Of a stretch of DNA of 64,000 nt, positions 1-64,000 are shown in pieces. The notes under the pieces are model-generated. The model was not told where the DNA came from. It saw only the letters and a program-made list of their open reading frames with translations, and made no database searches. Source of the stretch: Pirellulales bacterium (GTDB lineage: Bacteria > Planctomycetota > Planctomycetia > Pirellulales > PALSA-1355); assembly GCA_022844125.1 (NCBI GenBank), contig JALHMI010000009.1, forward strand, positions 248,001 to 312,000. The letters are read 5' to 3'. The stretch's first letter is position 1; every line of letters starts with the position of its first letter. Position numbers and translations under genes: made by a program.

Positions 1-371
1 CCGTTCTCAACGGCACCGACGCCGTTGTCCCGCGCAAGTCCCCCGTCGGTACGCACCATCCGCTCGGCGTCTTGTGGGGCGTGGGGCCAGGTCTCAAGGT
101 GAACGCCACCGCCAAACAGTGCAACATCCTCGACGTGGCCTCGCTGCTGGTGCACAGTGTGGGCGTCGAGATTCCGGCCGAGTACGAAGGTAAGTTCCCG
201 GCCGACCTGTACGAGGAAAGCTACCTGGCGGCGAATCCGCCGAACGTCTCCTGGGGCGAGAAGGCCGCGCCGGCCGCCGCCGAAGTCCAGGTTGCCCAGC
301 AGGACACGATGGACTCCGAGGAGGAGCTTGTGCTCACTCAGCGTCTCCGCAGCCTGGGGTACATCGAATAA
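1..371 (+). CDS. Alkaline-phosphatase-superfamily phosphodiesterase/sulfatase-like protein, C-terminal part
   Basis: The frame is open at the window edge, so only about the last 122 residues are visible. They hold a GTHHPLGVLWGVGPGLKVN stretch, which resembles the distal metal-binding His region of type I phosphodiesterase/nucleotide pyrophosphatase and sulfatase enzymes, followed by an NILDVASLLVHSVGVEIP segment typical of the end of that fold. The protein ends in LRSLGYIE, a tail common on such enzymes in planctomycetes. It would hydrolyse a phosphate or sulfate ester or transfer a phospho group; the substrate cannot be read from this piece. Its stop codon overlaps the ATG of the hydrolase that follows, so it belongs to the same operon. 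Confidence 0.72.
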   Translation, partial: VLNGTDAVVPRKSPVGTHHPLGVLWGVGPGLKVNATAKQCNILDVASLLVHSVGVEIPAEYEGKFPADLYEESYLAANPPNVSWGEKAAPAAAEVQVAQQDTMDSEEELVLTQRLRSLGYIE

Positions 372-1264
372 TGCCCATCACAGGCGTATCCAACCAGGGT
401 GTGAAGATCTCCTGCCGCTCGACCACGCCGGTCGAGTCCGGTCGGACCGCGCTTTTCATCCACGGTTTGAATACGAACCTGGCCTTCTGGCATCCGCTGA
501 TCGTGCGGCAACTCGCCGCCGATCGACTCGTCCTCTGTTACGACCAGCGCGGCCACGGCGGTAGCGATATGCCGGCCACAGGCTACACGCTCGACCACCA
601 GGTCGGCGACGCGCTGGCCGTGCTCGATGCGCACGAAGTCGCCGCCGCCGACGTCATCGCCCACAGCTTTGGCGCCGGTGTCGCGCTGCAACTTGCTCGC
701 AAGCATCCAGATCGAGTGCGAACGATCACGGTGCTCGACGGTCGGATCCGCTCGATTCAAGGCGTCGTCCGCCTGGGCGATTGGGAGCACTTTCCGCGCT
801 GGAGCCGGCAGCTTGCCGATGCCGGCATGACCGTCGACCCTACCTGGGAAATCGACTGCCGGCTCCCCGTTCGGCTCGAGGCCGTCGACTTCTCGCGCGT
901 CTCCGGAGTCCTCGAAGCCGACGGTTTCTTCGTCCCGCGTCTGACCAACAAGCGCGCGGGTCAGAAGTACCGTAGATTGATCGCAGAAACGACGGCCTTC
1001 GAAGACTACGACCGCTGTGTTGGCCTGACGCGCGATGTGCTTTGCGAGATTCACCAGCCCACGCTGCTGGTTTACGGCACGCACTCGCCGTTCGTCCCCA
1101 GTTGCGAGATCCTCGCCGCCGAGATGCCCAACGTCCATGTTGAGCTGATCGCAGGCGCCGGCCACAATTTTCCGCTGTCGTTGCCCGAGCCGACGCTCCG
1201 CGCGCTCGCGGCCTGGCCGCCGCTCGGTGTCACGACTTCCGAAGTCTCTGAACTGACAAGTTAA
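371..1264 (+). CDS. Alpha/beta hydrolase
   Basis: A 297-residue alpha/beta-hydrolase. The oxyanion HG lies at residues 31-32, the nucleophile elbow is AHSFGAG with Ser99, and the base is probably His265 in GAGHNFP. In the strand where most relatives carry the catalytic Asp the sequence reads YGTHSPFVP, so the acid must come from elsewhere or is absent. No signal peptide is seen, so the enzyme is probably cytoplasmic. The ATG overlaps the preceding stop by one base and a methyltransferase follows 12 bases after the stop, which suggests a tailoring hydrolase or thioesterase role in the operon. The substrate is unknown. Confidence 0.85.
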   Translation: MPITGVSNQGVKISCRSTTPVESGRTALFIHGLNTNLAFWHPLIVRQLAADRLVLCYDQRGHGGSDMPATGYTLDHQVGDALAVLDAHEVAAADVIAHSFGAGVALQLARKHPDRVRTITVLDGRIRSIQGVVRLGDWEHFPRWSRQLADAGMTVDPTWEIDCRLPVRLEAVDFSRVSGVLEADGFFVPRLTNKRAGQKYRRLIAETTAFEDYDRCVGLTRDVLCEIHQPTLLVYGTHSPFVPSCEILAAEMPNVHVELIAGAGHNFPLSLPEPTLRALAAWPPLGVTTSEVSELTS

Positions 1265-1276
1265 GGTTGCAATCGC

Positions 1277-2083
1277 ATGGCTCAGTCCGAATCGACCATT
1301 CAAGTGCCGAACACCTGGTACGACGACGTGCTGTTCAAGCCGTTGTACCTGGAGTTCTACGAGCACAGCGATTTCGCCAATTTCGGCCTGTGGGACGAAG
1401 CCACGACCGGCCCACGCCAGGCCTGCGAAAACCTGGTGAACCGTCTGCAATCGCTGCTCCGCGACCAGCGGGGCACGATTCTCGACGTCGCCTGCGGCAA
1501 GGGCGAGACCACCCGCTGCCTGCTTGCCAACTATGCGCCCGAGGCGATCACAGCGATCAACATTTCGGAGCGTCAGGTCGAGCACGGCCGCACCCTTGTG
1601 CCGGGCGCGGTCTTCCGCTGCATGGACGCCGTGAACATGGACTTTGCCGACGAGTCGTTCGACAACATCATCTGCGTCGAGGCGGCGTTTCATTTCGACA
1701 CCCGCGAAAAGTTTCTGCGCGAGGCGCTGCGCGTGCTCAAGCCCGGCGGTACGCTGGCGCTCAGCGACATCCTCATGACACTTGAGGGCGAACGTGCCCG
1801 GCCGTATCGAACCGAGGCCAACTACCTGCCCGGCATCGAAGCGTATCGCGCACTTATCGAGGGTGCCGGTTTTACCAACGTGCGGATTGAAGACGTCACC
1901 GAGCAGTCGTGGTTTCCGTTCTTCCGCTACACCGTCAACTTTCTGCACGAGAAGTTCCTTCGCCGCCAGATCGACGAACCGACCCTCAAACGGCACCTCG
2001 GCACGAACTACGGACACGTTCCTGATCTGGAACACTATTTAATCGTTTCGGCTCAAAAGCCTTCAACCCAGTCGACCAACTGA
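1277..2083 (+). CDS. Class I SAM-dependent methyltransferase (RebM/UbiE-like)
   Basis: A 268-residue methyltransferase. Motif I is ILDVACGKGETT (about residues 68-79). The acidic and aromatic motif region follows (FDNIICVEAAFHF), then the post-motif LRVLKPGGTLALSDI. The overall pattern is that of small-molecule O/N/C-methyltransferases from natural-product clusters (RebM type). The C-terminus (SWFPFFRYTVNFLHEKFL...RRQID) closely parallels the C-terminus of the next, much larger protein, so the two share a domain. The TGA overlaps the next ATG by one base. Likely a cytoplasmic tailoring enzyme; the acceptor is unknown. Confidence 0.88.
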   Translation: MAQSESTIQVPNTWYDDVLFKPLYLEFYEHSDFANFGLWDEATTGPRQACENLVNRLQSLLRDQRGTILDVACGKGETTRCLLANYAPEAITAINISERQVEHGRTLVPGAVFRCMDAVNMDFADESFDNIICVEAAFHFDTREKFLREALRVLKPGGTLALSDILMTLEGERARPYRTEANYLPGIEAYRALIEGAGFTNVRIEDVTEQSWFPFFRYTVNFLHEKFLRRQIDEPTLKRHLGTNYGHVPDLEHYLIVSAQKPSTQSTN

Positions 2084-4512
2084 TGGCTCTCGCTTTCGAG
2101 GCACAACCAGCGACAGTCGGTGGCGCCGCAGTGGGACGTCCAGCGCCGCCACGCGCGCTGGCCACGGCCGATTTTCGCCGCGTGGCGCAGAACGGCTTCG
2201 GCGACGGAAGCAACTCGTACGCCTACTCGGCCGCCTGGTACCAGAACCACCTGTACGTCGGTTCGAATCGCGACATCCTGCCGCTGTTGATCATGCGGTC
2301 GCCGTTTAAGATTCCCTTCGCCGTGCCGCCGGTGCCGCTGCCGAACGACTACACCGCGCTCGACCTCCGGGGCCAGATCTGGCGGTACAACGTCGCTGCG
2401 GATGAGTGGAGCCGCGTTTACCACGCCCCGTTGATTGAAGGCTATCAAGGCCGAATGGCGCCTCAGGCATTTGGCTTCCGCGCGATGACGGTCTTCCAAG
2501 GCAAGAGCGATCCGCATCCCGCGATCTACACGATTCCAGCCGTCGGCCGTAACGTGCTCGAAAGCGTGACGCTGCGATCCCTCGATGGTGAAACCTTCAG
2601 TACGCTGCCCGCGCCCTGGGTTCCCGGCTCCGACGTGGTTTACGGTTCGTTCCGCGCGATGGTTGAATTCAAGGGGCGGCTCTTTGTCGCTCCTTCGTCC
2701 GCCAAGGGCAATCCCGAGGCTCTGCGTATGGAGCAGGGCAAGGAAGTGCTGATCACGCACGCCAACACCTCTCAAGATAGCGCGGTGCTCTGCAGCGCGG
2801 ATCCAGCCAGCGGCGAGTGGGAACTCAGCTCGCCTCCCGTTTTCGGCGACTTCACCAACGCCAGCATCATCGACATGCTGGCTTGCGGCGACTACCTGTA
2901 CGTCGGCACGCTCAACGTCCGTCACGGCTTTCAGCTCTGGCGCACGACCGCCGAGGGCCCGGCCCCGCATCACTGGGAACTTGTGATCGACCGCGGCGCC
3001 GATCGCGGCGCATACAACCAGGCCATCCTCTCGATGGCTGAGTTCCAGGGCGATCTGTACGTCGGCACCTGCATCCAGAATGGTGGCTTCGATCGCGTCT
3101 ACCAGGTTGGCCCCGCCGCGGGAGAAGTCCTTCGCGTCCGGCACGACGGCACCTGGGACATCGTCGTCGGCGATCCGCGCATCACACGCCAAGGTCTCAA
3201 GACGCCCACCAGCGGGATGCGAGCCGGCTTCGGCAACCCGATGAACGGCTACATCTGGCGGATGCGCGTGCATGAAGGCGTGCTGTATGTCGGCACCTGC
3301 GACATCTCCTCTTTCGTGCCATTCTCGAGCGTCGACACCTGGCCCGAGCATGTGAAACGACTGCTCGATCCTCGTTCACTGGAGAAGTTTCTCGACCGTC
3401 TCGGCGGCTGCGAGCTATGGCGCACGACCGACGGCGACAACTGGCTCCCCGTTACCCGCAACGGCTTCGACAATCGCTACAACCTTGGCATCCGCGCGTT
3501 AGTGTCCACGCCGCATGGCCTGTTCGTGGGCACTGCCAATCCGTTCGGTCCCAAGGTGGCAGTTCGCGATGGCGATGGCTGGCGCTACGAGGATAATCCT
3601 CGCGGCGGACTGGAAATGTGGCTCGGCGCTCATCACACCGCGCTTCGAACGCCGGCACCGCCAATCAAGCTCGCCTCGCTGCTCGGCATTACCGCCGCGG
3701 CCGCGGACTCGCCCGAACTACACAACGGCGCGCTCGCTAAAGAGCCCGTCGATCCGAAACTCACCGGCAGTTACCATCTGCTCGAACGTCGCCTGGTCGA
3801 GGACGAACTGATCCGTAACCCGTTCCTCCGATTGGCCACGACGCCAACTGACCTGGTCGGCTTGAGCGAGACGGTTGAGGACGAACTCCGTGAATATTTC
3901 GGCGATCCGCCGCGCAATGTGGGCTTCTGGCGCAAGCGAAGTCTGCGACCGGTCGACGCCTGCCGGGCTCTTGTGGCCGAGATGTGCGCCCTGTTGTATC
4001 CCTCGGACGAAGAGATCCAGCCGCGCCGCTTGTTGCTCTTGGCCGAGGGTGCCGAGACGCTCGCCAGCGTCGTCAGCGAGCGGTTCCCCGGCTGCCAGAT
4101 CTATTGCGGCGCTGCCGCCGGCGGAGCTGTCGCCGCAGGGTGTGATGCCGCGCTGTGGATCGAACCGTCTGCGGCCCCTGGCTGGAGTCCGCAACTCACC
4201 GGACTCGCCGGCATGCTCGCACCGGGCGCACGGGTGCACATCAGCGCCTTCACAGCCGAGCCCGAGCTGGCCCGCGCGGTTCTGGCTCCGATCGCCACCG
4301 CGTCTGGGCTCTCGCTTGAGAACGTTCGCGACGTCACCACGCATACCTGGGTGCCGTTCTTCGAACACTCCCGAAATTACTGGCTGGTTAAACTGTTATT
4401 CCAGCAGATCGACTCGGACACGCACACCGCGCTGTTGGCCGCGCTTCCCGGCGGAAACTCCGGCGTCCAGTGCTACTCGATGATCCGCCTTCAGAAGCTT
4501 GAGGAGAATTGA
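2083..4512 (+). CDS. Beta-propeller protein fused to a degenerate methyltransferase domain
   Basis: An 809-residue protein with no recognised complete family match. Residues about 20-515 contain repeated blade-like motifs (NHLYVGSN, DYLYVGTL, GDLYVGT, VLYVGTCD, FQLWRTT, CELWRTTDGDNW), which indicates a beta-propeller. Residues about 640-809 resemble the C-terminal half of the preceding methyltransferase: LAGMLAPGARVHISAF corresponds to the LRVLKPGG strand, and TWVPFFEHSRNYWLVKLLFQ corresponds to SWFPFFRYTVNFLHEKFL. The glycine-rich SAM motif is missing (LLLLAEGAETL instead of DxACGxG), so this domain is probably catalytically dead and may bind a partner. No signal peptide is visible. It overlaps its upstream neighbour by one base, so co-translation is likely. 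Confidence 0.75.
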   Translation: MALAFEAQPATVGGAAVGRPAPPRALATADFRRVAQNGFGDGSNSYAYSAAWYQNHLYVGSNRDILPLLIMRSPFKIPFAVPPVPLPNDYTALDLRGQIWRYNVAADEWSRVYHAPLIEGYQGRMAPQAFGFRAMTVFQGKSDPHPAIYTIPAVGRNVLESVTLRSLDGETFSTLPAPWVPGSDVVYGSFRAMVEFKGRLFVAPSSAKGNPEALRMEQGKEVLITHANTSQDSAVLCSADPASGEWELSSPPVFGDFTNASIIDMLACGDYLYVGTLNVRHGFQLWRTTAEGPAPHHWELVIDRGADRGAYNQAILSMAEFQGDLYVGTCIQNGGFDRVYQVGPAAGEVLRVRHDGTWDIVVGDPRITRQGLKTPTSGMRAGFGNPMNGYIWRMRVHEGVLYVGTCDISSFVPFSSVDTWPEHVKRLLDPRSLEKFLDRLGGCELWRTTDGDNWLPVTRNGFDNRYNLGIRALVSTPHGLFVGTANPFGPKVAVRDGDGWRYEDNPRGGLEMWLGAHHTALRTPAPPIKLASLLGITAAAADSPELHNGALAKEPVDPKLTGSYHLLERRLVEDELIRNPFLRLATTPTDLVGLSETVEDELREYFGDPPRNVGFWRKRSLRPVDACRALVAEMCALLYPSDEEIQPRRLLLLAEGAETLASVVSERFPGCQIYCGAAAGGAVAAGCDAALWIEPSAAPGWSPQLTGLAGMLAPGARVHISAFTAEPELARAVLAPIATASGLSLENVRDVTTHTWVPFFEHSRNYWLVKLLFQQIDSDTHTALLAALPGGNSGVQCYSMIRLQKLEEN

Positions 4513-4516
4513 CCTC

Positions 4517-5413
4517 ATGGTCGAAGTCGTCCCCGTTAACACGACCTACGAACCGTTCAGCCACGAGCCCGAGTATATCGAGGCCAACCGGGCGTTCATC
4601 CTGCAGCAGCCGCTCGCGCACGTCGATCGCTTTCTCGATCTGGCTTGCGGTACTGGCACCATTAGCGAACTGCTGATCGGCCAGTCGCCTGAAGCGCATC
4701 TCAACGGCGTCGATTACGATCCCGTGCAGGTGCAGCTCAGTGCCGATCGCTTCCGCAAGCTGGGCTACGAGGTCCGCATCGGTTTTGACCTCACCGATGA
4801 CTACGCAGGCGGCAAGCCCGTACTCGTGTTTGGCGAAGGCGACGCCGGCAAGCTGCCCTTTGCCGATGCTTCATTCGACTGCGTCACGATCTGCAACGCG
4901 ATCCATTTGATTGAAGATAAACCGGCGCTGCTGGCCAGCATCGCCCGGCTGCTCAAGCCCGGCGGAGTTTTCGGCTTCAACACGGCGTTCTATTCCGGCT
5001 CGATGCCCGAGGGGACGGACCGGCTGTACATGGATTGGCTGCGCCGGGCGACGGTGCACATCAGCGAGAAGAGCGCCGCGCTGGTTGCCGCCGGACAGCC
5101 GCCAATCAAGCGTCAACGCGGCACCACGCGGAAAGCCTTCACGAATCCCTGGTTCACGGCCGACGAGTGGTCGCGAATGCTGGCCGACGTGGGGCTCGAA
5201 ACCACGGAAAGAAATGTGCGCGTGGTCGAGCTGAGCGAACGCGCCTTCACCACCGTGGGCGCCTACGGTGGTATGGCCGAGGTGCTGCTCAGCGGCTTCC
5301 CGGTTGAAGTCGCCTCCGAGGCCCTGCAAGTCGCGGCCGTTCCGGCCATGCGGGCCGCGGGCGCATCGACCGTGCCTCGAAACTACCTGGAGATCTGGAC
5401 GCGCCGCGTATGA
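4517..5413 (+). CDS. Class I SAM-dependent methyltransferase
   Basis: A 298-residue methyltransferase. I start it at ATG 4517, which has a GAGGAG ribosome site at 4501-4506 and lies four bases after the previous stop; an in-frame TTG at 4499 would fall inside the upstream gene. Motif I is FLDLACGTGT (about residues 38-47), followed by LNGVDYDPVQV, the GDAGKLPFADASFDCVTICN region and LLKPGGVFGFNTAF. A long C-terminal cap (residues about 150-298) with KRQRGTTRKAFTNPWFTADE probably forms the acceptor pocket. It overlaps the next SDR by four bases (ATGA). A second tailoring methyltransferase of this cluster; substrate unknown. Confidence 0.86.
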   Translation: MVEVVPVNTTYEPFSHEPEYIEANRAFILQQPLAHVDRFLDLACGTGTISELLIGQSPEAHLNGVDYDPVQVQLSADRFRKLGYEVRIGFDLTDDYAGGKPVLVFGEGDAGKLPFADASFDCVTICNAIHLIEDKPALLASIARLLKPGGVFGFNTAFYSGSMPEGTDRLYMDWLRRATVHISEKSAALVAAGQPPIKRQRGTTRKAFTNPWFTADEWSRMLADVGLETTERNVRVVELSERAFTTVGAYGGMAEVLLSGFPVEVASEALQVAAVPAMRAAGASTVPRNYLEIWTRRV

Positions 5414-6219
5414 ACGATCGTTTGAGTTCCAACTCGCATCCCTGGCAAGAGCCCTGGCCGCTGGCCGGCAAGGTAGCCGTCGTCGTCGGCGGTTCCGGCG
5501 GCATCGGCCTGGCCATTGCGCGCGAGTTCGACCGCCTGGGGTGCCACGTCGCTGTGGCGGCCCGGTCGCCCGAACGTGTGGCATCGGCGGTTGCGCAGCT
5601 CGAGCGTGGCATCGGATTCGCGAACTGCGATGTGCGATCCACCGCGGACGTCGATCGGCTGTTCGACGGTGTGCTCGAAAGGTATGGCGCGGTGGATCTC
5701 GTGATCAACAGCGCCGGCGTCGGCCGGGCCGCTTCCGGCCGGATGGTTCCCAGCATCACGGCCAATCTCGACGAACGCGAGTGGAACGAAGTGGTGGATA
5801 CCAACCTGCGCGGAGGTTTCCTCGTGGCGCGTCGCGCGGCCCGCGCCATGATACCGCGCCGACAGGGGCAGATCGTGAGCATCTCGTCGGCCCGCGGCGC
5901 GAAGCGCGGCCAGCCGTTCGCCGCCGGCTATTGCGCCGCCAAGATGGCGCTCCGAGCGATGTTCGACTCGCTTGCTGAAGAGCTCCGTCTGTATGGTATC
6001 CGGGCGTGGTCGCTCTTGCCGGACGCAGTGGATACCGAGCTGATCGCGGGCACAAACCTCGCCCATCGCGGCTCGCTCACCGCCTCGCGCCTGGCCGAGA
6101 CGATCGCCGAGTTGGTCACCTTGCCGTTCGACGCCCAATGGAGCGATCCACTTGTCGCGCCGTTTGGTTCAGGCGCGCCGCTTGGCTCACTCGCGGCTGC
6201 CCGCGTGGAGGTCGCATGA
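5410..6219 (+). CDS. Short-chain dehydrogenase/reductase
   Basis: A 269-residue classical SDR. The dinucleotide motif is GGSGGIG (residues 27-33), NSAG lies at about 100-103, the catalytic Ser is in VSISSARG, and Tyr174/Lys178 form YCAAK. It would oxidise or reduce a hydroxyl/keto group with NAD(P)H; the substrate is not deducible. Translation is coupled on both sides: its ATG overlaps the methyltransferase stop and its TGA lies within the ATGATG of the next SDR. Two consecutive SDRs suggest two ketoreduction or oxidation steps in one pathway. Confidence 0.88.
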   Translation: MNDRLSSNSHPWQEPWPLAGKVAVVVGGSGGIGLAIAREFDRLGCHVAVAARSPERVASAVAQLERGIGFANCDVRSTADVDRLFDGVLERYGAVDLVINSAGVGRAASGRMVPSITANLDEREWNEVVDTNLRGGFLVARRAARAMIPRRQGQIVSISSARGAKRGQPFAAGYCAAKMALRAMFDSLAEELRLYGIRAWSLLPDAVDTELIAGTNLAHRGSLTASRLAETIAELVTLPFDAQWSDPLVAPFGSGAPLGSLAAARVEVA

Positions 6220-7004
6220 TGCAACGACTCACCGGCATGAAGGTGATGGTCTCCGGCGGCGCCAGCGGCATCGGCCTTGCCACCGCGCGGTTGCTGGCCC
6301 AGTCTGGCTCGCACGTCTGGATCACGGACCTCAAGCAAGACGCCGTCGATCGCGCGCTCAACGAACTTTCAGCGATCGATGGTCCTCAGGCCGGCGGCTC
6401 GGCCTGCGACGTTCGCGTGGCCGACGATTGCCAGCGGGCTGTCGCCGAAATGCAGTCCAAGTTCGATCGCATCGACGCCCTGGTCCATTGTGCCGGCATC
6501 CTGCGTCCGCCTGGCAGTCGACCACGCCCGCTCCACGAGCTTGATGATGCCGAGTACGACGCCGTCGTTGATACAAATCTTAAAGGCACGTTCCTTTTGA
6601 ACGGTGCTGTGCTGCGGCCAATGATCGCCGCTCGCGCTGGCCAGATCGTGAACGTGTCGTCCACGAGCGGTCGCCACGGTCGCCCGCTGGACTCGGTCTA
6701 CAGCGCCTCGAAAGCCGGTGTGATCGCCCTCAGCGAGTCGGTGGCCGAGGAGGTTCGGGCGTTTGGCATTCGCGTCCAGGTGCTCATGCCGGACGCCGTC
6801 GATACACCGCTGTGGCAGCAGAACGGCGTGGTTGGCACGGCGCCACCGCAATCGTTGCCGGCCGAGCGCGTCGCCGAGTTGATCGCGTTCTGCCTGGCGT
6901 TGCCGACGGATGCCGTTTGCGAAAACCTGGTGATCTCTCCTTTCCGGACCAGGGTGCGACGCCGCGCTGGCGGCCCCGAAAGGAGCGGTGAGCATGCTTC
7001 GTAA
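6216..7004 (+). CDS. Short-chain dehydrogenase/reductase
   Basis: A 262-residue SDR starting at ATGATG (6216 or 6219), which overlaps the preceding stop. The nucleotide site is GGASGIG (residues 14-20), the N-A-G element reads HCAGI, and the catalytic triad is Ser148/149 with Tyr162 and Lys166 (VYSASK). It resembles its upstream neighbour in length and architecture but differs in sequence around the substrate loop, which suggests an old duplication with a different substrate. Its 3' end overlaps the predicted start of the next gene. Confidence 0.87.
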   Translation: MMQRLTGMKVMVSGGASGIGLATARLLAQSGSHVWITDLKQDAVDRALNELSAIDGPQAGGSACDVRVADDCQRAVAEMQSKFDRIDALVHCAGILRPPGSRPRPLHELDDAEYDAVVDTNLKGTFLLNGAVLRPMIAARAGQIVNVSSTSGRHGRPLDSVYSASKAGVIALSESVAEEVRAFGIRVQVLMPDAVDTPLWQQNGVVGTAPPQSLPAERVAELIAFCLALPTDAVCENLVISPFRTRVRRRAGGPERSGEHAS

Positions 7005-7989
7005 AGGAGTTCGAATGCTGATCTCCACGGGATGCGCTGTCATGCTGGGCGTTGTCGGCCTTGTCGCATTGTCCGTATTTTCGCGGACCAAGGCCCAGGC
7101 CAGCGATCGCGACTTCAACCATAAGCTCCGCCATGACGGGCGCACACGAACTTACGAAGTCCACGTTCCGCCGAAGTACGACGGCAAAACCCGGCTCCCC
7201 GTCGTGCTCAACCTGCACGGCGGCGGCGGCAACGCCACGGTTCAGCGCCGCCAGTCGCGCATGGACGCGATCGCCGATCAGAACGACTTCATCGTCGTCT
7301 ATCCGGAGGGCACTTCCGGCCTGGGACGTCTGTACACCTGGAACGCCGGCATCTGCTGCAGCTATGCCAAGAACCAGAATGTGGACGATGTCGGCTTCAT
7401 CGCAGCGCTGCTAGATGAACTCCCCAAGCAGTACGCCGTCGACCTGTCGCGCGTGTATGCCACGGGCATGAGCAACGGCGCGATGATGAGCTATCGCCTG
7501 GCGTGCGAGCTCCCCAATCGGATCACGGCCATTTGCGGCGTCGCTTCCACCATGGGAGTCGATGGCCCGCGTCCCTCGCGTCCTGTGCCCGTCATGCAGA
7601 TTCACGGACTCAAGGACCCGAACGCGCCCTTTGCCGGTGGCGTTGGTCCGAACGCGATCTCGCGCGTCGAGCACCGCAGCGTGCGCGACGTGATTCGCTG
7701 GTGGTGCGAGGTGAATCATTGCGACCCCAAGCCCGCTGAAGTAACACGCACCGCCGACTATGAGCTGGAACGCTATGCACCGCCCGCCGGACAGGAGGGC
7801 GCACCGGTCGTCCTGTACATGCTCTTCGAAGGCGGACATACCTGGCCGGGCGGCGTGGATGTCACTCCGCGCCTGGGCACCGGCAAGCTAATCACGACTT
7901 TTAACGCAAACGAAACGATGTGGAACTTCTTTCGCCAGTTCTCCCTTCCCGATGCCGCCGCGCAACAGGGCGCCGCGGCTCCGCAATAG
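6994..7989 (+). CDS. Secreted PHB-depolymerase/feruloyl-esterase-like hydrolase (LpqC family)
   Basis: About 331 residues. The N-terminus has a basic n-region and a hydrophobic stretch (MLGVVGLVALSVF), so export is predicted. ATG 6994 is chosen; ATG 7015 has an equally good AAAGGAG five bases ahead and would still leave a signal sequence. The core has the family hallmarks: NLHGGGGN oxyanion region, DFIVVYPEG, TWNAGICC, GMSNGAM with Ser160, IHGLKDPNAPF with the acid, and GGHTWPGG with the base His. Members hydrolyse polyesters or cinnamoyl esters. Its position inside a biosynthetic-looking operon is unusual for a catabolic esterase and may point to export-linked deacylation. Confidence 0.85.
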   Translation: MLRKGVRMLISTGCAVMLGVVGLVALSVFSRTKAQASDRDFNHKLRHDGRTRTYEVHVPPKYDGKTRLPVVLNLHGGGGNATVQRRQSRMDAIADQNDFIVVYPEGTSGLGRLYTWNAGICCSYAKNQNVDDVGFIAALLDELPKQYAVDLSRVYATGMSNGAMMSYRLACELPNRITAICGVASTMGVDGPRPSRPVPVMQIHGLKDPNAPFAGGVGPNAISRVEHRSVRDVIRWWCEVNHCDPKPAEVTRTADYELERYAPPAGQEGAPVVLYMLFEGGHTWPGGVDVTPRLGTGKLITTFNANETMWNFFRQFSLPDAAAQQGAAAPQ

Positions 7990-8016
7990 AACGGCCAACC
8001 AACTGAAAGGAACAAC

Positions 8017-8961
8017 ATGAATACTGCCACTGGTAAGGGAATCGCGACTGCCGAACCGCTTACGAGCGACTTTGGGCTGACGGTCACGCCCGCTTGCGTG
8101 ATCGATCCATGCGAGCTGCCCCTGGACGAGGTGACCGACGCCTGCAAGTCATCGGGCGTGGTTTACTTCCGCGGCTTCGATTATTCGATGGCCCAGTTCG
8201 AAGCCTTCACAAACCTGCAGTGCCAGGATTGGCTGACTTACAAGGGCGGGGCGCACGATCGCCAGGTCCTTAACCCCAGCAGCGACAAGAGCGTCTATTC
8301 GGTGAACTTCTACCTGGGGCAGAAAGAGCAGCTCAAGTTCGAGCTCCCGCTGCATTGCGACATGTCGTATCTGAAGGAGAGCCCCGTGGCGCTCTACTTC
8401 TACTGCGTGCAGCCGGCTGCCGCTCGCGGCGAAACGATGCTCTGCGACGGCGCCGCCGTATTCGATAATCTTGCTCCGGCCACCCGCAAGCTGCTCGAAT
8501 CGCAAAAGATCGTCTACATCCGCAAGTATCCCGAGGGAAACTGGCAAGTACGCTTCGGCACCAGCGATCTCGACGATGTACGCACGTTTTGCAAGAAGAA
8601 TTTCCTGGAGCTGCGCGTCGACGAGACCACCGGCACGCTCTACACGGACTACGCCGTTTCGGCCGTGCCGCACAGCCGCTGGCTCGATCGGCCGGTCTTC
8701 CGCAACAGCATCCTGCCGGTGGTCAAGCAGGAAGAGATTGGACTGGACGACAGCCTGGTGCGGCTTGAAGACGGCTCGCCGCTGCCGGCCGAGGTGATCG
8801 CTGACATCCGCGAAGTGACTACCCGGCTCACGGCGCTGGTGCCGATGCTCAAGGGCGACTTCATGTTCGTCGACAACACGCGCGTCCTGCACGGCCGCAA
8901 GGCATTCGACGATGCGAAGCGCGAAGTGGCCATTCGCATGGCCAAGAGTCTCACCTGGTAG
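8017..8961 (+). CDS. TauD/TfdA-family Fe(II)/2-oxoglutarate dioxygenase
   Basis: A 314-residue non-haem iron oxygenase with an AAAGGA ribosome site before ATG 8017. The facial triad is visible: His113-Cys-Asp115 in LPLHCDMSY and His292 in RVLHGRKAF, with a downstream Arg (REVAIRMAK) that should bind 2-oxoglutarate. RGETMLCDGAAVFDNL fits the TauD/clavaminate-synthase-like group often found in peptide and polyketide clusters (SyrP type). It would hydroxylate or desaturate an intermediate. Its position between the esterase and the transport genes supports a tailoring step. Confidence 0.9.
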   Translation: MNTATGKGIATAEPLTSDFGLTVTPACVIDPCELPLDEVTDACKSSGVVYFRGFDYSMAQFEAFTNLQCQDWLTYKGGAHDRQVLNPSSDKSVYSVNFYLGQKEQLKFELPLHCDMSYLKESPVALYFYCVQPAAARGETMLCDGAAVFDNLAPATRKLLESQKIVYIRKYPEGNWQVRFGTSDLDDVRTFCKKNFLELRVDETTGTLYTDYAVSAVPHSRWLDRPVFRNSILPVVKQEEIGLDDSLVRLEDGSPLPAEVIADIREVTTRLTALVPMLKGDFMFVDNTRVLHGRKAFDDAKREVAIRMAKSLTW

Positions 8962-8988
8962 AGTTTATTGCGTAGGCGGACAGCAGCA

Positions 8989-9939
8989 ATGTTTTGGCAG
9001 CGTGAACCAGTTTCGTCGTTCGACCATCCTGCGCCACAGGCGCCGCGGCTGGCCACCAGTGGCAACACGGCCAGCAATCGGGTGCAGCTTGCGCACGCGC
9101 TGCTCTGCGACGGACAGTACGACGCCGCGCTGGCCGAGCTCGAAGTGGCCTTGGCGGACAATCCCGAGTCGGCCGACGGTCAACTGGTGAAGGGCCTGGC
9201 CCTGGCTCGCAAAGGAAACTTTCGGGCCGCGATCCGTCCGCTGCGCACCGCGATCGAATTTGGCACCGATCCGCGGATCGCCTGCTTCAGCCTGGCCGCG
9301 GCCTACTTCCATCTGGAAGAGTTCGCCAACGCCTTGGCCCTTTCCGACGAGATGCTCGCACGCGACGCGGACGATGCGCAGGCTCATTGCCTGGCGGGCG
9401 AGGCACTTTCGCGGCTGGGACGGGATGCAGACGCCCTGGCGGCCTTTCAACGGGCAGCGGACGCGGACGGCCGTCTCCCGGCCGCACGTCTGCGATTGGG
9501 CGAAGTGCTCGTCCAGCGTGAAGAGTGGTCGCGCGCCTGCCAGGAGCTGGCCCTGGCGGTTGAACTGGCTCCCACGGACATGCGGGCTCGCAAGTCGCTG
9601 GCCCTAGCCCTGCATCGCTCGGGCCGCACCGCCGAGGCCGTTCAGGCCTGCCGGGCGGCAGTTCAATGCGGTGCCCCCAGTCCCGAGTTATTATTGACGA
9701 TGGCCGAGAGCTGCCTTGAACAGGGCGAGTTATTCGATGCGATGGCAGTCCTGCGACTGGCGATGCTGCTCGACCCAAGCTCGATCGAGGCTCAGCGCCT
9801 GATGAGTCGCATCCTCACCGAGCAGGGACGTGAGCTCGAAGCCCAACAGTACGCCGCCTCGGCAGAGCGCCTGGCAGCAGCTCGCAACGCGCGGGCCAAC
9901 AAATCAACCACGAGCGGCGACGAGCCGAACGGGTCATGA
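8989..9939 (+). CDS. Tetratricopeptide-repeat protein
   Basis: A 316-residue protein; an in-frame TTG at 8968 would add seven residues, but ATG 8989 is preferred. It is built almost wholly of 34-residue helical TPR units recognisable by their A-x-x-x-L-G/A spacing (LAHALLCDGQYDAALAELEV, HCLAGEALSRLGRDADALAA, KSLALALHRSGRTAEAVQAC). No signal peptide or membrane segment is seen. TPR proteins act as scaffolds; this one precedes the PqqD-M50 gene with a four-base overlap, so a role in assembling the export or maturation complex is plausible but unproven. Confidence 0.82.
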   Translation: MFWQREPVSSFDHPAPQAPRLATSGNTASNRVQLAHALLCDGQYDAALAELEVALADNPESADGQLVKGLALARKGNFRAAIRPLRTAIEFGTDPRIACFSLAAAYFHLEEFANALALSDEMLARDADDAQAHCLAGEALSRLGRDADALAAFQRAADADGRLPAARLRLGEVLVQREEWSRACQELALAVELAPTDMRARKSLALALHRSGRTAEAVQACRAAVQCGAPSPELLLTMAESCLEQGELFDAMAVLRLAMLLDPSSIEAQRLMSRILTEQGRELEAQQYAASAERLAAARNARANKSTTSGDEPNGS

Positions 9940-11213
9940 GTGAACGCGGCAAACTAGACCGGCTTCGCAGCGACGTGCGCATCTTGCGCACCGGGCCGCG
10001 CGAGTTCCGTCTGCTCGATCCAAGCACCGGCGCGAACTTCGAGCTGGGCGCCCGCGAGCGTTACATGCTCGTGCTGCTGCACGAGTGCGACACCGCCAAG
10101 GAACTCTGCGCCGCGTTCGAATCGCGGTTCGGCCTCAAGCTCCAAGAGCGCGAATGCCTGGAGTTCTGCGAGCAACTGCGGCGTCAGGGCTTGCTCGAGG
10201 GAAGTACCCCCCAGCCGGCCGTGTCGGACGAGATTCCTCATCGCTCCTCCCTCCCGCTGCAACTCCGTGGCGAGCCGGCCAACGTCTTCTTCGACCTGCT
10301 TACGCTCGTGTTCGGCTGGCTGATCCATCCGGTCTGGCTCTGGCTCGTGGTGCCGCTCCTCGCGTTCGAAGTGCTGTTGATCGCGGGCGAGTGGCAGCGG
10401 TTCGCTCGCGAATTGTACAACGTTCGCACGAGCATGCACATCGTGGCACTGTTTGCAGTTACCTATGCCCAGATCGTGTTCTTCGTGAACCTGCCGATGT
10501 CGCTGGCGATGGGAATCGGCTGCCGCAAGTTTCGCGGCCGCGTGCGCAGCTTCGGCCTGACCTGGGGTAACTGGATTCTGCCCACCGTCTCCTTCTTTAC
10601 CGACATCGGCGACTCGATCGTCGGCATGACGGCGCGCGACCGCCGCACGCAGATCGCCCTGGGCATCGTCTTGCCGGCCGCGATAGGCGGGTTTTACGCG
10701 TTGCTCTGGGGCATCAGCACCCGCGCGACGGACGCCTATCAACTGCTGATCCTGATGATCATCCCGTGCGCCGCGATGACACTCTATCAGTGCAATCCCT
10801 TCTCGATCTACTCGACCGCCCACTGGGCACTCGCGTCCTGGCTTGACGACTGGCGGCTGCACAGCCGGGCCATCGAGGAAACCAAGGCCTGGTTCTGGGG
10901 CCGCATTTCGCCCGAACCACTTACCGGCCGCGAACGGCGCTGGCTGCGAACTTACGGCGTGCTTCACTACGCGCTGCGGTTTGTCGCCAATTCGGTCCTG
11001 CTCGGCATCGCCGGGTACGTCGTAACGCACTACTTCGGCGCTCCCGGCGCCGCAATCTTGCTCATTTTGCTCGTGTGGTGGAACCGCGCGTATCTCGCGC
11101 CGTTGTGGCGCGCAACAGGAATGTCCTGCCAGGAAATTCAACTCGCTGCCGCACGACTATGGCGCGGTCGCGGACAACATCACAGCCGGATGCCGGAAAC
11201 CACCGAGGCTTGA
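9936..11213 (+). CDS. PqqD-domain plus M50-like membrane protein lacking the HExxH site
   Basis: A 425-residue protein. Residues 1-90 (RTGPREFRLLDPSTG...FELGARERYMLVLL) look like a PqqD winged-helix domain, which in other systems delivers peptides to modifying enzymes. The rest has about eight membrane helices in the pattern of the M50 (site-2 protease) proteins found next to HlyD adaptors. Where these carry HExxH followed by ACxxFGG, this one reads NLPMSLAMGIGCRKFRGRV (residues 185-203); the region before the distal aspartate is kept (FFTDIGDS). The zinc site is therefore lost and the protein is probably a non-proteolytic transporter partner. It overlaps the TPR gene by four bases and hlyD follows six bases later. 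Confidence 0.78.
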   Translation: MSERGKLDRLRSDVRILRTGPREFRLLDPSTGANFELGARERYMLVLLHECDTAKELCAAFESRFGLKLQERECLEFCEQLRRQGLLEGSTPQPAVSDEIPHRSSLPLQLRGEPANVFFDLLTLVFGWLIHPVWLWLVVPLLAFEVLLIAGEWQRFARELYNVRTSMHIVALFAVTYAQIVFFVNLPMSLAMGIGCRKFRGRVRSFGLTWGNWILPTVSFFTDIGDSIVGMTARDRRTQIALGIVLPAAIGGFYALLWGISTRATDAYQLLILMIIPCAAMTLYQCNPFSIYSTAHWALASWLDDWRLHSRAIEETKAWFWGRISPEPLTGRERRWLRTYGVLHYALRFVANSVLLGIAGYVVTHYFGAPGAAILLILLVWWNRAYLAPLWRATGMSCQEIQLAAARLWRGRGQHHSRMPETTEA

Positions 11214-11218
11214 GTAAC

Positions 11219-12427
11219 ATGATCGTCCAAGAAAAAGAACGACCAGCCCGCGAAGAAGCATCGCGAACCGCGGCGCAACAGCCGGCCGACTCGTCCTGGT
11301 CGAGCGCCCGGGCGGCCATTCGTTTCGGCGGCAGCCCCTTCCTCCGCTGGCCGATCCGCATCGGATTGCTCGTGCTCCTGATCGGCGCGGGCTTCTTGCC
11401 CTACAAGTACGAAGTTGGCGGCGGCTGCCGCGTCGTTGCCGTGCAGGACGCGGCAATCCGCGCGCAACTGCAGGACGAGATCGCCGAGGTGCTGGTTTCC
11501 GATGGTGACACCGTCCAAGCGGGCCAGGTCATTGCCACGCTTGCCGCGCGTGAAGAGCGGGCCCAGTTGGCCGAGGCCAAGGCCGACGTCGACTATGCCG
11601 CGGCCAATCTGAAGCTGCTCGAAGATGGGCCGCGCGAAGAGGAGATCACGAAGGCCAACGAAATGACGGCCATGTGGAAAAGCCAGGTCGAATTCTGGAC
11701 CACCGAGCATGAACGCCAGAAGGGCCTCGTCGAAAGTCACGCCGGTTCACTTTCCGAGATGGAGAAAGCGTTTAGCAGTCTCATGTCGGCCAAGAGCATG
11801 TTAAGCGCGGCCAAGGAAGAGTTGGGCAAGCTCGAAAGCGGACACCAGGAAGCGACGATTGCCGCAGCCCGAGCCCAACTCGAAAAAGCCAAGGCCGCAC
11901 TCGCTTTTCAGCAGGAGCAGGCTCCACTTATCGAAATCAAGAGTTCGATCGCCGGCACCATTTCCACGCCCGGCGTGAAGTTGCGAACCGGACAGTCCGT
12001 TTCGCCGGGCGACATGATTGCCGTCGTGCGCGACGTGTCCTCGCTGAAGGTCGAAGTGTTGGCCGACGAAGCCGCCGCTTCCACGGTCGAGCCGGGACAA
12101 CCCGTCAAGATTCGCCTGTGGGGACTCTACGGCGACCTCGTCACCGGCACCGTTGAGAAGAAGGAACCGATGGCCAGCGAGAAGGCCGAACTCACGATCG
12201 AGGAATACCGCTCGGACCGCGAAACGCGCCAGGAACAGATCCGCTTTCAGGAATCAGACGATCGCTTCGTGCGAATCCTAGTGGCGCTCGACCAACCCAA
12301 TCCGGCCCTCGTACCCGGCTTGACTGGCGAGGCGCGGGTCGTGGTTGCTGACAGTTGTTTTTGGAACGCTCTGTGGCGGCCGATTGAGCGCTTCGCGCTG
12401 GTCGAGGTCTGGTCTTGGCTTCCCTGA
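11219..12427 (+). CDS. HlyD-family membrane-fusion/adaptor protein
   Basis: A 402-residue periplasmic adaptor. ATG 11219 is used, five bases after the previous stop. A single membrane segment (IGLLVLLIGAGFL, about residues 45-58) is followed by a split lipoyl/biotinyl-like half (VLVSDGDTVQAGQVIATL), a long alpha-helical hairpin (residues about 115-230, rich in A/E/K heptads) and the second half-motif (KLRTGQSVSPGDMIAVV). The C-terminus RFALVEVWSWLP matches the W-rich tail of HlyD proteins paired with M50-like partners. It would bridge the inner-membrane protein to the outer-membrane factor encoded convergently downstream. The last 150 bases overlap that gene on the other strand. Confidence 0.86.
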   Translation: MIVQEKERPAREEASRTAAQQPADSSWSSARAAIRFGGSPFLRWPIRIGLLVLLIGAGFLPYKYEVGGGCRVVAVQDAAIRAQLQDEIAEVLVSDGDTVQAGQVIATLAAREERAQLAEAKADVDYAAANLKLLEDGPREEEITKANEMTAMWKSQVEFWTTEHERQKGLVESHAGSLSEMEKAFSSLMSAKSMLSAAKEELGKLESGHQEATIAAARAQLEKAKAALAFQQEQAPLIEIKSSIAGTISTPGVKLRTGQSVSPGDMIAVVRDVSSLKVEVLADEAAASTVEPGQPVKIRLWGLYGDLVTGTVEKKEPMASEKAELTIEEYRSDRETRQEQIRFQESDDRFVRILVALDQPNPALVPGLTGEARVVVADSCFWNALWRPIERFALVEVWSWLP

Positions 12428-14938
12428 CAATCGCTCCTCGGGCGAGACCACTCGGCGGCTCGACGGTCGGGGGTCGATCGGCTTAGTTGCTGCAGTCCGA
12501 GCCGGCGGCGCAGATCGCGGACCAGGATTCTGGCCGCCGATGATCGGGACGCTGCGAGTCGTCTGGGCCTGTTCGAGGTTCGTTCGCGGCTTGCCTGACA
12601 GTCGTTCGTCAGGCGTCACAACGCGACGACTCGAGGGCCGAATTGCGACACTCGGGGCCTTGGTCGCATTGGGTGGTTGGATCGACTGCGATAAAGGTCC
12701 AGGCATCGTGTTCGTCGCAGCCTGGCTGACGGCCGTTGTGGAAGCTTCTCGAACGGGTCGCTCGAGCGGCTTCTGCCGATCCAGCTTAGGCGTTGGATTC
12801 CCCGGCAGCCGTTCTTCCGCGGACACCACACGCCTGCTTGAAGGACGCGCGTCGATGAGCGTGGTTCCAGCCGCGGCCGTCGTCGGCGCCGAAGGTGTCG
12901 CAGTTGACTGCGGCGACGGTCGGGCAGCGACTTTCGCCGCCGCTTTGGTCACGGCCGCATCGTTTTCGCTCTGCGACATCCGGGCGAACAGTTGGCCGAT
13001 GCCGATTTTCGGCCGCGGCTTCTGCGGGATCTCTTTCTCATTCGTTTCCAGATCGCTGATCGGTTTCCGTCCGTTCGATTTCGCCCCCATCATTGCAGCC
13101 GAGGCGGTCGCGGGCGGAGCCGCAGCGTTGGGGACAATCGGGTTGCTCGGGACCGATTTTGAAGCGAGCGGCGGCGTGCGATCGAGCCGCTTGACTGTGT
13201 CGACGGAAGCGGCCGCCGTCTCGGGGACTCGCACTTTTTGCTTCGCCATGCGTCGGCTGGAGGGCCGCGAAGTTTCTGCCTTCGTCGCGGCTGCCGCCTC
13301 GCTGGCAGGTGTTGTCGCTGGCGGCGTTGTCGGAGCCGGCGGCGGCAGCGGTTCCGCCCCTTCAATTACTTCCGGATCGCCATCCACCGACGGCATGGCC
13401 TGCATCTCGGGCGACGGAGCGGGCATTCCCTGGCAGTGCAAGAAGCAGCGCCAGCCACCGCCCAATGACTTGTACACCGCCACCAGGTTCAGCGCGATGC
13501 TTCCTTCGACGGCCGCCAGTTCGTCTTGTTGCTGCGCGAGCAGGCTTTGCAGGTTGTACACCCGATTGAAGTCGGTCGTGCCGCCCTTGAATTGCAGTTC
13601 GGCCAGTTCGACGGCACGAATCGCGTCTGCCACGCTGCCCCGCAGGAACTTCGCCCGCTGCTGGGCGTGCAGGAATCGCGTCAGGCTGTTTTCGACTTCC
13701 TGACCGGCCTTGAGCACGGTTTGCTGATAGTCGAAAGCCACGCCTTGCAGCTTCGCGTTATGGGCCACGATGTTATTGGATATTCGTCCGTAGTTCAGCA
13801 CGTTCCAGGAGAACTGCGGAATGATATAGCCCGTAAAGCTGGTGGACTCGAACAGTTGATCGATGTCGTTCGAAAGGAAGCCCATATAGCCGTTGAGCGT
13901 CAGCGAAGGATAGAGATCCGTCTGGGCGATGCCGAGCCGCGCGCTTTGCTCGGCCACGGCGCGTTCGGCCCGCCGCACGTCGGGTCGTCTGGCCAGCAAG
14001 TCGGCCGGCACTCCCAGGGCCACTTCGACCGGAGCGGTCGGAATCGGCGCGGGACCGAGAGCCTCTGCCAGGTTGTTTGGCGGCATGCCCAGCAGCACGC
14101 ACAAGGCGTTCGCGGCCTCGCGAGCGCTAGCCTCGTAAGTCGGCACGACCGCTTGTGTCCGCTGCAAGCTCGAGCGTGCTTGCCGAACGTCGAGCTCGGT
14201 CGACGCTCCGCGGCTGAACCTCGCTTCGGCCAGCTTTAGAGAGCCTTTTTGGATTTCGACGTTCATCTGGGCGTAGGCCAGCCGCTGCTGAAACGTCCGC
14301 AGCTCGATGTAATTCGCGGCCACGTCCGAGAGCAACAGCACGAGCACTTCGCCATACCCTTCGACCGACTCCGCGAGTACGGCGTCCGCGGCTTCTATCG
14401 AGCGGCGATAACGACCCCAGATGTCGAGCTCCCACGAGCCATTGAATCCGGCTGCCCACAGATTGAACTGCGTCGGAAGCGGAGTCGCCAGGTTCTCGGA
14501 AAACTGTGCATGTAGGTACGTCACGTCGGCCGACTGCTGCTGCGGGAACAAGCTCCCCACGGCAATCGCTCGTCGCGCTCGCGCTTCAGCGATCCGCGCA
14601 CCCGCCGCACGCAAGTCAAGGTTCTGCCGGTAAGCCTGATCGATCAGCCCATTGAGCACCGGATCGTTGAACACCGCCCACCAGGCGCAGTCGGTTGGTG
14701 GATCGGATTTCACGCGCGGGTCGTCCATGTCGATCCACCCGCCGGCCACCGGCGCTGGCGGACGCAGGTAGTTCGGGCCCACCTTGAATCCGTTGCCGAC
14801 ATACTCGCGCAGGCTGGTGCACCCGGGCTGCAGTGCCACCATGAGCGCCAAGAGCGACGCCAGCCACGCTTTGGAGCGAGACCTGCGGCTGTCCGTGGCG
14901 CAAGCGCGCGATCGGGTTCGCGTACGAGGGAGAAACAT
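12278..14938 (-). CDS. NodT/TolC-type outer-membrane factor lipoprotein with RPSSRR-repeat tail
   Basis: 886 residues from ATG 14938; a longer in-frame start would only add a basic, unlikely leader. The N-terminus has a signal with lipobox LQPGC, so it should be a lipidated outer-membrane factor. Residues about 45-500 are the NodT/TolC efflux-channel pair of repeats (GPNYLRPPAP, WELDIWGRYRRSIEAADA, ARRPDVRRAERAVAEQSARL, FDYQQTVLKAGQEVENSL). The final ~390 residues are low-complexity Pro/Ala/Ser/Thr sequence with four RPSSRR repeats, three of them in the form RPSSRRVV[S/T]x[E/D]ERLxG[K/N]P. Such a tail is absent from ordinary family members (about 470 residues). It is convergent with hlyD, with a 150-base tail-to-tail overlap. 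Confidence 0.85.
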   Translation of the reverse strand: MFLPRTRTRSRACATDSRRSRSKAWLASLLALMVALQPGCTSLREYVGNGFKVGPNYLRPPAPVAGGWIDMDDPRVKSDPPTDCAWWAVFNDPVLNGLIDQAYRQNLDLRAAGARIAEARARRAIAVGSLFPQQQSADVTYLHAQFSENLATPLPTQFNLWAAGFNGSWELDIWGRYRRSIEAADAVLAESVEGYGEVLVLLLSDVAANYIELRTFQQRLAYAQMNVEIQKGSLKLAEARFSRGASTELDVRQARSSLQRTQAVVPTYEASAREAANALCVLLGMPPNNLAEALGPAPIPTAPVEVALGVPADLLARRPDVRRAERAVAEQSARLGIAQTDLYPSLTLNGYMGFLSNDIDQLFESTSFTGYIIPQFSWNVLNYGRISNNIVAHNAKLQGVAFDYQQTVLKAGQEVENSLTRFLHAQQRAKFLRGSVADAIRAVELAELQFKGGTTDFNRVYNLQSLLAQQQDELAAVEGSIALNLVAVYKSLGGGWRCFLHCQGMPAPSPEMQAMPSVDGDPEVIEGAEPLPPPAPTTPPATTPASEAAAATKAETSRPSSRRMAKQKVRVPETAAASVDTVKRLDRTPPLASKSVPSNPIVPNAAAPPATASAAMMGAKSNGRKPISDLETNEKEIPQKPRPKIGIGQLFARMSQSENDAAVTKAAAKVAARPSPQSTATPSAPTTAAAGTTLIDARPSSRRVVSAEERLPGNPTPKLDRQKPLERPVREASTTAVSQAATNTMPGPLSQSIQPPNATKAPSVAIRPSSRRVVTPDERLSGKPRTNLEQAQTTRSVPIIGGQNPGPRSAPPARTAATKPIDPRPSSRRVVSPEERLSGKPRPDLDQREALNRPPQSVPKTTVSNHDPRLASQAGYEGRIGLVERH
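12417..13270 (-). repeat. Four RPSSRR protein repeats encoded in the outer-membrane-factor tail
   Basis: Read on the minus strand, the motif occurs near 13245-13270 (RPSSRRMAKQ), 12800-12850 (RPSSRRVVSAEERLPGNP), 12590-12645 (RPSSRRVVTPDERLSGKP) and 12417-12475 (RPSSRRVVSPEERLSGKP). The last three are near-identical over about 18 residues and are separated by 55-70 residues of Pro/Ala/Thr-rich linker. The DNA is less conserved than the protein, which suggests selection on the peptide. Function unknown; cell-wall or partner binding in the periplasm or outside is possible. Confidence 0.8.
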
Positions 14939-15518
14939 CGTGGGGAGAGATCGAAGGGAAGGGGGGCGACTCGTGTTGGCTCGGGTAGTTGAGCCGTGGG
15001 AACACGCGCCGCCGGAGGCAAGCTGGTATGTACTACTTCGGCCGGCCACAAAGGTCGGATGAACCCCAAATCCGTCACCTTGGGTGTATTCGTTGTAAGT
15101 TTCCGATGAGCTGCAGTGGCGGAGAATGGCGAACGACTCAAGTCGGGCCGTTAAAGTTTGCCAACTTCCTCTCAGGCCGCAAAGTTTCGCGAGCTAGCAG
15201 TAGTGCTACCAGAGTTTTTTCCAAGCGGACGAAACTTCTCAGGCTTGGCCAAATACTCATCCGGTCGCAATAGTCTGGCGTGTCTAGCCTGCAACCCTGT
15301 GACAAGTTCGCGAGCAAGCTCGGGCCTTGTTACTATGGGAAAAGTTCGGCGCGGTTTCCAAGAAGTTCCCGGGACGAACGCATCTGGTACAAGATGCGTC
15401 CGCCGATAGCCGTGCCCGACGTAACCGCTCCGGGTTCGAACTCTGCCACTTCTCTGGAAAGTGGCAGTAGGATAATCATGTCGCCCTCTGTCTGGTTTCC
15501 AGCGTCCGGTCAGCACGC
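14939..15518. other. Gene-free stretch between the outer-membrane factor and rtcB, rich in inverted repeats
   Basis: No supported protein gene in 580 bases. At least three inverted repeats lie here: AAGTTTCG/CGAAACTT (15182-15189 with 15230-15237, enclosing a small TAGCA/TGCTA hairpin), ACGCATCT/AGATGCGT (15378-15385 with 15392-15399) and CTGCCACTT/AAGTGGCAG (15443-15451 with 15459-15467). Between the last two sits GGGTTCGAAC (15432-15441), which looks like a tRNA T-loop. The stretch should also contain divergent promoters for the two flanking genes, but no convincing -35/-10 pair was found. Confidence 0.55.
15370..15470 (+). ncRNA. Candidate structured RNA or leader upstream of rtcB
   Basis: Two perfect hairpins (8 bp with a 6-nt loop, 9 bp with a 7-nt loop) flank a T-loop-like GGGTTCGAAC, and the last hairpin ends 51 bases before the rtcB ATG. 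There is no U-run, so these are not simple terminators. tRNA-like modules and Y RNAs are known beside some rtcB genes in other bacteria, but no Ro-protein gene is present here and the fold does not make a full cloverleaf. It could equally be an rtcB 5' leader. Strand assumed from rtcB. Confidence 0.35.
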
Positions 15519-17015
15519 ATGTCGCAGCCCAACCACCTCAAACACACGTTGATCCCAAACGGCGACGCCACGGCGATTCTGCCGACCGGCGGCCGCACGA
15601 AGCCGATCACGGTCATCGGCACCGAGGCCATTCGCGACGGCTTTGACGATCTCTGCTTGCAGCAGGCGATCAACTCGCGCTGCGCGCCCGGCGTCACCGA
15701 CCTGGTGCTCAATCCCGATGCACACTGCGGCTACGGTGCTCCCGTGGGCTGTGTCATGGTCTCGCCTACGCACATCTACCCCGGCCCGGTCGGCGTTGAC
15801 ATTAAGTGCTCGATGAGCCTCTTGCAAACCGATCTGCCGGCCGGCGCGGTCATCGACAAGCAGACGCGTCGCGCGCTCATCAACGCGATCTGCGAGCGCA
15901 CGCCCACCGGCGCCGGCCGCGGCCAGCGCCATGCGCCCAAGTCTCGCCGCGTGGACGTCACGCTCGGCAAGCGCGTCCTCATCGAAGGGGCGTCACAAGG
16001 CGTGTGCGAGTCGCTCGGCATCCCGCCGGAATGGGCCGCACGCTGCGAAGACTTTGCGCACGTCGGTCACGACGATACTCCCGATGCGCTCGGCGAGCGT
16101 TTGGCCGAAATCCAGCCCAGGATTCACAACTTCGACGCCAAGGTTGCTCAGCTCGGTTCCTACGGCGGCGGCAACCATTTTGGCGAGTGCGAAGTCGTCG
16201 AAGTCGGCAGTGATGCGCGCTCGCGCGCCGTGGCGGATGCCTTCGGCCTGATCCATGGCGGCGTGGCATTCCTCTCGCACTGCGGCTCGCGCGGCATCGG
16301 CCACATGCTCGCTTCGGGTCAGTTCAAGTCGCTCCAAGCCAAGTTCGCGCGGTGGGACATTCCGCTTCCCGGCCAGGATCGCGAGCTGGTCTACGCGCCG
16401 CTCGGCACTGCCGAGGCCGATGCCTACCTGGACGACATGGCGCTGGGTGCGAACTTCGCCACGGTGAATCACCTGCTGATCAATGCTCTGGTGCTCGAAG
16501 CGTTTCAGGAGATCCTTCCCGGCACGACTGGCCGCCTGGTGTACTTCATCAGTCACAATATCGCCCGCAAGGAGATCGTCGACAACCAGGTCGCCTGGGT
16601 GCATCGCAAGGGCGCCACGCGTGCTTTCCCGGCGGGTCACCACGCACTGCGCGGTACGCCCTTCGCCGACGTGGGTCATCCGATCCTGTTGCCGGGCAAC
16701 CCGCAAGCGGGCTCGGCCGTGATGGTTGCCGATCCCGGCGCGAGTCTGAGCTGCTATAGCGTCAATCATGGCGCCGGCCGCGCGCTCGGTCGCAAGGCCG
16801 CGAAGCGCGCGCTCGACCAGAAGCAGGTGGATCAGTCGTTCGACGAAGCGGACATTCTCTCCAATTGCCGGCAGTACCCGATCGACGAAGCGCCCGCGGC
16901 CTACAAGGACTTCAATGAAGTGCTGCGTTCCGTGAAGTCGGCCGGCCTGGCCAGCGAGGTCGCGCGCCTGAAGGCCCGCTTTGTGATCAAGGACGGAGAC
17001 GCCGCCGATGACTGA
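15519..17015 (+). CDS. rtcB: RNA-splicing ligase RtcB
   Basis: A 498-residue RtcB. It joins RNA 3'-phosphate or 2',3'-cyclic phosphate to 5'-OH ends using GTP and Mn2+, for tRNA or rRNA repair in the cytoplasm. Conserved blocks are all present: PDAHCGYGAPVG, VGVDIKCSM with the metal-binding Cys97, GGGNHFGECEVVE, HCGSRGIGH, FISHNIARKE, HRKGATRAFPAGH, LLPGNPQAGSAVMV, and the nucleophile block NHGAGRALGRKAA. The DIKCS form, instead of the usual DIGCG, marks a divergent RtcB subgroup. It overlaps the rtcA remnant by eight bases, so an rtcBA operon existed here. Confidence 0.93.
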   Translation: MSQPNHLKHTLIPNGDATAILPTGGRTKPITVIGTEAIRDGFDDLCLQQAINSRCAPGVTDLVLNPDAHCGYGAPVGCVMVSPTHIYPGPVGVDIKCSMSLLQTDLPAGAVIDKQTRRALINAICERTPTGAGRGQRHAPKSRRVDVTLGKRVLIEGASQGVCESLGIPPEWAARCEDFAHVGHDDTPDALGERLAEIQPRIHNFDAKVAQLGSYGGGNHFGECEVVEVGSDARSRAVADAFGLIHGGVAFLSHCGSRGIGHMLASGQFKSLQAKFARWDIPLPGQDRELVYAPLGTAEADAYLDDMALGANFATVNHLLINALVLEAFQEILPGTTGRLVYFISHNIARKEIVDNQVAWVHRKGATRAFPAGHHALRGTPFADVGHPILLPGNPQAGSAVMVADPGASLSCYSVNHGAGRALGRKAAKRALDQKQVDQSFDEADILSNCRQYPIDEAPAAYKDFNEVLRSVKSAGLASEVARLKARFVIKDGDAADD

Positions 17016-17345
17016 GGTGATCGAAAGTGACGGCTTGCGCGGCGAAGGCGGAGGGCAGATTCTCCGTTCGGCGCGTCGCTCGACGTTGCGGTCGGTCGCC
17101 ATCTGGGCAGTCGGCTGCTTTTGCCATGGAGCATCGCAGCCTGGCGCCATGATGCGAAAAGCGAGTTCCTCACGCTGCCGTTCTCGCGTCATTCGCTGAC
17201 GCGAATTGAGGGGCTGCGCATTTTCCTACGTTCGATCACCGCCGGCGACGAGGGCAGGGAGGTTCATGCCTCGCTTGGACCCACCGGTAGCCGGTCTTCT
17301 GAGCACAGCACCCAGATTATCTCGCCCGCTTCCTCGGTTCATTGA
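17008..17345 (+). pseudogene. rtcA: rtcA (RNA 3'-terminal phosphate cyclase) remnant with a large internal deletion
   Basis: The first ~22 codons from ATG 17008 read MTEVIESDGLRGEGGGQILR, the RtcA start. Immediately after, in another frame (from about 17076), comes LDVAVGRHLGSRLLLP followed by EFLTLPFSRHSLTRIEGLRI, which resembles the C-terminal LADQLLLP and T.NI..I..FL region of RtcA. The roughly 250 codons in between, including the adenylylated His region, are missing, and the junction is out of frame. The gene therefore cannot make a working cyclase. rtcB next door is intact. Confidence 0.75.
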
Positions 17346-17598
17346 CGACCGTCCGGGTCGATGTGCCTCCGCGGTGGTGAGCAAGCAATCTACTCGCCGG
17401 CCCCGCGCGGATCGAATCGCTCAGATTCGACCAGGTCTCCTCGCATTAACTGAGCGTCTCCGGGAGTTGTGCTGAGGTTATTCGGCTTGACGGGCATGCG
17501 ATCTGCAGCATTCACGACTGGCAGTCGCGAACGCGCGAGTGCAAGGGGGTGTTTACATAGGTATCCGAAAGCCTCTTCTCTTGTGCGGAACGGAGCAC
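17346..17598. other. Intergenic sequence, nothing recognised
   Basis: Between the rtcA remnant and the epimerase gene. The open frame can be extended upstream to a GTG at 17539, but without homology to the epimerase fold; no hairpin or good promoter was found. Confidence 0.5.
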
Positions 17599-18690
17599 AT
17601 GATGATGCAAGAACGGCCACTCGTTGTTATCACCGGTAGTTCCGGATTGATCGGTTCGCGTCTGGCGAAGTCGCTGGCCTCGCAGTACTCGATCGTTGGA
17701 CTCGACATGAAGCCGCCTGAGGCAGAGCTGCCAATCACGTGGATCAAGTGCGACCTGACGAATGAAGAGCGGGTGAACGAGGCCCTGGCGATGTTGCGGC
17801 AAGAGCACGGAAGCCGGATCGCCAGCGTCATTCATCTCGCCGCCTACTACGATTTTTCGGGTGAGCCGAGCCCTCTTTATCGCGAACTGACGGTCGAAGG
17901 CACGAAACGGCTGCTGCGCGGCCTGCAGTCGTTCGAGGTGGAACAGTTGATTTTTTCCAGTACGCTGCTGGTCATGCAGTCGGCGGAGGAGGACGAAGCG
18001 TTGACCGCCGAATCTCCGCTGGAGGCCGAGTGGGATTACCCTCAGTCAAAGCTCGGCGCGGAGAGCGCCCTGCGCGAAATGCGCGGCGACATTCCGGTGC
18101 TGGTGCTGCGAATCGCAGGCGTCTATGACGAGGACTGCCATAGCCTGCCCATCGCGCAGCAAATTAGCCGGATCTATGAGAAGCAGCTCGAAAGCTATCT
18201 GTTTCCGGGCGACAAAGACCACGGTCAGTCCTTTGTGCATCTAGACGACCTGGTGGGATGCATTCAGGCGGCAATTGCCCGGCGACAGTCACTGCCGTCC
18301 TATGAAGTGCTGTTGATCGGCGAAGAGGATGTCATGAGCTATGCCGAGTTGCAGGATGAACTTGGCCAGCTGATTCACGGCCGGGAGTGGCCGACGATCC
18401 GCATTCCGAAATTCGCCGCCAAGGCCGGGGCCTGGGTCAAAGGCAAGTTGGCTGCTGCAGATGATGATGCCCCGTTCATCAAGCCCTGGATGATCGACCT
18501 TGCCGACCAGCACTACCCGGTGGACATCGATCGAGCGCGTCAGTCGCTGGGTTGGAATCCTAAGCACACTCTACGGGCCACGCTGCCAGAGATCGTCTCG
18601 CGACTGCACGATGCACCCCGCCGCTGGTACGAAATCAACGGCCTGCCGCTGCCCGAGCGTCTCGCCTCACGCCAGGAGTCGGGACGATGA
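17599..18690 (+). CDS. NAD-dependent epimerase/dehydratase (extended SDR)
   Basis: 363 residues from the ATGATGATG run at 17599; a CGGAG lies just ahead. It opens with [15 protein letters not shown], the GxxGxxG Rossmann site of extended SDRs. [12 protein letters not shown] and [12 protein letters not shown] follow, then the catalytic YPQSK (Tyr-x3-Lys). The C-terminal half ([31 protein letters not shown]) is the usual substrate domain. It could act on a nucleotide sugar or another small molecule. The TGA overlaps the next ATG (ATGA), so it is co-transcribed with the VKOR-like gene. Confidence 0.85.
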
Positions 18691-19328
18691 GCCAGTCGCT
18701 GCGCGGTTTTCCGGCGGAACGCGCCGATCTCTCCGTGGTCATCCCCCCCTGGAAACACAATCCGTCCGCATGGTCGCAGCGCATTCCGATTTGCATTTTG
18801 GCGCTTGTGGCAACCGTCATCGCGGCCTACATGGCGATGTATCAGTGGCGCATCGTGGACGACGTGTGGGACCCCGTGTTTGGTGAGCAAAGCCGCAAGG
18901 TATTGGACTCGGACGTGGCGAAGCAGATGTATGGCTGGTTTGGCATCCACGACGCGGCGCTGGGCGCGCTTGCGTATCTGGGCGATGCGATTTTTGGTTT
19001 GGCCGGTTCGACGCGTCGCTGGCAGTATCGCCCCTGGCTGGTGATCCTGTTCGGGATTGACGTCATTCCCTTGGGCCTCGTGAGCGCCATCCTGGTTGTT
19101 GCGCAAGGCACCATCGTCGGATACTGGTGCTTCTTGTGCCTCGTAACGGCCGCCATCTCATTGGCGCTGGTCTACATGGCCATCGACGAGGTATACGCTT
19201 CGCTGAAGCTCCTCTACCTGGTCGGCAAACGGACCGGTAGCGCGAAAGCCGTCTGGCTGGCGTTTATCGGGCGCCCCTTCGAAAGCGCCGATCAGGCCGC
19301 AGCGGAAATGGTTCGTCGTGCTGCATAA
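18687..19328 (+). CDS. VKOR-family membrane protein
   Basis: 213 residues with four predicted membrane helices and the CFLC active-site motif at the start of the last helix ([14 protein letters not shown]), the signature of vitamin K epoxide reductase homologues, which reoxidise DsbA-like partners using quinone. The usual pair of loop cysteines between helices 1 and 2 is absent (the loop reads [14 protein letters not shown]), and no thioredoxin domain is fused. Electron transfer may therefore differ or need a partner. It is translationally coupled to the upstream epimerase. Confidence 0.78.
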
Positions 19329-19367
19329 GGCACGGTATCTTCAACGTCGAGGTGAAGAGGTGGTTCG

Positions 19368-19700
19368 ATGTGGGCTCGCGATGTCGAAGTGATGCTGGGC
19401 GTATGGTTGATCATCAGCCCGTTCGTCTTCGTACACAGCGACGAGGCGACGCTGTTATGGGCCAGCGATTTCGCCGCCGGCGGGCTCGTCGCCACGTTCG
19501 CTGTGTTATCCTACTGGCGGCCTGCCCGACACGCGCACTTGCTGACACTTCTGGTTGCCCTGTGGCTGGTGGCGTTCGGCAGATTCGGCGCGGCATCGCC
19601 GTTGCCGCCGGGGATGCAGAACGAGATTGTCGTCGGACTTCTGCTCATGATGTTCGCCATCTCCCAACTACGCGACGCAGCCGCCCGACGTCTGGTTTGA
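19368..19700 (+). CDS. SPW-repeat membrane protein
   Basis: 110 residues, four short hydrophobic helices. It carries the SPW-type motif GVWLIISPFVF near the N-terminus, as in the small SPW-repeat proteins of unknown function. Its start at ATG 19368 is 39 bases after the VKOR-like stop and the baeRF3 gene follows 60 bases later, so it is likely in the same transcription unit. Function unknown; neighbours suggest envelope or stress adaptation. Confidence 0.75.
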   Translation: MWARDVEVMLGVWLIISPFVFVHSDEATLLWASDFAAGGLVATFAVLSYWRPARHAHLLTLLVALWLVAFGRFGAASPLPPGMQNEIVVGLLLMMFAISQLRDAAARRLV

Positions 19701-19760
19701 CCAATCAGACCAGACGCTGTCGATGCGGGCGCACCGAGCCAGTCTAGGAGGAAACAGGCC

Positions 19761-20921
19761 ATGACCAACCTGACACAAACGGACCTGTTGCAATTGGTCG
19801 AACACGAGGGGCAGCCATGCGTGTCCATGTTTCTGCCGACTCACGCGGGTGGGCGAGACCAGCGGCAAGATCCCATCCGACTGAAGAATCTGCGGAACGA
19901 GGCCTTCGTCGCGCTGACAGAACGAGGACTGCGCCGCCCGGACGCAGATGCAATTTTGGCGCCGCTCGACGACGTGCTGGTTCAGACGCAGTCGGAACGT
20001 CGCCGCGGCGATAGTCTGGCGTGTTTTCTCGCGGAAGGCTTTTTCCAGGCCTACTCCGTTGGCCTGGAATTGAGCGAACGGCTGGTGGTTGGCAATCGAT
20101 TTTACGTCAAGCCGCTGGTGCCCTTGGTTCAGGCCAATGGACGTTACTATGTGCTGCTGCTCACCAAGGACGATGCGCGGCTGTTCGAAGCGACTCGCGA
20201 TTCATTGCATGAACTCAGGCTGCCGGAAATCCGTCGGGCGGAACCGGACGGGCTGGAGACGCACCTGCAACACCATGCACACCGTTCACCTTCCCAAGGC
20301 CGCGGGGCCACGACGGAAACGATGTTTCACGGCCATGGAGGCGCGGATGACCGCGCGAAAGTCGAGACATTGAATTTTTTTCACCGAGTGGACGACGCCC
20401 TGCAAACGGTGCTACCTGCAGAGCGGACGCCGCTGGTGTTGGCCTGTGTCGGCTACCTGGCGCCAATCTATGCCCAGGCGAACAGCTACCCCAACTTGCT
20501 CCCGAGCCACGTTTCTGGCGGCAGCGAATTGGCGCAGTTGGACGTCTTGCGAGAGCAGGCCTGGCGGGTGGTGCAGCCGAGCTTTCGTGCAGAGCAGGAT
20601 CAGGCCTTGCAGAGATGGGCAAGCCTTCGAGGAAACGAACTGGCGTCGTGCGAGGTGGAGCAAGTCGTCCTGGCCGCCGCGACCGGCCGCGTAGAAGACC
20701 TCTTCGTCAAGCCCGATGCCGAAGTCTGGGGAAGCGTCGACCTTGCCAACCGATCCGTGCATCGAGCCGAATCCAGCGATGCCGCATCGAGTGAACTGGC
20801 AGACGACACCGAGTTGCTGGACTATGCAGTTGCCCAGTGCCTGGCACATGGCGGCAACGTCTACTCCGTTTCAGAAATACCCGACGCGGATTCGCCCCTC
20901 GCCGCCACTTTGCGCTACTGA
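19761..20921 (+). CDS. Archaeo-eukaryotic release-factor-like protein (baeRF3 family)
   Basis: 386 residues behind a strong AGGAGGA site. The pattern PCVSMFLPTHAGGRDQRQDP near the N-terminus, SLACFLAEGFFQAYSVGLEL, and RFYVKPLVPLV...YYVLLLTKDDARLFE is that of the bacterial family 3 proteins related to archaeal/eukaryal peptide-release factor eRF1 and Pelota. The C-terminal part (NVYSVSEIPDADSPLAATLR) fits the third domain. Such proteins are proposed to act on stalled or hibernating ribosomes. It lies two genes from an HPF-like factor, which supports a translation-stress role. The rhodanese gene converges on it with 14 bases between. Confidence 0.8.
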   Translation: MTNLTQTDLLQLVEHEGQPCVSMFLPTHAGGRDQRQDPIRLKNLRNEAFVALTERGLRRPDADAILAPLDDVLVQTQSERRRGDSLACFLAEGFFQAYSVGLELSERLVVGNRFYVKPLVPLVQANGRYYVLLLTKDDARLFEATRDSLHELRLPEIRRAEPDGLETHLQHHAHRSPSQGRGATTETMFHGHGGADDRAKVETLNFFHRVDDALQTVLPAERTPLVLACVGYLAPIYAQANSYPNLLPSHVSGGSELAQLDVLREQAWRVVQPSFRAEQDQALQRWASLRGNELASCEVEQVVLAAATGRVEDLFVKPDAEVWGSVDLANRSVHRAESSDAASSELADDTELLDYAVAQCLAHGGNVYSVSEIPDADSPLAATLRY

Positions 20922-20935
20922 AGCGCAGGGGCCCG

Positions 20936-21274
20936 TCACGCCCCGTCGGTCTGCAGCTTCTCGCCGGAACCTTCCCATCCCTGGGCGCCCGCTTCGAAGT
21001 CGTAAACCTGCGCGAATCCGGCTTCCTCGAGTTTGTGCGCCGCCCTGGTCGACGAATCGCACTGCCGGCTTGCGCAGTAAACCACCACCGGTTCGTCTCG
21101 GCCGCCGATCGCCTGCTCGACTCGCTCGGCAAAGTCCTGCTGGTCTTGCGGAATGTTGATGGACCGCGGGATCCGCGTTTGTTCAAAATTGTCCGCCGGC
21201 AGTGTATTCACGAGCGTTGGCTTCGGTTCGCTGGACAGCATGCGCTTCAAACTGTTAGCGTCGATGGTCTTCAT
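20936..21274 (-). CDS. Rhodanese-like sulfurtransferase domain protein
   Basis: 112 residues, a single rhodanese domain. The active-site loop is CASRQCDSS, with the catalytic Cys at the start of the loop, preceded by PVVVYCAS and followed by AHKLEEAGFAQVYDFEAGAQGW. Single-domain members move sulfane sulfur or act in cyanide/thiosulfate detoxification and redox signalling. No signal peptide, so cytoplasmic. It lies downstream of the HPF-like gene on the same strand with about 150 bases between. Confidence 0.85.
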   Translation of the reverse strand: MKTIDANSLKRMLSSEPKPTLVNTLPADNFEQTRIPRSINIPQDQQDFAERVEQAIGGRDEPVVVYCASRQCDSSTRAAHKLEEAGFAQVYDFEAGAQGWEGSGEKLQTDGA

Positions 21275-21425
21275 GTCGATCTCTCCGTTGCTTTCAGTGG
21301 GTATCCTCCGCTTCTCAGTCGATCTGGTGAAGACGGCGAATTGCCGTCCGTCTTGCCAGCCCTGGCCATCCGAAAGCTGGTTGGCTGCTACGAGACGGAA
21401 AACCGGCTAAGTCATAGCCGCTGGC

Positions 21426-22160
21426 TTATCCTGGCTCACTTCTTTCTTCGATCATGCTTCGTGCGAAGCTGATGTTCGCCAACTCCTCGTCGCTGTGCTC
21501 ATTGAGCAGCTTTACCGATGGGTCAATCAGGCTCTCCAGCCAGTCGCCAAATGGCACCTCCCGCGGATGCGAGTCGTACCGTTCAAACGCGTTGAGGAAG
21601 ACCTCTTCAACCATGTCGGCAAGATCGAAACGCTCGCCCAACTGGGCTTCGATCCGCGGGTAGCGCTGAATCCAGCGTCCGATGCGTTTGCGCAACGGTT
21701 CCTCGAAGGGATACGTCAACACGCGGAACTCGGCATAGTCGCCTTTCGCCACGGCCTCCTGCAACGCGTTCGCCTCCAAGGGGCGGTTCGCAACCACGTC
21801 GTGCCGTGTTCCCTGCGAGTGCTTCGATCGATCCTCTTCGTTCGAGAGTCGATCCTTATACGCCGCGACCTTGTGCACCAGTTTCCGGACGCACCGTTTG
21901 TACCCCGCATACATATCCTCGTCGAGTTCACCCGTAGCGAGCGTTCGCTTGGGCAGCCGTAGTGTGGCCTTGATACGGTAATCCTGGCTGGGCGGCTTGA
22001 ACTCAATCGTTAGGTACAGGTCGCTCACCGGGAACTTCTCAACCGCTTCGCGGAGCGGGTCCAACCCCTTCTCCAATCGCGTAAGTTCTGGTTCGGTCAA
22101 GTCGCAGTTTTCAGTGTCCAGTTCTATACGAATGTTGTAGCTCTGGTCGGAGTACTTCAT
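21426..22160 (-). CDS. HPF/RaiA-like ribosome-associated protein with a sigma-70-like C-terminal segment
   Basis: 244 residues. Residues 1-110 have the alternating strands and helices of ribosome hibernation factors (NIRIELDTENCDL, LYLTIEFKPPSQDYRIKATL, DMYAGYKRCVRKLVHKVAAY). Residues about 140-215 look like sigma-70 region 2: FDLADMVEEVFLNAFERYD followed by PFGDWLESLIDPSVKLL, resembling the DLVQEVF...W helices. No region 4 or helix-turn-helix is present, so it is unlikely to be a working sigma factor. An AGGTGA site precedes ATG 22160. A link between translation silencing and another partner is possible. Confidence 0.62.
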   Translation of the reverse strand: MKYSDQSYNIRIELDTENCDLTEPELTRLEKGLDPLREAVEKFPVSDLYLTIEFKPPSQDYRIKATLRLPKRTLATGELDEDMYAGYKRCVRKLVHKVAAYKDRLSNEEDRSKHSQGTRHDVVANRPLEANALQEAVAKGDYAEFRVLTYPFEEPLRKRIGRWIQRYPRIEAQLGERFDLADMVEEVFLNAFERYDSHPREVPFGDWLESLIDPSVKLLNEHSDEELANISFARSMIEERSEPG

Positions 22161-22325
22161 GGCTCACCTGACGTCGAAGGGTGTCTAAGCTAGTAACGCC
22201 AACTTGTGCAATTCGCGCGCCCGACCTTACTTGGCATCCTAATTGCTGACCTGTTGAGCAATCGTTGTTGAGCCAGCTGGGGAATGAACAAATTACGAGC
22301 GGATTGAGCAAGCCGAGGAACACCC

Positions 22326-22769
22326 ATGAAACCGATGAAAACAGCCCCCCACCCACTCACAGCGCGCACGCTTGTCGGCCTGTTGCTCGTCAGTTCGCTC
22401 TCGCTGCTCGGCTGTTCCGGCACCGACGCAGAAACCCCGCTCAGCGAGGCCCGGCAAGCTCATCAGGCCGCTGAGGAACGGGTGGCGGAGGCGGAGGAGT
22501 CCGTGGAATCGGTCGGAGAATCCCTCGATGACGTGGGCGCCCAGCTTGCCATGCTGAGATCCGAACGCCAACAGTTGCGCGAGCAAGTCGCACTCCAGGA
22601 ACAGCAATTGGGGGACTTACGAAAGTCGCTCGAGCGCGAGAAGCAAGCCCGGACCGATGCTGAGCTGCGGCTCTCAGAGCAAATGGAGCAGAAAGCCAAA
22701 CTCGAGGCGGAACTCGCTCAGGAAAAAGAAGCCCGAGTAAGGGCCGAAACGAAAGGCAATCCGAGTTGA
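22326..22769 (+). CDS. Small coiled-coil lipoprotein
   Basis: 147 residues. A signal peptide ends in the lipobox LLGCS, so the mature protein starts at a lipidated Cys near residue 30. From about residue 40 to the end it is one uninterrupted heptad-rich helix (LSEARQAHQAAEERVAEAEE, ...LREQVALQEQQLGDLRKSLE), without cysteines. It resembles Lpp- or LptE-type periplasmic spacers only in form. Transcribed divergently from the HPF-like gene. Function unknown. Confidence 0.75.
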   Translation: MKPMKTAPHPLTARTLVGLLLVSSLSLLGCSGTDAETPLSEARQAHQAAEERVAEAEESVESVGESLDDVGAQLAMLRSERQQLREQVALQEQQLGDLRKSLEREKQARTDAELRLSEQMEQKAKLEAELAQEKEARVRAETKGNPS

Positions 22770-22864
22770 CTCGCACGTAGGTAGAGACCCATAGAAGGAT
22801 GCGATTGAATCAGCGGCCTGCCAAGCCGCCGTCGAGTGCAGTCCCATCCACGATGGCACCGCGA

Positions 22865-25213
22865 CTACCGTTCCGTGAGCTGGGCTTGAACCGCACGCAA
22901 CTGGTCGATGTCCCCCTCGGTCAGTTTCAGATACTGCGTGTTCGTGCCGGTGTGATCCAGATTGCGGAAACTGTACACAACACGGACCGAATACTCGTCG
23001 GTGTCTTGTTCAGCTGCCTCGGCGAGGATCTGCCCAACGAATTCGCGCACGCTCGTAATACGCTTCATTCCGACCATCCAAAAGTTGTAGCCCTCCACGA
23101 GTTCACCAATCTCCAGGCGATCGGAATGTTCACCCGGATCGAGAATCAATGCTCCGCGATCGTGGTGAAGTTCATAAACGGACTTAAGTTCCGGAGAATT
23201 ATCAGCGAGCTTCATGCCGAGCACATCGACTGTCTTGGGCGGCTTATCCAGGTTGATCGCCTCCAAGCGGAGATCCACTCCGCTCTTGTCGCCATCGAGA
23301 TCCATCGGCAACTTGATCTTTTGGTTAATTTCGAGCGTGTGGGCCCTTAACGTCGACGGTCCGCTGGCGAGTCCGCGCAAGCTGAACTCTCCGTTCGCTC
23401 CGCTCATCGTGGCCTTGCGATCACGGCCGCTGTTCAGAAACGCTTCGACCATCACGTTCGGAACTGGCTTGCCGGCGAGGTTGCGCACCGTGCCAGAAAC
23501 CGTGTGCCCGGTGGGCAGCACGATCCGGATCGACTCGCGCTCGGCGGGGGAAAGCTCATAGATGTCCTTGATGCGAGTAGGGATGTAATCCGGATGTTCA
23601 AACGCGACAAACCCCCGGGCGGTTTCCTCGCGCACACGGGGTTCCAGGGCGTAGTTGAATAGCTCGAACGAGCCATCCGAGTTGCTGGCGGTTCTCTCAA
23701 CCCCGCCTGTCCCATCCGCGAAGACGACGTTGGCTCCAATCTCTACGCCCGAGATCGGCTGGCCTTGCTCGTCAACGACAGTCCCTTTCAGATACAGCGC
23801 AGGCTGCAGAACAAAGGAGGCATCCGCTTGGGTGCCGGGCGCAATGGAGACTTTCCTCGCGTCGCCACCGCTCATCAAGGTGCCCACCGATCTCCGGTAT
23901 CCCGGCTTCAGGACGTCGAACGAGACGCTTGTCGGTCTGATCGTGGGAACCTGCAGGCGATACTCGCCCTTCTCATCGGTTTGAGCTTCCAGCGTCTTGT
24001 GCTTCGAGTCCACAAACCGCATGTTCCTGGCCGGGAGCGCGACGATCACGCGCGCGTCGCGAACCGGCTCGCCGGCCTCATTCGTTACGCGGCCGCTCAG
24101 CACCGCGACCGAAGTCGTTTTTGACTCAGCTTGGGCCTTCTCTTCCTCCGCTTGAACCCTCGCGGTGAAAGCCATTACCAGCGGAAACACGGCAAGCGCC
24201 GCGATGCACAGGCCGCTTCGAACATCGAGCCGATAAGTCATGGGTTGTGCCATCATCTTGATTCTCCTGGCGAGTGAACCGGTGGAATGGACCGCGGTGG
24301 AAAGTGGCGCGAAGACACGAGGTTCTTCCGAGAGGAACTCGACCGTGTCGACTAAAGCTGCTGCGTAGTCCCGCTCCTGACGCGGCGCGAGTTCCAATGC
24401 GCTCTGGTCGCAGCACTGTTCTTCGAGATCACGCATTTGCCAGCAGGCAATCCACACGATCGGATGCCACCAGAACATGATCGTCGCCGCTAGCTCCAGC
24501 AGGCGAACCCGGTGGTCGCGTCGGCGGATGTGAGCCAACTCATGGGCGATGATCGCCGCCTGGGCATTCTCATTCAGCCGGGCGAAGAGTTCGGCGGGCA
24601 GAATCATGCGCGGCGGCCCGCCGATCGACCAGATTAGCGGCGGCAAGCGAAGCGGCGTCACCAACACCTGAGGGACGTGCTGCATCCCCATCCTGCCTGC
24701 AACTCGCGCGACCAGCTTCGAGATGGCGGGCGGCGGCGCCCCGACCTTTTGCAGACTCCTGGCGAAGCGTCGAATGAGAATCGTGTAGCCAAGAGCGACC
24801 GATGAGGCCCCCAGCGCCCACACGAAAACGAGGATCGCGGAGACGGACCACGGGTCGACTGCGGGGGAAAGAGTCGACGTTCCTGGCGCTGCGCCGTGAC
24901 CGCTGGCGCTGGCGGCGGAACCGTCCTGGCTCGGGAAATCGCGGTCCGTGGAAGCCGCCGGGTTCACCATCGCTGATTGCGCCGACGGCGACAGTGCGGC
25001 GGAGTCTTCGCGAACTGTTCCTGGAAACCAGGAACCGGCGAAGGGTAGTCCTGAAATCACCACAGGCGGAGTAAACAGCTTGAGCAACACGATCACCCAA
25101 AGCAGATGAAGGGCGGCAGGGTTCTTCCACACCCGACCAAGCAGCGCGGCCCCGATTCCCAGAAACGTGGCCAGAATCGCGTTGCTGGCGATGATTTCCC
25201 AAGCATTTATCAT
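22865..25213 (-). CDS. BlaR1-like M56 metallopeptidase with carboxypeptidase-regulatory-like repeats
   Basis: 782 residues. Residues 1-330 form the membrane M56 peptidase of BlaR1/MecR1 proteins: several membrane helices and the zinc motif HELAHIRRRDH near residue 223, with WHPIVW and LEEQCCD downstream. The usual C-terminal penicillin-binding sensor is absent. It is replaced by at least three carboxypeptidase-regulatory-like beta domains (LSGRVTNEAGEPVRDARVIV, LKGTVVDEQGQPISGVEIGA, VSGTVRNLAGKPVPNVMVEA). The predicted role is to sense an envelope signal and cleave BlaI, encoded 50 bases upstream in the same operon; the ligand is unknown. Confidence 0.88.
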   Translation of the reverse strand: MINAWEIIASNAILATFLGIGAALLGRVWKNPAALHLLWVIVLLKLFTPPVVISGLPFAGSWFPGTVREDSAALSPSAQSAMVNPAASTDRDFPSQDGSAASASGHGAAPGTSTLSPAVDPWSVSAILVFVWALGASSVALGYTILIRRFARSLQKVGAPPPAISKLVARVAGRMGMQHVPQVLVTPLRLPPLIWSIGGPPRMILPAELFARLNENAQAAIIAHELAHIRRRDHRVRLLELAATIMFWWHPIVWIACWQMRDLEEQCCDQSALELAPRQERDYAAALVDTVEFLSEEPRVFAPLSTAVHSTGSLARRIKMMAQPMTYRLDVRSGLCIAALAVFPLVMAFTARVQAEEEKAQAESKTTSVAVLSGRVTNEAGEPVRDARVIVALPARNMRFVDSKHKTLEAQTDEKGEYRLQVPTIRPTSVSFDVLKPGYRRSVGTLMSGGDARKVSIAPGTQADASFVLQPALYLKGTVVDEQGQPISGVEIGANVVFADGTGGVERTASNSDGSFELFNYALEPRVREETARGFVAFEHPDYIPTRIKDIYELSPAERESIRIVLPTGHTVSGTVRNLAGKPVPNVMVEAFLNSGRDRKATMSGANGEFSLRGLASGPSTLRAHTLEINQKIKLPMDLDGDKSGVDLRLEAINLDKPPKTVDVLGMKLADNSPELKSVYELHHDRGALILDPGEHSDRLEIGELVEGYNFWMVGMKRITSVREFVGQILAEAAEQDTDEYSVRVVYSFRNLDHTGTNTQYLKLTEGDIDQLRAVQAQLTER

Positions 25214-25263
25214 GAGTGTCTCGCGTTGGCTCGGGGTGACTCACGAAGGCGCCGGCGGAAAGG

Positions 25264-25647
25264 CTACTTTTCTGGCGGCCACAGTTCATGGATCAGTTGG
25301 CGAAGTTGCTCGCGGTTCTTTCTCGAGATCCCCTTGGAGCGAAGCAAGGTCGTCACGAGCGGAGTGAGGGCACCGTCGCACAGTCGATCGGCCAGCTCCC
25401 GCAGACGGTGCTGCAGGAAGTCCTCTCGACTGACCAGCGCGCGGAATTGATGTGCTCGTTCGCTCCGATCGCGAACGATACAGCCCTTCGCTTCCAGTCT
25501 TTCGAGCAACTTTTGCACCGAGGCTACTTTAGAATCGGACACCTGTTCATAAATGGCGTCCGCGATGTCACGGCTCGTTGGGGTTCCCCGCTCCCAGATG
25601 ACCTCCAGGATCGAGAGCTCCCCATCGGTGACTTGTTCGATTTGCAT
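25264..25647 (-). CDS. BlaI/MecI/CopY-family transcriptional repressor
   Basis: 127 residues from ATG 25647, the usual length for the family. It begins MQIEQVTDGELSILEVIWER, with the winged helix through TSRDIADAIYEQ and SVQKLLERLEAKGCIVRD, and ends in the dimerisation helices. A longer in-frame ATG at 25710 would overlap the predicted -10 box and the 15-bp operator, so the shorter start is chosen. It should repress its own operon with BlaR1 until the M56 protein cleaves it. Confidence 0.88.
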   Translation of the reverse strand: MQIEQVTDGELSILEVIWERGTPTSRDIADAIYEQVSDSKVASVQKLLERLEAKGCIVRDRSERAHQFRALVSREDFLQHRLRELADRLCDGALTPLVTTLLRSKGISRKNREQLRQLIHELWPPEK

Positions 25648-25686
25648 GCGCCTACGATCCAGCTCTGCGATCCGAAGAGGTTCGAT

Positions 25687-25701
25687 GACAGACGGTCTGT
25701 C
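25687..25701. promoter_or_regulatory. Predicted BlaI operator palindrome
   Basis: GACAGACGGTCTGTC is a perfect 15-bp palindrome around a central base. It lies 40 bases upstream of the chosen blaI start and just downstream of the predicted -10 box, so bound repressor would block initiation. BlaI/MecI operators share the ACA...TGT core. The match is by position and symmetry, not by proven binding. Confidence 0.65.
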
Positions 25702-25708
25702 TGTCGAC

Positions 25709-25736
25709 ATCCTACTCGATTCGCACGGTGTGTCAA
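25709..25736 (-). promoter_or_regulatory. Predicted sigma-70-type promoter of the blaI-blaR1 operon
   Basis: On the minus strand TTGACA (25731-25736) is followed after 16 bases by TAGGAT (25709-25714). The expected transcription start falls at about 25702, directly at the operator edge. The arrangement supports an autoregulated operon and the short blaI start. Confidence 0.6.
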
Positions 25737-25858
25737 TCAGGATCTGGCGGGTTCGTCCCTCCGGATTTCGACGCGCTCGCCAACGGCGTGCGATCCCCCC
25801 CATAAAAAACGCCGGAACTTTCGCTCGGGCGTTTACCGCCATGCGTCATCTTCAAAAG

Positions 25859-26067
25859 TGGAGGCGGCGGGAAACTTGGTGGAATCCTCGGAAGAAATGC
25901 CTCACTCACAAAACAGTTGCGCAGCAAGCGGCGCAGATTGTGAGCGGGCCACAGGGGCTGCTCATAGCATCGTCGGCGATCCTGATCTGATCTCGATCGT
26001 GCAGGTTTGGCCGAGCCTGCCGAAGGCGATACGAGCAGGGTTCCTGGCTATTGCGCGGGCAACGCAA
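25859..26067 (+). repeat. Direct repeat A: integration-scar-like sequence starting like a tmRNA/tRNA 3' end
   Basis: It begins TGGAGGCGGCGGGAA, identical to the first 15 bases of the copy at 44620. After a diverged stretch, the part from about 25919 aligns with that copy as DNA and protein: DPDLISIVQVWPSLPKAIRA...GFLAIA here against DPDLIAVIQ...WPGLTEAIRAGILAMM there. No start codon or intact gene is present. The reverse complement of the opening matches the T-arm and acceptor end of tmRNA/tRNA genes, common integrase targets. Confidence 0.6.
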
Positions 26068-26103
26068 TCTGGCGAATCGACGCCTTCAGGTTCAACGGCC
26101 AAT

Positions 26104-26856
26104 TCACTTTGCCGACGAATCGCTTCGTCCTGCGCGCGGAATCGGCACCAGCATTCGCACCCGCCGCTGATACCGCGCATATTCCTCGCCGTGGTAAGCC
26201 AGCAGATCGCGCTCTTCGAGTTGCAGTGCAATGAGGCAGTAGGCCGTCGTGGCTGCAGCGAACAGCAGTCGGCCAGCCGTCATCGTCGGCGCGGCCCAAA
26301 ACGCGATCAGGAATCCCAGGATCAACGGGTGCCTGACCCAGCCGTAAAGTGTTGGCGTCCGAAACCGAAGCGGCGAGTAGTCATGCCCCTGCCAGTAAAA
26401 GTAGACCTGCCGCAGCCCGAACAGATCGAAGTGGTTAATTAGAAAGGTTGCAACCAAAGCCAGCAGCCAGCCGAACCAGAACGCACCCCAGATTCCCGTG
26501 CGAATCACGGGCGTGCTAATTTCCCAGACGACTGTCGGCAGCGGAATCCACAGCCAATACAAGAGCGCCAACAGCAGGCTGCTCACGAGCACATACGTGC
26601 TTCGCTCGATGGACAGCGGAACCAGACGCGTCCACCAGGTCTTGAAACCCTGCCGCGCCATCACGCTGTGCGGAATCGCAAACAGCAGCAGCAATCCCGC
26701 ATCCAGCAAGCCTGCGAGCGGCCAGTTCACGTCAACAACTGGCGCATCAATGGTTTTTGGAACAACCAAATCGCCGACGAATCCAATCGCATACAGAAAT
26801 GATCCCAGGAACATCACGTAGCACACCAGTCCATAAGCAAGCGTCAGATAACGCAT
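26104..26856 (-). CDS. mddA: MddA-like methanethiol S-methyltransferase (NnrU/isoprenylcysteine-methyltransferase-like)
   Basis: 250 residues with six or so membrane helices. The N-terminus MRYLTLAYGLVCYVMFLGSF, then LYAIGFVGDLVVPKTID, is typical of the MddA/NnrU membrane methyltransferases. The C-terminal SAM region includes YGWVRHPLILGFLIAFWAAP and LQLEERDLLAYHGEEYARYQ, matching the isoprenylcysteine-methyltransferase active-site pattern (RHPxxxG, ExxL..fGxeYxxY). MddA makes dimethyl sulfide from methanethiol and SAM, and related volatilisation of methylselenol is conceivable. It starts 15 bases after the lyase-methyltransferase fusion with a purine-rich ribosome site, so it is the third gene of the ArsR operon. 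Confidence 0.75.
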   Translation of the reverse strand: MRYLTLAYGLVCYVMFLGSFLYAIGFVGDLVVPKTIDAPVVDVNWPLAGLLDAGLLLLFAIPHSVMARQGFKTWWTRLVPLSIERSTYVLVSSLLLALLYWLWIPLPTVVWEISTPVIRTGIWGAFWFGWLLALVATFLINHFDLFGLRQVYFYWQGHDYSPLRFRTPTLYGWVRHPLILGFLIAFWAAPTMTAGRLLFAAATTAYCLIALQLEERDLLAYHGEEYARYQRRVRMLVPIPRAGRSDSSAK

Positions 26857-26871
26857 GGTCCTGTCTCCCTG

Positions 26872-28812
26872 CTAATGTTCTGCGCGAATAACCGCACAGA
26901 TGGCCAGCGGATGCCCGGTACGCGCATTGCGCCCCGACCAGAGGATTCTTGGATTCTTGAGCCCCGAGCGCTCGAGCCGCGCGAACATCGTCTCGCGGGT
27001 CAGCGCACCGCCAATGCAACGAAACCAATCGTTCAGATCACGGCGAATCTCGCCTGGCAGTTCCTCGGCCGCCACGATCTCGGCAAAGATCGTGCGTCCG
27101 CCAGGCTTCAACACCCGAGCCACTTCGCGCATCACGGCGTCCTTGTCGGGCGAGAGGTTGTAAATGCCGTTGGCCGTCAGCAGGTCGATGCTCGCATCGG
27201 GGAGCGGAATCCGATCGGCCGGGGCGTGCAGGAGTTCGAAGTTGGAGATGCCTGCCGAGCGCAGGTTCTCCGCCGCTTTGCGCAGCATCGAAGCGGACAA
27301 ATCGAGCCCGTACACAGTGCCGCTCGGGCCAACCGCGACGGCATAGTGGTACAGGTCGAGCCCCACCCCGCAGCCCAAGTCGAGCACGGTCTCGCCGGCC
27401 CGCGCATCGACGAACGGTTGCGGATTGCCCGCGCCGGTGAACGACTCACTGAGCCCCTCCGGCAGCCGCGAAAGCAGCTCCGGATCGTACCCCACGCTCT
27501 CGGCGAACTTGCGTCCGACGGGAAAGTTGAACTTCTCGCCGGGTGCCTCGGCCACTCGGCCATAACGTTCGCTGACGGCCGTCATGATTTCCTGGCCGCT
27601 CATGTCAGCTAGTGGCTTGCTAACCTGCCCCGAAGCCGTGGCGTTTGCAACACTCAGCGGTTCGCAACTGGCTCCAGATAGCGGGGACGAAACCGTGCTC
27701 GTGAGTTGCTGGACGACGTGTTCGATTTCGTGGCGGGTGGTGCTCCGTCCGAGGCTGAAGCGGATCGCGCCGGCGGCCCGATCGCGACTCAAGCCCATGG
27801 CTGCGAGCACCGGGCTCGCCGTTCCATGGCCGGCGTGACAAGCCGATCCGGTGGACGCCGCAATGCCATCGAGTCGCTGCAAGATGTCTGCTCCCTGCGA
27901 ACCGATAAAACTCACGTTCAACGTGTTGGGCAGTCGCTCCGTGGGATGGCCATTCAGCACCACGCTGTCACCGAACTGCTCAAGCAGCAATTCCCGGAAG
28001 TGGTCGCGCAGCTCGACGATGCTCTTAGCTTCGATCCAGTCCCGGCTAAAGGCACAAGCGGCCCCCAGCCCCACGGCGAGCAGCGCGCTTTCCGTTCCCG
28101 CGCGGCGACCTGCCTCCTGACCGCCGCCATGCAACAGTGGTGCAAGCGCCACGCCTTCGCGTATGAACAGCGCGCCTACGCCCTTGGGCGCATAAAGCTT
28201 ATGCCCGGCAACCGTTAGCAGGTCCACATTCAGCGCCTCGACGTCCACGGCGATTTTCCCCACGGATTGCGCCGCATCCGTGTGCAGCGGAACGTTATGC
28301 TCACGGGCGATGGCGCCGATTTCGGCGATGGGCTGAATCGTGCCAACTTCGTTGTTCGCGTGCATCACCGAAATGAGCACGGTACTGGGCCTGATCGCCC
28401 GGCGGATCTCCTGCGGATCGACCTGGCCATGCCCATCGACCTTCACCATGGTCACATCCGCGCCCAACCCCTCGAGAAACCTGAGCGGTGCCAGGACTGC
28501 CGGGTGCTCGATCGCCATCGTGATGAAGTGCGGGCGAGCGACTTCGGCGCGGCGGGCGAAATAGACGCCTTTGATCGCGTGGTTGTTGGCCTCGGTGCCG
28601 CCCGAGGTGAAGACGACCTCCGTCGGATCACTGCCGATCAGCCCGGCCACCTGTCCGCGCGCCTGTTCAATCGCGTCGCGCGCCTGCTGCGCGGCCCAGT
28701 GATCGCTCGACGGGTTGCCGAATTGATTTTCGAGATATGGCAGCATCGCCTCGCGGACTTGTGGGTCGATTGGTGTCGAACCGTTGTAGTCGAGGTAGAC
28801 GCGTCGGCTCAT
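26872..28812 (-). CDS. Selenocysteine-lyase/cysteine-desulfurase-like domain fused to an ArsM-like methyltransferase
   Basis: 646 residues. Residues 1-380 are a class V aminotransferase of the desulfurase type: YLDYNGSTPIDP, SGGTEANN, HTDAAQSVGK, PLP lysine in VAGHKLYAPKG, and catalytic Cys in TGSACHAGHGTASPVL. The Cys loop and following FSLGRSTTRHEIEHVVQQL resemble vertebrate selenocysteine lyase more than IscS (from memory). Residues 410-646 are a SAM methyltransferase like arsenite methyltransferase (VLDLGCGVGLDLYHYA, YNLSPDKDAVMREVARVLKP, WFRCIGGALTRE). Two arsenite-binding cysteines are replaced: GAGNPQ where ArsM has CGNP, and TANGIYNL where it has SNC. It starts within the arsR stop (ATGA) and precedes mddA. 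Predicted to release selenide or sulfide and methylate it. Confidence 0.8.
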   Translation of the reverse strand: MSRRVYLDYNGSTPIDPQVREAMLPYLENQFGNPSSDHWAAQQARDAIEQARGQVAGLIGSDPTEVVFTSGGTEANNHAIKGVYFARRAEVARPHFITMAIEHPAVLAPLRFLEGLGADVTMVKVDGHGQVDPQEIRRAIRPSTVLISVMHANNEVGTIQPIAEIGAIAREHNVPLHTDAAQSVGKIAVDVEALNVDLLTVAGHKLYAPKGVGALFIREGVALAPLLHGGGQEAGRRAGTESALLAVGLGAACAFSRDWIEAKSIVELRDHFRELLLEQFGDSVVLNGHPTERLPNTLNVSFIGSQGADILQRLDGIAASTGSACHAGHGTASPVLAAMGLSRDRAAGAIRFSLGRSTTRHEIEHVVQQLTSTVSSPLSGASCEPLSVANATASGQVSKPLADMSGQEIMTAVSERYGRVAEAPGEKFNFPVGRKFAESVGYDPELLSRLPEGLSESFTGAGNPQPFVDARAGETVLDLGCGVGLDLYHYAVAVGPSGTVYGLDLSASMLRKAAENLRSAGISNFELLHAPADRIPLPDASIDLLTANGIYNLSPDKDAVMREVARVLKPGGRTIFAEIVAAEELPGEIRRDLNDWFRCIGGALTRETMFARLERSGLKNPRILWSGRNARTGHPLAICAVIRAEH

Positions 28813-29216
28813 GTCGCCACCTTCAAACGCTGCTTCACCGGTGGGCCGCTCCGGCTGCCACGCCGTGCGGTCCGGGCTTTCTCGCGCTGGATGTCCGCGG
28901 CGTCGAGTTTTATAACTGGGTGCTCACGCCCGATGAGCTTGAGCAGATCTCGAACCAGTTTCGGGCGCGCCAGGTAGTAGCAGCGTAGCGCGCCATCCTG
29001 CGCTTTGTCGACCAGCCGCGCGAAACGCAAGACCGCCAGGTGCTGCGAGATGTTCGCTTGCCGGGCGGGTACCAGATCCTCGATGTCCGTGACGCACTTA
29101 GGTCCGGCGAGCAGTTCCTGCAGGATCATGAGCCGGGTGGGATGGGCGCAGGCCTTCAGCAGTTCGGCCGCCGCTTGTGAATTGGACAGGGCATCGGATG
29201 ACGCCATCGCGGGCAT
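28809..29216 (-). CDS. ArsR/SmtB-family metal(loid)-responsive repressor
   Basis: 135 residues; ATG 29207 is an alternative start three codons in. The winged helix is clear: LLKACAHPTRLMILQELLAG, then CVTDIEDLVPARQANISQHL and AVLRFARLVDKAQDGALRCY. Cysteines occur in LLKAC, GPKC and LRC, where thiophilic metals or metalloids could bind. An unusual basic tail (EKARTARRGSRSG) extends past the fold. A palindrome 13 bases upstream is the likely operator. It overlaps the next gene by four bases and should control the three-gene operon. Confidence 0.87.
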   Translation of the reverse strand: MPAMASSDALSNSQAAAELLKACAHPTRLMILQELLAGPKCVTDIEDLVPARQANISQHLAVLRFARLVDKAQDGALRCYYLARPKLVRDLLKLIGREHPVIKLDAADIQREKARTARRGSRSGPPVKQRLKVAT

Positions 29217-29228
29217 TCCTTATCTAGA

Positions 29229-29248
29229 ATATTCGAATTCGCGAATAT
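29229..29248. promoter_or_regulatory. Predicted ArsR operator
   Basis: ATATTCG and CGAATAT form a perfect 7-bp inverted repeat around AATTCG, placed 13-32 bases upstream of arsR and in the divergent gap before the cytochrome gene. ArsR/SmtB operators typically have this ATTC...GAAT dyad in AT-rich DNA, and this is an AT-rich island in GC-rich sequence. It could control both directions. Confidence 0.65.
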
Positions 29249-29361
29249 CATAAGGCCTTGGCCCTCAGCCAGGCAAGAGTGATCCACGTTGTGTTCGGCG
29301 CTTGGCTAGCGCAAACTAGATCCTGGCAAGATGACTCCCCGTAAGCTCCTCGAGGCCCCGC

Positions 29362-32300
29362 ATGCGGACCGCCCGATCGCAAATGCTAGTTTGTGGCTTG
29401 ATCGCCTTCACCCTGCTGGGTTCGCCGGGAGCCATGGTGACCGGCGAAGAGCCGGCAATCTTTACGACCTTGGCGCCGGGGATCGTTGTCGAGGAATTAC
29501 CACTTCGGCTGCCAAACATCAACAACTTGCGGTTCCGCGCGGACGGGCAACTCACCGCGCTGGGCTACAACGGCAAAGTGTACCTTCTCAACGACACCGA
29601 CCGTGACGGCTTGCCGGACGCTGCGGAGACATATTGGGACCGGCCGACATTGCGCGTCCCGGTCGGCATGGCGTGGTCTGAGCAGGGCCTCTACGTCTCT
29701 TCGCAAGGCAAGCTCTCGCTGTTGCGCGACACCACCGGCGACGGCCGCGCCGATCTCGAAGAAGTGGTCAGCGCCGGCTGGCCCGCTCCTGATGTGCGGT
29801 CCGGGGGAGTGGACGCCACATCAGTTACGCTGGATAAGCAGGGCAATGTTTACTTCGCGCTGATCTGTGCCAACTACTCGAATCCCTATCGGCTGGACAA
29901 CGGAAAGGCTAATTACTCGCGTTCCAGCCTCCGCGGAACCATCTTGCGTTTGTCGTCCGATCACAAGCAGCGCGACGTGATCGCGACGGGACTCCGCGTC
30001 CCCTACACACTCGCCTTCAACCGCCACGGCGACTTGTTTTGCACCGACCAGGAAGGGGAAACCTGGCTCCCCGGAGGCAATCCGCTCGACGAACTGAATC
30101 AGATTGTCCTGGGAAGACATTATGGTTTTCCTCCGCGCCACGATGCGTATTTGCCCGACGTGCTCGATGAGCCGCCCGTCGTCGCCTTCGGCCCGCAGCA
30201 TCAATCGACGTGCGGGCTGGTGTTTAACGAGGCGCGCGAAGGATGGAAATCGTTCGGACCGCCGGCGTGGGAAGGCACTGCTCTGGTAGCAGGACTTTCG
30301 CGCGGCCGATTGTGGCGCGTTCCGCTTGTGAAAACGCCACAGGGGTATGTCGGCCGGCCGGTTGCGATCGCCATCTCTTCGATGCTTGTGGCCGATCTTG
30401 CGGTGTCCCCCGAGGGCCACCTTTATCTGACTTGCCACAGCGGTCCTCCCGATTGGGGAACCGGACCAGACGGCAAGGGCCGACTGTTCCGCCTGCGATA
30501 TGTCGCGGACAAGGCCGCCACACCTGTGCTCGCCTGTGCGACAGGTCCTTTGCAGGTCAAAGTTGCTTTCGACCGGCCCGTCGCGCCGGAGTTTGCCGAA
30601 CATTTCAAAGGGCGAACGATCCGCTACGGCGAGCACGTGCGCGCGGGCGACCACCATGAGACGCTCAAGCCGCCCTACGCGGCAGTCGAGCGGCAGGCGG
30701 AGTCCCATCGCGGCGAATTGACAATCGCGGGGGCACGACTATCCGACGACCGTCGCACGGTGACCCTGCAGACCAGCCCCCATCCGCTAACAGGGACGTA
30801 TTCGCTCTCGTTGCCGATCGAGTCCGAGTCGACGGGTGCAGCCCAACGCACTGCGATCGAGGTTGAGTACGATCTAAGCGGACTATTGGCAAAGTGGACG
30901 CCCCACGGCGGCGACCTGCCAACGTGGACGGGTTGGGTGCCACACGCGGATTTGGCCATCGCGCGGGCCCTTAGCACGGAATCGGCCGAGCATCAGGCCT
31001 TGTTTTCGCTGCTCGACAAAGCAGGGCAGTTTCAACTTTCCGGTTTCCTGGAGCTACCAGACGACGCCACGATGCTACGCGTAACATCGTCGGTACCTTC
31101 CGCATTGCGCCTTGGCGAGCGAGGCCTGATGGAGTCCGCGCCAGAAGGCAACAGCTACGTTGCGGTGGTCGATATCGCCGATGAACCGGGCCGTCAGCCG
31201 CTTGAAGTTGTCATTACATGCGATGGCGGCGAGACCCCGGAACTCAACTTATCCTATCGCCGCGTCGGGGATGACAACGAGCGTGTCGTCGAGCTCAATC
31301 GCTTGTCCTTGCCTTGGTCGCCACAGCCCTCTGCTCCGCGAGTCGCGCCATCGGAGCAGCAACCAAGCAAGGTCGTCGGCGATCCGAGACGCGGCGAGTT
31401 GATCTTCTTTGGACAAGTCGCAAAGTGCGCGGATTGTCACAGCATCCACGGCCGGGGACAAAAATTCGCCCCGGAGCTGGACTCGTTGTGGCAGCGCAGT
31501 GCCGAGAGCGTGTTGCGTGACATTCGAGACCCGAACGCGACGATCAACCCAGACTTTCTCGGCTACACGATCTCGCTCGCAGATGGCCGAGTGCTCAACG
31601 GAACGGCCCGTAGCGTCTCGAGCGACAAACTATTGGTGGTTAGCCAAGAATCCCGGCAGTCCAGAATCAGTATTAGCGATATTGAAGAGCTCAGGCCACT
31701 CTCGACTTCGATGATGCCCTCTGGCTTGCTCGATGCGCTAACACCGTCCGACGTTCAGGACTTGCTGGCCTTCCTTGCCAGCCCGCCACCACCGGCCAAA
31801 GAGCTACCCGCGTTTCCACAACGCACTGCGGCCGAAGTGGCATCCGCTCTTACGGTGCTGCCCAAGGAGGCCAAGGCTCAATTGACACGGTCGACGGTGA
31901 TTACGCTGGTTGCCGGAAAAAAAGATCATGGTCCGGGCGAACACGACTACCCGGCGTGGCAGGCAAGTTGGGCTGAACTGCTGCGCGAGGTGGAAGGCGT
32001 CAAGGTCCAGCGGGCGGTCGAATGGCCCACGCCTGAGGAGTGGCGCACCTCGGAGGTGATGGTCTTCAACTTTTGGAATCACGAGTGGTCGCCAGAGCAG
32101 TTCGAGCAGTTGGATGCGTACCTGGCCCGCGGCGGGGGAGTGGTGGTGTTGCACGCGGCGCTGATCTCGGACGACGATCCCGAATCGCTTGCCAAGCGTT
32201 GGGGTTTGGCCGCGCAACCCAAGAGAACCAAGTATCGACACGGACCCGTCACACTGCAGTTCTCGAACGACAATCCGTCCCCACTGGTGGCCGGGTACTC

Positions 32301-32568
32301 GCGTTTGCCACTCGTTGATGAATCGTACTGGCCGCTCATTGGTGACCGCCAGCGAGTCAGCGTGTTGGCGACTGCGGTTGAAGACGATGCCGAATGGCCC
32401 ATGATCTGGACCCATCAGCCTGGGCGAGGAAGAGTGTGGGCCAGCGTGATGGGGCACTACAGCGCGACTCTTGAGGATCCCTTGTACCGCATCCTGGTCC
32501 TGCGCGGCATCGCTTGGGCGGCAAATCGTGACTTACAACCATTTCAGCAAGCCGCTGTTTGTCGCTGA
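29362..32568 (+). CDS. Secreted PVC-type haem-binding propeller protein with ThuA-like C-terminus
   Basis: 1068 residues. A signal peptide (about residues 1-32) leads into a propeller like the PQQ/sugar-dehydrogenase-type domains of planctomycetes (NLRFRADGQLTALGYNGKVY, NDTDRDGLPDAAETY, GLRVPYTLAFNRHGDLFCTD). After a linker comes a single cytochrome c motif, CADCH, near residue 690 with GRGQKFAPEL. The last ~215 residues form a ThuA-like domain (VITLVAGKKDHGPGEHDYPA, VVVLHAALI). Such proteins are thought to oxidise sugars at the envelope, with the haem passing electrons on. It is divergent from arsR and may share its control region. Confidence 0.85.
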   Translation: MRTARSQMLVCGLIAFTLLGSPGAMVTGEEPAIFTTLAPGIVVEELPLRLPNINNLRFRADGQLTALGYNGKVYLLNDTDRDGLPDAAETYWDRPTLRVPVGMAWSEQGLYVSSQGKLSLLRDTTGDGRADLEEVVSAGWPAPDVRSGGVDATSVTLDKQGNVYFALICANYSNPYRLDNGKANYSRSSLRGTILRLSSDHKQRDVIATGLRVPYTLAFNRHGDLFCTDQEGETWLPGGNPLDELNQIVLGRHYGFPPRHDAYLPDVLDEPPVVAFGPQHQSTCGLVFNEAREGWKSFGPPAWEGTALVAGLSRGRLWRVPLVKTPQGYVGRPVAIAISSMLVADLAVSPEGHLYLTCHSGPPDWGTGPDGKGRLFRLRYVADKAATPVLACATGPLQVKVAFDRPVAPEFAEHFKGRTIRYGEHVRAGDHHETLKPPYAAVERQAESHRGELTIAGARLSDDRRTVTLQTSPHPLTGTYSLSLPIESESTGAAQRTAIEVEYDLSGLLAKWTPHGGDLPTWTGWVPHADLAIARALSTESAEHQALFSLLDKAGQFQLSGFLELPDDATMLRVTSSVPSALRLGERGLMESAPEGNSYVAVVDIADEPGRQPLEVVITCDGGETPELNLSYRRVGDDNERVVELNRLSLPWSPQPSAPRVAPSEQQPSKVVGDPRRGELIFFGQVAKCADCHSIHGRGQKFAPELDSLWQRSAESVLRDIRDPNATINPDFLGYTISLADGRVLNGTARSVSSDKLLVVSQESRQSRISISDIEELRPLSTSMMPSGLLDALTPSDVQDLLAFLASPPPPAKELPAFPQRTAAEVASALTVLPKEAKAQLTRSTVITLVAGKKDHGPGEHDYPAWQASWAELLREVEGVKVQRAVEWPTPEEWRTSEVMVFNFWNHEWSPEQFEQLDAYLARGGGVVVLHAALISDDDPESLAKRWGLAAQPKRTKYRHGPVTLQFSNDNPSPLVAGYSRLPLVDESYWPLIGDRQRVSVLATAVEDDAEWPMIWTHQPGRGRVWASVMGHYSATLEDPLYRILVLRGIAWAANRDLQPFQQAAVCR

Positions 32569-32907
32569 CGAACTCACCACATTTTCCAACACGGAGAGTT
32601 CTGCAATAGAGCCGCAGAGCTCGGGCGTATGCGGTTATCGCACAGTGACTCTGAGCCGGAGACTATAATTCCGCTTTCCTACGCCCAGCTCGACTGCGCG
32701 AATGCTCGCAGTTGCCGGAGAAACTGCCTGCGTCGTCGGCGGGCAGCCGAACGACGAGCCTGAAGTAACGCTGTGCATGCCGGGGCAAGGTAACTCACCC
32801 TCGAACTCGCCTGCCGGAGGCTAACACGGGCCGCTATATCGCTCATTGGCCGCTGCCGGGCTTAGGCAAACCAATCTTCCAGCAGAAGGACGTTTCCGCG
32901 AGTGCGG
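32569..32907. other. Intergenic stretch, nothing supported
   Basis: 340 bases between two convergent stop codons. No frame with coding character was seen. TATAAT occurs at 32664-32669, but without a good -35 partner. It probably holds terminators, yet no strong hairpin with a T-run was found. Confidence 0.5.
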
Positions 32908-34410
32908 CTATTGAAGACTTCCCGTAGCTGGCGTGCCCGTGCCGACGACGCGGTCTAGTGCCGCAACGCGCGCGTGCAATTCGGCAACGGCCTCGTAATA
33001 GCGGTCCTGCAAGGCCAGCAGTTGGCGTTGCGCTTCGATCAACCGCAAGAAATCCAGGCGTCCGGCAACATAGCTGGCGCGAGCTGCGTCAATGCTTTGC
33101 TCGGCTGCAGGCAGAATTCGCTCCTCATAAACCGCGACGGCCTGATCGGTCTCCGCCACGCGGCGATAGGCTTGTTCAACCTCAAAGGCAATTTCGTTGA
33201 CTTCGTTTTCGAGAAGCGCTTGCTGCTTGGCGAGCCCGGCCGAGGCTTCGCGAACCGCGGCGTAACGCTTCTGCTTGTAGACTGGCACGTTGAGATTCAT
33301 GCCCACCATCGGCCGCAGGGCGTCCTCTTGCCAAAAGGCGTCGTACCGCCCGACGAACTCCATGTCCGGATAGAACTCCTTTTGCGCCAACTGGATTGAG
33401 TATCGCTCCGCTCGGATTCGGGCTTGTTGCGCCGCCAGCTCCGGCCGCATGCTGAGAGCTTGCTGGCGAAGTGCATCGGACGGCGGAAGCTGTAGCTCGT
33501 CATTTAGCGCCGTCGGCGGCGGGGGTAACTGCGCATCGGGCGTCACCAGAAGGAGCGTGTTAAGCCGTGCCCGTGAAACTTGCTCATTGCGCAGCAGTTC
33601 CAGCCGCCGGCGTTCCAAGTCGGCCAACTCCACGTCGGCCAGCAGCACGTCCTGTTGTTCGACTTCGCCGGATTCGTAGCGAGCTTGGGCGATCTCGCGA
33701 AAGCTCCGCAGCAGGTCGGTCGACTGGCCGAGAACTTCGAGCTGTCGGTGGGCCAGGAAGTAGCGGTAGAAAGCCAGTCGTGTGACCTCGGCGATGCGTA
33801 GCCGCGCCTCGCCGGTTTCATAGTAGGCGGCATTCGCCTGCGCCTGGGCAATACTTCCTCGCAATTGGCGTTTGCCGGGCCACGGCACCTTCTGTGAACC
33901 TTGCACCAGATAGGCGGATTCGATGCCGCTGTCGTTACCCCAACTTCCTGGCCCAAGCATGTACGCGAACATGGGATCTTCGAGCGAGAACTCCTGCGGA
34001 TAACGTTGCGACGCGGCTTGCCAGGCGGCGACGGCTGACTGGATGTCCGGATTTCGAGCCAGTACTTCGGAGACCAGCCAATCGACGTCCAGTTGGTTTG
34101 GCTGCTCTTGCACGACCGAAATCTTAGACGGCGGCAGGCTCTCGGGTAGCGGTGCCTCGTACGCGACGGCTCGACCAGGCGTGGGAGGGTCGGCGTTGAC
34201 CGGCATTTTGGAGGGAAGCGGTTTTACTGCAGGCAACGCTACCATGGTGGCGGCTGCTGATTCCGCTTTAGGAAGTGGCGTTGCGCGTCCCCGGGATTCA
34301 TTCTGCGCAGCTTGAATCGTGGGCGTCGGTTGGACGGAGCGGCAACCACAGAGTCCAAGAGCAAGCGCAAGGACGCAACCCGCGCATGCGACGCTAACTG
34401 CGAAGCGCAT
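32908..34410 (-). CDS. TolC-family outer-membrane factor lipoprotein (CusC-like)
   Basis: 500 residues from ATG 34410, which has a good AGGAGAGG site; the frame continues upstream without homology. The signal ends in lipobox LCGC, so it should be lipidated. After a Pro-rich linker the channel repeats follow: VSEVLARNPDIQSAVAAWQA, ARLRIAEVTRLAFYRYFLAH, AQARYESGEVEQQDVLLADV, ELAAQQARIRAERYSIQLAQ, and ARASYVAGRLDFLRLIEAQR. In copper/silver efflux it would form the outer-membrane exit for CusA-CusB, whose genes are divergent and downstream. Confidence 0.86.
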   Translation of the reverse strand: MRFAVSVACAGCVLALALGLCGCRSVQPTPTIQAAQNESRGRATPLPKAESAAATMVALPAVKPLPSKMPVNADPPTPGRAVAYEAPLPESLPPSKISVVQEQPNQLDVDWLVSEVLARNPDIQSAVAAWQAASQRYPQEFSLEDPMFAYMLGPGSWGNDSGIESAYLVQGSQKVPWPGKRQLRGSIAQAQANAAYYETGEARLRIAEVTRLAFYRYFLAHRQLEVLGQSTDLLRSFREIAQARYESGEVEQQDVLLADVELADLERRRLELLRNEQVSRARLNTLLLVTPDAQLPPPPTALNDELQLPPSDALRQQALSMRPELAAQQARIRAERYSIQLAQKEFYPDMEFVGRYDAFWQEDALRPMVGMNLNVPVYKQKRYAAVREASAGLAKQQALLENEVNEIAFEVEQAYRRVAETDQAVAVYEERILPAAEQSIDAARASYVAGRLDFLRLIEAQRQLLALQDRYYEAVAELHARVAALDRVVGTGTPATGSLQ

Positions 34411-34713
34411 GACCTCTCCTGATGAAATGCGACCCCGGGGTCGGCGGGTTAGCAGGTCGGGACCCCGAGCGTGCCGAAGTGAAACGGCCGTAACGTTTGT
34501 TCGGCATTTCCGGGATGAATCGCCGGTAAACGCCGTTCGGGCGACATAATCGATAAAATCAGCACACCCTCGACCCCCCCCTGGTGGTGGTCGGCTGCGG
34601 GACAATTCGACGTTTACTCTGGCACGCCGGGCCCTTAGACTTCCCTTAGTCGGGAAGCGGAAAGTTCTGCCCGCCGTAAACAAAGACAGCCGATCCGCCG
34701 TATACTTAAGATC
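34411..34713. other. Divergent control region between tolC and the Cys-rich gene
   Basis: 303 bases. It contains an AT-rich patch (near 34547-34562), a run of eight C followed by TGGTGGTGG (34573-34590), a CTTCCC/GGGAAG inverted repeat (34640-34645 with 34652-34657) and a TATACT box (34701-34706) only eight bases before the ATG, which could give a nearly leaderless transcript. Assignments are tentative. Confidence 0.4.
34640..34657. promoter_or_regulatory. Possible operator or hairpin of the copper cluster
   Basis: CTTCCC and GGGAAG are separated by six bases, 56 bases upstream of the Cys-rich gene. Position suits a metal-regulator site, but no regulator gene lies in the cluster and the motif is not one I can name. 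Confidence 0.3.
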
Positions 34714-35106
34714 ATGCGATCACAAAACCTCTCAACTCGACACGTGCTGTTCGCCGGTTTGGCGTTGGCGGTCGGGCTGTCAGGTTTCCAGGGCCCCGTC
34801 ACGTGTGCCAATACGTTGGCCGCTGCCGCCGCAAAGCATGAAGCCGCTCCGAGGAAGTGCGTCTGTGGCGGAAAAGGAAAATGCTGCCTCAAAGGCTGCT
34901 GCGTGGCCAAACGCGGAAAGCCCGCCGACAATCAGTCCGGCGCACCCACCAAGGGGCAGCGGAGCGACCTGGCAGTCACGGCGATGCACGACATGTTGGT
35001 CGGCGAGTCGTCGCCCAGGTCGTTCCCCAAGCCGAGTTCGCTTGAATCGGCCGCACCGTTTCAACTGTGCACTCTCATCACCGAGCACACTTGTCTGCAA
35101 GTGTGA
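34714..35106 (+). CDS. Small secreted cysteine-rich protein, possible metal binder
   Basis: 130 residues. A signal peptide (residues about 1-32) is followed by a compact Cys/Lys cluster, CVCGGKGKCCLKGCC (about residues 49-63), with six Cys in 15 residues, then a Ser/Pro-rich tail with two more cysteines (QLCTLITEHTC). It resembles no family I know. Being first in the divergent copper/silver efflux cluster, it may bind Cu(I)/Ag(I) in the periplasm as a buffer, or take part in sensing. This is inference from composition and neighbours. Confidence 0.65.
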   Translation: MRSQNLSTRHVLFAGLALAVGLSGFQGPVTCANTLAAAAAKHEAAPRKCVCGGKGKCCLKGCCVAKRGKPADNQSGAPTKGQRSDLAVTAMHDMLVGESSPRSFPKPSSLESAAPFQLCTLITEHTCLQV

Positions 35107-35282
35107 TCTAGCGCCATCCTTGCGCGCGCTCCGTAGATCGTGAGCGATCTCTAGCAAGGGTTTTGTGCCACCTGGGAAGTCGCTGGCTGAGCGTCGCGCA
35201 CATCCCAGTCTGACATTCCGTTGGGATAACCGTGTCGCCCTTTCAAGATCCGTGCGCTTGCGCGCCTGGAATTGAGGAAACA

Positions 35283-37229
35283 ATGAGCGAGCCTGATCGG
35301 ATTCCGCCGATTCAACCCGAAGTCGACTCCTCTGTCGAAGTCACGCCGCCAGTCCGTACGCGCTGGCAACAAGCCAAGCTCGTTTTTCAGGGCGTTGAGG
35401 TGCGACTGCGATTCATCGCCATCTTCGTCGGGATTGGTCTGCTGATGGCCTACTGGACGACCATCGAGAACTACTGGGACCGCTGGACTCGTCCCAGCGA
35501 TTCCGCAAGCGTGCTCACGGCGGACAACGAGTTCTATTGCCCCATGCATCCGTCCGTTGTTCGCGACACCCTGGAACCGAACGGCGAGGTGCCCGACTGC
35601 CCGATCTGCGGCATGCCGCTTTCGAAGCGAAAGAAGGGCGAAGCGGCTGAGCTACCTGCAGGGGTACTCGCGCGTTTGCAATTGAGCCCGGAACGGGTGC
35701 AACTTGCTGGCGTAGGCACGGTCGAGGCCAGCTACATGCCGCTTTTTAGCGAAGTGCGCACGGTCGGCTACGTTCAGTATGACGACAGCCGGTTGTCGGA
35801 AATCGTCACACGCGTGAGCGGCTACATCGAGAAGCTGTTCGTGGACAAAACTTTTGAGTCCGTTGCCGCTGGCCAAGAGTTGGCCGAAGTCTATAGCCCG
35901 CAGCTATACAGCTCCGCGCAAGAATTGCGACTCGCGCAGAAACGCGGCAACGCTGAACTGGTGGCAAATTCCCGGCAGCGGTTGCGGCTGCTGGGGATCG
36001 ACGAGGGCGAAATCGACGAGATTGTTGCCGATTCCCAGGACCGGCCGACGCTCTTGCTACGCTCGCCACAGGCTGGCCACGTGATCGAGAAGAACGTCGT
36101 GCAGGGAGCGGCCGTCGAAGCCGGAACGGTGCTGTTCAGAGTCGCCAACCTCGAAACCGTTTGGATCGAGGCAGATGTTTACGAGCGCGACCTGTCAGCC
36201 TTGCACACCGACCAGACGGTGGAAGCGACCGTCGAGGCATTCCCTGGCCAGGTGTTCAAAGGCCAGATCGCACTGATTTATCCGGAGCTAAACACGACGA
36301 CTCGCACCAACCGCATCCGCGTGCTGCTGGACAATCCAGATTCTCAACTGCGCCCCGGAATGTTCGCGACCGTTCTCGTAAAGACGCCCGTCAGTGAGAC
36401 CGTGCCCTTTCGCCTGCGACTTGCAAGCCAGGGCACGCCGCCAGCCGAAGCTGACGAGGAAGCTCTCATTGCATTTCAAAAGAATTGCCCGGTAACCGGG
36501 CGAGCCCTGGGAAGCATGGGAGAACCAGTCAGGGCCAAGGTAGAAGGGGGCCCGATTTATCTCTGCTGCGAAGGGTGCCAGGAACCGCTCGCGGACAACG
36601 AGAGCGAGTATCTAGCGCGACTCGCGCCGCCGCCCACGGGCAGCGTCCTGGCGGTGCCAGAACGCGCGGTTATTGATACCGGCGCCCAGCAGATCGTGTA
36701 TGTGGAGCGCGAGCCCGGGCTGTTTGAAGGAGTTGCGGTCAAGATCGGACCGCGCAGTGGCAATTACTATCCCGTGCTCGAGGGACTCGCGGTTGGCGAC
36801 AAGGTTGTCGCAAACGGTGCATTTCTGCTCGACGCCGAAACGCGCTTGAACCCGGCGGCTGCGGCGGCCTACTTCGGAGCAAGCGGAGGCGGCTCTGCAG
36901 CCAATCAGGCTGCGGACGCGACGCGACGCGAGCTCGACTCGCCCAGTCCAGCGGAGTTGAAGAACATCGCCAAGCTGGCGCCTGAGGATCAAGATCTGGC
37001 CATCGCGCAGCGGCTCTGCCCAGTGACGGGTGAGCCACTGGGTTCCATGGGAGTGCCCCTCAAAGTTGAACTCGCAGGGACGAAAGTATTCCTCTGCTGC
37101 AAAGCCTGTGTGAAACGGGCAGAAGCGAATGTCACCAAGGTGCTGGAAGCGATCAAGAAGTCCGCAAATTCGACGTCGGATCGGGCGGCAATGAAACCTT
37201 CACAGCCAGCTGGGCACCAGCACGAGTGA
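35283..37229 (+). CDS. CusB-like efflux adaptor with three metal-binding modules
   Basis: 648 residues from ATG 35283, behind GAGGAAA; a GTG 17 codons upstream is less likely. A membrane segment (residues about 43-62) precedes a heavy-metal-binding motif, YCPMHPS...CPICGMPLS (about residues 84-115). Then comes the HlyD/CusB body (SRLSEIVTRVSGYIEKLFVD, GHVIEKNVVQGAAVEAG, LRPGMFATVLVKTPVSE). Uniquely, a CPVTGRALGSMGEP...LCCEGC module is inserted at about residues 400-430, and a second, CPVTGEPLGSMGVP...LCCKAC, lies at about 578-607 near the end. It would hand Cu(I)/Ag(I) to CusA across the periplasm. Confidence 0.87.
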   Translation: MSEPDRIPPIQPEVDSSVEVTPPVRTRWQQAKLVFQGVEVRLRFIAIFVGIGLLMAYWTTIENYWDRWTRPSDSASVLTADNEFYCPMHPSVVRDTLEPNGEVPDCPICGMPLSKRKKGEAAELPAGVLARLQLSPERVQLAGVGTVEASYMPLFSEVRTVGYVQYDDSRLSEIVTRVSGYIEKLFVDKTFESVAAGQELAEVYSPQLYSSAQELRLAQKRGNAELVANSRQRLRLLGIDEGEIDEIVADSQDRPTLLLRSPQAGHVIEKNVVQGAAVEAGTVLFRVANLETVWIEADVYERDLSALHTDQTVEATVEAFPGQVFKGQIALIYPELNTTTRTNRIRVLLDNPDSQLRPGMFATVLVKTPVSETVPFRLRLASQGTPPAEADEEALIAFQKNCPVTGRALGSMGEPVRAKVEGGPIYLCCEGCQEPLADNESEYLARLAPPPTGSVLAVPERAVIDTGAQQIVYVEREPGLFEGVAVKIGPRSGNYYPVLEGLAVGDKVVANGAFLLDAETRLNPAAAAAYFGASGGGSAANQAADATRRELDSPSPAELKNIAKLAPEDQDLAIAQRLCPVTGEPLGSMGVPLKVELAGTKVFLCCKACVKRAEANVTKVLEAIKKSANSTSDRAAMKPSQPAGHQHE

Positions 37230-37285
37230 CGCCGCAGACAGGATCACAATTCAGTGAATAGCTCGTGGAGATACAAGGCGAAACA

Positions 37286-37351
37286 GGCAGCCGTGGCTGC
37301 AAGTCGGGTTAGCACTCGGCCTCGGTCGAGCCGGTCGGCACCACGGCTGCC
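37286..37351 (+). other. Inverted repeat in the cusB-cusA gap, candidate RNA structure
   Basis: GGCAGCCGTGG (37286-37296) and CCACGGCTGCC (37341-37351) are perfect 11-bp complements. Inside them GGCCTCGGTCGAGCC can form a second small stem. The 180-base gap is otherwise gene-free. It may modulate how much CusA is made relative to CusB; it lacks a T-run, so a simple terminator is unlikely. Confidence 0.5.
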
Positions 37352-37408
37352 GTTCTTGTCAATCTATGAGTTGCCACGCGTCGGCCTCATCGATGGAGTC
37401 ACTCAGCC

Positions 37409-40400
37409 ATGATCGAGCGCATTGTCGGGTATTCGGTTCGCAATCCATTTGTGGTGATTGCACTGTCGCTGATCGTGGCGGGGTGGGGCATCTACTCGAT
37501 GTTCCGCACGCCAATCGATGCGATTCCCGACCTTTCAGAGAACCAGGTGATCGTCTTTGCTGACTGGATGGGTCGCAGTCCGCGTGAAGTCGAGGATCAA
37601 GTCACCTATCCGCTCTCGGTGAACCTGCAAGGCCTGGCCGGAGTGAAGGCGATCCGCGCCACGTCCGAGTTCGGCTTTTCGATGATCAACATCATCTTCG
37701 ATGACGACATCGATTTCTATTTTGCCCGCCAGCGAGTTCTCGAGCGGCTTTCCATTGCCGAGACGTTCCTGCCCGCCAACGTCAAACCGTATCTTGCTCC
37801 CGATGCGACCGCCCTCGGTCAGATCTTCTGGTACACCGTCGAAGGCGATGGCTATGACCTCGGTCGGCTGCGGGCAATCCAGGACTGGTTTGTTCGTTAT
37901 CAGCTTTACAGCGTGCCTGGGGTTGCCGAGGTCGCCTCGGTAGGCGGTTATCCCATTGAATATCAGATTGACGTCGATCCCACGAAGCTGCGGGCATACG
38001 ACGTCTCGCTCGGCGAACTCTACTCGGCGGTCGCACGCTCCAACTCTGCGGTCGGAGGTCGCGTAATCCAGAAGGGCGGCAGTGAATTCCTGATTCGCAG
38101 CGTCGGGTGGATCGAATCGCTGCGGGACGTGGAGAACATCGTCATCAAGCGTGATCGAGGGACGCCGGTCTACGTTTCGAACGTGGCGTCGGTCCAGTTC
38201 GGATCAGGCCCTCGCCGCAACAGTCTGGAAAAGAACGGCAATGAGACGGTCGGCGGCGTCGTGCTCATGCGGTATGACGAAAACCCGCTCGAAGTCACCA
38301 AAGCCATCAAGCAGAAGATCGGTCAGTTGCAGGCGGGACTTCCCGACGGAGTGCGAATTGTTCCCTTCTATGACCGCACGCGACTCATCGAAAGCGCGAT
38401 CCACACAGTCAGCGAGACTCTCATCGAAGAGATCCTGGTCGCGAGCCTGGCAATCATCATCGTGATGCGGCATATCCGCAGTGCACTGATCATCTGCCTG
38501 ACGCTACCCATGGCCGTCCTGGTGTCCTTCATCCTGATGCGACTTCTCAATGTTCCCTCGAACATCATGTCGCTTTCCGGAATTGCGATCTCGATTGGGG
38601 TGCTGGTCGACGCGGCGATTGTGATGGTCGATCAGGGAGCGCATACACTTCACAAGCATTTTGGAAACCGGAAGGTTCACGGCGACACCAGGGAGTTGCT
38701 GATCCCCGCCCTGCAAACGGTAGGTCGCCCAATCTTCTTCTCGATGCTGATCATGATCATCAGCTTTATTCCTGTGTTCGCGCTGGGCGGGATGGAAGGC
38801 CGGATGTTCCATCCGCTCGCCTTCACCAAGTCATTTGCGCTCATTGGCGTTTCGATCCTGGCTATTACTCTCGTGCCGGCGGTCATCCCATTGTTGATCC
38901 GGGGCCGCGTCCGGTCCGAAAGCGACAACTGGATTGTCCGCCGCGTTATCGAGATCTATCAGCCGGTGCTCAACTTCCTGATGGACCATCCGTGGCCGAT
39001 CGTGTGGGTGACCGGAATCATCTTGATCGTTGGGCTAACGCCAGCCGTCATCGAAGGCACCTTCATCTGGACGTTCTTCCGTGTGGTCGTGGCGCTATCC
39101 ATTCTCTCTGCGCTGTGGGCTGTGCGACGCGACGAGCATGGATTCCGGCGGTTGTGGTGGGTGGTCGCGTGCGTGTGGGCAGTCGCGTTGGTCGCCGGCG
39201 CTCTGACCCTCCCGCGACAGGGTCTGGTGCTCGAGTTGCCCGGAACCTCCCGTTACTTGCCTCTTCCCCTGCTCGCTATCGTCATCGCGTTACCGGTGGT
39301 GGCGGTCGCGGGCAGTTGGCTTTTCGCACGGCGCGGCCTGCTGGGGAGGGTCACCATGATTGCCAGCCTATTCCTGATCGCCTTCGTCGCGGATCGGAAC
39401 ATGTCGCGACTAGGGCGGGAATTCATGCCGCCACTCAATGAAGGCACGATCCTCGACATGCCGGTGACAATTCCACGCGCCAGCATCACGCAAGTGACTG
39501 ACGACCTGAAAGCTCGTGACGCTATTCTCCGGCAGATCCCCGAGGTGGAGCTGGTCGTTGGAAAGGCCGGCCGCGCCGAGACTCCTACCGATCCGGCGCC
39601 ACCCGATATGATTGAAACGGTCATCAACTTGCGGCCTGAAGAGTTCTGGCCTAAGCGTGAACTGAGGTACGGCGACGCCTTGCAGCAGACTCGCAGAGTC
39701 TTTGACGCCATGCACTCGCGTGGGTGGCTCAAAGACATCGACACCGAAATAGCCGCTGGAATTGTCAACGACGCAACGATGCATGGGGTCGCTCACTTTG
39801 ACCATAAGATGCGGGCGCAATCGCAAAAGGCGCTCGCCGAGTTTCAGGTTGAGCTTGGTCAGAAACTCGTCCTGCTCGCGGTCGAGCGAGTCCTCGGCAA
39901 CCTCAACACTGCGGGGCACCTGGCCCGCACCCCGACAGAGGCCGAGGCGAAAGGCGTTTCGCGATCACTCGAGCCGCGATTCGCTGAGCGAACGGCGCAT
40001 GAACTCGATCTCGTTACGACAACCATGCTGGCCCGAGCAATCGTCGACCGGCTGGTCGAAGGCAATTTCCTGCACGCTGACGCCGACGTATTTCAGGTAC
40101 AGCGGACGGAACTCGGGGAGATGCTGGCCAGCGGGCAGGACCTATTGGGTTTTGAGCGAGCCACCTACTTCACGCAACTGCACGGAGACTTGGAGCAGGC
40201 ACACTACGACGCGTGGGCCGAGCGATTGAAGTCGCTCCACTGGGAATTGGCTGATGCGGCTGGCCCGGCCTACACCTGGCAAGCAATCACGCAACTGCAA
40301 CAGCGAGCCGACGCGGAAGGTATCTGGGCCTTCGGTGAGCTGACTCCCGCCAGGATTCGCGAACTGAGGGCGGAGGTAGAGAACGGTTTCACTGGGTCAG

Positions 40401-41782
40401 TGTTCCTGTGGCGAAAGTCTCGGTTCGATCTGGTCAAGGAACTGGACACGCTCGCGCAAATGCCAGGGTGGGGTAACATCTGGACCCAGCCGATCATCAA
40501 TCGAGTTGATATGCTCGCCACAGGCGTGCGGACAATGATTGGTGTCAAAGTCTACGGCGACGATCTGGATGCGATTCAGGAAACTTCGGAGCGCGTCGCG
40601 CAAGTGCTCAAGAAGGTTCGCGGCGCTGCAGATGTGTTTCCCGATCAGATCGTGGGGGAAGGCTATGTCGAGATCGACATCGATCGAGAGAAAGCGGCCC
40701 GCTACGGCGTGAACGTGGGCGACATCCAAGACGTCGTCGAGACCGCGCTCGGCGGCCAAGTCATCACCACCACGGTCGAGGGTCGCGAGCGCTTCCCGGT
40801 ACGAATTCGATATGCCCGCGATTTCCGCTTGGATGAGGAATCCATCAAACAACTGCTGGTCAGCGGGGGAGCGGGCGGCGACATGGCCGCTTCCCGAACG
40901 ATGCCCCCCAGCGAGCAGCCCGCAGCGCCGGCAACCAGCGTGACCCAGCAGGTGCCGCTTTCGATGGTCGCGGATGTGCGAATCGTCGAAGGCCCTTCGA
41001 TGATTAAAAGCGAGAACGGCCTGCTCCGCGCGTACGTTCAATTGAACGTGCGGGATCGGGATATCGTCGGTTTCGTGGAAGAAGCCCAACGGGCGGTTGC
41101 AGCCCAGATGTCCTTGCCCCAAGGCATGTATTTGGAATGGAGCGGCCAGTTCGAGCATCAGGTTCGCGCGCGGCGAACGCTGTCGATCATCTTTCCGGTC
41201 GTCATCCTGGTGATCTTCCTGATCCTGTACCTCACCTATCACGACTTTCTGGACAGCGTCCTCGTGCTTGGACTGGCAGTGCCAGGGGCCATCGCCGGCG
41301 GTGTGCTTTTCCAGTACCTGTTTGGATTCAACTTCAGCGTCGCGGTGTGGGTGGGATACATCGCTTGCTTTGGCCTGGCCACCGAAAACGGTCTCGTCAT
41401 GCTCGTTTATCTGCGCGAGGCCCTTGACGAGCGCGGAGGCTTGGAAAACCTGACGCTGCCACAATTGCGCGAGGCAGTGATGCAAGGAGCCGTGCATCGA
41501 ACGCGGCCAAAGCTGCTCACCGAAGTGACGGCGATGGTCGGGCTCGCACCGATGCTGTGGGCCACCGGCACCGGAGCCGAAATCATGCAACCGATGGCAG
41601 CTCCGGTACTCGGCGGCATCCTGGTCTCAGACGAAGTGGTCGACCTGCTACTGCCCGTCCTGTTCTACCAGGTGCGCAAGTGGCGTTGGCGCCGACTCAA
41701 GAAACATGCGCTACCGGCCACCACTGTGGATCGGTCGGAAACGTTCACGCCTGCATTGGCAGGTACATCCGTAGGGGTTTAG
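37409..41782 (+). CDS. cusA: CusA-like heavy-metal RND efflux pump, unusually large
   Basis: 1457 residues; CusA proteins are normally about 1050. RND landmarks are present: PIDAIPDLSENQVIVFADW, YPLSVNLQGLAGVKAIRATS, the proton-relay helix GIAISIGVLVDAAIVMVDQG, REFMPPLNEGTILDMPVT, PGWGNIWTQPIINRVDMLAT with GVRTMIGVKVYG, and a second membrane half ending GYIACFGLATENGLVMLVYL. Two additions are seen: about 100 residues with extra membrane helices at about residues 520-650, and a ~250-residue helical insert at about 755-1008 in the second periplasmic domain. It uses proton flow to export Cu(I)/Ag(I) through CusB and TolC. No frameshift breaks the frame. Confidence 0.9.
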   Translation: MIERIVGYSVRNPFVVIALSLIVAGWGIYSMFRTPIDAIPDLSENQVIVFADWMGRSPREVEDQVTYPLSVNLQGLAGVKAIRATSEFGFSMINIIFDDDIDFYFARQRVLERLSIAETFLPANVKPYLAPDATALGQIFWYTVEGDGYDLGRLRAIQDWFVRYQLYSVPGVAEVASVGGYPIEYQIDVDPTKLRAYDVSLGELYSAVARSNSAVGGRVIQKGGSEFLIRSVGWIESLRDVENIVIKRDRGTPVYVSNVASVQFGSGPRRNSLEKNGNETVGGVVLMRYDENPLEVTKAIKQKIGQLQAGLPDGVRIVPFYDRTRLIESAIHTVSETLIEEILVASLAIIIVMRHIRSALIICLTLPMAVLVSFILMRLLNVPSNIMSLSGIAISIGVLVDAAIVMVDQGAHTLHKHFGNRKVHGDTRELLIPALQTVGRPIFFSMLIMIISFIPVFALGGMEGRMFHPLAFTKSFALIGVSILAITLVPAVIPLLIRGRVRSESDNWIVRRVIEIYQPVLNFLMDHPWPIVWVTGIILIVGLTPAVIEGTFIWTFFRVVVALSILSALWAVRRDEHGFRRLWWVVACVWAVALVAGALTLPRQGLVLELPGTSRYLPLPLLAIVIALPVVAVAGSWLFARRGLLGRVTMIASLFLIAFVADRNMSRLGREFMPPLNEGTILDMPVTIPRASITQVTDDLKARDAILRQIPEVELVVGKAGRAETPTDPAPPDMIETVINLRPEEFWPKRELRYGDALQQTRRVFDAMHSRGWLKDIDTEIAAGIVNDATMHGVAHFDHKMRAQSQKALAEFQVELGQKLVLLAVERVLGNLNTAGHLARTPTEAEAKGVSRSLEPRFAERTAHELDLVTTTMLARAIVDRLVEGNFLHADADVFQVQRTELGEMLASGQDLLGFERATYFTQLHGDLEQAHYDAWAERLKSLHWELADAAGPAYTWQAITQLQQRADAEGIWAFGELTPARIRELRAEVENGFTGSVFLWRKSRFDLVKELDTLAQMPGWGNIWTQPIINRVDMLATGVRTMIGVKVYGDDLDAIQETSERVAQVLKKVRGAADVFPDQIVGEGYVEIDIDREKAARYGVNVGDIQDVVETALGGQVITTTVEGRERFPVRIRYARDFRLDEESIKQLLVSGGAGGDMAASRTMPPSEQPAAPATSVTQQVPLSMVADVRIVEGPSMIKSENGLLRAYVQLNVRDRDIVGFVEEAQRAVAAQMSLPQGMYLEWSGQFEHQVRARRTLSIIFPVVILVIFLILYLTYHDFLDSVLVLGLAVPGAIAGGVLFQYLFGFNFSVAVWVGYIACFGLATENGLVMLVYLREALDERGGLENLTLPQLREAVMQGAVHRTRPKLLTEVTAMVGLAPMLWATGTGAEIMQPMAAPVLGGILVSDEVVDLLLPVLFYQVRKWRWRRLKKHALPATTVDRSETFTPALAGTSVGV

Positions 41783-41797
41783 CGAGAGGAGTAACTA

Positions 41798-42130
41798 ATG
41801 AAATCGCGTGGACTTATCCTTGCCAGCTTTGTGTTAGGTACCGTGGCGGCATTTCTCGGCTGTAGCGCGCGCCAGCCGGCAGCGGAACCAACCGCCCAGG
41901 GTGAGATCGAGCTGGAATTGGCGAAGCTCTCGCCCGATGACCGTGAACTCGCGCTGGCACAAAAGATATGCCCCGTGTCCGAGGAGCCGCTGGGCTCGAT
42001 GGGAAAGCCGATCAAGGTCGAACAGAACGGCCGCGCCCTGTTCATCTGCTGCGCCGGCTGTGAGGACGAGGTGCAGAAGAACTTTGAAGCGAGCTTGAAG
42101 AAAGTCGGGCAGGAAACAAAGACGGAGTAG
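41798..42130 (+). CDS. Small metal-binding lipoprotein with the CPV-LGSMG-CC module
   Basis: 110 residues, starting 15 bases after cusA with a GAGAGGAG site. Lipobox FLGCS gives a lipidated periplasmic or outer-membrane protein. Its only domain reads ICPVSEEPLGSMGKPIKV...LFICCAGC (residues about 57-86), the same module that occurs twice in the adaptor of this cluster. Probably a Cu/Ag chaperone serving the pump, by analogy with CusF, although the fold is different. Confidence 0.75.
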   Translation: MKSRGLILASFVLGTVAAFLGCSARQPAAEPTAQGEIELELAKLSPDDRELALAQKICPVSEEPLGSMGKPIKVEQNGRALFICCAGCEDEVQKNFEASLKKVGQETKTE

Positions 42131-42227
42131 CAAACGGCGACGTTTCGCGTGAAACCCGCCGAGAGGAGTGGCAAGTCGCAACAGAATGGCTGTTGCGGAC
42201 CAACTGTCTTTCCAGGAGGACAATGTG

Positions 42228-42737
42228 ATGAGACCGTTACGAGTGAGCTTGGCCTTGCTGCTGATGGCATTGGCAGCCCAGTCGGCATTCGCCCAACGCG
42301 ATGCCGGTTCAAAGATTCGCGGAGAGTACAACTTCTATGGCGGATCCGCCGGGCGTGCAATGCGTAGTGCCCGGGACTACAGCCAGTCTTACCGCGAGTA
42401 TGTGCGCACTGCGCCCAAGCAGGAAGTGAACAAGGAAGTCGCCAAGGAAACGGCGGACGCGATTGGCGACTATATCGCCAAGGCGAAGAAGCACATGGCC
42501 TGGATGCGCATGCAGGCGGAAAAGTCAAACGACAAGGAGACCCTGACATCGCTGGATGCGATCGACAAGAATCTGGCGGCCGCCCAAAAGCATCATGAGG
42601 GCTTATGCGAATACTGCGAAAAGGACTCCGTTGAAGCGAAAGGCTCGATGGAATGCTGCCAGGAGATCGACGACGCCTTGGCCGCCGCGATCGCCGAACA
42701 TGATAAGCTCATGAAGCGCTTGGCCGCGAAGAAGTAA
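42228..42737 (+). CDS. Secreted alpha-helical protein of unknown function
   Basis: 169 residues from ATG 42228, behind a strong AGGAGGA site. A signal peptide ends near AQSAFAQ. The mature part is highly charged and helical, with ADAIGDYIAKAKKHMAWMRM and MQAEKSNDKE, and two cysteine groups (LCEYCEKD, MECCQEI) together with several His and Met residues, which would suit metal binding. It sits between the CPV lipoprotein and the copper-storage protein. I do not recognise the family; a periplasmic Cu/Ag-binding role is inferred. Confidence 0.65.
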   Translation: MRPLRVSLALLLMALAAQSAFAQRDAGSKIRGEYNFYGGSAGRAMRSARDYSQSYREYVRTAPKQEVNKEVAKETADAIGDYIAKAKKHMAWMRMQAEKSNDKETLTSLDAIDKNLAAAQKHHEGLCEYCEKDSVEAKGSMECCQEIDDALAAAIAEHDKLMKRLAAKK

Positions 42738-42874
42738 GGTCTCGCAGAATTGGCGAATGAGCGTACGGGATACGGAGATCCCGTGCGCCATGAGCAAAGC
42801 GGTATACGATTTGCTCGACAATCACCTCGCTAGCCCGGCACGATCGGCATGGGTACCCGAAAGGGAGGAATATC

Positions 42875-43216
42875 ATGTCTCATCGAGAATTTCAGAGCTG
42901 TATCGATGCTTGCTCAGCGTGTGCTCAGGCTTGCGAGCAGTGCTCCGTCGCGTGCCTGCGTGAGCGAGAGGTGGCCAAGCTGGCGGATTGCATCCGCCTC
43001 GACGTGGACTGTGCTCAACTGTGCTGGTCTGCCGCATCGCACATGAGCCGTGATTCGCAGTTTGCAGCAGCCGTCTGTGCCGTGTGCGCGGACGCCTGCG
43101 ACTCATGTGCCGTCGAATGCGAGAAGCACCAACAGATGGACCATTGCCGCGAGTGTGCCGCAGCATGCCGCCGATGCGCCGACGAATGTCGGCAGATGGC
43201 AGGTGCCTCCGCATGA
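42875..43216 (+). CDS. Four-helix-bundle copper-storage protein (Csp-like, DUF326)
   Basis: 113 residues containing 19 cysteines in CxxxC/CxxC spacing along helices (CIDACSACAQACEQCSVAC, VCAVCADACDSCAVEC, CRECAAACRRCADEC). This is the pattern of Csp proteins, which fill a four-helix bundle with Cu(I). There is no signal peptide, so it is the cytosolic Csp3 type. It starts after AAAGGGAGG and is followed by a strong hairpin, so it ends the transcription unit. Confidence 0.92.
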   Translation: MSHREFQSCIDACSACAQACEQCSVACLREREVAKLADCIRLDVDCAQLCWSAASHMSRDSQFAAAVCAVCADACDSCAVECEKHQQMDHCRECAAACRRCADECRQMAGASA

Positions 43217-43236
43217 CGCGTCCAGTGGTTTGCAGC

Positions 43237-43267
43237 GAAGACGGGACCGCATTCAGGTCCCGTCTTC
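43237..43267 (+). terminator. Strong hairpin after the copper-storage gene
   Basis: GAAGACGGGACC and GGTCCCGTCTTC form a perfect 12-bp stem with a 7-base loop, 20 bases after the stop codon. No T-run follows, so termination would be imperfect or Rho-assisted; it may also stabilise the transcript's 3' end. Confidence 0.6.
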
Positions 43268-43363
43268 ACTGTATCCAGAAGTTAACCCTGACCCGCTAGC
43301 AGCTCCCTGTTAGTCTTAGTTGCTCTCCACGGCACTGCGACACCTAGTCAGAAACTCGCTCCA

Positions 43364-44577
43364 ATGGCCAACTCTCCAACGTCCGATCGTGCCGTCGATC
43401 CCGTCTGTGGCATGCAGGTGGATCCGGCCACGGCTGATCACTGTCACGAGCAAGACGGCCATCTCTACCACTTCTTCAGCCAGAAGTGCCAGGAGAAATT
43501 CGCTGCGGAACCTCAAGCCTTTGTCGGAGACCGCGACGGTCATTCAAGTGTACCGGGGGCAGAAGCCACCTTTACTTGCCCTATGCATCCGGAAGTTCGG
43601 CTGACCAGTCCTGGTGCATGTCCCAAGTGTGGCATGGCACTGGAGCCCGATGCACCGCACGCCGCGACCGAACGGGTGGAATACGTCTGCCCGATGCATC
43701 CGCAGATCGTACGGTCCGAGCCCGGCAATTGCCCCATTTGTGGAATGGCGCTCGAGCCGCGCAATGTGACGATCGACGAGGAGAACCCTGAACTTGTCGA
43801 CATGTCGCGCAGGTTTTGGGGGAGCCTGGTGTTGACCGTGCCGCTCGTGGCCCTGGCTATGTCGCGGATGTTTGTGGCGCAATCACTTGCCAATTGGTTT
43901 CCGGGCAACGTTCTCGGTTACGTGGAGTTCGCACTTGCCACGCCGGTGGTGCTGCGGGGAGGCTGGCCTTTCTTCGAGCGGATGTGGGCCTCGTTCGTCA
44001 GCCGCTCGCTCAACATGTTTACGTTGATCGGAATCGGGACCGGCACGGCTTACGTGTATAGTGCCGTTGCAGCGTTTTTTCCCGAGTTGTTTTCGGATTC
44101 TTTCCGTTCGCACCAGGGCGAAGTCGCGTTATATTTCGAAGCTGCCGCGACGATTGTCACACTCGTGCTACTGGGTCAGGTCTTGGAACTACGTGCCCGA
44201 CATCGCACAGGTGCGGCTGTTCGAGCGCTCCTTGGGCTTGCGCCGAAAACAGCGCGCGTGATCGAATCGGACGGACGCGAGGTGGAGTGCCGCTAGATCA
44301 GGTGCAAGTCGGAAATTTACTCCGCGTACGCCCGGGCGAGAAAATTCCAACGGACGGTACCCTTGTTGGGGGTTCGAGTTCACTGGACGAGTCAATGATT
44401 ACTGGGGAGCCAATCCCAGTCGAAAAATCGCCGGGAGATCACGTCATCGGCGGCACGGTTAACGGGACCGGCGGGCTTTGTGATTCGAGTCGAAAAGGTA
44501 GGGCACGATACGGTTTTGTCGCAGATCGTGCAGATGGTGGCCGAGGCACAACGCAGCCGAGCCCCAATTCAACGCCT
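43364..44577 (+). pseudogene. Cu(I)/heavy-metal P-type ATPase (copA-like), frameshifted and truncated
   Basis: The start is intact: a YHS-like metal domain (DPVCGMQVDPATADHCH) and two heavy-metal-binding CPMHP...CGMALEP motifs, then membrane helices. A one-base deletion near 44288 ends the frame at 44296 (GREVECR). Reading continues in another frame as [20 protein letters not shown] and [20 protein letters not shown], until a one-base insertion near 44477 restores the first frame ([20 protein letters not shown]). The match stops at RAPIQRL near 44575, where an integration-scar-like repeat begins. The CPC helix and the DKTGT and ATP-binding parts are missing, so the pump cannot work. Confidence 0.82.
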
Positions 44578-44619
44578 CGTGGTCTGCGACTTCGCACACT
44601 ACCCTGCAAACTCCGGGAA

Positions 44620-44833
44620 TGGAGGCGGCGGGAATCGAACCCCTCGGCAAATTCGTCGATAACGGACCTCCTTCGCCGGTGCGCGGCGCAGAAAGCGGTG
44701 CAGTTTGCCAACGAGCCCCAGGAGGTGCTCCGAGTCTCGCCGATCCGGATTTGATCGCAGTCATTCAGGCTGGCCTGGCCTCACGGAGGCGATCCGGGCG
44801 GGCATCCTGGCGATGATGCGAGAGGCGGTTTGA
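44620..44833 (+). repeat. Direct repeat B: integration-scar-like sequence joined to the broken copA
   Basis: It starts TGGAGGCGGCGGGAATCG; on the minus strand this is GTTCGATTCCCGCCGCCTCC, the T-arm and acceptor end of a tmRNA- or tRNA-like gene. Downstream it encodes DPDLIAVIQ, then, after a one-base slip, WPGLTEAIRAGILAMMREAV and a stop at 44831-44833. The copy at 25859 has the same start and the same peptide. No intact integrase gene remains. Confidence 0.65.
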
Positions 44834-44860
44834 GATCTCGCCACAAGACGAGGCAGCCAA

Positions 44861-45568
44861 TTATTCTGAGGCAAGGCGATATCCAATTCCTGGCTCGGTT
44901 AACAGATAGCGGGGGCGGGACGGGCTACTTTCGATCTTGCGGCGGAGGTGGGCCATATAAACGCGCAGATAATGCGTCTCGAAGACGCTATCGGGGCCCC
45001 AGACTTCCTTGAGTAGCTGGCGATGGGTGACCAGCCTGCCGCCGTGGCGGACAAGCGTGACCAGGAGCCGATGCTCGATGGGGGTGAGATGCACTTCATT
45101 TTCGCCGACAAAGACTTGGTGCCGGCCGAAGTCAATGTACAGCTCGCCCAGCACGAATGGGTCGTCGGTTGCCGTATCCTGGTCCGGTACGCGTCTGAGG
45201 GCCACGCGAACACGCGCTAGCAGCTCGCCGACCCCGAACGGTTTCGTCAGATAGTCATCCGCGCCCTCGTCGAGCGCCTTGATCTTGTCCGCCTCGTTGC
45301 CGCGTGCCGATAGCACGATGATCGGGATGCTCGACCACGTCCGCAGCTTGCGAATAACTGTCAGCCCGTCCATGTCTGGGAGTCCCAGGTCCAGGAGCGC
45401 GATCGCGGGCTTCTCGTGCTTCGCGTATTGCAATCCGTCAGCGCCCGTCGCGGCTTCGAGCACACGATAGTCGTTGCCGAGCAAGCTGGCGCGCAGGAAC
45501 CTGCGGATCTCAGGCTCATCTTCGATGATGAGGATTGTGGAAAACTGCGGCTCGTTCAGCTTGGCCAT
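44861..45568 (-). CDS. kdpE: KdpE, response regulator of the potassium-transport operon
   Basis: 235 residues from ATG 45568, four bases after the kdpD stop; a longer frame upstream lies inside kdpD. The receiver has ILIIEDEPEIRRFL, the phospho-acceptor Asp60 in ALLDLGLPD and the Lys of YLTKPF. The OmpR-type winged helix follows (LTPIEHRLLVTLVRHGGRLV, DSVFETHYLRVYMAHLRRKI). Phosphorylated KdpE activates kdpFABC under K+ limitation or osmotic stress. Confidence 0.93.
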   Translation of the reverse strand: MAKLNEPQFSTILIIEDEPEIRRFLRASLLGNDYRVLEAATGADGLQYAKHEKPAIALLDLGLPDMDGLTVIRKLRTWSSIPIIVLSARGNEADKIKALDEGADDYLTKPFGVGELLARVRVALRRVPDQDTATDDPFVLGELYIDFGRHQVFVGENEVHLTPIEHRLLVTLVRHGGRLVTHRQLLKEVWGPDSVFETHYLRVYMAHLRRKIESSPSRPRYLLTEPGIGYRLASE

Positions 45569-45572
45569 GTTG

Positions 45573-48338
45573 TTATTGCCGCGTCCGATGGCGATCCGAT
45601 GCGGAATCTTGCTCGGCCGCGGCTTCGATGGTTTCCACGTCGCGCGGGGGTGGGCCATCGGCCAGGAACTCCAGCCGAAACACGGCGCCACCTCCCTCGC
45701 GGTTGCGAGCACTGATGCGACCACCGTGAGCATCCATGATCGCGCGACAAATCGCCAGTCCCAGCCCCGTTCCACGAGAATCGCTCCGGGCGTCCTCGCC
45801 GCGCTGGAACCGCTCGAAGATCCGGTTCTCGTCGCCGGGCTTCAGCCCCAGCCCGTGGTCAGCGATCTCCAGCAGCGTTCTGCGGCCCTCCTGCCATCCG
45901 CGTATTTCGATCAGCGTGTCGGCCGGAGTGTATCGGCAGGCGTTGTCCAACAAGTTGACCAACACCTGTTCGACGAGCGCGGCATCGACCTGGGCCAGCA
46001 GGATCTCGGAGGACAAGTCGATCTCCACGGGTCGACCGGAAAGTGTTCGCCCGAGACGCGCAAGCGCCGAGGCGACGAGTTCCTCAACCGGCTGCCACTC
46101 CTTGGCGATGGTTGGTTTCTCGGGCGACGACAGTTGCGTCATCCGCAGGATATTCTCCACCAGACGCGACAATCGGTCGGACTCTTCGAAAATGGTTACC
46201 TGGAGCTCTCTCCGTGTGGCCTCGCCCATCGCCGTTTCGCCGTGCAGCAGGCCGCTCGAAGCGCCCACAATGGCGGCCAAGGGGGAGCGTAAATCGTGAG
46301 AAATCGAGGCCAGGAGCGTGCTGCGAATCCGCTCGGCCTCCGCCTGGAGGCGAGCATTGTCTGATTCGAGCGTCAGCCGGTCGCGTTCGATTGCCAGCGC
46401 CACCTGCGTCGAGTAGTTTTCCAGAATCTGGCGGAACTCTGGCAGCAGCAACCGATCGGCGTCGGAATGCCGTACGGCCAGCACACCGACGGTGCCTCCT
46501 GGCGTTTGCAGCGGTACATAGAGCGCCTTGGCAGAGGGCAGGGTATCGGTGCCCCGGCCGGCGGTTTGTCCGTGATCGAATACCCATTGAGCGACGGCTA
46601 CTTCCGCAGGGTCGGCGGCGAATTTGGCACGGTGGTCCAGAATCGGTTGCAGTTGACCAGCGCGGGGGATGAACACTGCCGCTTCGCCTCCCAGGAATTC
46701 TGTAACGGCACGCTCGGTCTCCGCTGCGATGAAATCCTCGCCGACGATGCCGGTTAGTTTCCGCCCCAATCGATAGAGGGCCTCGATCCGCCGCTCATTG
46801 CGTTGGGCGAACTCGGCTTGTCGCTTCACGCGCGCCGTGAGTGTGGCGATGCTCAAGCCTGCGACTAACATTACAGCGAACGTGAGGAAGTACTGCGTAT
46901 CGTCAACGACGACGGTGTAGTACGGCTCGGTGAAGACCACGTCAAACAGTCCTACTGCCACAAGGGATGCGACAATCGACGGACCGCGACCATAGCGAAA
47001 GGCCACGAAGATCACGCCGAGCAGGTACGTCATCACCAGATTTGCTTCGGTCAGTCCGACACGATCCCAAACGAGGCACACGATCGTACACGCCGCCAGC
47101 ACAAGTCCCGTTGCAATCCATTCCCACCAGCGGAATGCCGCCGCTGGCTGCTCCGGCTGGTTCATCTGCGGGACGACCTCGGCGGTACCGTGAATGACGT
47201 AGACGTCGATGTCGTCGCTCACGCGGATCAGCCGGTCGGCGGGTGACTGCCGCGCCCTGAACCAACCCCGGGCGAGTTCGCTTTTTCCGACGACGATCTT
47301 TGTCACGTTGCGCTCGTGAGCGTAACGAATCGTCTCGGCGACCAGGTCCTCGCCGCTGACGGTGGCGGTTTCGGCGCCCAGCCGCTCGGCCAGGCGAAGG
47401 TGGGCCAGCAGTCGTCCCCGATCTTTGGCGGAGAGTTCGCCCGCTTGCGGCGACTCGACGTTAATTGCCAGCCATTCCGCTCCGAGTGAATCAGCCAGCC
47501 GCTTTGCCGCTCGGACCAGCCGGGCTGACGTTGGACTGGGGCCCACGCACACCAGCAGACGCTCGCGCGTGGCCCAGACATCATGGCGAGCACGACCCAG
47601 CCGCGCGGACTGGACGTCGGCGTGCACACGTTCGGCGGTGCGGCGAAGAGCCAGCTCGCGCAGCGCCACGAGATTCTCTTTACGAAAGAAATTCTCTAGC
47701 GCTCGGGCGGCCTGCGTTGGGACATAGACTTTGCCCTGCTCGAGCCGCTCCAGCAGGTCCTCGGGCGGCAAATCAATCAGCGTTAACTCTTGCGCTCGAT
47801 TGAATACCTCGTCAGGAACGGTTTCGCGTACGATGACGCCGCTGATCTGAGCGACGACGTCGTTGAGCGATTCGACATGCTGTACGTTGCAGGTGGTGTT
47901 GACGTTGATGCCCGCGGCCAGCAGCTCTTCCACGTCTTGCCACCGCTTGACGTGCCGCAGCGAGGGGGCGTTGGTGTGTGCCAACTCGTCGATTAGGATC
48001 AGCTCCGGCTTTCGCGCCAGCGCCGCATCCAGGTCGAACTCCGAGAGCGTGGTGCCTCGATAGCGTACCTCCAGGGGCGGCAGCCGTTCCAGGCCTTCGA
48101 GCAGCCTCTCGGTTTCCGGCCGGCCGTGCGGCTCTACGTAGCCCACGACTACGTTCGTGCCCGCGGCATGTTCGCTGCGTGCGTCCAGCAGCATCGAATA
48201 GGTTTTTCCGACGCCGGCCGAGTAGCCGAAGAAGACTTTCAGCCGCCCCCGCTTCGCTTTGTCCGGACCGTCCACGTCGCCCTCGCTCTTAATGCGGGCC
48301 AGCATTTGCTCGGGCGTGGGACGATCCGGTTCGCTCAT
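45573..48338 (-). CDS. kdpD: KdpD, sensor histidine kinase
   Basis: 921 residues. Order: KdpD N-terminal domain with Walker A GYSAGVGKT (residues 38-46) and LIDELAHTNAPS, a universal-stress-like domain, four membrane helices (DUF4118), a GAF-like segment, then HisKA with SISHDLRSPLAAIVG (phospho-His about 681) and HATPase motifs NLLDNACRYTP, GLGLKPGD and GTGLGLAI. It senses low K+ or ionic stress and phosphorylates KdpE. It overlaps kdpC by four bases. Confidence 0.95.
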   Translation of the reverse strand: MSEPDRPTPEQMLARIKSEGDVDGPDKAKRGRLKVFFGYSAGVGKTYSMLLDARSEHAAGTNVVVGYVEPHGRPETERLLEGLERLPPLEVRYRGTTLSEFDLDAALARKPELILIDELAHTNAPSLRHVKRWQDVEELLAAGINVNTTCNVQHVESLNDVVAQISGVIVRETVPDEVFNRAQELTLIDLPPEDLLERLEQGKVYVPTQAARALENFFRKENLVALRELALRRTAERVHADVQSARLGRARHDVWATRERLLVCVGPSPTSARLVRAAKRLADSLGAEWLAINVESPQAGELSAKDRGRLLAHLRLAERLGAETATVSGEDLVAETIRYAHERNVTKIVVGKSELARGWFRARQSPADRLIRVSDDIDVYVIHGTAEVVPQMNQPEQPAAAFRWWEWIATGLVLAACTIVCLVWDRVGLTEANLVMTYLLGVIFVAFRYGRGPSIVASLVAVGLFDVVFTEPYYTVVVDDTQYFLTFAVMLVAGLSIATLTARVKRQAEFAQRNERRIEALYRLGRKLTGIVGEDFIAAETERAVTEFLGGEAAVFIPRAGQLQPILDHRAKFAADPAEVAVAQWVFDHGQTAGRGTDTLPSAKALYVPLQTPGGTVGVLAVRHSDADRLLLPEFRQILENYSTQVALAIERDRLTLESDNARLQAEAERIRSTLLASISHDLRSPLAAIVGASSGLLHGETAMGEATRRELQVTIFEESDRLSRLVENILRMTQLSSPEKPTIAKEWQPVEELVASALARLGRTLSGRPVEIDLSSEILLAQVDAALVEQVLVNLLDNACRYTPADTLIEIRGWQEGRRTLLEIADHGLGLKPGDENRIFERFQRGEDARSDSRGTGLGLAICRAIMDAHGGRISARNREGGGAVFRLEFLADGPPPRDVETIEAAAEQDSASDRHRTRQ

Positions 48339-48916
48339 GGGTTGTTATCTGCCGATTGCTGAGTCAGTTGGTCCAACGCCAAGTTTAGCTCCAAGACGTT
48401 GACCAACGGCTCTCCACCTAAGGATACAATCGTCGGCGCATCCGTGTGCCCGCGGACCACCGATTCCACCTGTTGCTGCGAGAGATTGCGCGCGGCCGCT
48501 ACGCGCGGCAGTTGTAGGATAGCGGCGGCGAGCGTGATGTGCGGGTCCATGCCGGAGCCAGAAGCCGAAACGAGATCGGCGGGAACCAGCTCGCCGGCAC
48601 CGGGCGACAACCGCTCGATGGATTGCCTGGCTCTCTCGGCGAGCACAGGATTCGTGGGCGACAAGTTGCTGCCTCCGGTGGCGCTTGCATTGTAGTCGAC
48701 CGCCGAGGGGCGCGGCCAGAAGTAGCGCGGCTGCGTAAAGCTTTGGGCGAGCAGCCGCGAACCTACCACAGTGCCGGCCGAATCCCGCAGCAAGCTCCCT
48801 TGCCGCGACTGTGGAGCCATCAGCTCAGCGAATCCCAAAATGGCGACGGGATATGCCACTGAGCAGACGAGAATCGTCAAAACGAACAGCCGCATCGAAG
48901 TAATCACGTCTCGCAT
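48335..48916 (-). CDS. kdpC: KdpC, potassium-transporting ATPase subunit
   Basis: 193 residues with one N-terminal membrane helix (LFVLTILVCSVAYPVAILGF). The periplasmic part has the family blocks YFWPRPSAVDYN, TGGSNLSPTNP, VSASGSGMDPHITLAAA and a C-terminal VNVLELNLALD. KdpC binds KdpA and KdpB and is needed for K+-ATPase activity. Its stop overlaps kdpD. Confidence 0.94.
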   Translation of the reverse strand: MRDVITSMRLFVLTILVCSVAYPVAILGFAELMAPQSRQGSLLRDSAGTVVGSRLLAQSFTQPRYFWPRPSAVDYNASATGGSNLSPTNPVLAERARQSIERLSPGAGELVPADLVSASGSGMDPHITLAAAILQLPRVAAARNLSQQQVESVVRGHTDAPTIVSLGGEPLVNVLELNLALDQLTQQSADNNP

Positions 48917-48951
48917 TTGTCTACACCTTCATTTGTCCTGGGGGCACTTGC

Positions 48952-51045
48952 TCAGGCCAGGCCTACGCCGACCAACACAAGATCGATCAACTTGATGCCG
49001 ACGAAGGGGATGATCAGTCCGCCTAGTCCGTAGATGAGCAGGTTTCGTCGCAACAGGGCGTCGGCACCTACCGCCCGGTAGCGTACGCCGCGAATGGCCA
49101 CTGGAATCAGGCAAGGGATGACGACCGCGTTGAAGATCACGGCCGACAGGATAGCGCTATGCGGCGTGGCCAGGTGCATGATGTTCAGTACTTCCAACTG
49201 AGGCAGCGCGACCATGAAGATCGCTGGGATGATCGCAAAGTACTTGGCAACGTCGTTGGCCACGCTGAACGTTGTCAGTGCCCCGCGGGTCATCAGCATC
49301 TGCTTGCCGACCGAGACCACGTCAATGAGCTTTGTCGGATTCGAGTCCAGGTCCACCATATTGCCAGCTTCCTTGGCGGCTTGCGTCCCGGTGTTCATCG
49401 CCACGGCCACGTCGGCTTGGGCCAGGGCTGGAGCATCGTTCGTGCCGTCGCCGGTCATCGCCACCAGGTGGCCTTCCCGCTGATACTGGCGAATCAGCTC
49501 CAGCTTGGCTTCGGGCGTCGCCTCGGCCAGGAAATCATCGACACCGGCCTCCGCGGCAATCGCGGCAGCCGTCTTGGGGTTATCGCCGGTGATCATCACG
49601 GTCTTGATTCCCATGCGGCGCAGCTCGATGAACCGCTCTTTGATCCCTCCCTTGACAATATCCTTGAGATAGATCGTGCCCAGCACGCGGGCATTCTCGG
49701 CTACCACCAGCGGCGTGCCGCCTGCGCGAGCGATTGTATCCACATCGTGGACCACCTGATTTGGAAACTCGCCCCTCTGCTCCTCGACAAATCGGCGGAC
49801 CACGTCCGCTGCGCCCTTGCGAATCTGTTGCTCGCCCAGATTCACGCCGCTCATTCGCGTACGGGCCGTGAAATTGACAAACTCAGCCTGCTGCTCCTCA
49901 AGCTTCCGTCCGCGGATGTTGAACTGCTCTTTCGCTAGCACCACGATACTGCGTCCCTCGGGTGTTTCGTCGGCCAGCGAGGCAAGTTGGGCCGCGTCGG
50001 CCAGTTGCCGTTCCTCCACGCCGGGAGCAGGCCTGAACTCCGTGGCTTGGCGATTGCCGAGAGTGATCGTGCCCGTCTTGTCGAGCAGCAGCACATCGAC
50101 GTCTCCGGCCGCTTCGACGGCTCGCCCGGACATTGCCATCACATTGGCCTGGCTCAGGCGTGCCATTCCGGCAATGCCGATGGCGGCCAACAGCGCGCCG
50201 ATCGTCGTGGGAATCAGGCACACGAGCAGCGCTACCAGCGTCGGCACGTCGATCGTGACATCGAAGTATCGCGCGATCGGATACAGCGTTGTGCAGACCA
50301 TCAGAAAGATCAACGTGAAGCCGGCCAGCACGATCGTCAGCGCGACTTCGTTGGGGGTCTTCTGACGTTCTGCACCCTCGATCATCGCAATCATGCGGTC
50401 CAGGAAGCTTTCGCCAGGCTTGGCGGTGACGCGGATGACCAAGTGATCGGACAGCACGCGTGTTCCGCCCGTGACCGCCGAGCGGTCGCCGCCGCTTTCG
50501 CGAATCACCGGCGCGCTCTCGCCCGTGATCGCCGATTCATCGACCGAGGCGACGCCCTCGATCACTTCGCCGTCGGCAGGAATCGTTTCGCCGGCCGACA
50601 CACGCACCAGGTTGCCGTTTGTTAGCTGTGACGCTGGCACGTCTTCGACTTGCAGAGTCGCTTGATCGACAACCCGGTGCGCCGTCACATCCTGACGAGC
50701 CTTGCGCAGGCTTGCCGCTTGAGCTCGCCCCCGCGCTTCGGCGACCGCTTCGGCGAAATTGGCAAACCAGACCGTCAGCCACAGCCAGACTGAGATCGCC
50801 AGAAAATATCCGCTGCCGTCGCTGCCCGTGGCGATCGCCGACACCGTCACCAAGGTGGTCAGAGCCGCCCCGAGTTCCGCGATGAACATCACGGGGTTGC
50901 GGGCCATTGACCAGGGATCGAACATTCGCACGGCCTGTCCCATGGCGGGCACGAGCATCCTGGCCGTAAACAGCGACCTCTCCTTTCGAAAAGGCTTGCC
51001 AGCGGCGGAAGCGGATGTCGAAACGTCGAGTTGCATGGGGTTCAT
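48952..51045 (-). CDS. kdpB: KdpB, catalytic P-type ATPase subunit
   Basis: 697 residues. The phosphorylation motif DKTGT (Asp about 322) in [12 protein letters not shown], the actuator [10 protein letters not shown], and the hinge [20 protein letters not shown] are intact, with about seven membrane helices. ATG 51045 has the AAGGA too close; the ATG three codons in (51036) is better spaced. It drives K+ uptake together with KdpA. Confidence 0.96.
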
Positions 51046-51090
51046 TCCTTGAAGGATGCGTGCTTGTCCCGGAGAACGCGTGCGTTGCGC

Positions 51091-52761
51091 TTAACGGATA
51101 CTGAGTTGTTCCGCGATCGGACCGAGCATCGCCAGGGGCAGGAAAAGAAGCGCTCCAACGATCAGCACCGCGCCCATCAATACCACGCCAAACAGCAGTG
51201 TGTCCGTGCGAAAGGTGCCGGCCGTCTCCGGGGTGGCTCGCTTAGCTGCCAACGATCCCACGATTGCCAGCGGTGCGATGATAGGAATGAATCGCCCCAG
51301 CAACATGATCAGCCCGGTCGACACGTTCCAGGGAACGGTATTGTCTCCCAGTCCTTCGAAGCCCGAGCCGTTGTTGGCCGCCGCGGAGCTGAACTCATAG
51401 ATGATTTCGCTCAGGCCATGGCTGCCTGGATTGTTAAGCGTTTCGGTACCCCAGGGCGTGGCTGCGAAGACCGCCGTGCCGCCCAGAATGAACAGCGGAT
51501 GAGCGAGCAGCGCGATGAGCGCTAGCTTCATCTCCTTGGTCTCGACCTTGCGGGTCAGATACTCGGGCGTGCGGCCGACCATCATTCCGGCCAGAAACAC
51601 CGCGGTGATCACAAAGATGAGTAAGTTGATCAGCCCCACGCCCACTCCACCAAAGACGACATTCAGCCACATGCCCGCCATCGGCAACAATCCTGTGAGG
51701 GGATTCAGACTGTCGTGCATGGCGTTGACGCTGCCGTTGCTGGTCGCCGTCGTGGAGACTGCCCACGTGGCCCCGGCGGTCGGACCGAAGCGAAGCTCCT
51801 TGCCTTCCAGGTTCATCGCTGATGCGACGGGCAGTCCGTCGAATGCCGCCGTCGGTTGCGACTCAAGCAGCGACGCGCACGCTACGAAGCACAGATAGAG
51901 CGTCAGCATCACGCCAAATAGCACGCCTGCGTGCCTCAACCGATGCGTGATTCGCCCGAACATCCAGACGGTCGCCATGGGGATCAAAAGGATCGCCACG
52001 TTCGACAGGACATTCGTCCAGAACGTGGGGTTCTCAAAGGGATGCGTGCTGTTGGGACCAAAGAAGCCGCCGCCATTGGTTCCCAGTTGCTTGATCGCCA
52101 CGAACGCCGCTACCGGACCCCGCGCGATCGTCTGCGTGGCTCCTTCCAGCGTGGTGGCCACCGCCGCGCCTTCCAGCGTCATCGGCATTCCCAGCAGTAC
52201 CATCAAGACGGCCCAGATGGTCGCCAGAGGCAAGAGCACCAGAGTGGTCGCCCGAGTGAGATCCTGGTAGAAGTTTCCGAGTTGAGCGTGCCCGGCCAGG
52301 CCACGGCTGAGCGCGGTCACGGCTGCAATGCCGGTGGCCGCGCTGACGAACTGGAGCCACATCAGGGCGAACAGCTGCGAGAAGTAGCTCAGCGAGACTT
52401 CGCCCGAGTAGTGCTGCAGGTTGGTGTTGCTGGTGAAGCTGGCCGCGGTATTAAATGCCAGGCTCGGTTCGAGTGGGCCCTTATTCTCAGGGTTGAGCGG
52501 CAGCCATTGCTGTGTCGTCAGCACGAGGTAAACGAACACGAACATCAGCAGATTAAAACTCAACATGGACAGGCAGTATCGCTTCCAGTGCTGAGTGTGC
52601 TCGGCTTTTGGTCCGAGCACGCCAACGGCAACCCGTTCGAAGCTGAGGCGACCGGTACCCGGGCCAGCCGGATCCATAGCCCAGCGCATGTAGCGCCCCA
52701 GCGGCCAGGCCAGAGCGATTGAGGTGGCGATGATGAGGGCGGGAATAATCACTTCCAGCAT
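51091..52761 (-). CDS. kdpA: KdpA, K+-binding channel-like subunit
   Basis: 556 residues, about ten membrane helices. The selectivity loops are visible: FNTAASFTSNTNLQHYSGE, KQLGTNGGGFFGPNSTHPFE, and AAANNGSGFEGLGDNTV. KdpA binds and passes K+, coupled to ATP hydrolysis by KdpB. It starts 16 bases after kdpF. Confidence 0.96.
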   Translation of the reverse strand: MLEVIIPALIIATSIALAWPLGRYMRWAMDPAGPGTGRLSFERVAVGVLGPKAEHTQHWKRYCLSMLSFNLLMFVFVYLVLTTQQWLPLNPENKGPLEPSLAFNTAASFTSNTNLQHYSGEVSLSYFSQLFALMWLQFVSAATGIAAVTALSRGLAGHAQLGNFYQDLTRATTLVLLPLATIWAVLMVLLGMPMTLEGAAVATTLEGATQTIARGPVAAFVAIKQLGTNGGGFFGPNSTHPFENPTFWTNVLSNVAILLIPMATVWMFGRITHRLRHAGVLFGVMLTLYLCFVACASLLESQPTAAFDGLPVASAMNLEGKELRFGPTAGATWAVSTTATSNGSVNAMHDSLNPLTGLLPMAGMWLNVVFGGVGVGLINLLIFVITAVFLAGMMVGRTPEYLTRKVETKEMKLALIALLAHPLFILGGTAVFAATPWGTETLNNPGSHGLSEIIYEFSSAAANNGSGFEGLGDNTVPWNVSTGLIMLLGRFIPIIAPLAIVGSLAAKRATPETAGTFRTDTLLFGVVLMGAVLIVGALLFLPLAMLGPIAEQLSIR

Positions 52762-52777
52762 GGCGGATAGTCCTTGT

Positions 52778-52870
52778 TCAAAAGCGCTCCGGCCGAACCA
52801 TCACGTAGCACAAATAGCAGAACGCGAAGGCAGCGGTCAGGATCACACTGAGATTGACGATTAGCTCCAT
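52778..52870 (-). CDS. kdpF: KdpF, small stabilising subunit
   Basis: 30 residues, one membrane helix, ending in VMVRPERF; the RPERF tail is the KdpF hallmark. The ATG at 52870 lies 11 bases after the stop of a microprotein gene. KdpF lies on KdpA and stabilises the KdpABC complex. Confidence 0.88.
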   Translation of the reverse strand: MELIVNLSVILTAAFAFCYLCYVMVRPERF

Positions 52871-52881
52871 TACCGGATCCC

Positions 52882-52962
52882 TCAAAGTCTTTCGCAAGCG
52901 AAGGTGAAGCCAGCCAACACAACAAAAGCGCTGATTCCCGCAAGCAACATCACAACCCACAT
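52882..52962 (-). CDS. 26-residue membrane microprotein preceding kdpF
   Basis: MWVVMLLAGISAFVVLAGFT followed by FACERL: one membrane helix and a CERL tail. A GGGAGG ribosome site (52969-52974) sits six bases before the ATG, and the gene ends 11 bases before kdpF. Similar tiny proteins ending in CERL occur in front of kdpF in other bacteria as I remember it, so it is probably translated and conserved rather than accidental. Function unknown; it may join the Kdp complex. Confidence 0.65.
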   Translation of the reverse strand: MWVVMLLAGISAFVVLAGFTFACERL

Positions 52963-53581
52963 TGCAAACCTCCCGAGCGCACTAGGACTGTCTCATCATC
53001 TTCGTCCTGATCTTATGCAGGTACGCGCTAAAACGGCATTAAATCCAGCCGCCGACCCAGCGGTCGTTCATGACACTCACGATGGCTTGGCGCGAGGCAC
53101 AATCGGTGGTGGTGGGGCGATCAGCAGTTTGCAGCCACACTCGTTTCGGATCTTCCGGAACCGAAACGTCGATCTGGTCGGTTTTCGCCCAGTGAGCTGA
53201 GGCAGTCCATGCCCTGTTGGTCGACGAGGGGCCGGTCATTGATTCCTGAGAGAGTCTCACGCCCGATTGATTGTGCAGGGCTCCTTGGCGTTTCTGGCAA
53301 CCCAGGGCGGCGGCATATCGTTTGCTTCGCGTCCGCTTTGGCTGAAACGAGACCACCGCGAATGCGTGCGGACCAAACGTGCCCGAACCGGTCCGCTCCG
53401 GTGGGTCCCGCCCGCCCTCTCAACATTCTGCTGCGGAGAGTTTACCGAGGTACCCAATGCCCTATAGAAGCCGGCCAGACGATGCACGCGAAGAAGGACT
53501 GAGGCACTGGTCCCTCTCGAACTGGAGCGCCGAGACACGCATCTGCGCTGGACGTGACCGGATCCTGCTCCGGGGGCAGCC
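52963..53581. other. Divergent kdp-mrp control region, no gene supported
   Basis: 619 bases between the kdp operon and mrpA. It should carry the kdp promoter with KdpE sites and the mrp promoter. An 8-bp inverted repeat CGTTTCGG/CCGAAACG (53142-53149 with 53161-53168) encloses TTCCGGAA. Open frames on both strands exist but have no recognisable protein features. Confidence 0.45.
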
Positions 53582-55987
53582 ATGGCCGTAGGGATGCTGA
53601 CGGCAATCCTCTCTGGATTTGTTCTGGCGATCCTCGCCCCTGGACTCAATCGCATGGTGCGCGGCGGCGCTGGGTGGCTGCTCGCATTGCTGCCTTTAGG
53701 ATTGGCAATCTCCTTTGCCAGCCACGCGCCGCTCATCGCATCGGGTAACGTCTTTTCCGAAAGCAACCCGTGGGTGCCGGCGCTGGGAGTCGATCTCTCG
53801 TTCCGCCTGGACGGATTGAGCATGCTGTTGTCACTACTCATTACTGGAGTGGGCGCCCTGATACTCGTCTATGCCGGCGGCTATCTGGCCGGTCACCCGC
53901 AGTTGGGCCGACTGTATGCATTTCTTCTGATGTTTATGGGGTCGATGCTGGGGCTCGTCCTCGCTGACAACATCCTGCTACTATTTGTGTTTTGGGAGCT
54001 GACGAGCATCAGCTCGTACCTCCTCATTGGCTTCGACCATGAGCGCGCCGCAGCTCGCTCGGCCGCCTTGCAAGCACTGCTCGTGACGGCCGGGGGAGGC
54101 CTCGCGCTCATGGCGGGCTTGCTACTGCTTGGCCAGGCGGGCGGAAGCCTGGAACTATCCACGCTCCTACTTCAAGCAGACTACCTTCATTCGCATCCGC
54201 TCTATCTGCCTAGCCTGGTGCTGATCCTGATCGGGGCATTTACAAAGTCGGCGCAGTTCCCATTTCACTTCTGGCTTCCGAGCGCGATGGAAGCGCCGAC
54301 GCCGGTCAGCGCGTATCTGCATTCGGCGACGATGGTCAAGGCAGGCATTTACCTGCTCGCGCGGCTTAGCCCGGCGCTCGGCGGCACAGACGCTTGGTTC
54401 TTGAGCGTGACCACGGTCGGAGGAGTCACTATGTTGTTGGGCGCCTGGCTGGCGCTTACGCAGTCGGACCTGAAGCGGATCTTGGCTTACTCGACGGTCA
54501 GCGCGCTGGGGACGCTAACGCTCCTGCTCGGGCTGGGGGGAACCCTGGCAGTCCAGGCGGCGATGGCATTTTTAGTCGGGCACGCTCTATACAAGGGCGC
54601 TTTGTTCCTCGTCGCTGGCACGCTCGACCACCAGACTGGCAGCCGCGACGTTGACCGGCTCAGCGGATTGTTCCGGGCCATGCCGATAACGGCGCTGGCG
54701 GCGGGAATTGCCGCGCTCTCGATGGCCGGCATTGCGCCACTGTTTGGTTTTCTCAGCAAGGAACTCTCTTACGAGGCCGCGCTTCGCGCCCCCGCGGCCG
54801 CCTGGATAACGGCGGCGGCCGTCACGGCGAACATTCTTCTCGCGGCCGCCGCGTTTATCGTCGGCATACGGCCCTTCGTGGGCAAAGCCGTTCCGACTCC
54901 CAAGCCCGCACGCGAGGCACCGCCCAGCTTGTGGTTGGGGAGTGTCGTGCTGGCCAGCTTGGGCGCGGTGATGGGCCTCTGGCCGGCGTTGGGAACGGAC
55001 GGGCTGCTGTCCGCGGCCGGGACGGCCGTTCTGGGCGAGACGGTAAGCATCCACCTGAGCTTGTGGCACGGGCTGACGCTGGCGCTCGCCTTGAGCGCAG
55101 TCACGCTCATCGGCGGAGTAATCGTTTACGTCAGTCGCGGGTTGCTGCGAAGATTGGCATCGCGCTGGGAAAGCCTCGGGCAATTTGGGCCTGCCCGTTG
55201 GTACGAGTTAGTTCTGCTGGGATTGAATGGGCTGGCGGGCGGCCAGACGCGACTGCTGCAGAGCGGCTATCTGCGCTATTACCTCATGATCGTTCTCGTT
55301 GCCACCGTAGGGCTCGCGGGCGCGACACTCGCTACGCGCGGTCATTTGGTGAAGCCGACGGATTGGTCGGGTTTACATTTCTACGACGTGGGACTCGTCG
55401 TGTTGATCCTGATGGCGACCATGGGCACGGTTCTCGCCCGGACCCGACTGGCCGCCATCGCGGCCCTGGGTGTGGTTGGTTACAGCGTAGCGCTGGTCTT
55501 TGTTCTGTTCGGCGCACCGGACGTGGCGATGACGCAATTCTTGATTGAAACGTTGACCGTCATCCTGTTTGTGTTGGTGTTCTACCACCTGCCAGAGACC
55601 CCGGCTTTGTCGAGCTCGCTGGCGCGGGGCCGGGACGCCGTGATCGCGGCCACGGTCGGAGTGTTAATGACTGCCTTTGTGCTGATCGCCACAGTCGTTC
55701 AGTACCAGCCGCCGATCTCGGAATACTTTGCCGAGCACGGCCTCCCCGACGCCCATGGCCGCAACCTAGTCAACGTGATCCTGGTCGACTTCCGCGGACT
55801 GGACACGCTGGGGGAGATCACCGTCCTGGCGGCGGCTGGGATTGGGGTGTACGCACTTCTAAAGCTGCGCGTTGGCAAGCAACGGGGCACGGCATCGGCG
55901 GCCCGCCGATCGGAGTTGGCTGGTGGCGTCGATGACGCGAGCCTCCCCATCGCCAACCCAATGCGGAAGGAAGGAGATGTCCCTTGA
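53582..55987 (+). CDS. mrpA: MrpA, Na+/H+ antiporter subunit A
   Basis: 801 residues with about 20 membrane helices. It belongs to the NuoL/MrpA family: [31 protein letters not shown], and the MrpA-specific C-terminal part ending in [20 protein letters not shown]. Together with MrpB-G it exchanges Na+ for H+ at alkaline pH or high salt. mrpB overlaps its stop. Confidence 0.94.
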
Positions 55988-56397
55988 ATTCTCTTATCCT
56001 AAAAGTGGCGACGCGCTTCATGCTGCCACTGCTACTCCTCTTCTCGATCTTTCTGTTGCTGCGCGGCCACAATCAGCCGGGCGGTGGTTTCAGCGGAGGT
56101 CTGGTTGGCGCTTCTGCCTTCGTTCTGTACAGCTTCGCCTTTGGCGCACCGGAGACCCGGCAAGCGCTGGGCGTGGATCCAAGGGGCTTGATTGGCGCGG
56201 GCCTGCTCGTGGCCCTTGGCAGCGGCTTGCTCGCGTTCTTCGTGGGCCAGCCGTTTATGACCGGAGTGTGGGGCCAACTGGACGTACCCGGCCTTGGCGA
56301 GCTTCACTTGGGCACGCCACTGGTGTTTGACGCCGGCGTCTACCTGGTCGTCATCGGGGTCACGCTCTCGATCATCTTACCACTGGTAGAGGAGTGA
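55984..56397 (+). CDS. mrpB: MrpB, Na+/H+ antiporter subunit B
   Basis: 137 residues, starting at TTG 55984 with a GGAAGGAG site eight bases ahead and overlapping mrpA. The hallmark [17 protein letters not shown] is present, plus four membrane helices. TTG is a rare start here, but the ribosome site and coupling support it. Confidence 0.93.
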
Positions 56398-56398
56398 T

Positions 56399-56746
56399 AT
56401 GGCAACGCTCTTGGCGATTCTCATCGGCGTTCTATACGCGGCCGGCGTCTACCTGATGCTGCGGCGCAGCCTGTTTAAGCTGATCCTCGGGTTGGTGCTG
56501 TTGGCGCACGGGGCGAACCTGCTGATCTTCACGGCTGGGGGGCTTACCCGCGCCCAGCCGCCGATCATTCCGCCGGACGCCACGGCGCTGCCCGTTTCGT
56601 CAGCGGATCCGCTGACCCAGGCCTTGATCCTGACGGCCATTGTGATTGGCTTTAGCGTCCTGGCGTTTGCGTTGGTGCTGTTCCACCGCGTCTATCAGAC
56701 TAGCGGTAGCGACGACCCGGATGAGCTCAAGGTGGGCGACCGATGA
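56399..56746 (+). CDS. mrpC: MrpC, Na+/H+ antiporter subunit C (NuoK-like)
   Basis: 115 residues, three membrane helices. [20 protein letters not shown] and [20 protein letters not shown] mark the MrpC/NuoK family. It starts one base after mrpB and overlaps mrpD by four bases. Confidence 0.93.
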
Positions 56747-58263
56747 ACTTGCTGCTGGTCCTACCGCTGGTGATCCCGCTCTTAACGGCCACCTTTTCGC
56801 TGTTGGCCTGGCGTCGGCTGGCGATCCAGCGAAAGCTGGCGGTCGTCGGCACCGCGGCGCTCCTCGGCGGCGGAGTGGCCTTGCTGACCTTAGTCTGGAC
56901 ACGTGGAATCGTGGCAACTCAGTTGGGGGCATGGCCGGCTCCCTTTGGCATTACGCTGGTCGCAGACATGTTCAGCGCCATCATGGTGGTGCTGGCAGGA
57001 GTGATCGGTCTGGCCGTGGCGGTTTACTCGTTGGCGAGCATGGACGAGCCGCGCGAGTCGTTTGGCTATTACCCGCTGTTGCAGATCCTGCTCATGGGCG
57101 TGTGTGGCGCTTTTCTAACGGGGGACTTTTTCAACCTCTACGTCTGGTTCGAGGTCATGCTGATGGCTTCGTTCGTGCTGTTGGCGCTGGGTGGCGAGCC
57201 AGACCAGTTGCGCGGGGCGATCAAGTACGTCACGCTCAACCTGCTGGCGTCCGCCCTGTTCCTGGCGGCGGTCGGCATCCTCTATGGCGTGACAGGTACG
57301 CTGAACATGGCGGATTTGGCGCGCAAACTTAGCGCGGTGGCCGAGCCCGGAACGATGACCGCCCTGGCGATGCTGTTCCTGATGGCGTTTGGCATCAAGG
57401 CGGCCGTCTTCCCGTTGTTCTTCTGGTTGCCGGCCTCGTATCACACTCCGCCAGTGGCCGTGTCGGCGGTGTTCGCCGGCTTGCTCACGAAGGTTGGCGT
57501 CTACGCGCTCATACGGGTCTTCACGCTGATCTTCGTCGCAGATGCAGGATACACCCACACGCTGATTCTCGTCATCGCCGGGCTGACGATGGTCACGGGA
57601 GTGCTTGGCGCTGCGGCTCAGCACGAGTTCCGCCGCATCCTCTCGTTCCACATCATCAGCCAGATCGGCTACATGATCCTGGGGCTCGGATTGGCCGGGC
57701 TGACGGACTCCCCAGCCATCTCGACGCTGGCGCTGGCCGGTTCGGTCTTTTACATCATGCATCACATCATCGTAAAGACGAATCTGTTTCTGGTGAGCGG
57801 CGTGGCCCAGAGGCTGGGCGGCTCGTTCGAGCTGAAGGAGCTCGGCGGCCTGTACCGCGCTGACCCAGGGCTGACCGTCTTGTTCCTGATCCCGGCCTTA
57901 TCTCTGGCAGGGATGCCGCCCCTGTCCGGCTTCTTCGCCAAGCTCTCGCTGGTTCAGGCTGGACTCGGAGCGGAACAATATGTGATCGTCGCCGTGGCCT
58001 TGGTGGTCGGGCTACTGACCCTCTTTTCGATGACCAAGATTTGGGCCGAGGCATTCTGGAAAGCTGCGCCCGCGGACTCGCCGCGGCAGACACTCAGCGC
58101 CGCGGAAAAACGCAATCTCCTGCTGCCGATTGGCATGCTGGCCGCAATGACCGTAACCATCGGGCTGGCAGCGGAACCAGTCTTCGCGCTGGCAACTCGG
58201 GCGGCGGAACAATTGACCGACCGAGACGCGTACATCCGCACCGTTCTGGGAGAACCACAATGA
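56743..58263 (+). CDS. mrpD: MrpD, Na+/H+ antiporter subunit D
   Basis: 506 residues, a NuoN/MrpD-type transporter with about 14 membrane helices: [55 protein letters not shown]. With MrpA it forms the ion path. It overlaps mrpC and mrpE. Confidence 0.94.
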
Positions 58264-58739
58264 GGATGTTCTTGTGGAATCTCTTGCTGGCGTTAGCCTG
58301 GACTGTCTCCACCGGCCAGTTCACAGTGGCGAACCTCCTGGTCGGCCTCGTCCTGGGTTACTTCATCCTTCTGTTCGCCGGCCGGGCCATAGGCTACTCC
58401 TCGTACTTTTCGAAGGTGCCGCAAGTTGTCGCCTTCGCCTTGTTCTACTTCGGGCAACTCATACTCGCGAACCTGCGAGTCGCCTACGATGTGGTCACGC
58501 CTACACATTACATGCAACCCGGTGTGATCGCCATTCCCCTCGACGCCCATACGGACGCCGAGATCACTCTGCTGGCCAACCTGATCACATTAACTCCGGG
58601 TACATTGGCCCTGGATTTATCGGCTGACAGATCGGTCCTCTATGTCCACGCTATGTATATCAACAACTGCGATGTTGAAGAGGCCCGTCGGCAGATTAAG
58701 GAAGGCCTGGAGCGCCGCGTGCTGGAGTTACTGCGATGA
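58260..58739 (+). CDS. mrpE: MrpE, Na+/H+ antiporter subunit E
   Basis: 159 residues from ATG 58260, overlapping mrpD (ATGA); the same frame continues upstream inside mrpD without meaning. Two or three membrane helices are followed by [20 protein letters not shown], the MrpE signature. Confidence 0.92.
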
Positions 58740-59026
58740 ATCTGGATGACATTACGCTCCTGGAAGGGGCGGTCATGCTGGGACTTGTCATGACGGGTCT
58801 TGCCATGTTTCTGGCTTTCTTCCGCTTAGTCCGCGGCCCGAGTCTGCCCGACCGAGTGGTAGCGCTCGATCTGATCGGGATCATCGCCGTGGGTGTGATC
58901 GCTGCTTACGACATTCTCACCGAGCAGCCGGTCCTTCTCGACGCCGCCACGGTGGTGGCACTCGTAGCGTTTCTGGGGACGGTGGCATTCGCACGATATG
59001 TCGAGAGGAGACAGCAAGATGAATGA
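58736..59026 (+). CDS. mrpF: MrpF, Na+/H+ antiporter subunit F
   Basis: 96 residues, three membrane helices with the family motif RGPSLPDRVVALDLIG. It overlaps mrpE by four bases and mrpG by eight. Confidence 0.92.
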   Translation: MNLDDITLLEGAVMLGLVMTGLAMFLAFFRLVRGPSLPDRVVALDLIGIIAVGVIAAYDILTEQPVLLDAATVVALVAFLGTVAFARYVERRQQDE

Positions 59027-59411
59027 CGTGGTGACTGCCGTGCTTATCGTCGTGGGCGGCGCGTTCATGCTGTTGGCCGGAGTGGGCATCGTCCGCATGC
59101 CCGATCTCTTCATGCGGATGCAAGCCGCCACGAAAGCCGCCACGTTGGGCGCCGGCTGCATGTTGATGGCCGTGGCAGTCCATTTTGGCGAGCTAACCGT
59201 CGTAACCCGTGCTCTGCTGGTGACCGCGTTCGTCTTTCTTACCGCGCCGGTCGCAGCCCACATGATCGCCCGGGCGGCTTACTCGGTCGGCACGCCACTC
59301 TGGAAGGGTACCATCGCCGACGAGTTTCGCTGCGAGAATGATCGAGTGGGACAATCGGCTGGGGAGACTTCCACTGCGCAACGAGCTAATCCCGCGGCGC
59401 GAGAGAAGTGA
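59019..59411 (+). CDS. mrpG: MrpG, Na+/H+ antiporter subunit G
   Basis: 130 residues from ATG 59019 behind AGAGGAG. Three membrane helices, LLAGVGIVRMPDLFMRMQAA and FLTAPVAAHMIARAAY match MrpG. It is the last gene of the mrp operon; the last ~30 residues are a variable hydrophilic tail. Confidence 0.91.
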   Translation: MNDVVTAVLIVVGGAFMLLAGVGIVRMPDLFMRMQAATKAATLGAGCMLMAVAVHFGELTVVTRALLVTAFVFLTAPVAAHMIARAAYSVGTPLWKGTIADEFRCENDRVGQSAGETSTAQRANPAAREK

Positions 59412-59621
59412 TACCTCCTTTGCGTGCGCAGGGGCAGTTGAGCGAAAGGGCGTTCAAAATTCCATCATCCATCAAGTTGCCGGTCTCTTGTCTGTCAACG
59501 CGGGTGGATCTCAACGTTTCTTCTAACCAGACGACCAATTGACGGTGTCCCTCTTGCCGAGGCCGTGCGTCAGTATCTTCACGCCGGATCTTCACGCCGG
59601 GTTTCCGCGGCCTGTACAGCT

Positions 59622-60620
59622 CTACTGCCACAGGTAAAGCGTGACGAGCGCAATCAACACCATCAGGATGATAAGGCTTGCATCGGGCTCGAACAGCCAA
59701 TATCGCTTCTCGGCCTGGTAAAGCAGGCTCAGGACCGCCACTGCGGTGATGAGGATTGCCCACGCTGCGGTTAGCGCGTGTGCCGACGAAAGAGCGGTGA
59801 ACAAAGGTCCTGCTTGAAACAGATCGACGAACGCCAGGATGACCATGTTGAAGACGTTGCTGCCGAAGATGTTTCCGATTGCCATATCGAAGGCGCCTCG
59901 GCGCACCGCCGCGAACGTGGTAACCACCTCAGGAAGCGCAGTCGACAGGGCCACCAACGTCGTACCGACGAAAGTTCCGCCTAATCCCGTTCGCTCGGCC
60001 AAGCCGTCGGCGGACCGGGCAAGGAAGGGCGCCGCGACAAAAATGGCGGCGGCCGACACCAGATAGCCGACGATTGTCCCTGGTAACGTATACGACCCCG
60101 GCTCCGACTCCTCGTCTTTTTCGCCGCTCTCGGAATTGGCAGCGACCCGTTGCTCCAGGTAGAGTAGTCGCAAACAGAACCCTAAGGCGATAACCAGTAC
60201 GAATGACTCAATACCGACCCAGCCGAAAAGACTCCACCCAGGACGGATCAGAAGAAAGATCAACACCAGGGCCGTCATGACGATGCCCGCCCCGCCACCC
60301 AGAGCGTGGGCCGCGGCAGTGGAGGAGAGCATCCTGCCGCGGGAATAATGTGTTAAGTCCAGGCAGCCCAAGATCAGCAAATTCATTAGGCTACTTCCTA
60401 GCACGTCCCCGGCCGTCAGATCCACGGCTCCAATTAGCGCGGCGTTGGCTCCAATTGCCGCCTCCGGCAGGGAAGTGCCGACGGCCAAGAGGAGCATGCC
60501 GGCCAGCGTGCGACCTAGGCCAGTCAGGCCCGCGATGCGGTCGGCGAACCGGGTTAAGTAGCCCCCGGCCACAATGATCACCGCCGCTGGGATGCTGAAT
60601 TGAAGGAAGTAAGCGAGCAT
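59622..60620 (-). CDS. CaCA-family Na+/Ca2+ (cation) exchanger
   Basis: 332 residues from ATG 60620; an in-frame TTG upstream is less likely. It has about ten membrane helices and the two inverted alpha repeats of the CaCA superfamily: MLLLAVGTSLPEAAIGANAA with GDVLGSSLMNLLIL, and LVALSTALPEVVTTFAAVRR with GNIFGSNVFNMVIL. A hydrophilic loop with a Glu/Ser-rich stretch (ANSESGEKDEESEPGSY) lies between them. It exchanges Ca2+ for Na+ or H+ and fits the ion block. Confidence 0.9.
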   Translation of the reverse strand: MLAYFLQFSIPAAVIIVAGGYLTRFADRIAGLTGLGRTLAGMLLLAVGTSLPEAAIGANAALIGAVDLTAGDVLGSSLMNLLILGCLDLTHYSRGRMLSSTAAAHALGGGAGIVMTALVLIFLLIRPGWSLFGWVGIESFVLVIALGFCLRLLYLEQRVAANSESGEKDEESEPGSYTLPGTIVGYLVSAAAIFVAAPFLARSADGLAERTGLGGTFVGTTLVALSTALPEVVTTFAAVRRGAFDMAIGNIFGSNVFNMVILAFVDLFQAGPLFTALSSAHALTAAWAILITAVAVLSLLYQAEKRYWLFEPDASLIILMVLIALVTLYLWQ

Positions 60621-60961
60621 GTCATGTGGCTCGATTTGCGAAGCATTCCGCAATCTATTGACACAGAATTTTGCTGGCGGTGGCTAGCGCAGCGATGCAT
60701 CTCCAGTGCCAACCCCGCATTCTCTATTGCCTTGCTCGTTTCCCAGTCCACGGCCCATGGTCCCACACAAACAGTCGGCTGGCGTAGTGGCCACCAAGTT
60801 GGATAAGGCCCGCTCAGCCTGAATTATTTCGGCGTTGCCGCCATTTGTCGCGTCACTTCGACTCCAACTTCTCACTCCAAATTGTCAGTGTCGGTACAAG
60901 CGTTGCACTATCCGATGTAGATAGACCGATCACAAGGCCGTGTCTTCGTTGGAGGCTCCAG
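60621..60961. other. Divergent intergenic region, nothing supported
   Basis: 341 bases between the exchanger and the SDR. No hairpin or clear promoter pair was seen. The SDR frame runs back to 60845 without homology. Confidence 0.5.
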
Positions 60962-61840
60962 ATGCAACGTTGGCAAACTGAGAATCGACCAAAATCTCCT
61001 CCACCGCAAACCCAACCTAAGCCCGGCCTCGATTCAGAGATGACACCGGAGCCTCGCTACCAAGCCCCGCTCTACAAAGGCGCGGAGAAGCTCGAAGGCA
61101 AGGTCGCGCTCATTACGGGAGGCGACTCTGGTATCGGCCGAGCGATCGCCATCCTGTACGCGCGCGAAGGCGCCGATGTGGCCATCGTTTACCTGCCGCC
61201 GGAACAGTCCGACGCCGAAACGGCGGCCCGCGCAGTCGAAAAAGAAGGACGGAAGTCGCTGCTGCTGCCAGGAGATGTGACGAGTCGCGAGTTCTGCCAA
61301 TCGGCGGTGGACAAAACGGTTAACACACTCGGGCGACTCGATATCCTCGTGAACAATGCAGCGTATCAACAAACGACGAAAGACTTCGCCGACATCTCCG
61401 ACGAACAATGGGATCTGACCTTCCGCACGAACATTTCCGGCTATTTCTACATGGCCCAGGCTGCCTTGCCGCACCTCAAACCAGGGGCCGCAATTATCAA
61501 TTGCGGGTCCATCACTGGCTTTGAAGGGAGCAAGACCCTCGTCGATTATGCGTCGACCAAGGGCGCGATTCACGCCTTCACGAAGTCGCTGGCCCAAAAT
61601 CTGGCGGAGAAAGGGATCAGGGTGAACTGCGTCGCGCCAGGTCCCATCTGGACGCCACTGCAACCCGTCTCCAAACCGGCCGAGCAAGTCGCCGAGCATG
61701 GCGAAGATACTCCGCTCAAACGACCAGGCCAGCCGGAAGAGGTTGCTCCAGCCTTTGTATTCTTCGCCTCCGAGGCGGATTCGAGTTATATCAGCGGCGA
61801 AGTGCTGACCGTGCTTGGCTGGGAAACTCGCGCAGCGTAG
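60962..61840 (+). CDS. SDR oxidoreductase (YghA/YhdF-like, stress-associated)
   Basis: 292 residues from ATG 60962, with GGAGG six bases ahead. A Pro/Gln-rich leader precedes the Rossmann site LITGGDSGIGRAIA; DILVNNAAYQ, INCGSI and catalytic YASTKGAIHAFTKSLAQNL follow, and it ends SSYISGEVLTVLGWETRAA. The long N-terminal leader and sequence pattern fit the YghA/YhdF group of general-stress SDRs. Substrate not known. Confidence 0.87.
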   Translation: MQRWQTENRPKSPPPQTQPKPGLDSEMTPEPRYQAPLYKGAEKLEGKVALITGGDSGIGRAIAILYAREGADVAIVYLPPEQSDAETAARAVEKEGRKSLLLPGDVTSREFCQSAVDKTVNTLGRLDILVNNAAYQQTTKDFADISDEQWDLTFRTNISGYFYMAQAALPHLKPGAAIINCGSITGFEGSKTLVDYASTKGAIHAFTKSLAQNLAEKGIRVNCVAPGPIWTPLQPVSKPAEQVAEHGEDTPLKRPGQPEEVAPAFVFFASEADSSYISGEVLTVLGWETRAA

Positions 61841-61866
61841 CGACCAATCTCCGCGGGTGATGATTC

Positions 61867-62871
61867 ATGTCGTCCCTTTCCCGTCACCGGGCGATCGTCG
61901 TCGTGACCGGCGCCTCCGCAGGCGTGGGCCGGGCTGTGGTGCGTCGTTTCGCCAAGCACGGAGCGAGAGTCGCGTTGCTCGCTCGGGGTCGAGCAGGTCT
62001 TGAGGCCGCTCGCGCGGAAGTCGAGCAGGCAGGTAGCGAAGCTCTGGTGCTTCCCACCGATGTCGCCGACGCCGCGGCCGTCGAAGCTGCTGCCGCCGCC
62101 GTGGAAGAACGCTTTGGACCCATCGATATCTGGATCAACAACGCAATGGTCTCCGTCTTTTCGCCTGTCAAGCAAATGACCGCAGAAGACTATCGCCGGG
62201 TGACGGAAGTCACCTATCTCGGCTATGTGTACGGCACGCTGGCGGCACTCAAACGCATGGTGCCGCGAGATCGCGGCATGATCGTGCAAGTCGGGAGTGC
62301 GCTTTCTTACCGCGGCATTCCGTTACAATCAGCTTACTGTGCAGCTAAGCACGCCATCGAAGGATTCTCGGAGTCAGTCCGCACGGAATTGATTCACGAT
62401 CGCAGCCAGATACGCATCACCTTAGTCCATTTGCCAGCTGTTAACACGCCGCAGCATACCTGGTCGAAGAGTCGCATGCCGCGGAAGGCCCAGCCCGTGC
62501 CTCCCATCTTTCAACCCGAACTCGCCGCGGAGGCCATCTACCACGCGGCCTACCATTACCGCCGCGAATGGACTCTCGCGATGATCACTGACCTCGTGCT
62601 AGCCGGCAACGCACTCGCGCCGGGCGTGGGTGATTGGTACATGGCCCGCACGGGCTACGAGTCGCAAATGACCGACGAACCAGAAGATCCCGATCGTCCG
62701 CACAATCTGTGGAATCCACTCCCGGGCGACTACGGCGCTCACGGCCGGTTTCGTGCGAAAGCTCGCTCATGGAGTGTGCAATGGTGGCTTACCCGTCACC
62801 GCTGGGCCGTGTGGCTGGTCGCCGCCCTGCTCGTTGGCTTGGGAATTATGGCGTGGAACATGATCGACTAA
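61867..62871 (+). CDS. SDR oxidoreductase with a C-terminal membrane anchor
   Basis: 334 residues. Rossmann site VVTGASAGVGRAVVRR, WINNAMVSVF, catalytic Ser in QVGSALSYRG and Tyr-Lys in SAYCAAKHAI. After the SDR fold comes an extra region of about 80 residues ending in a membrane helix (AVWLVAALLVGLGIMAWNMI). It starts 26 bases after the preceding SDR and precedes the GH13 gene, so probably one operon. A lipid-like substrate is possible. Confidence 0.86.
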   Translation: MSSLSRHRAIVVVTGASAGVGRAVVRRFAKHGARVALLARGRAGLEAARAEVEQAGSEALVLPTDVADAAAVEAAAAAVEERFGPIDIWINNAMVSVFSPVKQMTAEDYRRVTEVTYLGYVYGTLAALKRMVPRDRGMIVQVGSALSYRGIPLQSAYCAAKHAIEGFSESVRTELIHDRSQIRITLVHLPAVNTPQHTWSKSRMPRKAQPVPPIFQPELAAEAIYHAAYHYRREWTLAMITDLVLAGNALAPGVGDWYMARTGYESQMTDEPEDPDRPHNLWNPLPGDYGAHGRFRAKARSWSVQWWLTRHRWAVWLVAALLVGLGIMAWNMID

Positions 62872-62878
62872 CCGCCCA

Positions 62879-64000
62879 ATGAGGAACCGTGACGTGATCG
62901 ACCTCTGGTACAAGGATGCCGTCTTCTACGAAATAGACGTGAAGACTTTCCAAGACTCGAACGATGACGGCTGGGGCGACTTCTCCGGACTGATCCGCCG
63001 CTTGCCCCATGTCGCGAGTCTGGGGGCGACCTGTATTTGGTTGCAGCCGTTTTATCCGTCCCCGCTAAAAGACGACGGGTACGATGTGGCCGATTTCTAC
63101 AGTGTCGATCCGCGACTTGGATCTCTTGGAGATTTCGTCGACTTTGTTCGCGAAGCTCGCGAGCGGGGCCTGCGCGTGTTGATCGACCTGGTGGTGAACC
63201 ACACCTCCGACCAACATTCCTGGTTTCAGGCCGCTCGCGCGAATCCCAGATCACCCTATCACGACTACTACATCTGGTCGAAAACAAAACCGGAAAACTC
63301 TGAGGAAGGCGTCATATTTCCGGGCTCGCAACAGGCAATCTGGTCGTACGATACCGCGGCCGGCATGTACTACCACCACCAGTTCTATGAGCACCAACCG
63401 GATCTCAATATCGCCAACCCCGCCGTTCGTGACGAAATCTGTAAAATCATGGGCTTCTGGTTGGAATTGGGGATCAGCGGCTTTCGGCTCGATGCGGCGC
63501 CCTTCCTTGGTGGCAAACCGGATGAAGACGGCAATCCGGCCCAACAACTTTTTGAACATTTGGAAGAGTTCCGACAGTTCCTCTCCTGGCGCAGCAGTTC
63601 CGCGATCATTCTCGCCGAAGCGAACGTCTCGCTGAACGAAATGCCAAAGTACTTCGATCATGGTCCGCAATTGCACATGCTGTTCAACTTCCTGATGAAT
63701 CAGCGGATCTTCCTCGCACTCGCGCGGGAAGAGGCGGAGCCCATTGCGGAACTGCTGCGAGAGCTTCCTTCTCGCAAGGAAACAGGTCAATGGGGAAACT
63801 TCCTCCGCAATCATGACGAGTTGTCACTCGATCGCTTGACCGACGCGGAACGGGACGAGGTCTTCGCCGCCTTCGCCCCCGAGGAAAGCATGCGCATCTA
63901 CGGTCGAGGCATTCGGCGCAGGTTGGCGCCGATGCTCCAAGGCGACCGCCGCCGCGAAGAACTCGCTTACAGCCTGCTCCTCACGCTGCCCGGAACTCCC
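62879..64000 (+). CDS. GH13 trehalose-synthase-like alpha-amylase-family enzyme, N-terminal part
   Basis: 374 residues to the window edge. ATG 62879 is used; GTG 62894, with GAGGA ahead, is also possible. The start LWYKDAVFYEIDVKTFQDSN is typical of trehalose synthase. All four GH13 regions are present: DLVVNHTSD, GFRLDAAPF with the nucleophile Asp, ILAEANV with the acid Glu, and FLRNHDELS. Region B (NDDGWGDFSGLIRRLPHVAS) also fits TreS. It would interconvert maltose and trehalose, an osmolyte, in line with the neighbouring ion-homeostasis genes, but other GH13 activities are not excluded. Confidence 0.82.
   Translation, partial: MRNRDVIDLWYKDAVFYEIDVKTFQDSNDDGWGDFSGLIRRLPHVASLGATCIWLQPFYPSPLKDDGYDVADFYSVDPRLGSLGDFVDFVREARERGLRVLIDLVVNHTSDQHSWFQAARANPRSPYHDYYIWSKTKPENSEEGVIFPGSQQAIWSYDTAAGMYYHHQFYEHQPDLNIANPAVRDEICKIMGFWLELGISGFRLDAAPFLGGKPDEDGNPAQQLFEHLEEFRQFLSWRSSSAIILAEANVSLNEMPKYFDHGPQLHMLFNFLMNQRIFLALAREEAEPIAELLRELPSRKETGQWGNFLRNHDELSLDRLTDAERDEVFAAFAPEESMRIYGRGIRRRLAPMLQGDRRREELAYSLLLTLPGTP

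Follow-up and report, generated by a model that had tools for sequence, protein, structure and literature searches.

The minus strand of the window, by which we mean the whole 64,000-nucleotide stretch of DNA that was analysed, carries a three-gene operon consisting of arsR, a 646-aa fusion gene and mddA, as seen in Table 1. The gene facts are solid: the enzymes are ordinary ones, present here in an unusual and conserved combination. We tentatively propose that a thiol-sensing ArsR controls the conversion of cysteine to persulfide or sulfide, then to methanethiol and then to dimethyl sulfide (DMS), a reading we place somewhat short of an even chance. A first-pass annotation had predicted that these genes make volatile methylated selenium or sulfur, and that interpretation was partly supported.

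Table 1. Genes, protein parts and putative control elements of the operon, with positions in the window
Feature	Position	Strand	Description
arsR	28809..29216	-	135 aa, ArsR/SmtB-family repressor; NCBIfam HTH_metalloreg
Fusion gene, 646 aa	26872..28812	-	Cysteine desulfurase (NifS clade) + SAM-dependent methyltransferase
Domain 1, aa 1-375	27688..28812	-	NifS-type desulfurase
Linker, aa ~376-397	27622..27687	-	Predicted disorder
Domain 2, aa ~398-646	26875..27621	-	ArsM-like class I methyltransferase
mddA, 250 aa	26104..26856	-	Membrane methanethiol S-methyltransferase; NF045656
Putative ArsR operator ATATTCGAATTCGCGAATAT	29229..29248		Inverted repeat ATATTCG-n6-CGAATAT, overlaps -10 box
Sigma-70-like promoter TTGCCT-18-TATGAT	29247..29276	-	Weak consensus match

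Results

The arsR and fusion genes overlap in ATGA, and 15 bases separate the fusion gene from the MddA-like gene. The coordinates confirm this layout, which the first-pass annotation had described. The region ends at 29248, the end of the inverted repeat ATATTCGAATTCGCGAATAT. One promoter-like match was found in the promoter scan, compared to 0.6 expected. Judged by sequence, the putative operator is conserved across the orthologous loci: comparable inverted repeats occupy the equivalent position upstream of arsR in L126, L134 and L130, and related half-sites lie upstream of arsR in L127, L010, L131 and L037.

Pfam placed Aminotran_5 at aa 5-365 of the fusion (2.5e-73) and Methyltransf_31 at aa 472-600 (2.6e-28), and neither half scored above the cut-off of any NCBIfam model reported. 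A frameshift or mis-assembly was ruled out because G421, a genome of another family, carries the same operon at L126, with arsR, a 647-aa fusion of 72% identity and mddA. Full-length fusions are rare, being present in two of the 296 genomes of the order searched, and the search did not find the fusion in three further genomes of the window's own family. Unfused arsR, nifS and methyltransferase genes were found in G369, G409, G446 (on the same contig as L010) and G640; the loci with this order, in some cases with a rhodanese gene before the methyltransferase, are L127, L128/L010, L130 and L134. Genes for a secreted rhodanese, OsmC and a cupin were frequently present in the unfused operons. AlphaFold2 modelled the fusion with a pLDDT of 75.4 and a pTM of 0.56, in which the domains are fairly confident and their mutual placement is not. 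The pLDDT fell below 50 in the linker at 377-399 and was 80.9 for domain 2 alone.

Domain 1 has the features of a class V, NifS-like group I desulfurase, namely the PLP lysine (Lys205), the persulfide cysteine (Cys325, in the loop SACHAG) and the Aminotran_5 fold. The fusion of a "PLP lyase" to a methyltransferase in the first-pass annotation is real, and the lyase can be named more closely as a cysteine desulfurase of the NifS clade with both catalytic residues intact. Its NCBIfam equivalog scores were below the cut-offs for NifS (435 vs 530.75 bits) and IscS (358 vs 643 bits). A tree of 98 sequences, built by a quick method, placed domain 1 in a clade of 90 (support 99), apart from IscS/NFS1 (98). 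Among the sequences compared, the NifS of G454, from the same order, was identical to the one in a MAG labelled Pirellulales, which makes Pirellulales the probable order. On the tree separation and the model scores, domain 1 being an IscS was rejected. Mammalian selenocysteine (Sec) lyase, SCLY, shares with domain 1 the PLP fold, a His after the catalytic Cys (Cys325-His326) and the SPVL loop, but forms a separate, long branch of the tree. The residue that gives the human enzyme its Sec specificity is Asp146 (PMC3266270). Domain 1 lacks an equivalent and has Pro104 at this position when the two proteins are matched by motifs (EHD/EHP, IVGHK/VAGHK, ACH); the cysteine desulfurase 5zsp also has Pro there.

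The surroundings of domain 1 relatives were surveyed at 90 loci. Within 5 kb, ArsR-rhodanese genes were seen at 40 loci, SQR-like at 19, MFS at 18, UbiG-like methyltransferase at 15 and TMT-like methyltransferase at 4, all rough counts obtained with single reference sequences on a sample picked by similarity. By the same rough count, SelD was near 6 of the 90 loci, with one false match removed. Apparent SelD matches in L126 turned out to be a shared repeat and not selD. With ArsR-rhodanese, SQR-like and DsrE genes around them, the relatives of domain 1 lie in sulfane-sulfur islands. Methyltransferases of other kinds, including TMT1A-like ones, repeatedly adjoin them. Methyltransferase ORFs were more frequent at distances up to 2.5 kb from nifS (12/362) than at greater distances (5/614; p 0.005), a difference subject to ascertainment bias and drawn from related sequences; 11 of the 12 close ORFs were on the same strand as nifS. 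On a Methylocystis rosea plasmid, dsrE and nifS are followed by a fusion of a methyltransferase with a domain of the PNP/UDP-phosphorylase superfamily, which would be the superfamily of SAH nucleosidase, and then by a second, TMT1A-like methyltransferase. The latter is 32% identical to human TMT1A, and a TMT1A-like gene (30%) lies immediately 3' of nifS at L024; both values are leads only. At L072, in a proteobacterial MAG, a single stretch holds an ArsM-like methyltransferase without C72 and C174, ArsR-rhodanese, a NifS of the clade and an OsmC gene. The recurrence of NifS-clade genes beside other methyltransferases and sulfur-transfer genes fits a scheme of release followed by methylation.

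The solved proteins nearest to domain 2, in both fold and sequence, are ArsM arsenite methyltransferases, and this counts against the proposed pathway. Domain 2 shares with ArsM/AS3MT the SAM-binding fold, the motifs and one of the three arsenic-ligand cysteines, but has a shorter C-terminus. At the positions of C72 and C174 of CmArsM it has Ala461 and Gly549, and Cys599 is retained at that of C224; the same Ala, Gly and Cys occur in all six orthologues. CmArsM loses its activity with C174A or C224A, and its C72A variant does not act on arsenite (PMC3877260). Domain 2 also scored below the cut-offs of the ArsM subfamily NF008823 (174 vs 263 bits) and the NCBIfam ArsM/AhpD model (198 vs 510 bits). 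The three-Cys ArsMs form one clade of the tree (97/91) with domain 2 outside it, in a group of its own with modest support (83/68). The window's own genome has a separate three-Cys ArsM adjoining an arsC-like gene. The lost cysteines, the clade and this true ArsM all argue against domain 2 being an arsenite methyltransferase. Related selenoproteins named "arsenite methyltransferases" are likewise without C72 and C174. We infer that the substrate of domain 2 is a sulfur species. Such an activity would resemble that of the H2S/thiol S-methyltransferases MddH, MddM1/MddM2 and human TMT1A/TMT1B; domain 2 is ArsM-like in sequence, MddH and MddM were compared by description only, and the resemblance to the TMT1A/TMT1B systems extends to the TMT1A-like genes downstream of domain 1 relatives.

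Membership of the window's MddA in its family is firm by sequence, since the full-length protein scored 341 bits against a curated equivalog cut-off of 270 bits, which upholds the identity first suggested for it. Known MddA converts methanethiol (MeSH) to DMS and also acts on H2S; S-methylation of both has been reported for MddA and MddH (PMC12904073). In contrast to the window, no operon with a desulfurase-methyltransferase fusion is reported for MddA in the literature compared. MddA proteins above the cut-off were also found in L126 and L155, and these operon copies are 72% identical to that of the window. The non-operon copies in these genomes, among them a second MddA in the window's own genome, have 43-51% identity to it. 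In G409, the contig with arsR, nifS, rhodanese and methyltransferase genes stops inside the cupin gene, and another contig starts with the remaining part of the cupin gene, followed by dsrE (by Pfam) and mddA. Inverted repeats of 16 bp and an 8-bp target duplication at the contig ends mark an insertion sequence, and the cupin reading frame is restored when the flanks are joined. The G409 operon was, thus, almost certainly closed by dsrE and mddA, with the contigs split by an insertion sequence. Placing dsrE and mddA at the operon's end in G409 brings the loci in which mddA is linked to the operon methyltransferase to three of six (the window, L126 and G409); mddA was not found adjoining the other three. 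The first-pass annotation had depended on domain 1 lying outside the IscS cluster, on domain 2 lying apart from true ArsM and on homologues keeping their neighbours. The first two held, as described above, and the third held for arsR and, in half of the loci, for mddA.

The ArsR protein scored 74.5 bits with HTH_metalloreg (cut-off 55), and its Cys41 and Cys79 are invariant in the 7/7 orthologues aligned. Its best PDB match was the ArsR-family chain of 6o8l (8e-13). This match and the two conserved cysteines recall the sulfane-sulfur repressors SqrR, BigR and SoxR. In contrast to these repressors, its cysteines lie elsewhere: the 6o8l chain has Ser and Tyr facing Cys41 and Cys79, and the BigR model gave 46 bits against a cut-off of 155. 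Membership in SqrR/BigR was, therefore, rejected. By analogy, the window's ArsR may nevertheless act in a similar mode (PMC12423496), and its inducer is probably reactive sulfur or another thiol-reactive signal.

Discussion

In the proposed pathway, which is the most economical reading, ArsR with its two conserved cysteines would control the operon, and the operon would convert L-cysteine sulfur to a methylated sulfide that is volatile. After removing the sulfur from cysteine, domain 1, with PLP on Lys205, would carry it in persulfide form at Cys325. The sulfur would then pass to domain 2 as sulfide, or by a relay to Cys599, and domain 2 would methylate it with SAM to methanethiol. MddA, in the membrane, would add the second methyl, and DMS would leave the cell. 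If true, the genes would encode a way of making methanethiol and DMS from cysteine that uses no DMSP, methionine or external sulfide, and it would exist in Planctomycetes, which the main Mdd paper (PMC12904073) does not mention as a phylum. It would also show a cell methylating a toxic form of sulfur while the enzyme still binds it, and would suggest a function for a so far unassigned NifS clade that is widespread in the sulfur islands of many phyla.

The element released by domain 1 could instead be selenium, as the first-pass annotation allowed. Domain 1 would then be a Sec lyase, domain 2 would methylate selenide and MddA would yield dimethyl selenide, with induction by selenium stress. The domain 1 clade has the SPVL loop and the His next to the catalytic Cys in common with mammalian Sec lyase, which is consistent with this detoxification, as are the six relatives that adjoin selD and the report that bacterial enzymes of both NifS groups use Sec as well as Cys (PMC3266270). 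G421 also has SelD, with selA and selB near its gene (named by eye); this selD adjoins a nifS copy other than the fusion gene. No SelD above the cut-off was detected in the window's own genome, which is 100% complete (best 63.8 vs 125 bits). Since SelD is missing there, Pro stands in place of Asp146 as in 5zsp, and the neighbours of domain 1 relatives are mostly sulfane-sulfur genes, sulfur is favoured over selenium on sequence evidence, and we consider the selenium reading unlikely. Of the earlier claim, the sulfur half is favoured and the selenium half is weakened.

Another possible explanation is that domain 2 methylates a different thiol or persulfide, protein-bound or small-molecule, that is supplied by domain 1, while MddA alone makes MeSH and DMS from released sulfide. 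MddA is reported to act on both H2S and MeSH and so domain 2 need not carry out the first methylation; indeed, MddA methylates H2S unaided (PMC12904073). Cys599 as the single retained cysteine and the sulfur carriers DsrE and rhodanese in relatives also agree with this. However, the two serial methyltransferases after nifS on the Methylocystis plasmid fit two successive methylations, and we regard a separate thiol substrate as quite unlikely. Detoxification of arsenic or another metalloid, by an ArsR-controlled ArsM variant with thiolation from domain 1, would account for the ArsR-family regulator, for the arsenite methyltransferases nearest to domain 2 and for the metal efflux genes in the vicinity of L134. 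It is made improbable by the replacement of C72 and C174 in all orthologues when C174A alone kills CmArsM (PMC3877260), by the position of domain 2 outside the canonical ArsM clade, by the separate ArsM of the genome and by the six operons, next to which neither arsC nor acr3 was seen. That domain 1 is a housekeeping sulfur donor, joined to a methyltransferase without joint function, appears highly improbable. Cysteine desulfurases do supply many pathways and the fusion is as rare as noted above, but six genomes from several families conserve the linkage of arsR, nifS and methyltransferase genes, and further pairings of nifS with a methyltransferase occur elsewhere.

A stronger form of the proposed cysteine-to-DMS pathway is possible, though we hold it as doubtful. 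The fusion would be a single-polypeptide methanethiol synthase in which sulfur is passed from cysteine to Cys325 and, as a persulfide, on to Cys599, where it is methylated with no sulfide set free. It would begin a dedicated pathway, one of a type that evolved on several occasions as desulfurases of this clade were paired with methyltransferases of various kinds. A search of the open-access literature, which covers part of what is published, gave no description of a desulfurase fused to a methyltransferase, and nothing in it contradicted the first-pass annotation, which knew of no published system like this one. The nearest precedent there is the metallopterin-dependent ergothioneine synthase (MES) of Caldithrix abyssi, in which a cysteine desulfurase is fused to the enzyme that consumes its sulfur and a persulfide relay has been proposed (PMC9516567). 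MES is like the window's fusion in joining a desulfurase domain to a sulfur-using enzyme domain, and differs in that its desulfurase is C-terminal, its partner is metallopterin-dependent and its product is another.

Related loci, an insertion sequence and a possible mobile repeat

The arsR-fusion-mddA operon of G421, a genome of another family, is flanked by an inverted repeat. Since a related repeat occurs at a second site in this genome, upstream of selD, a mobile repeat is suggested. A selenium gene cluster of G421 includes a nifS of the domain-1 clade, with a single in-frame TAG inside its reading frame. The insertion sequence that splits the operon's cupin gene in G409 has 16-bp inverted repeats and an 8-bp target duplication.

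Several genomes of the phylum encode TGA-containing relatives, probable selenoproteins (L089-L112), of the type labelled "arsenite methyltransferase" by NCBIfam (ArsM_AhpD_UU and kin). The arsenic ligands C72 and C174 (CmArsM numbering) are absent from these ArsM_AhpD_UU-type proteins, and the label may be incorrect.

Divergent from the second mddA of the window's own genome (G000) is a regulator that was read by eye as TetR-type.

Coordinates of the loci
Locus	Feature
L126:7343-7502, L126:10825-10984	160-nt inverted repeat (93%), G421
L132:7500-14200	selD, nifS, selA, selB in one cluster, G421
L130:1-150 / L155:9400-9485	Insertion sequence at contig break, G409
G000:C10:185225-185935	Second mddA
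L156:6141-8287	Methylocystis rosea plasmid: methyltransferase-PNP/UDP-phosphorylase-superfamily fusion and next a TMT1A-like gene, immediately downstream of a domain-1-clade NifS
L010:3828-4754	Rhodanese-DsbB domain fusion downstream of arsR-nifS-methyltransferase, relative G446
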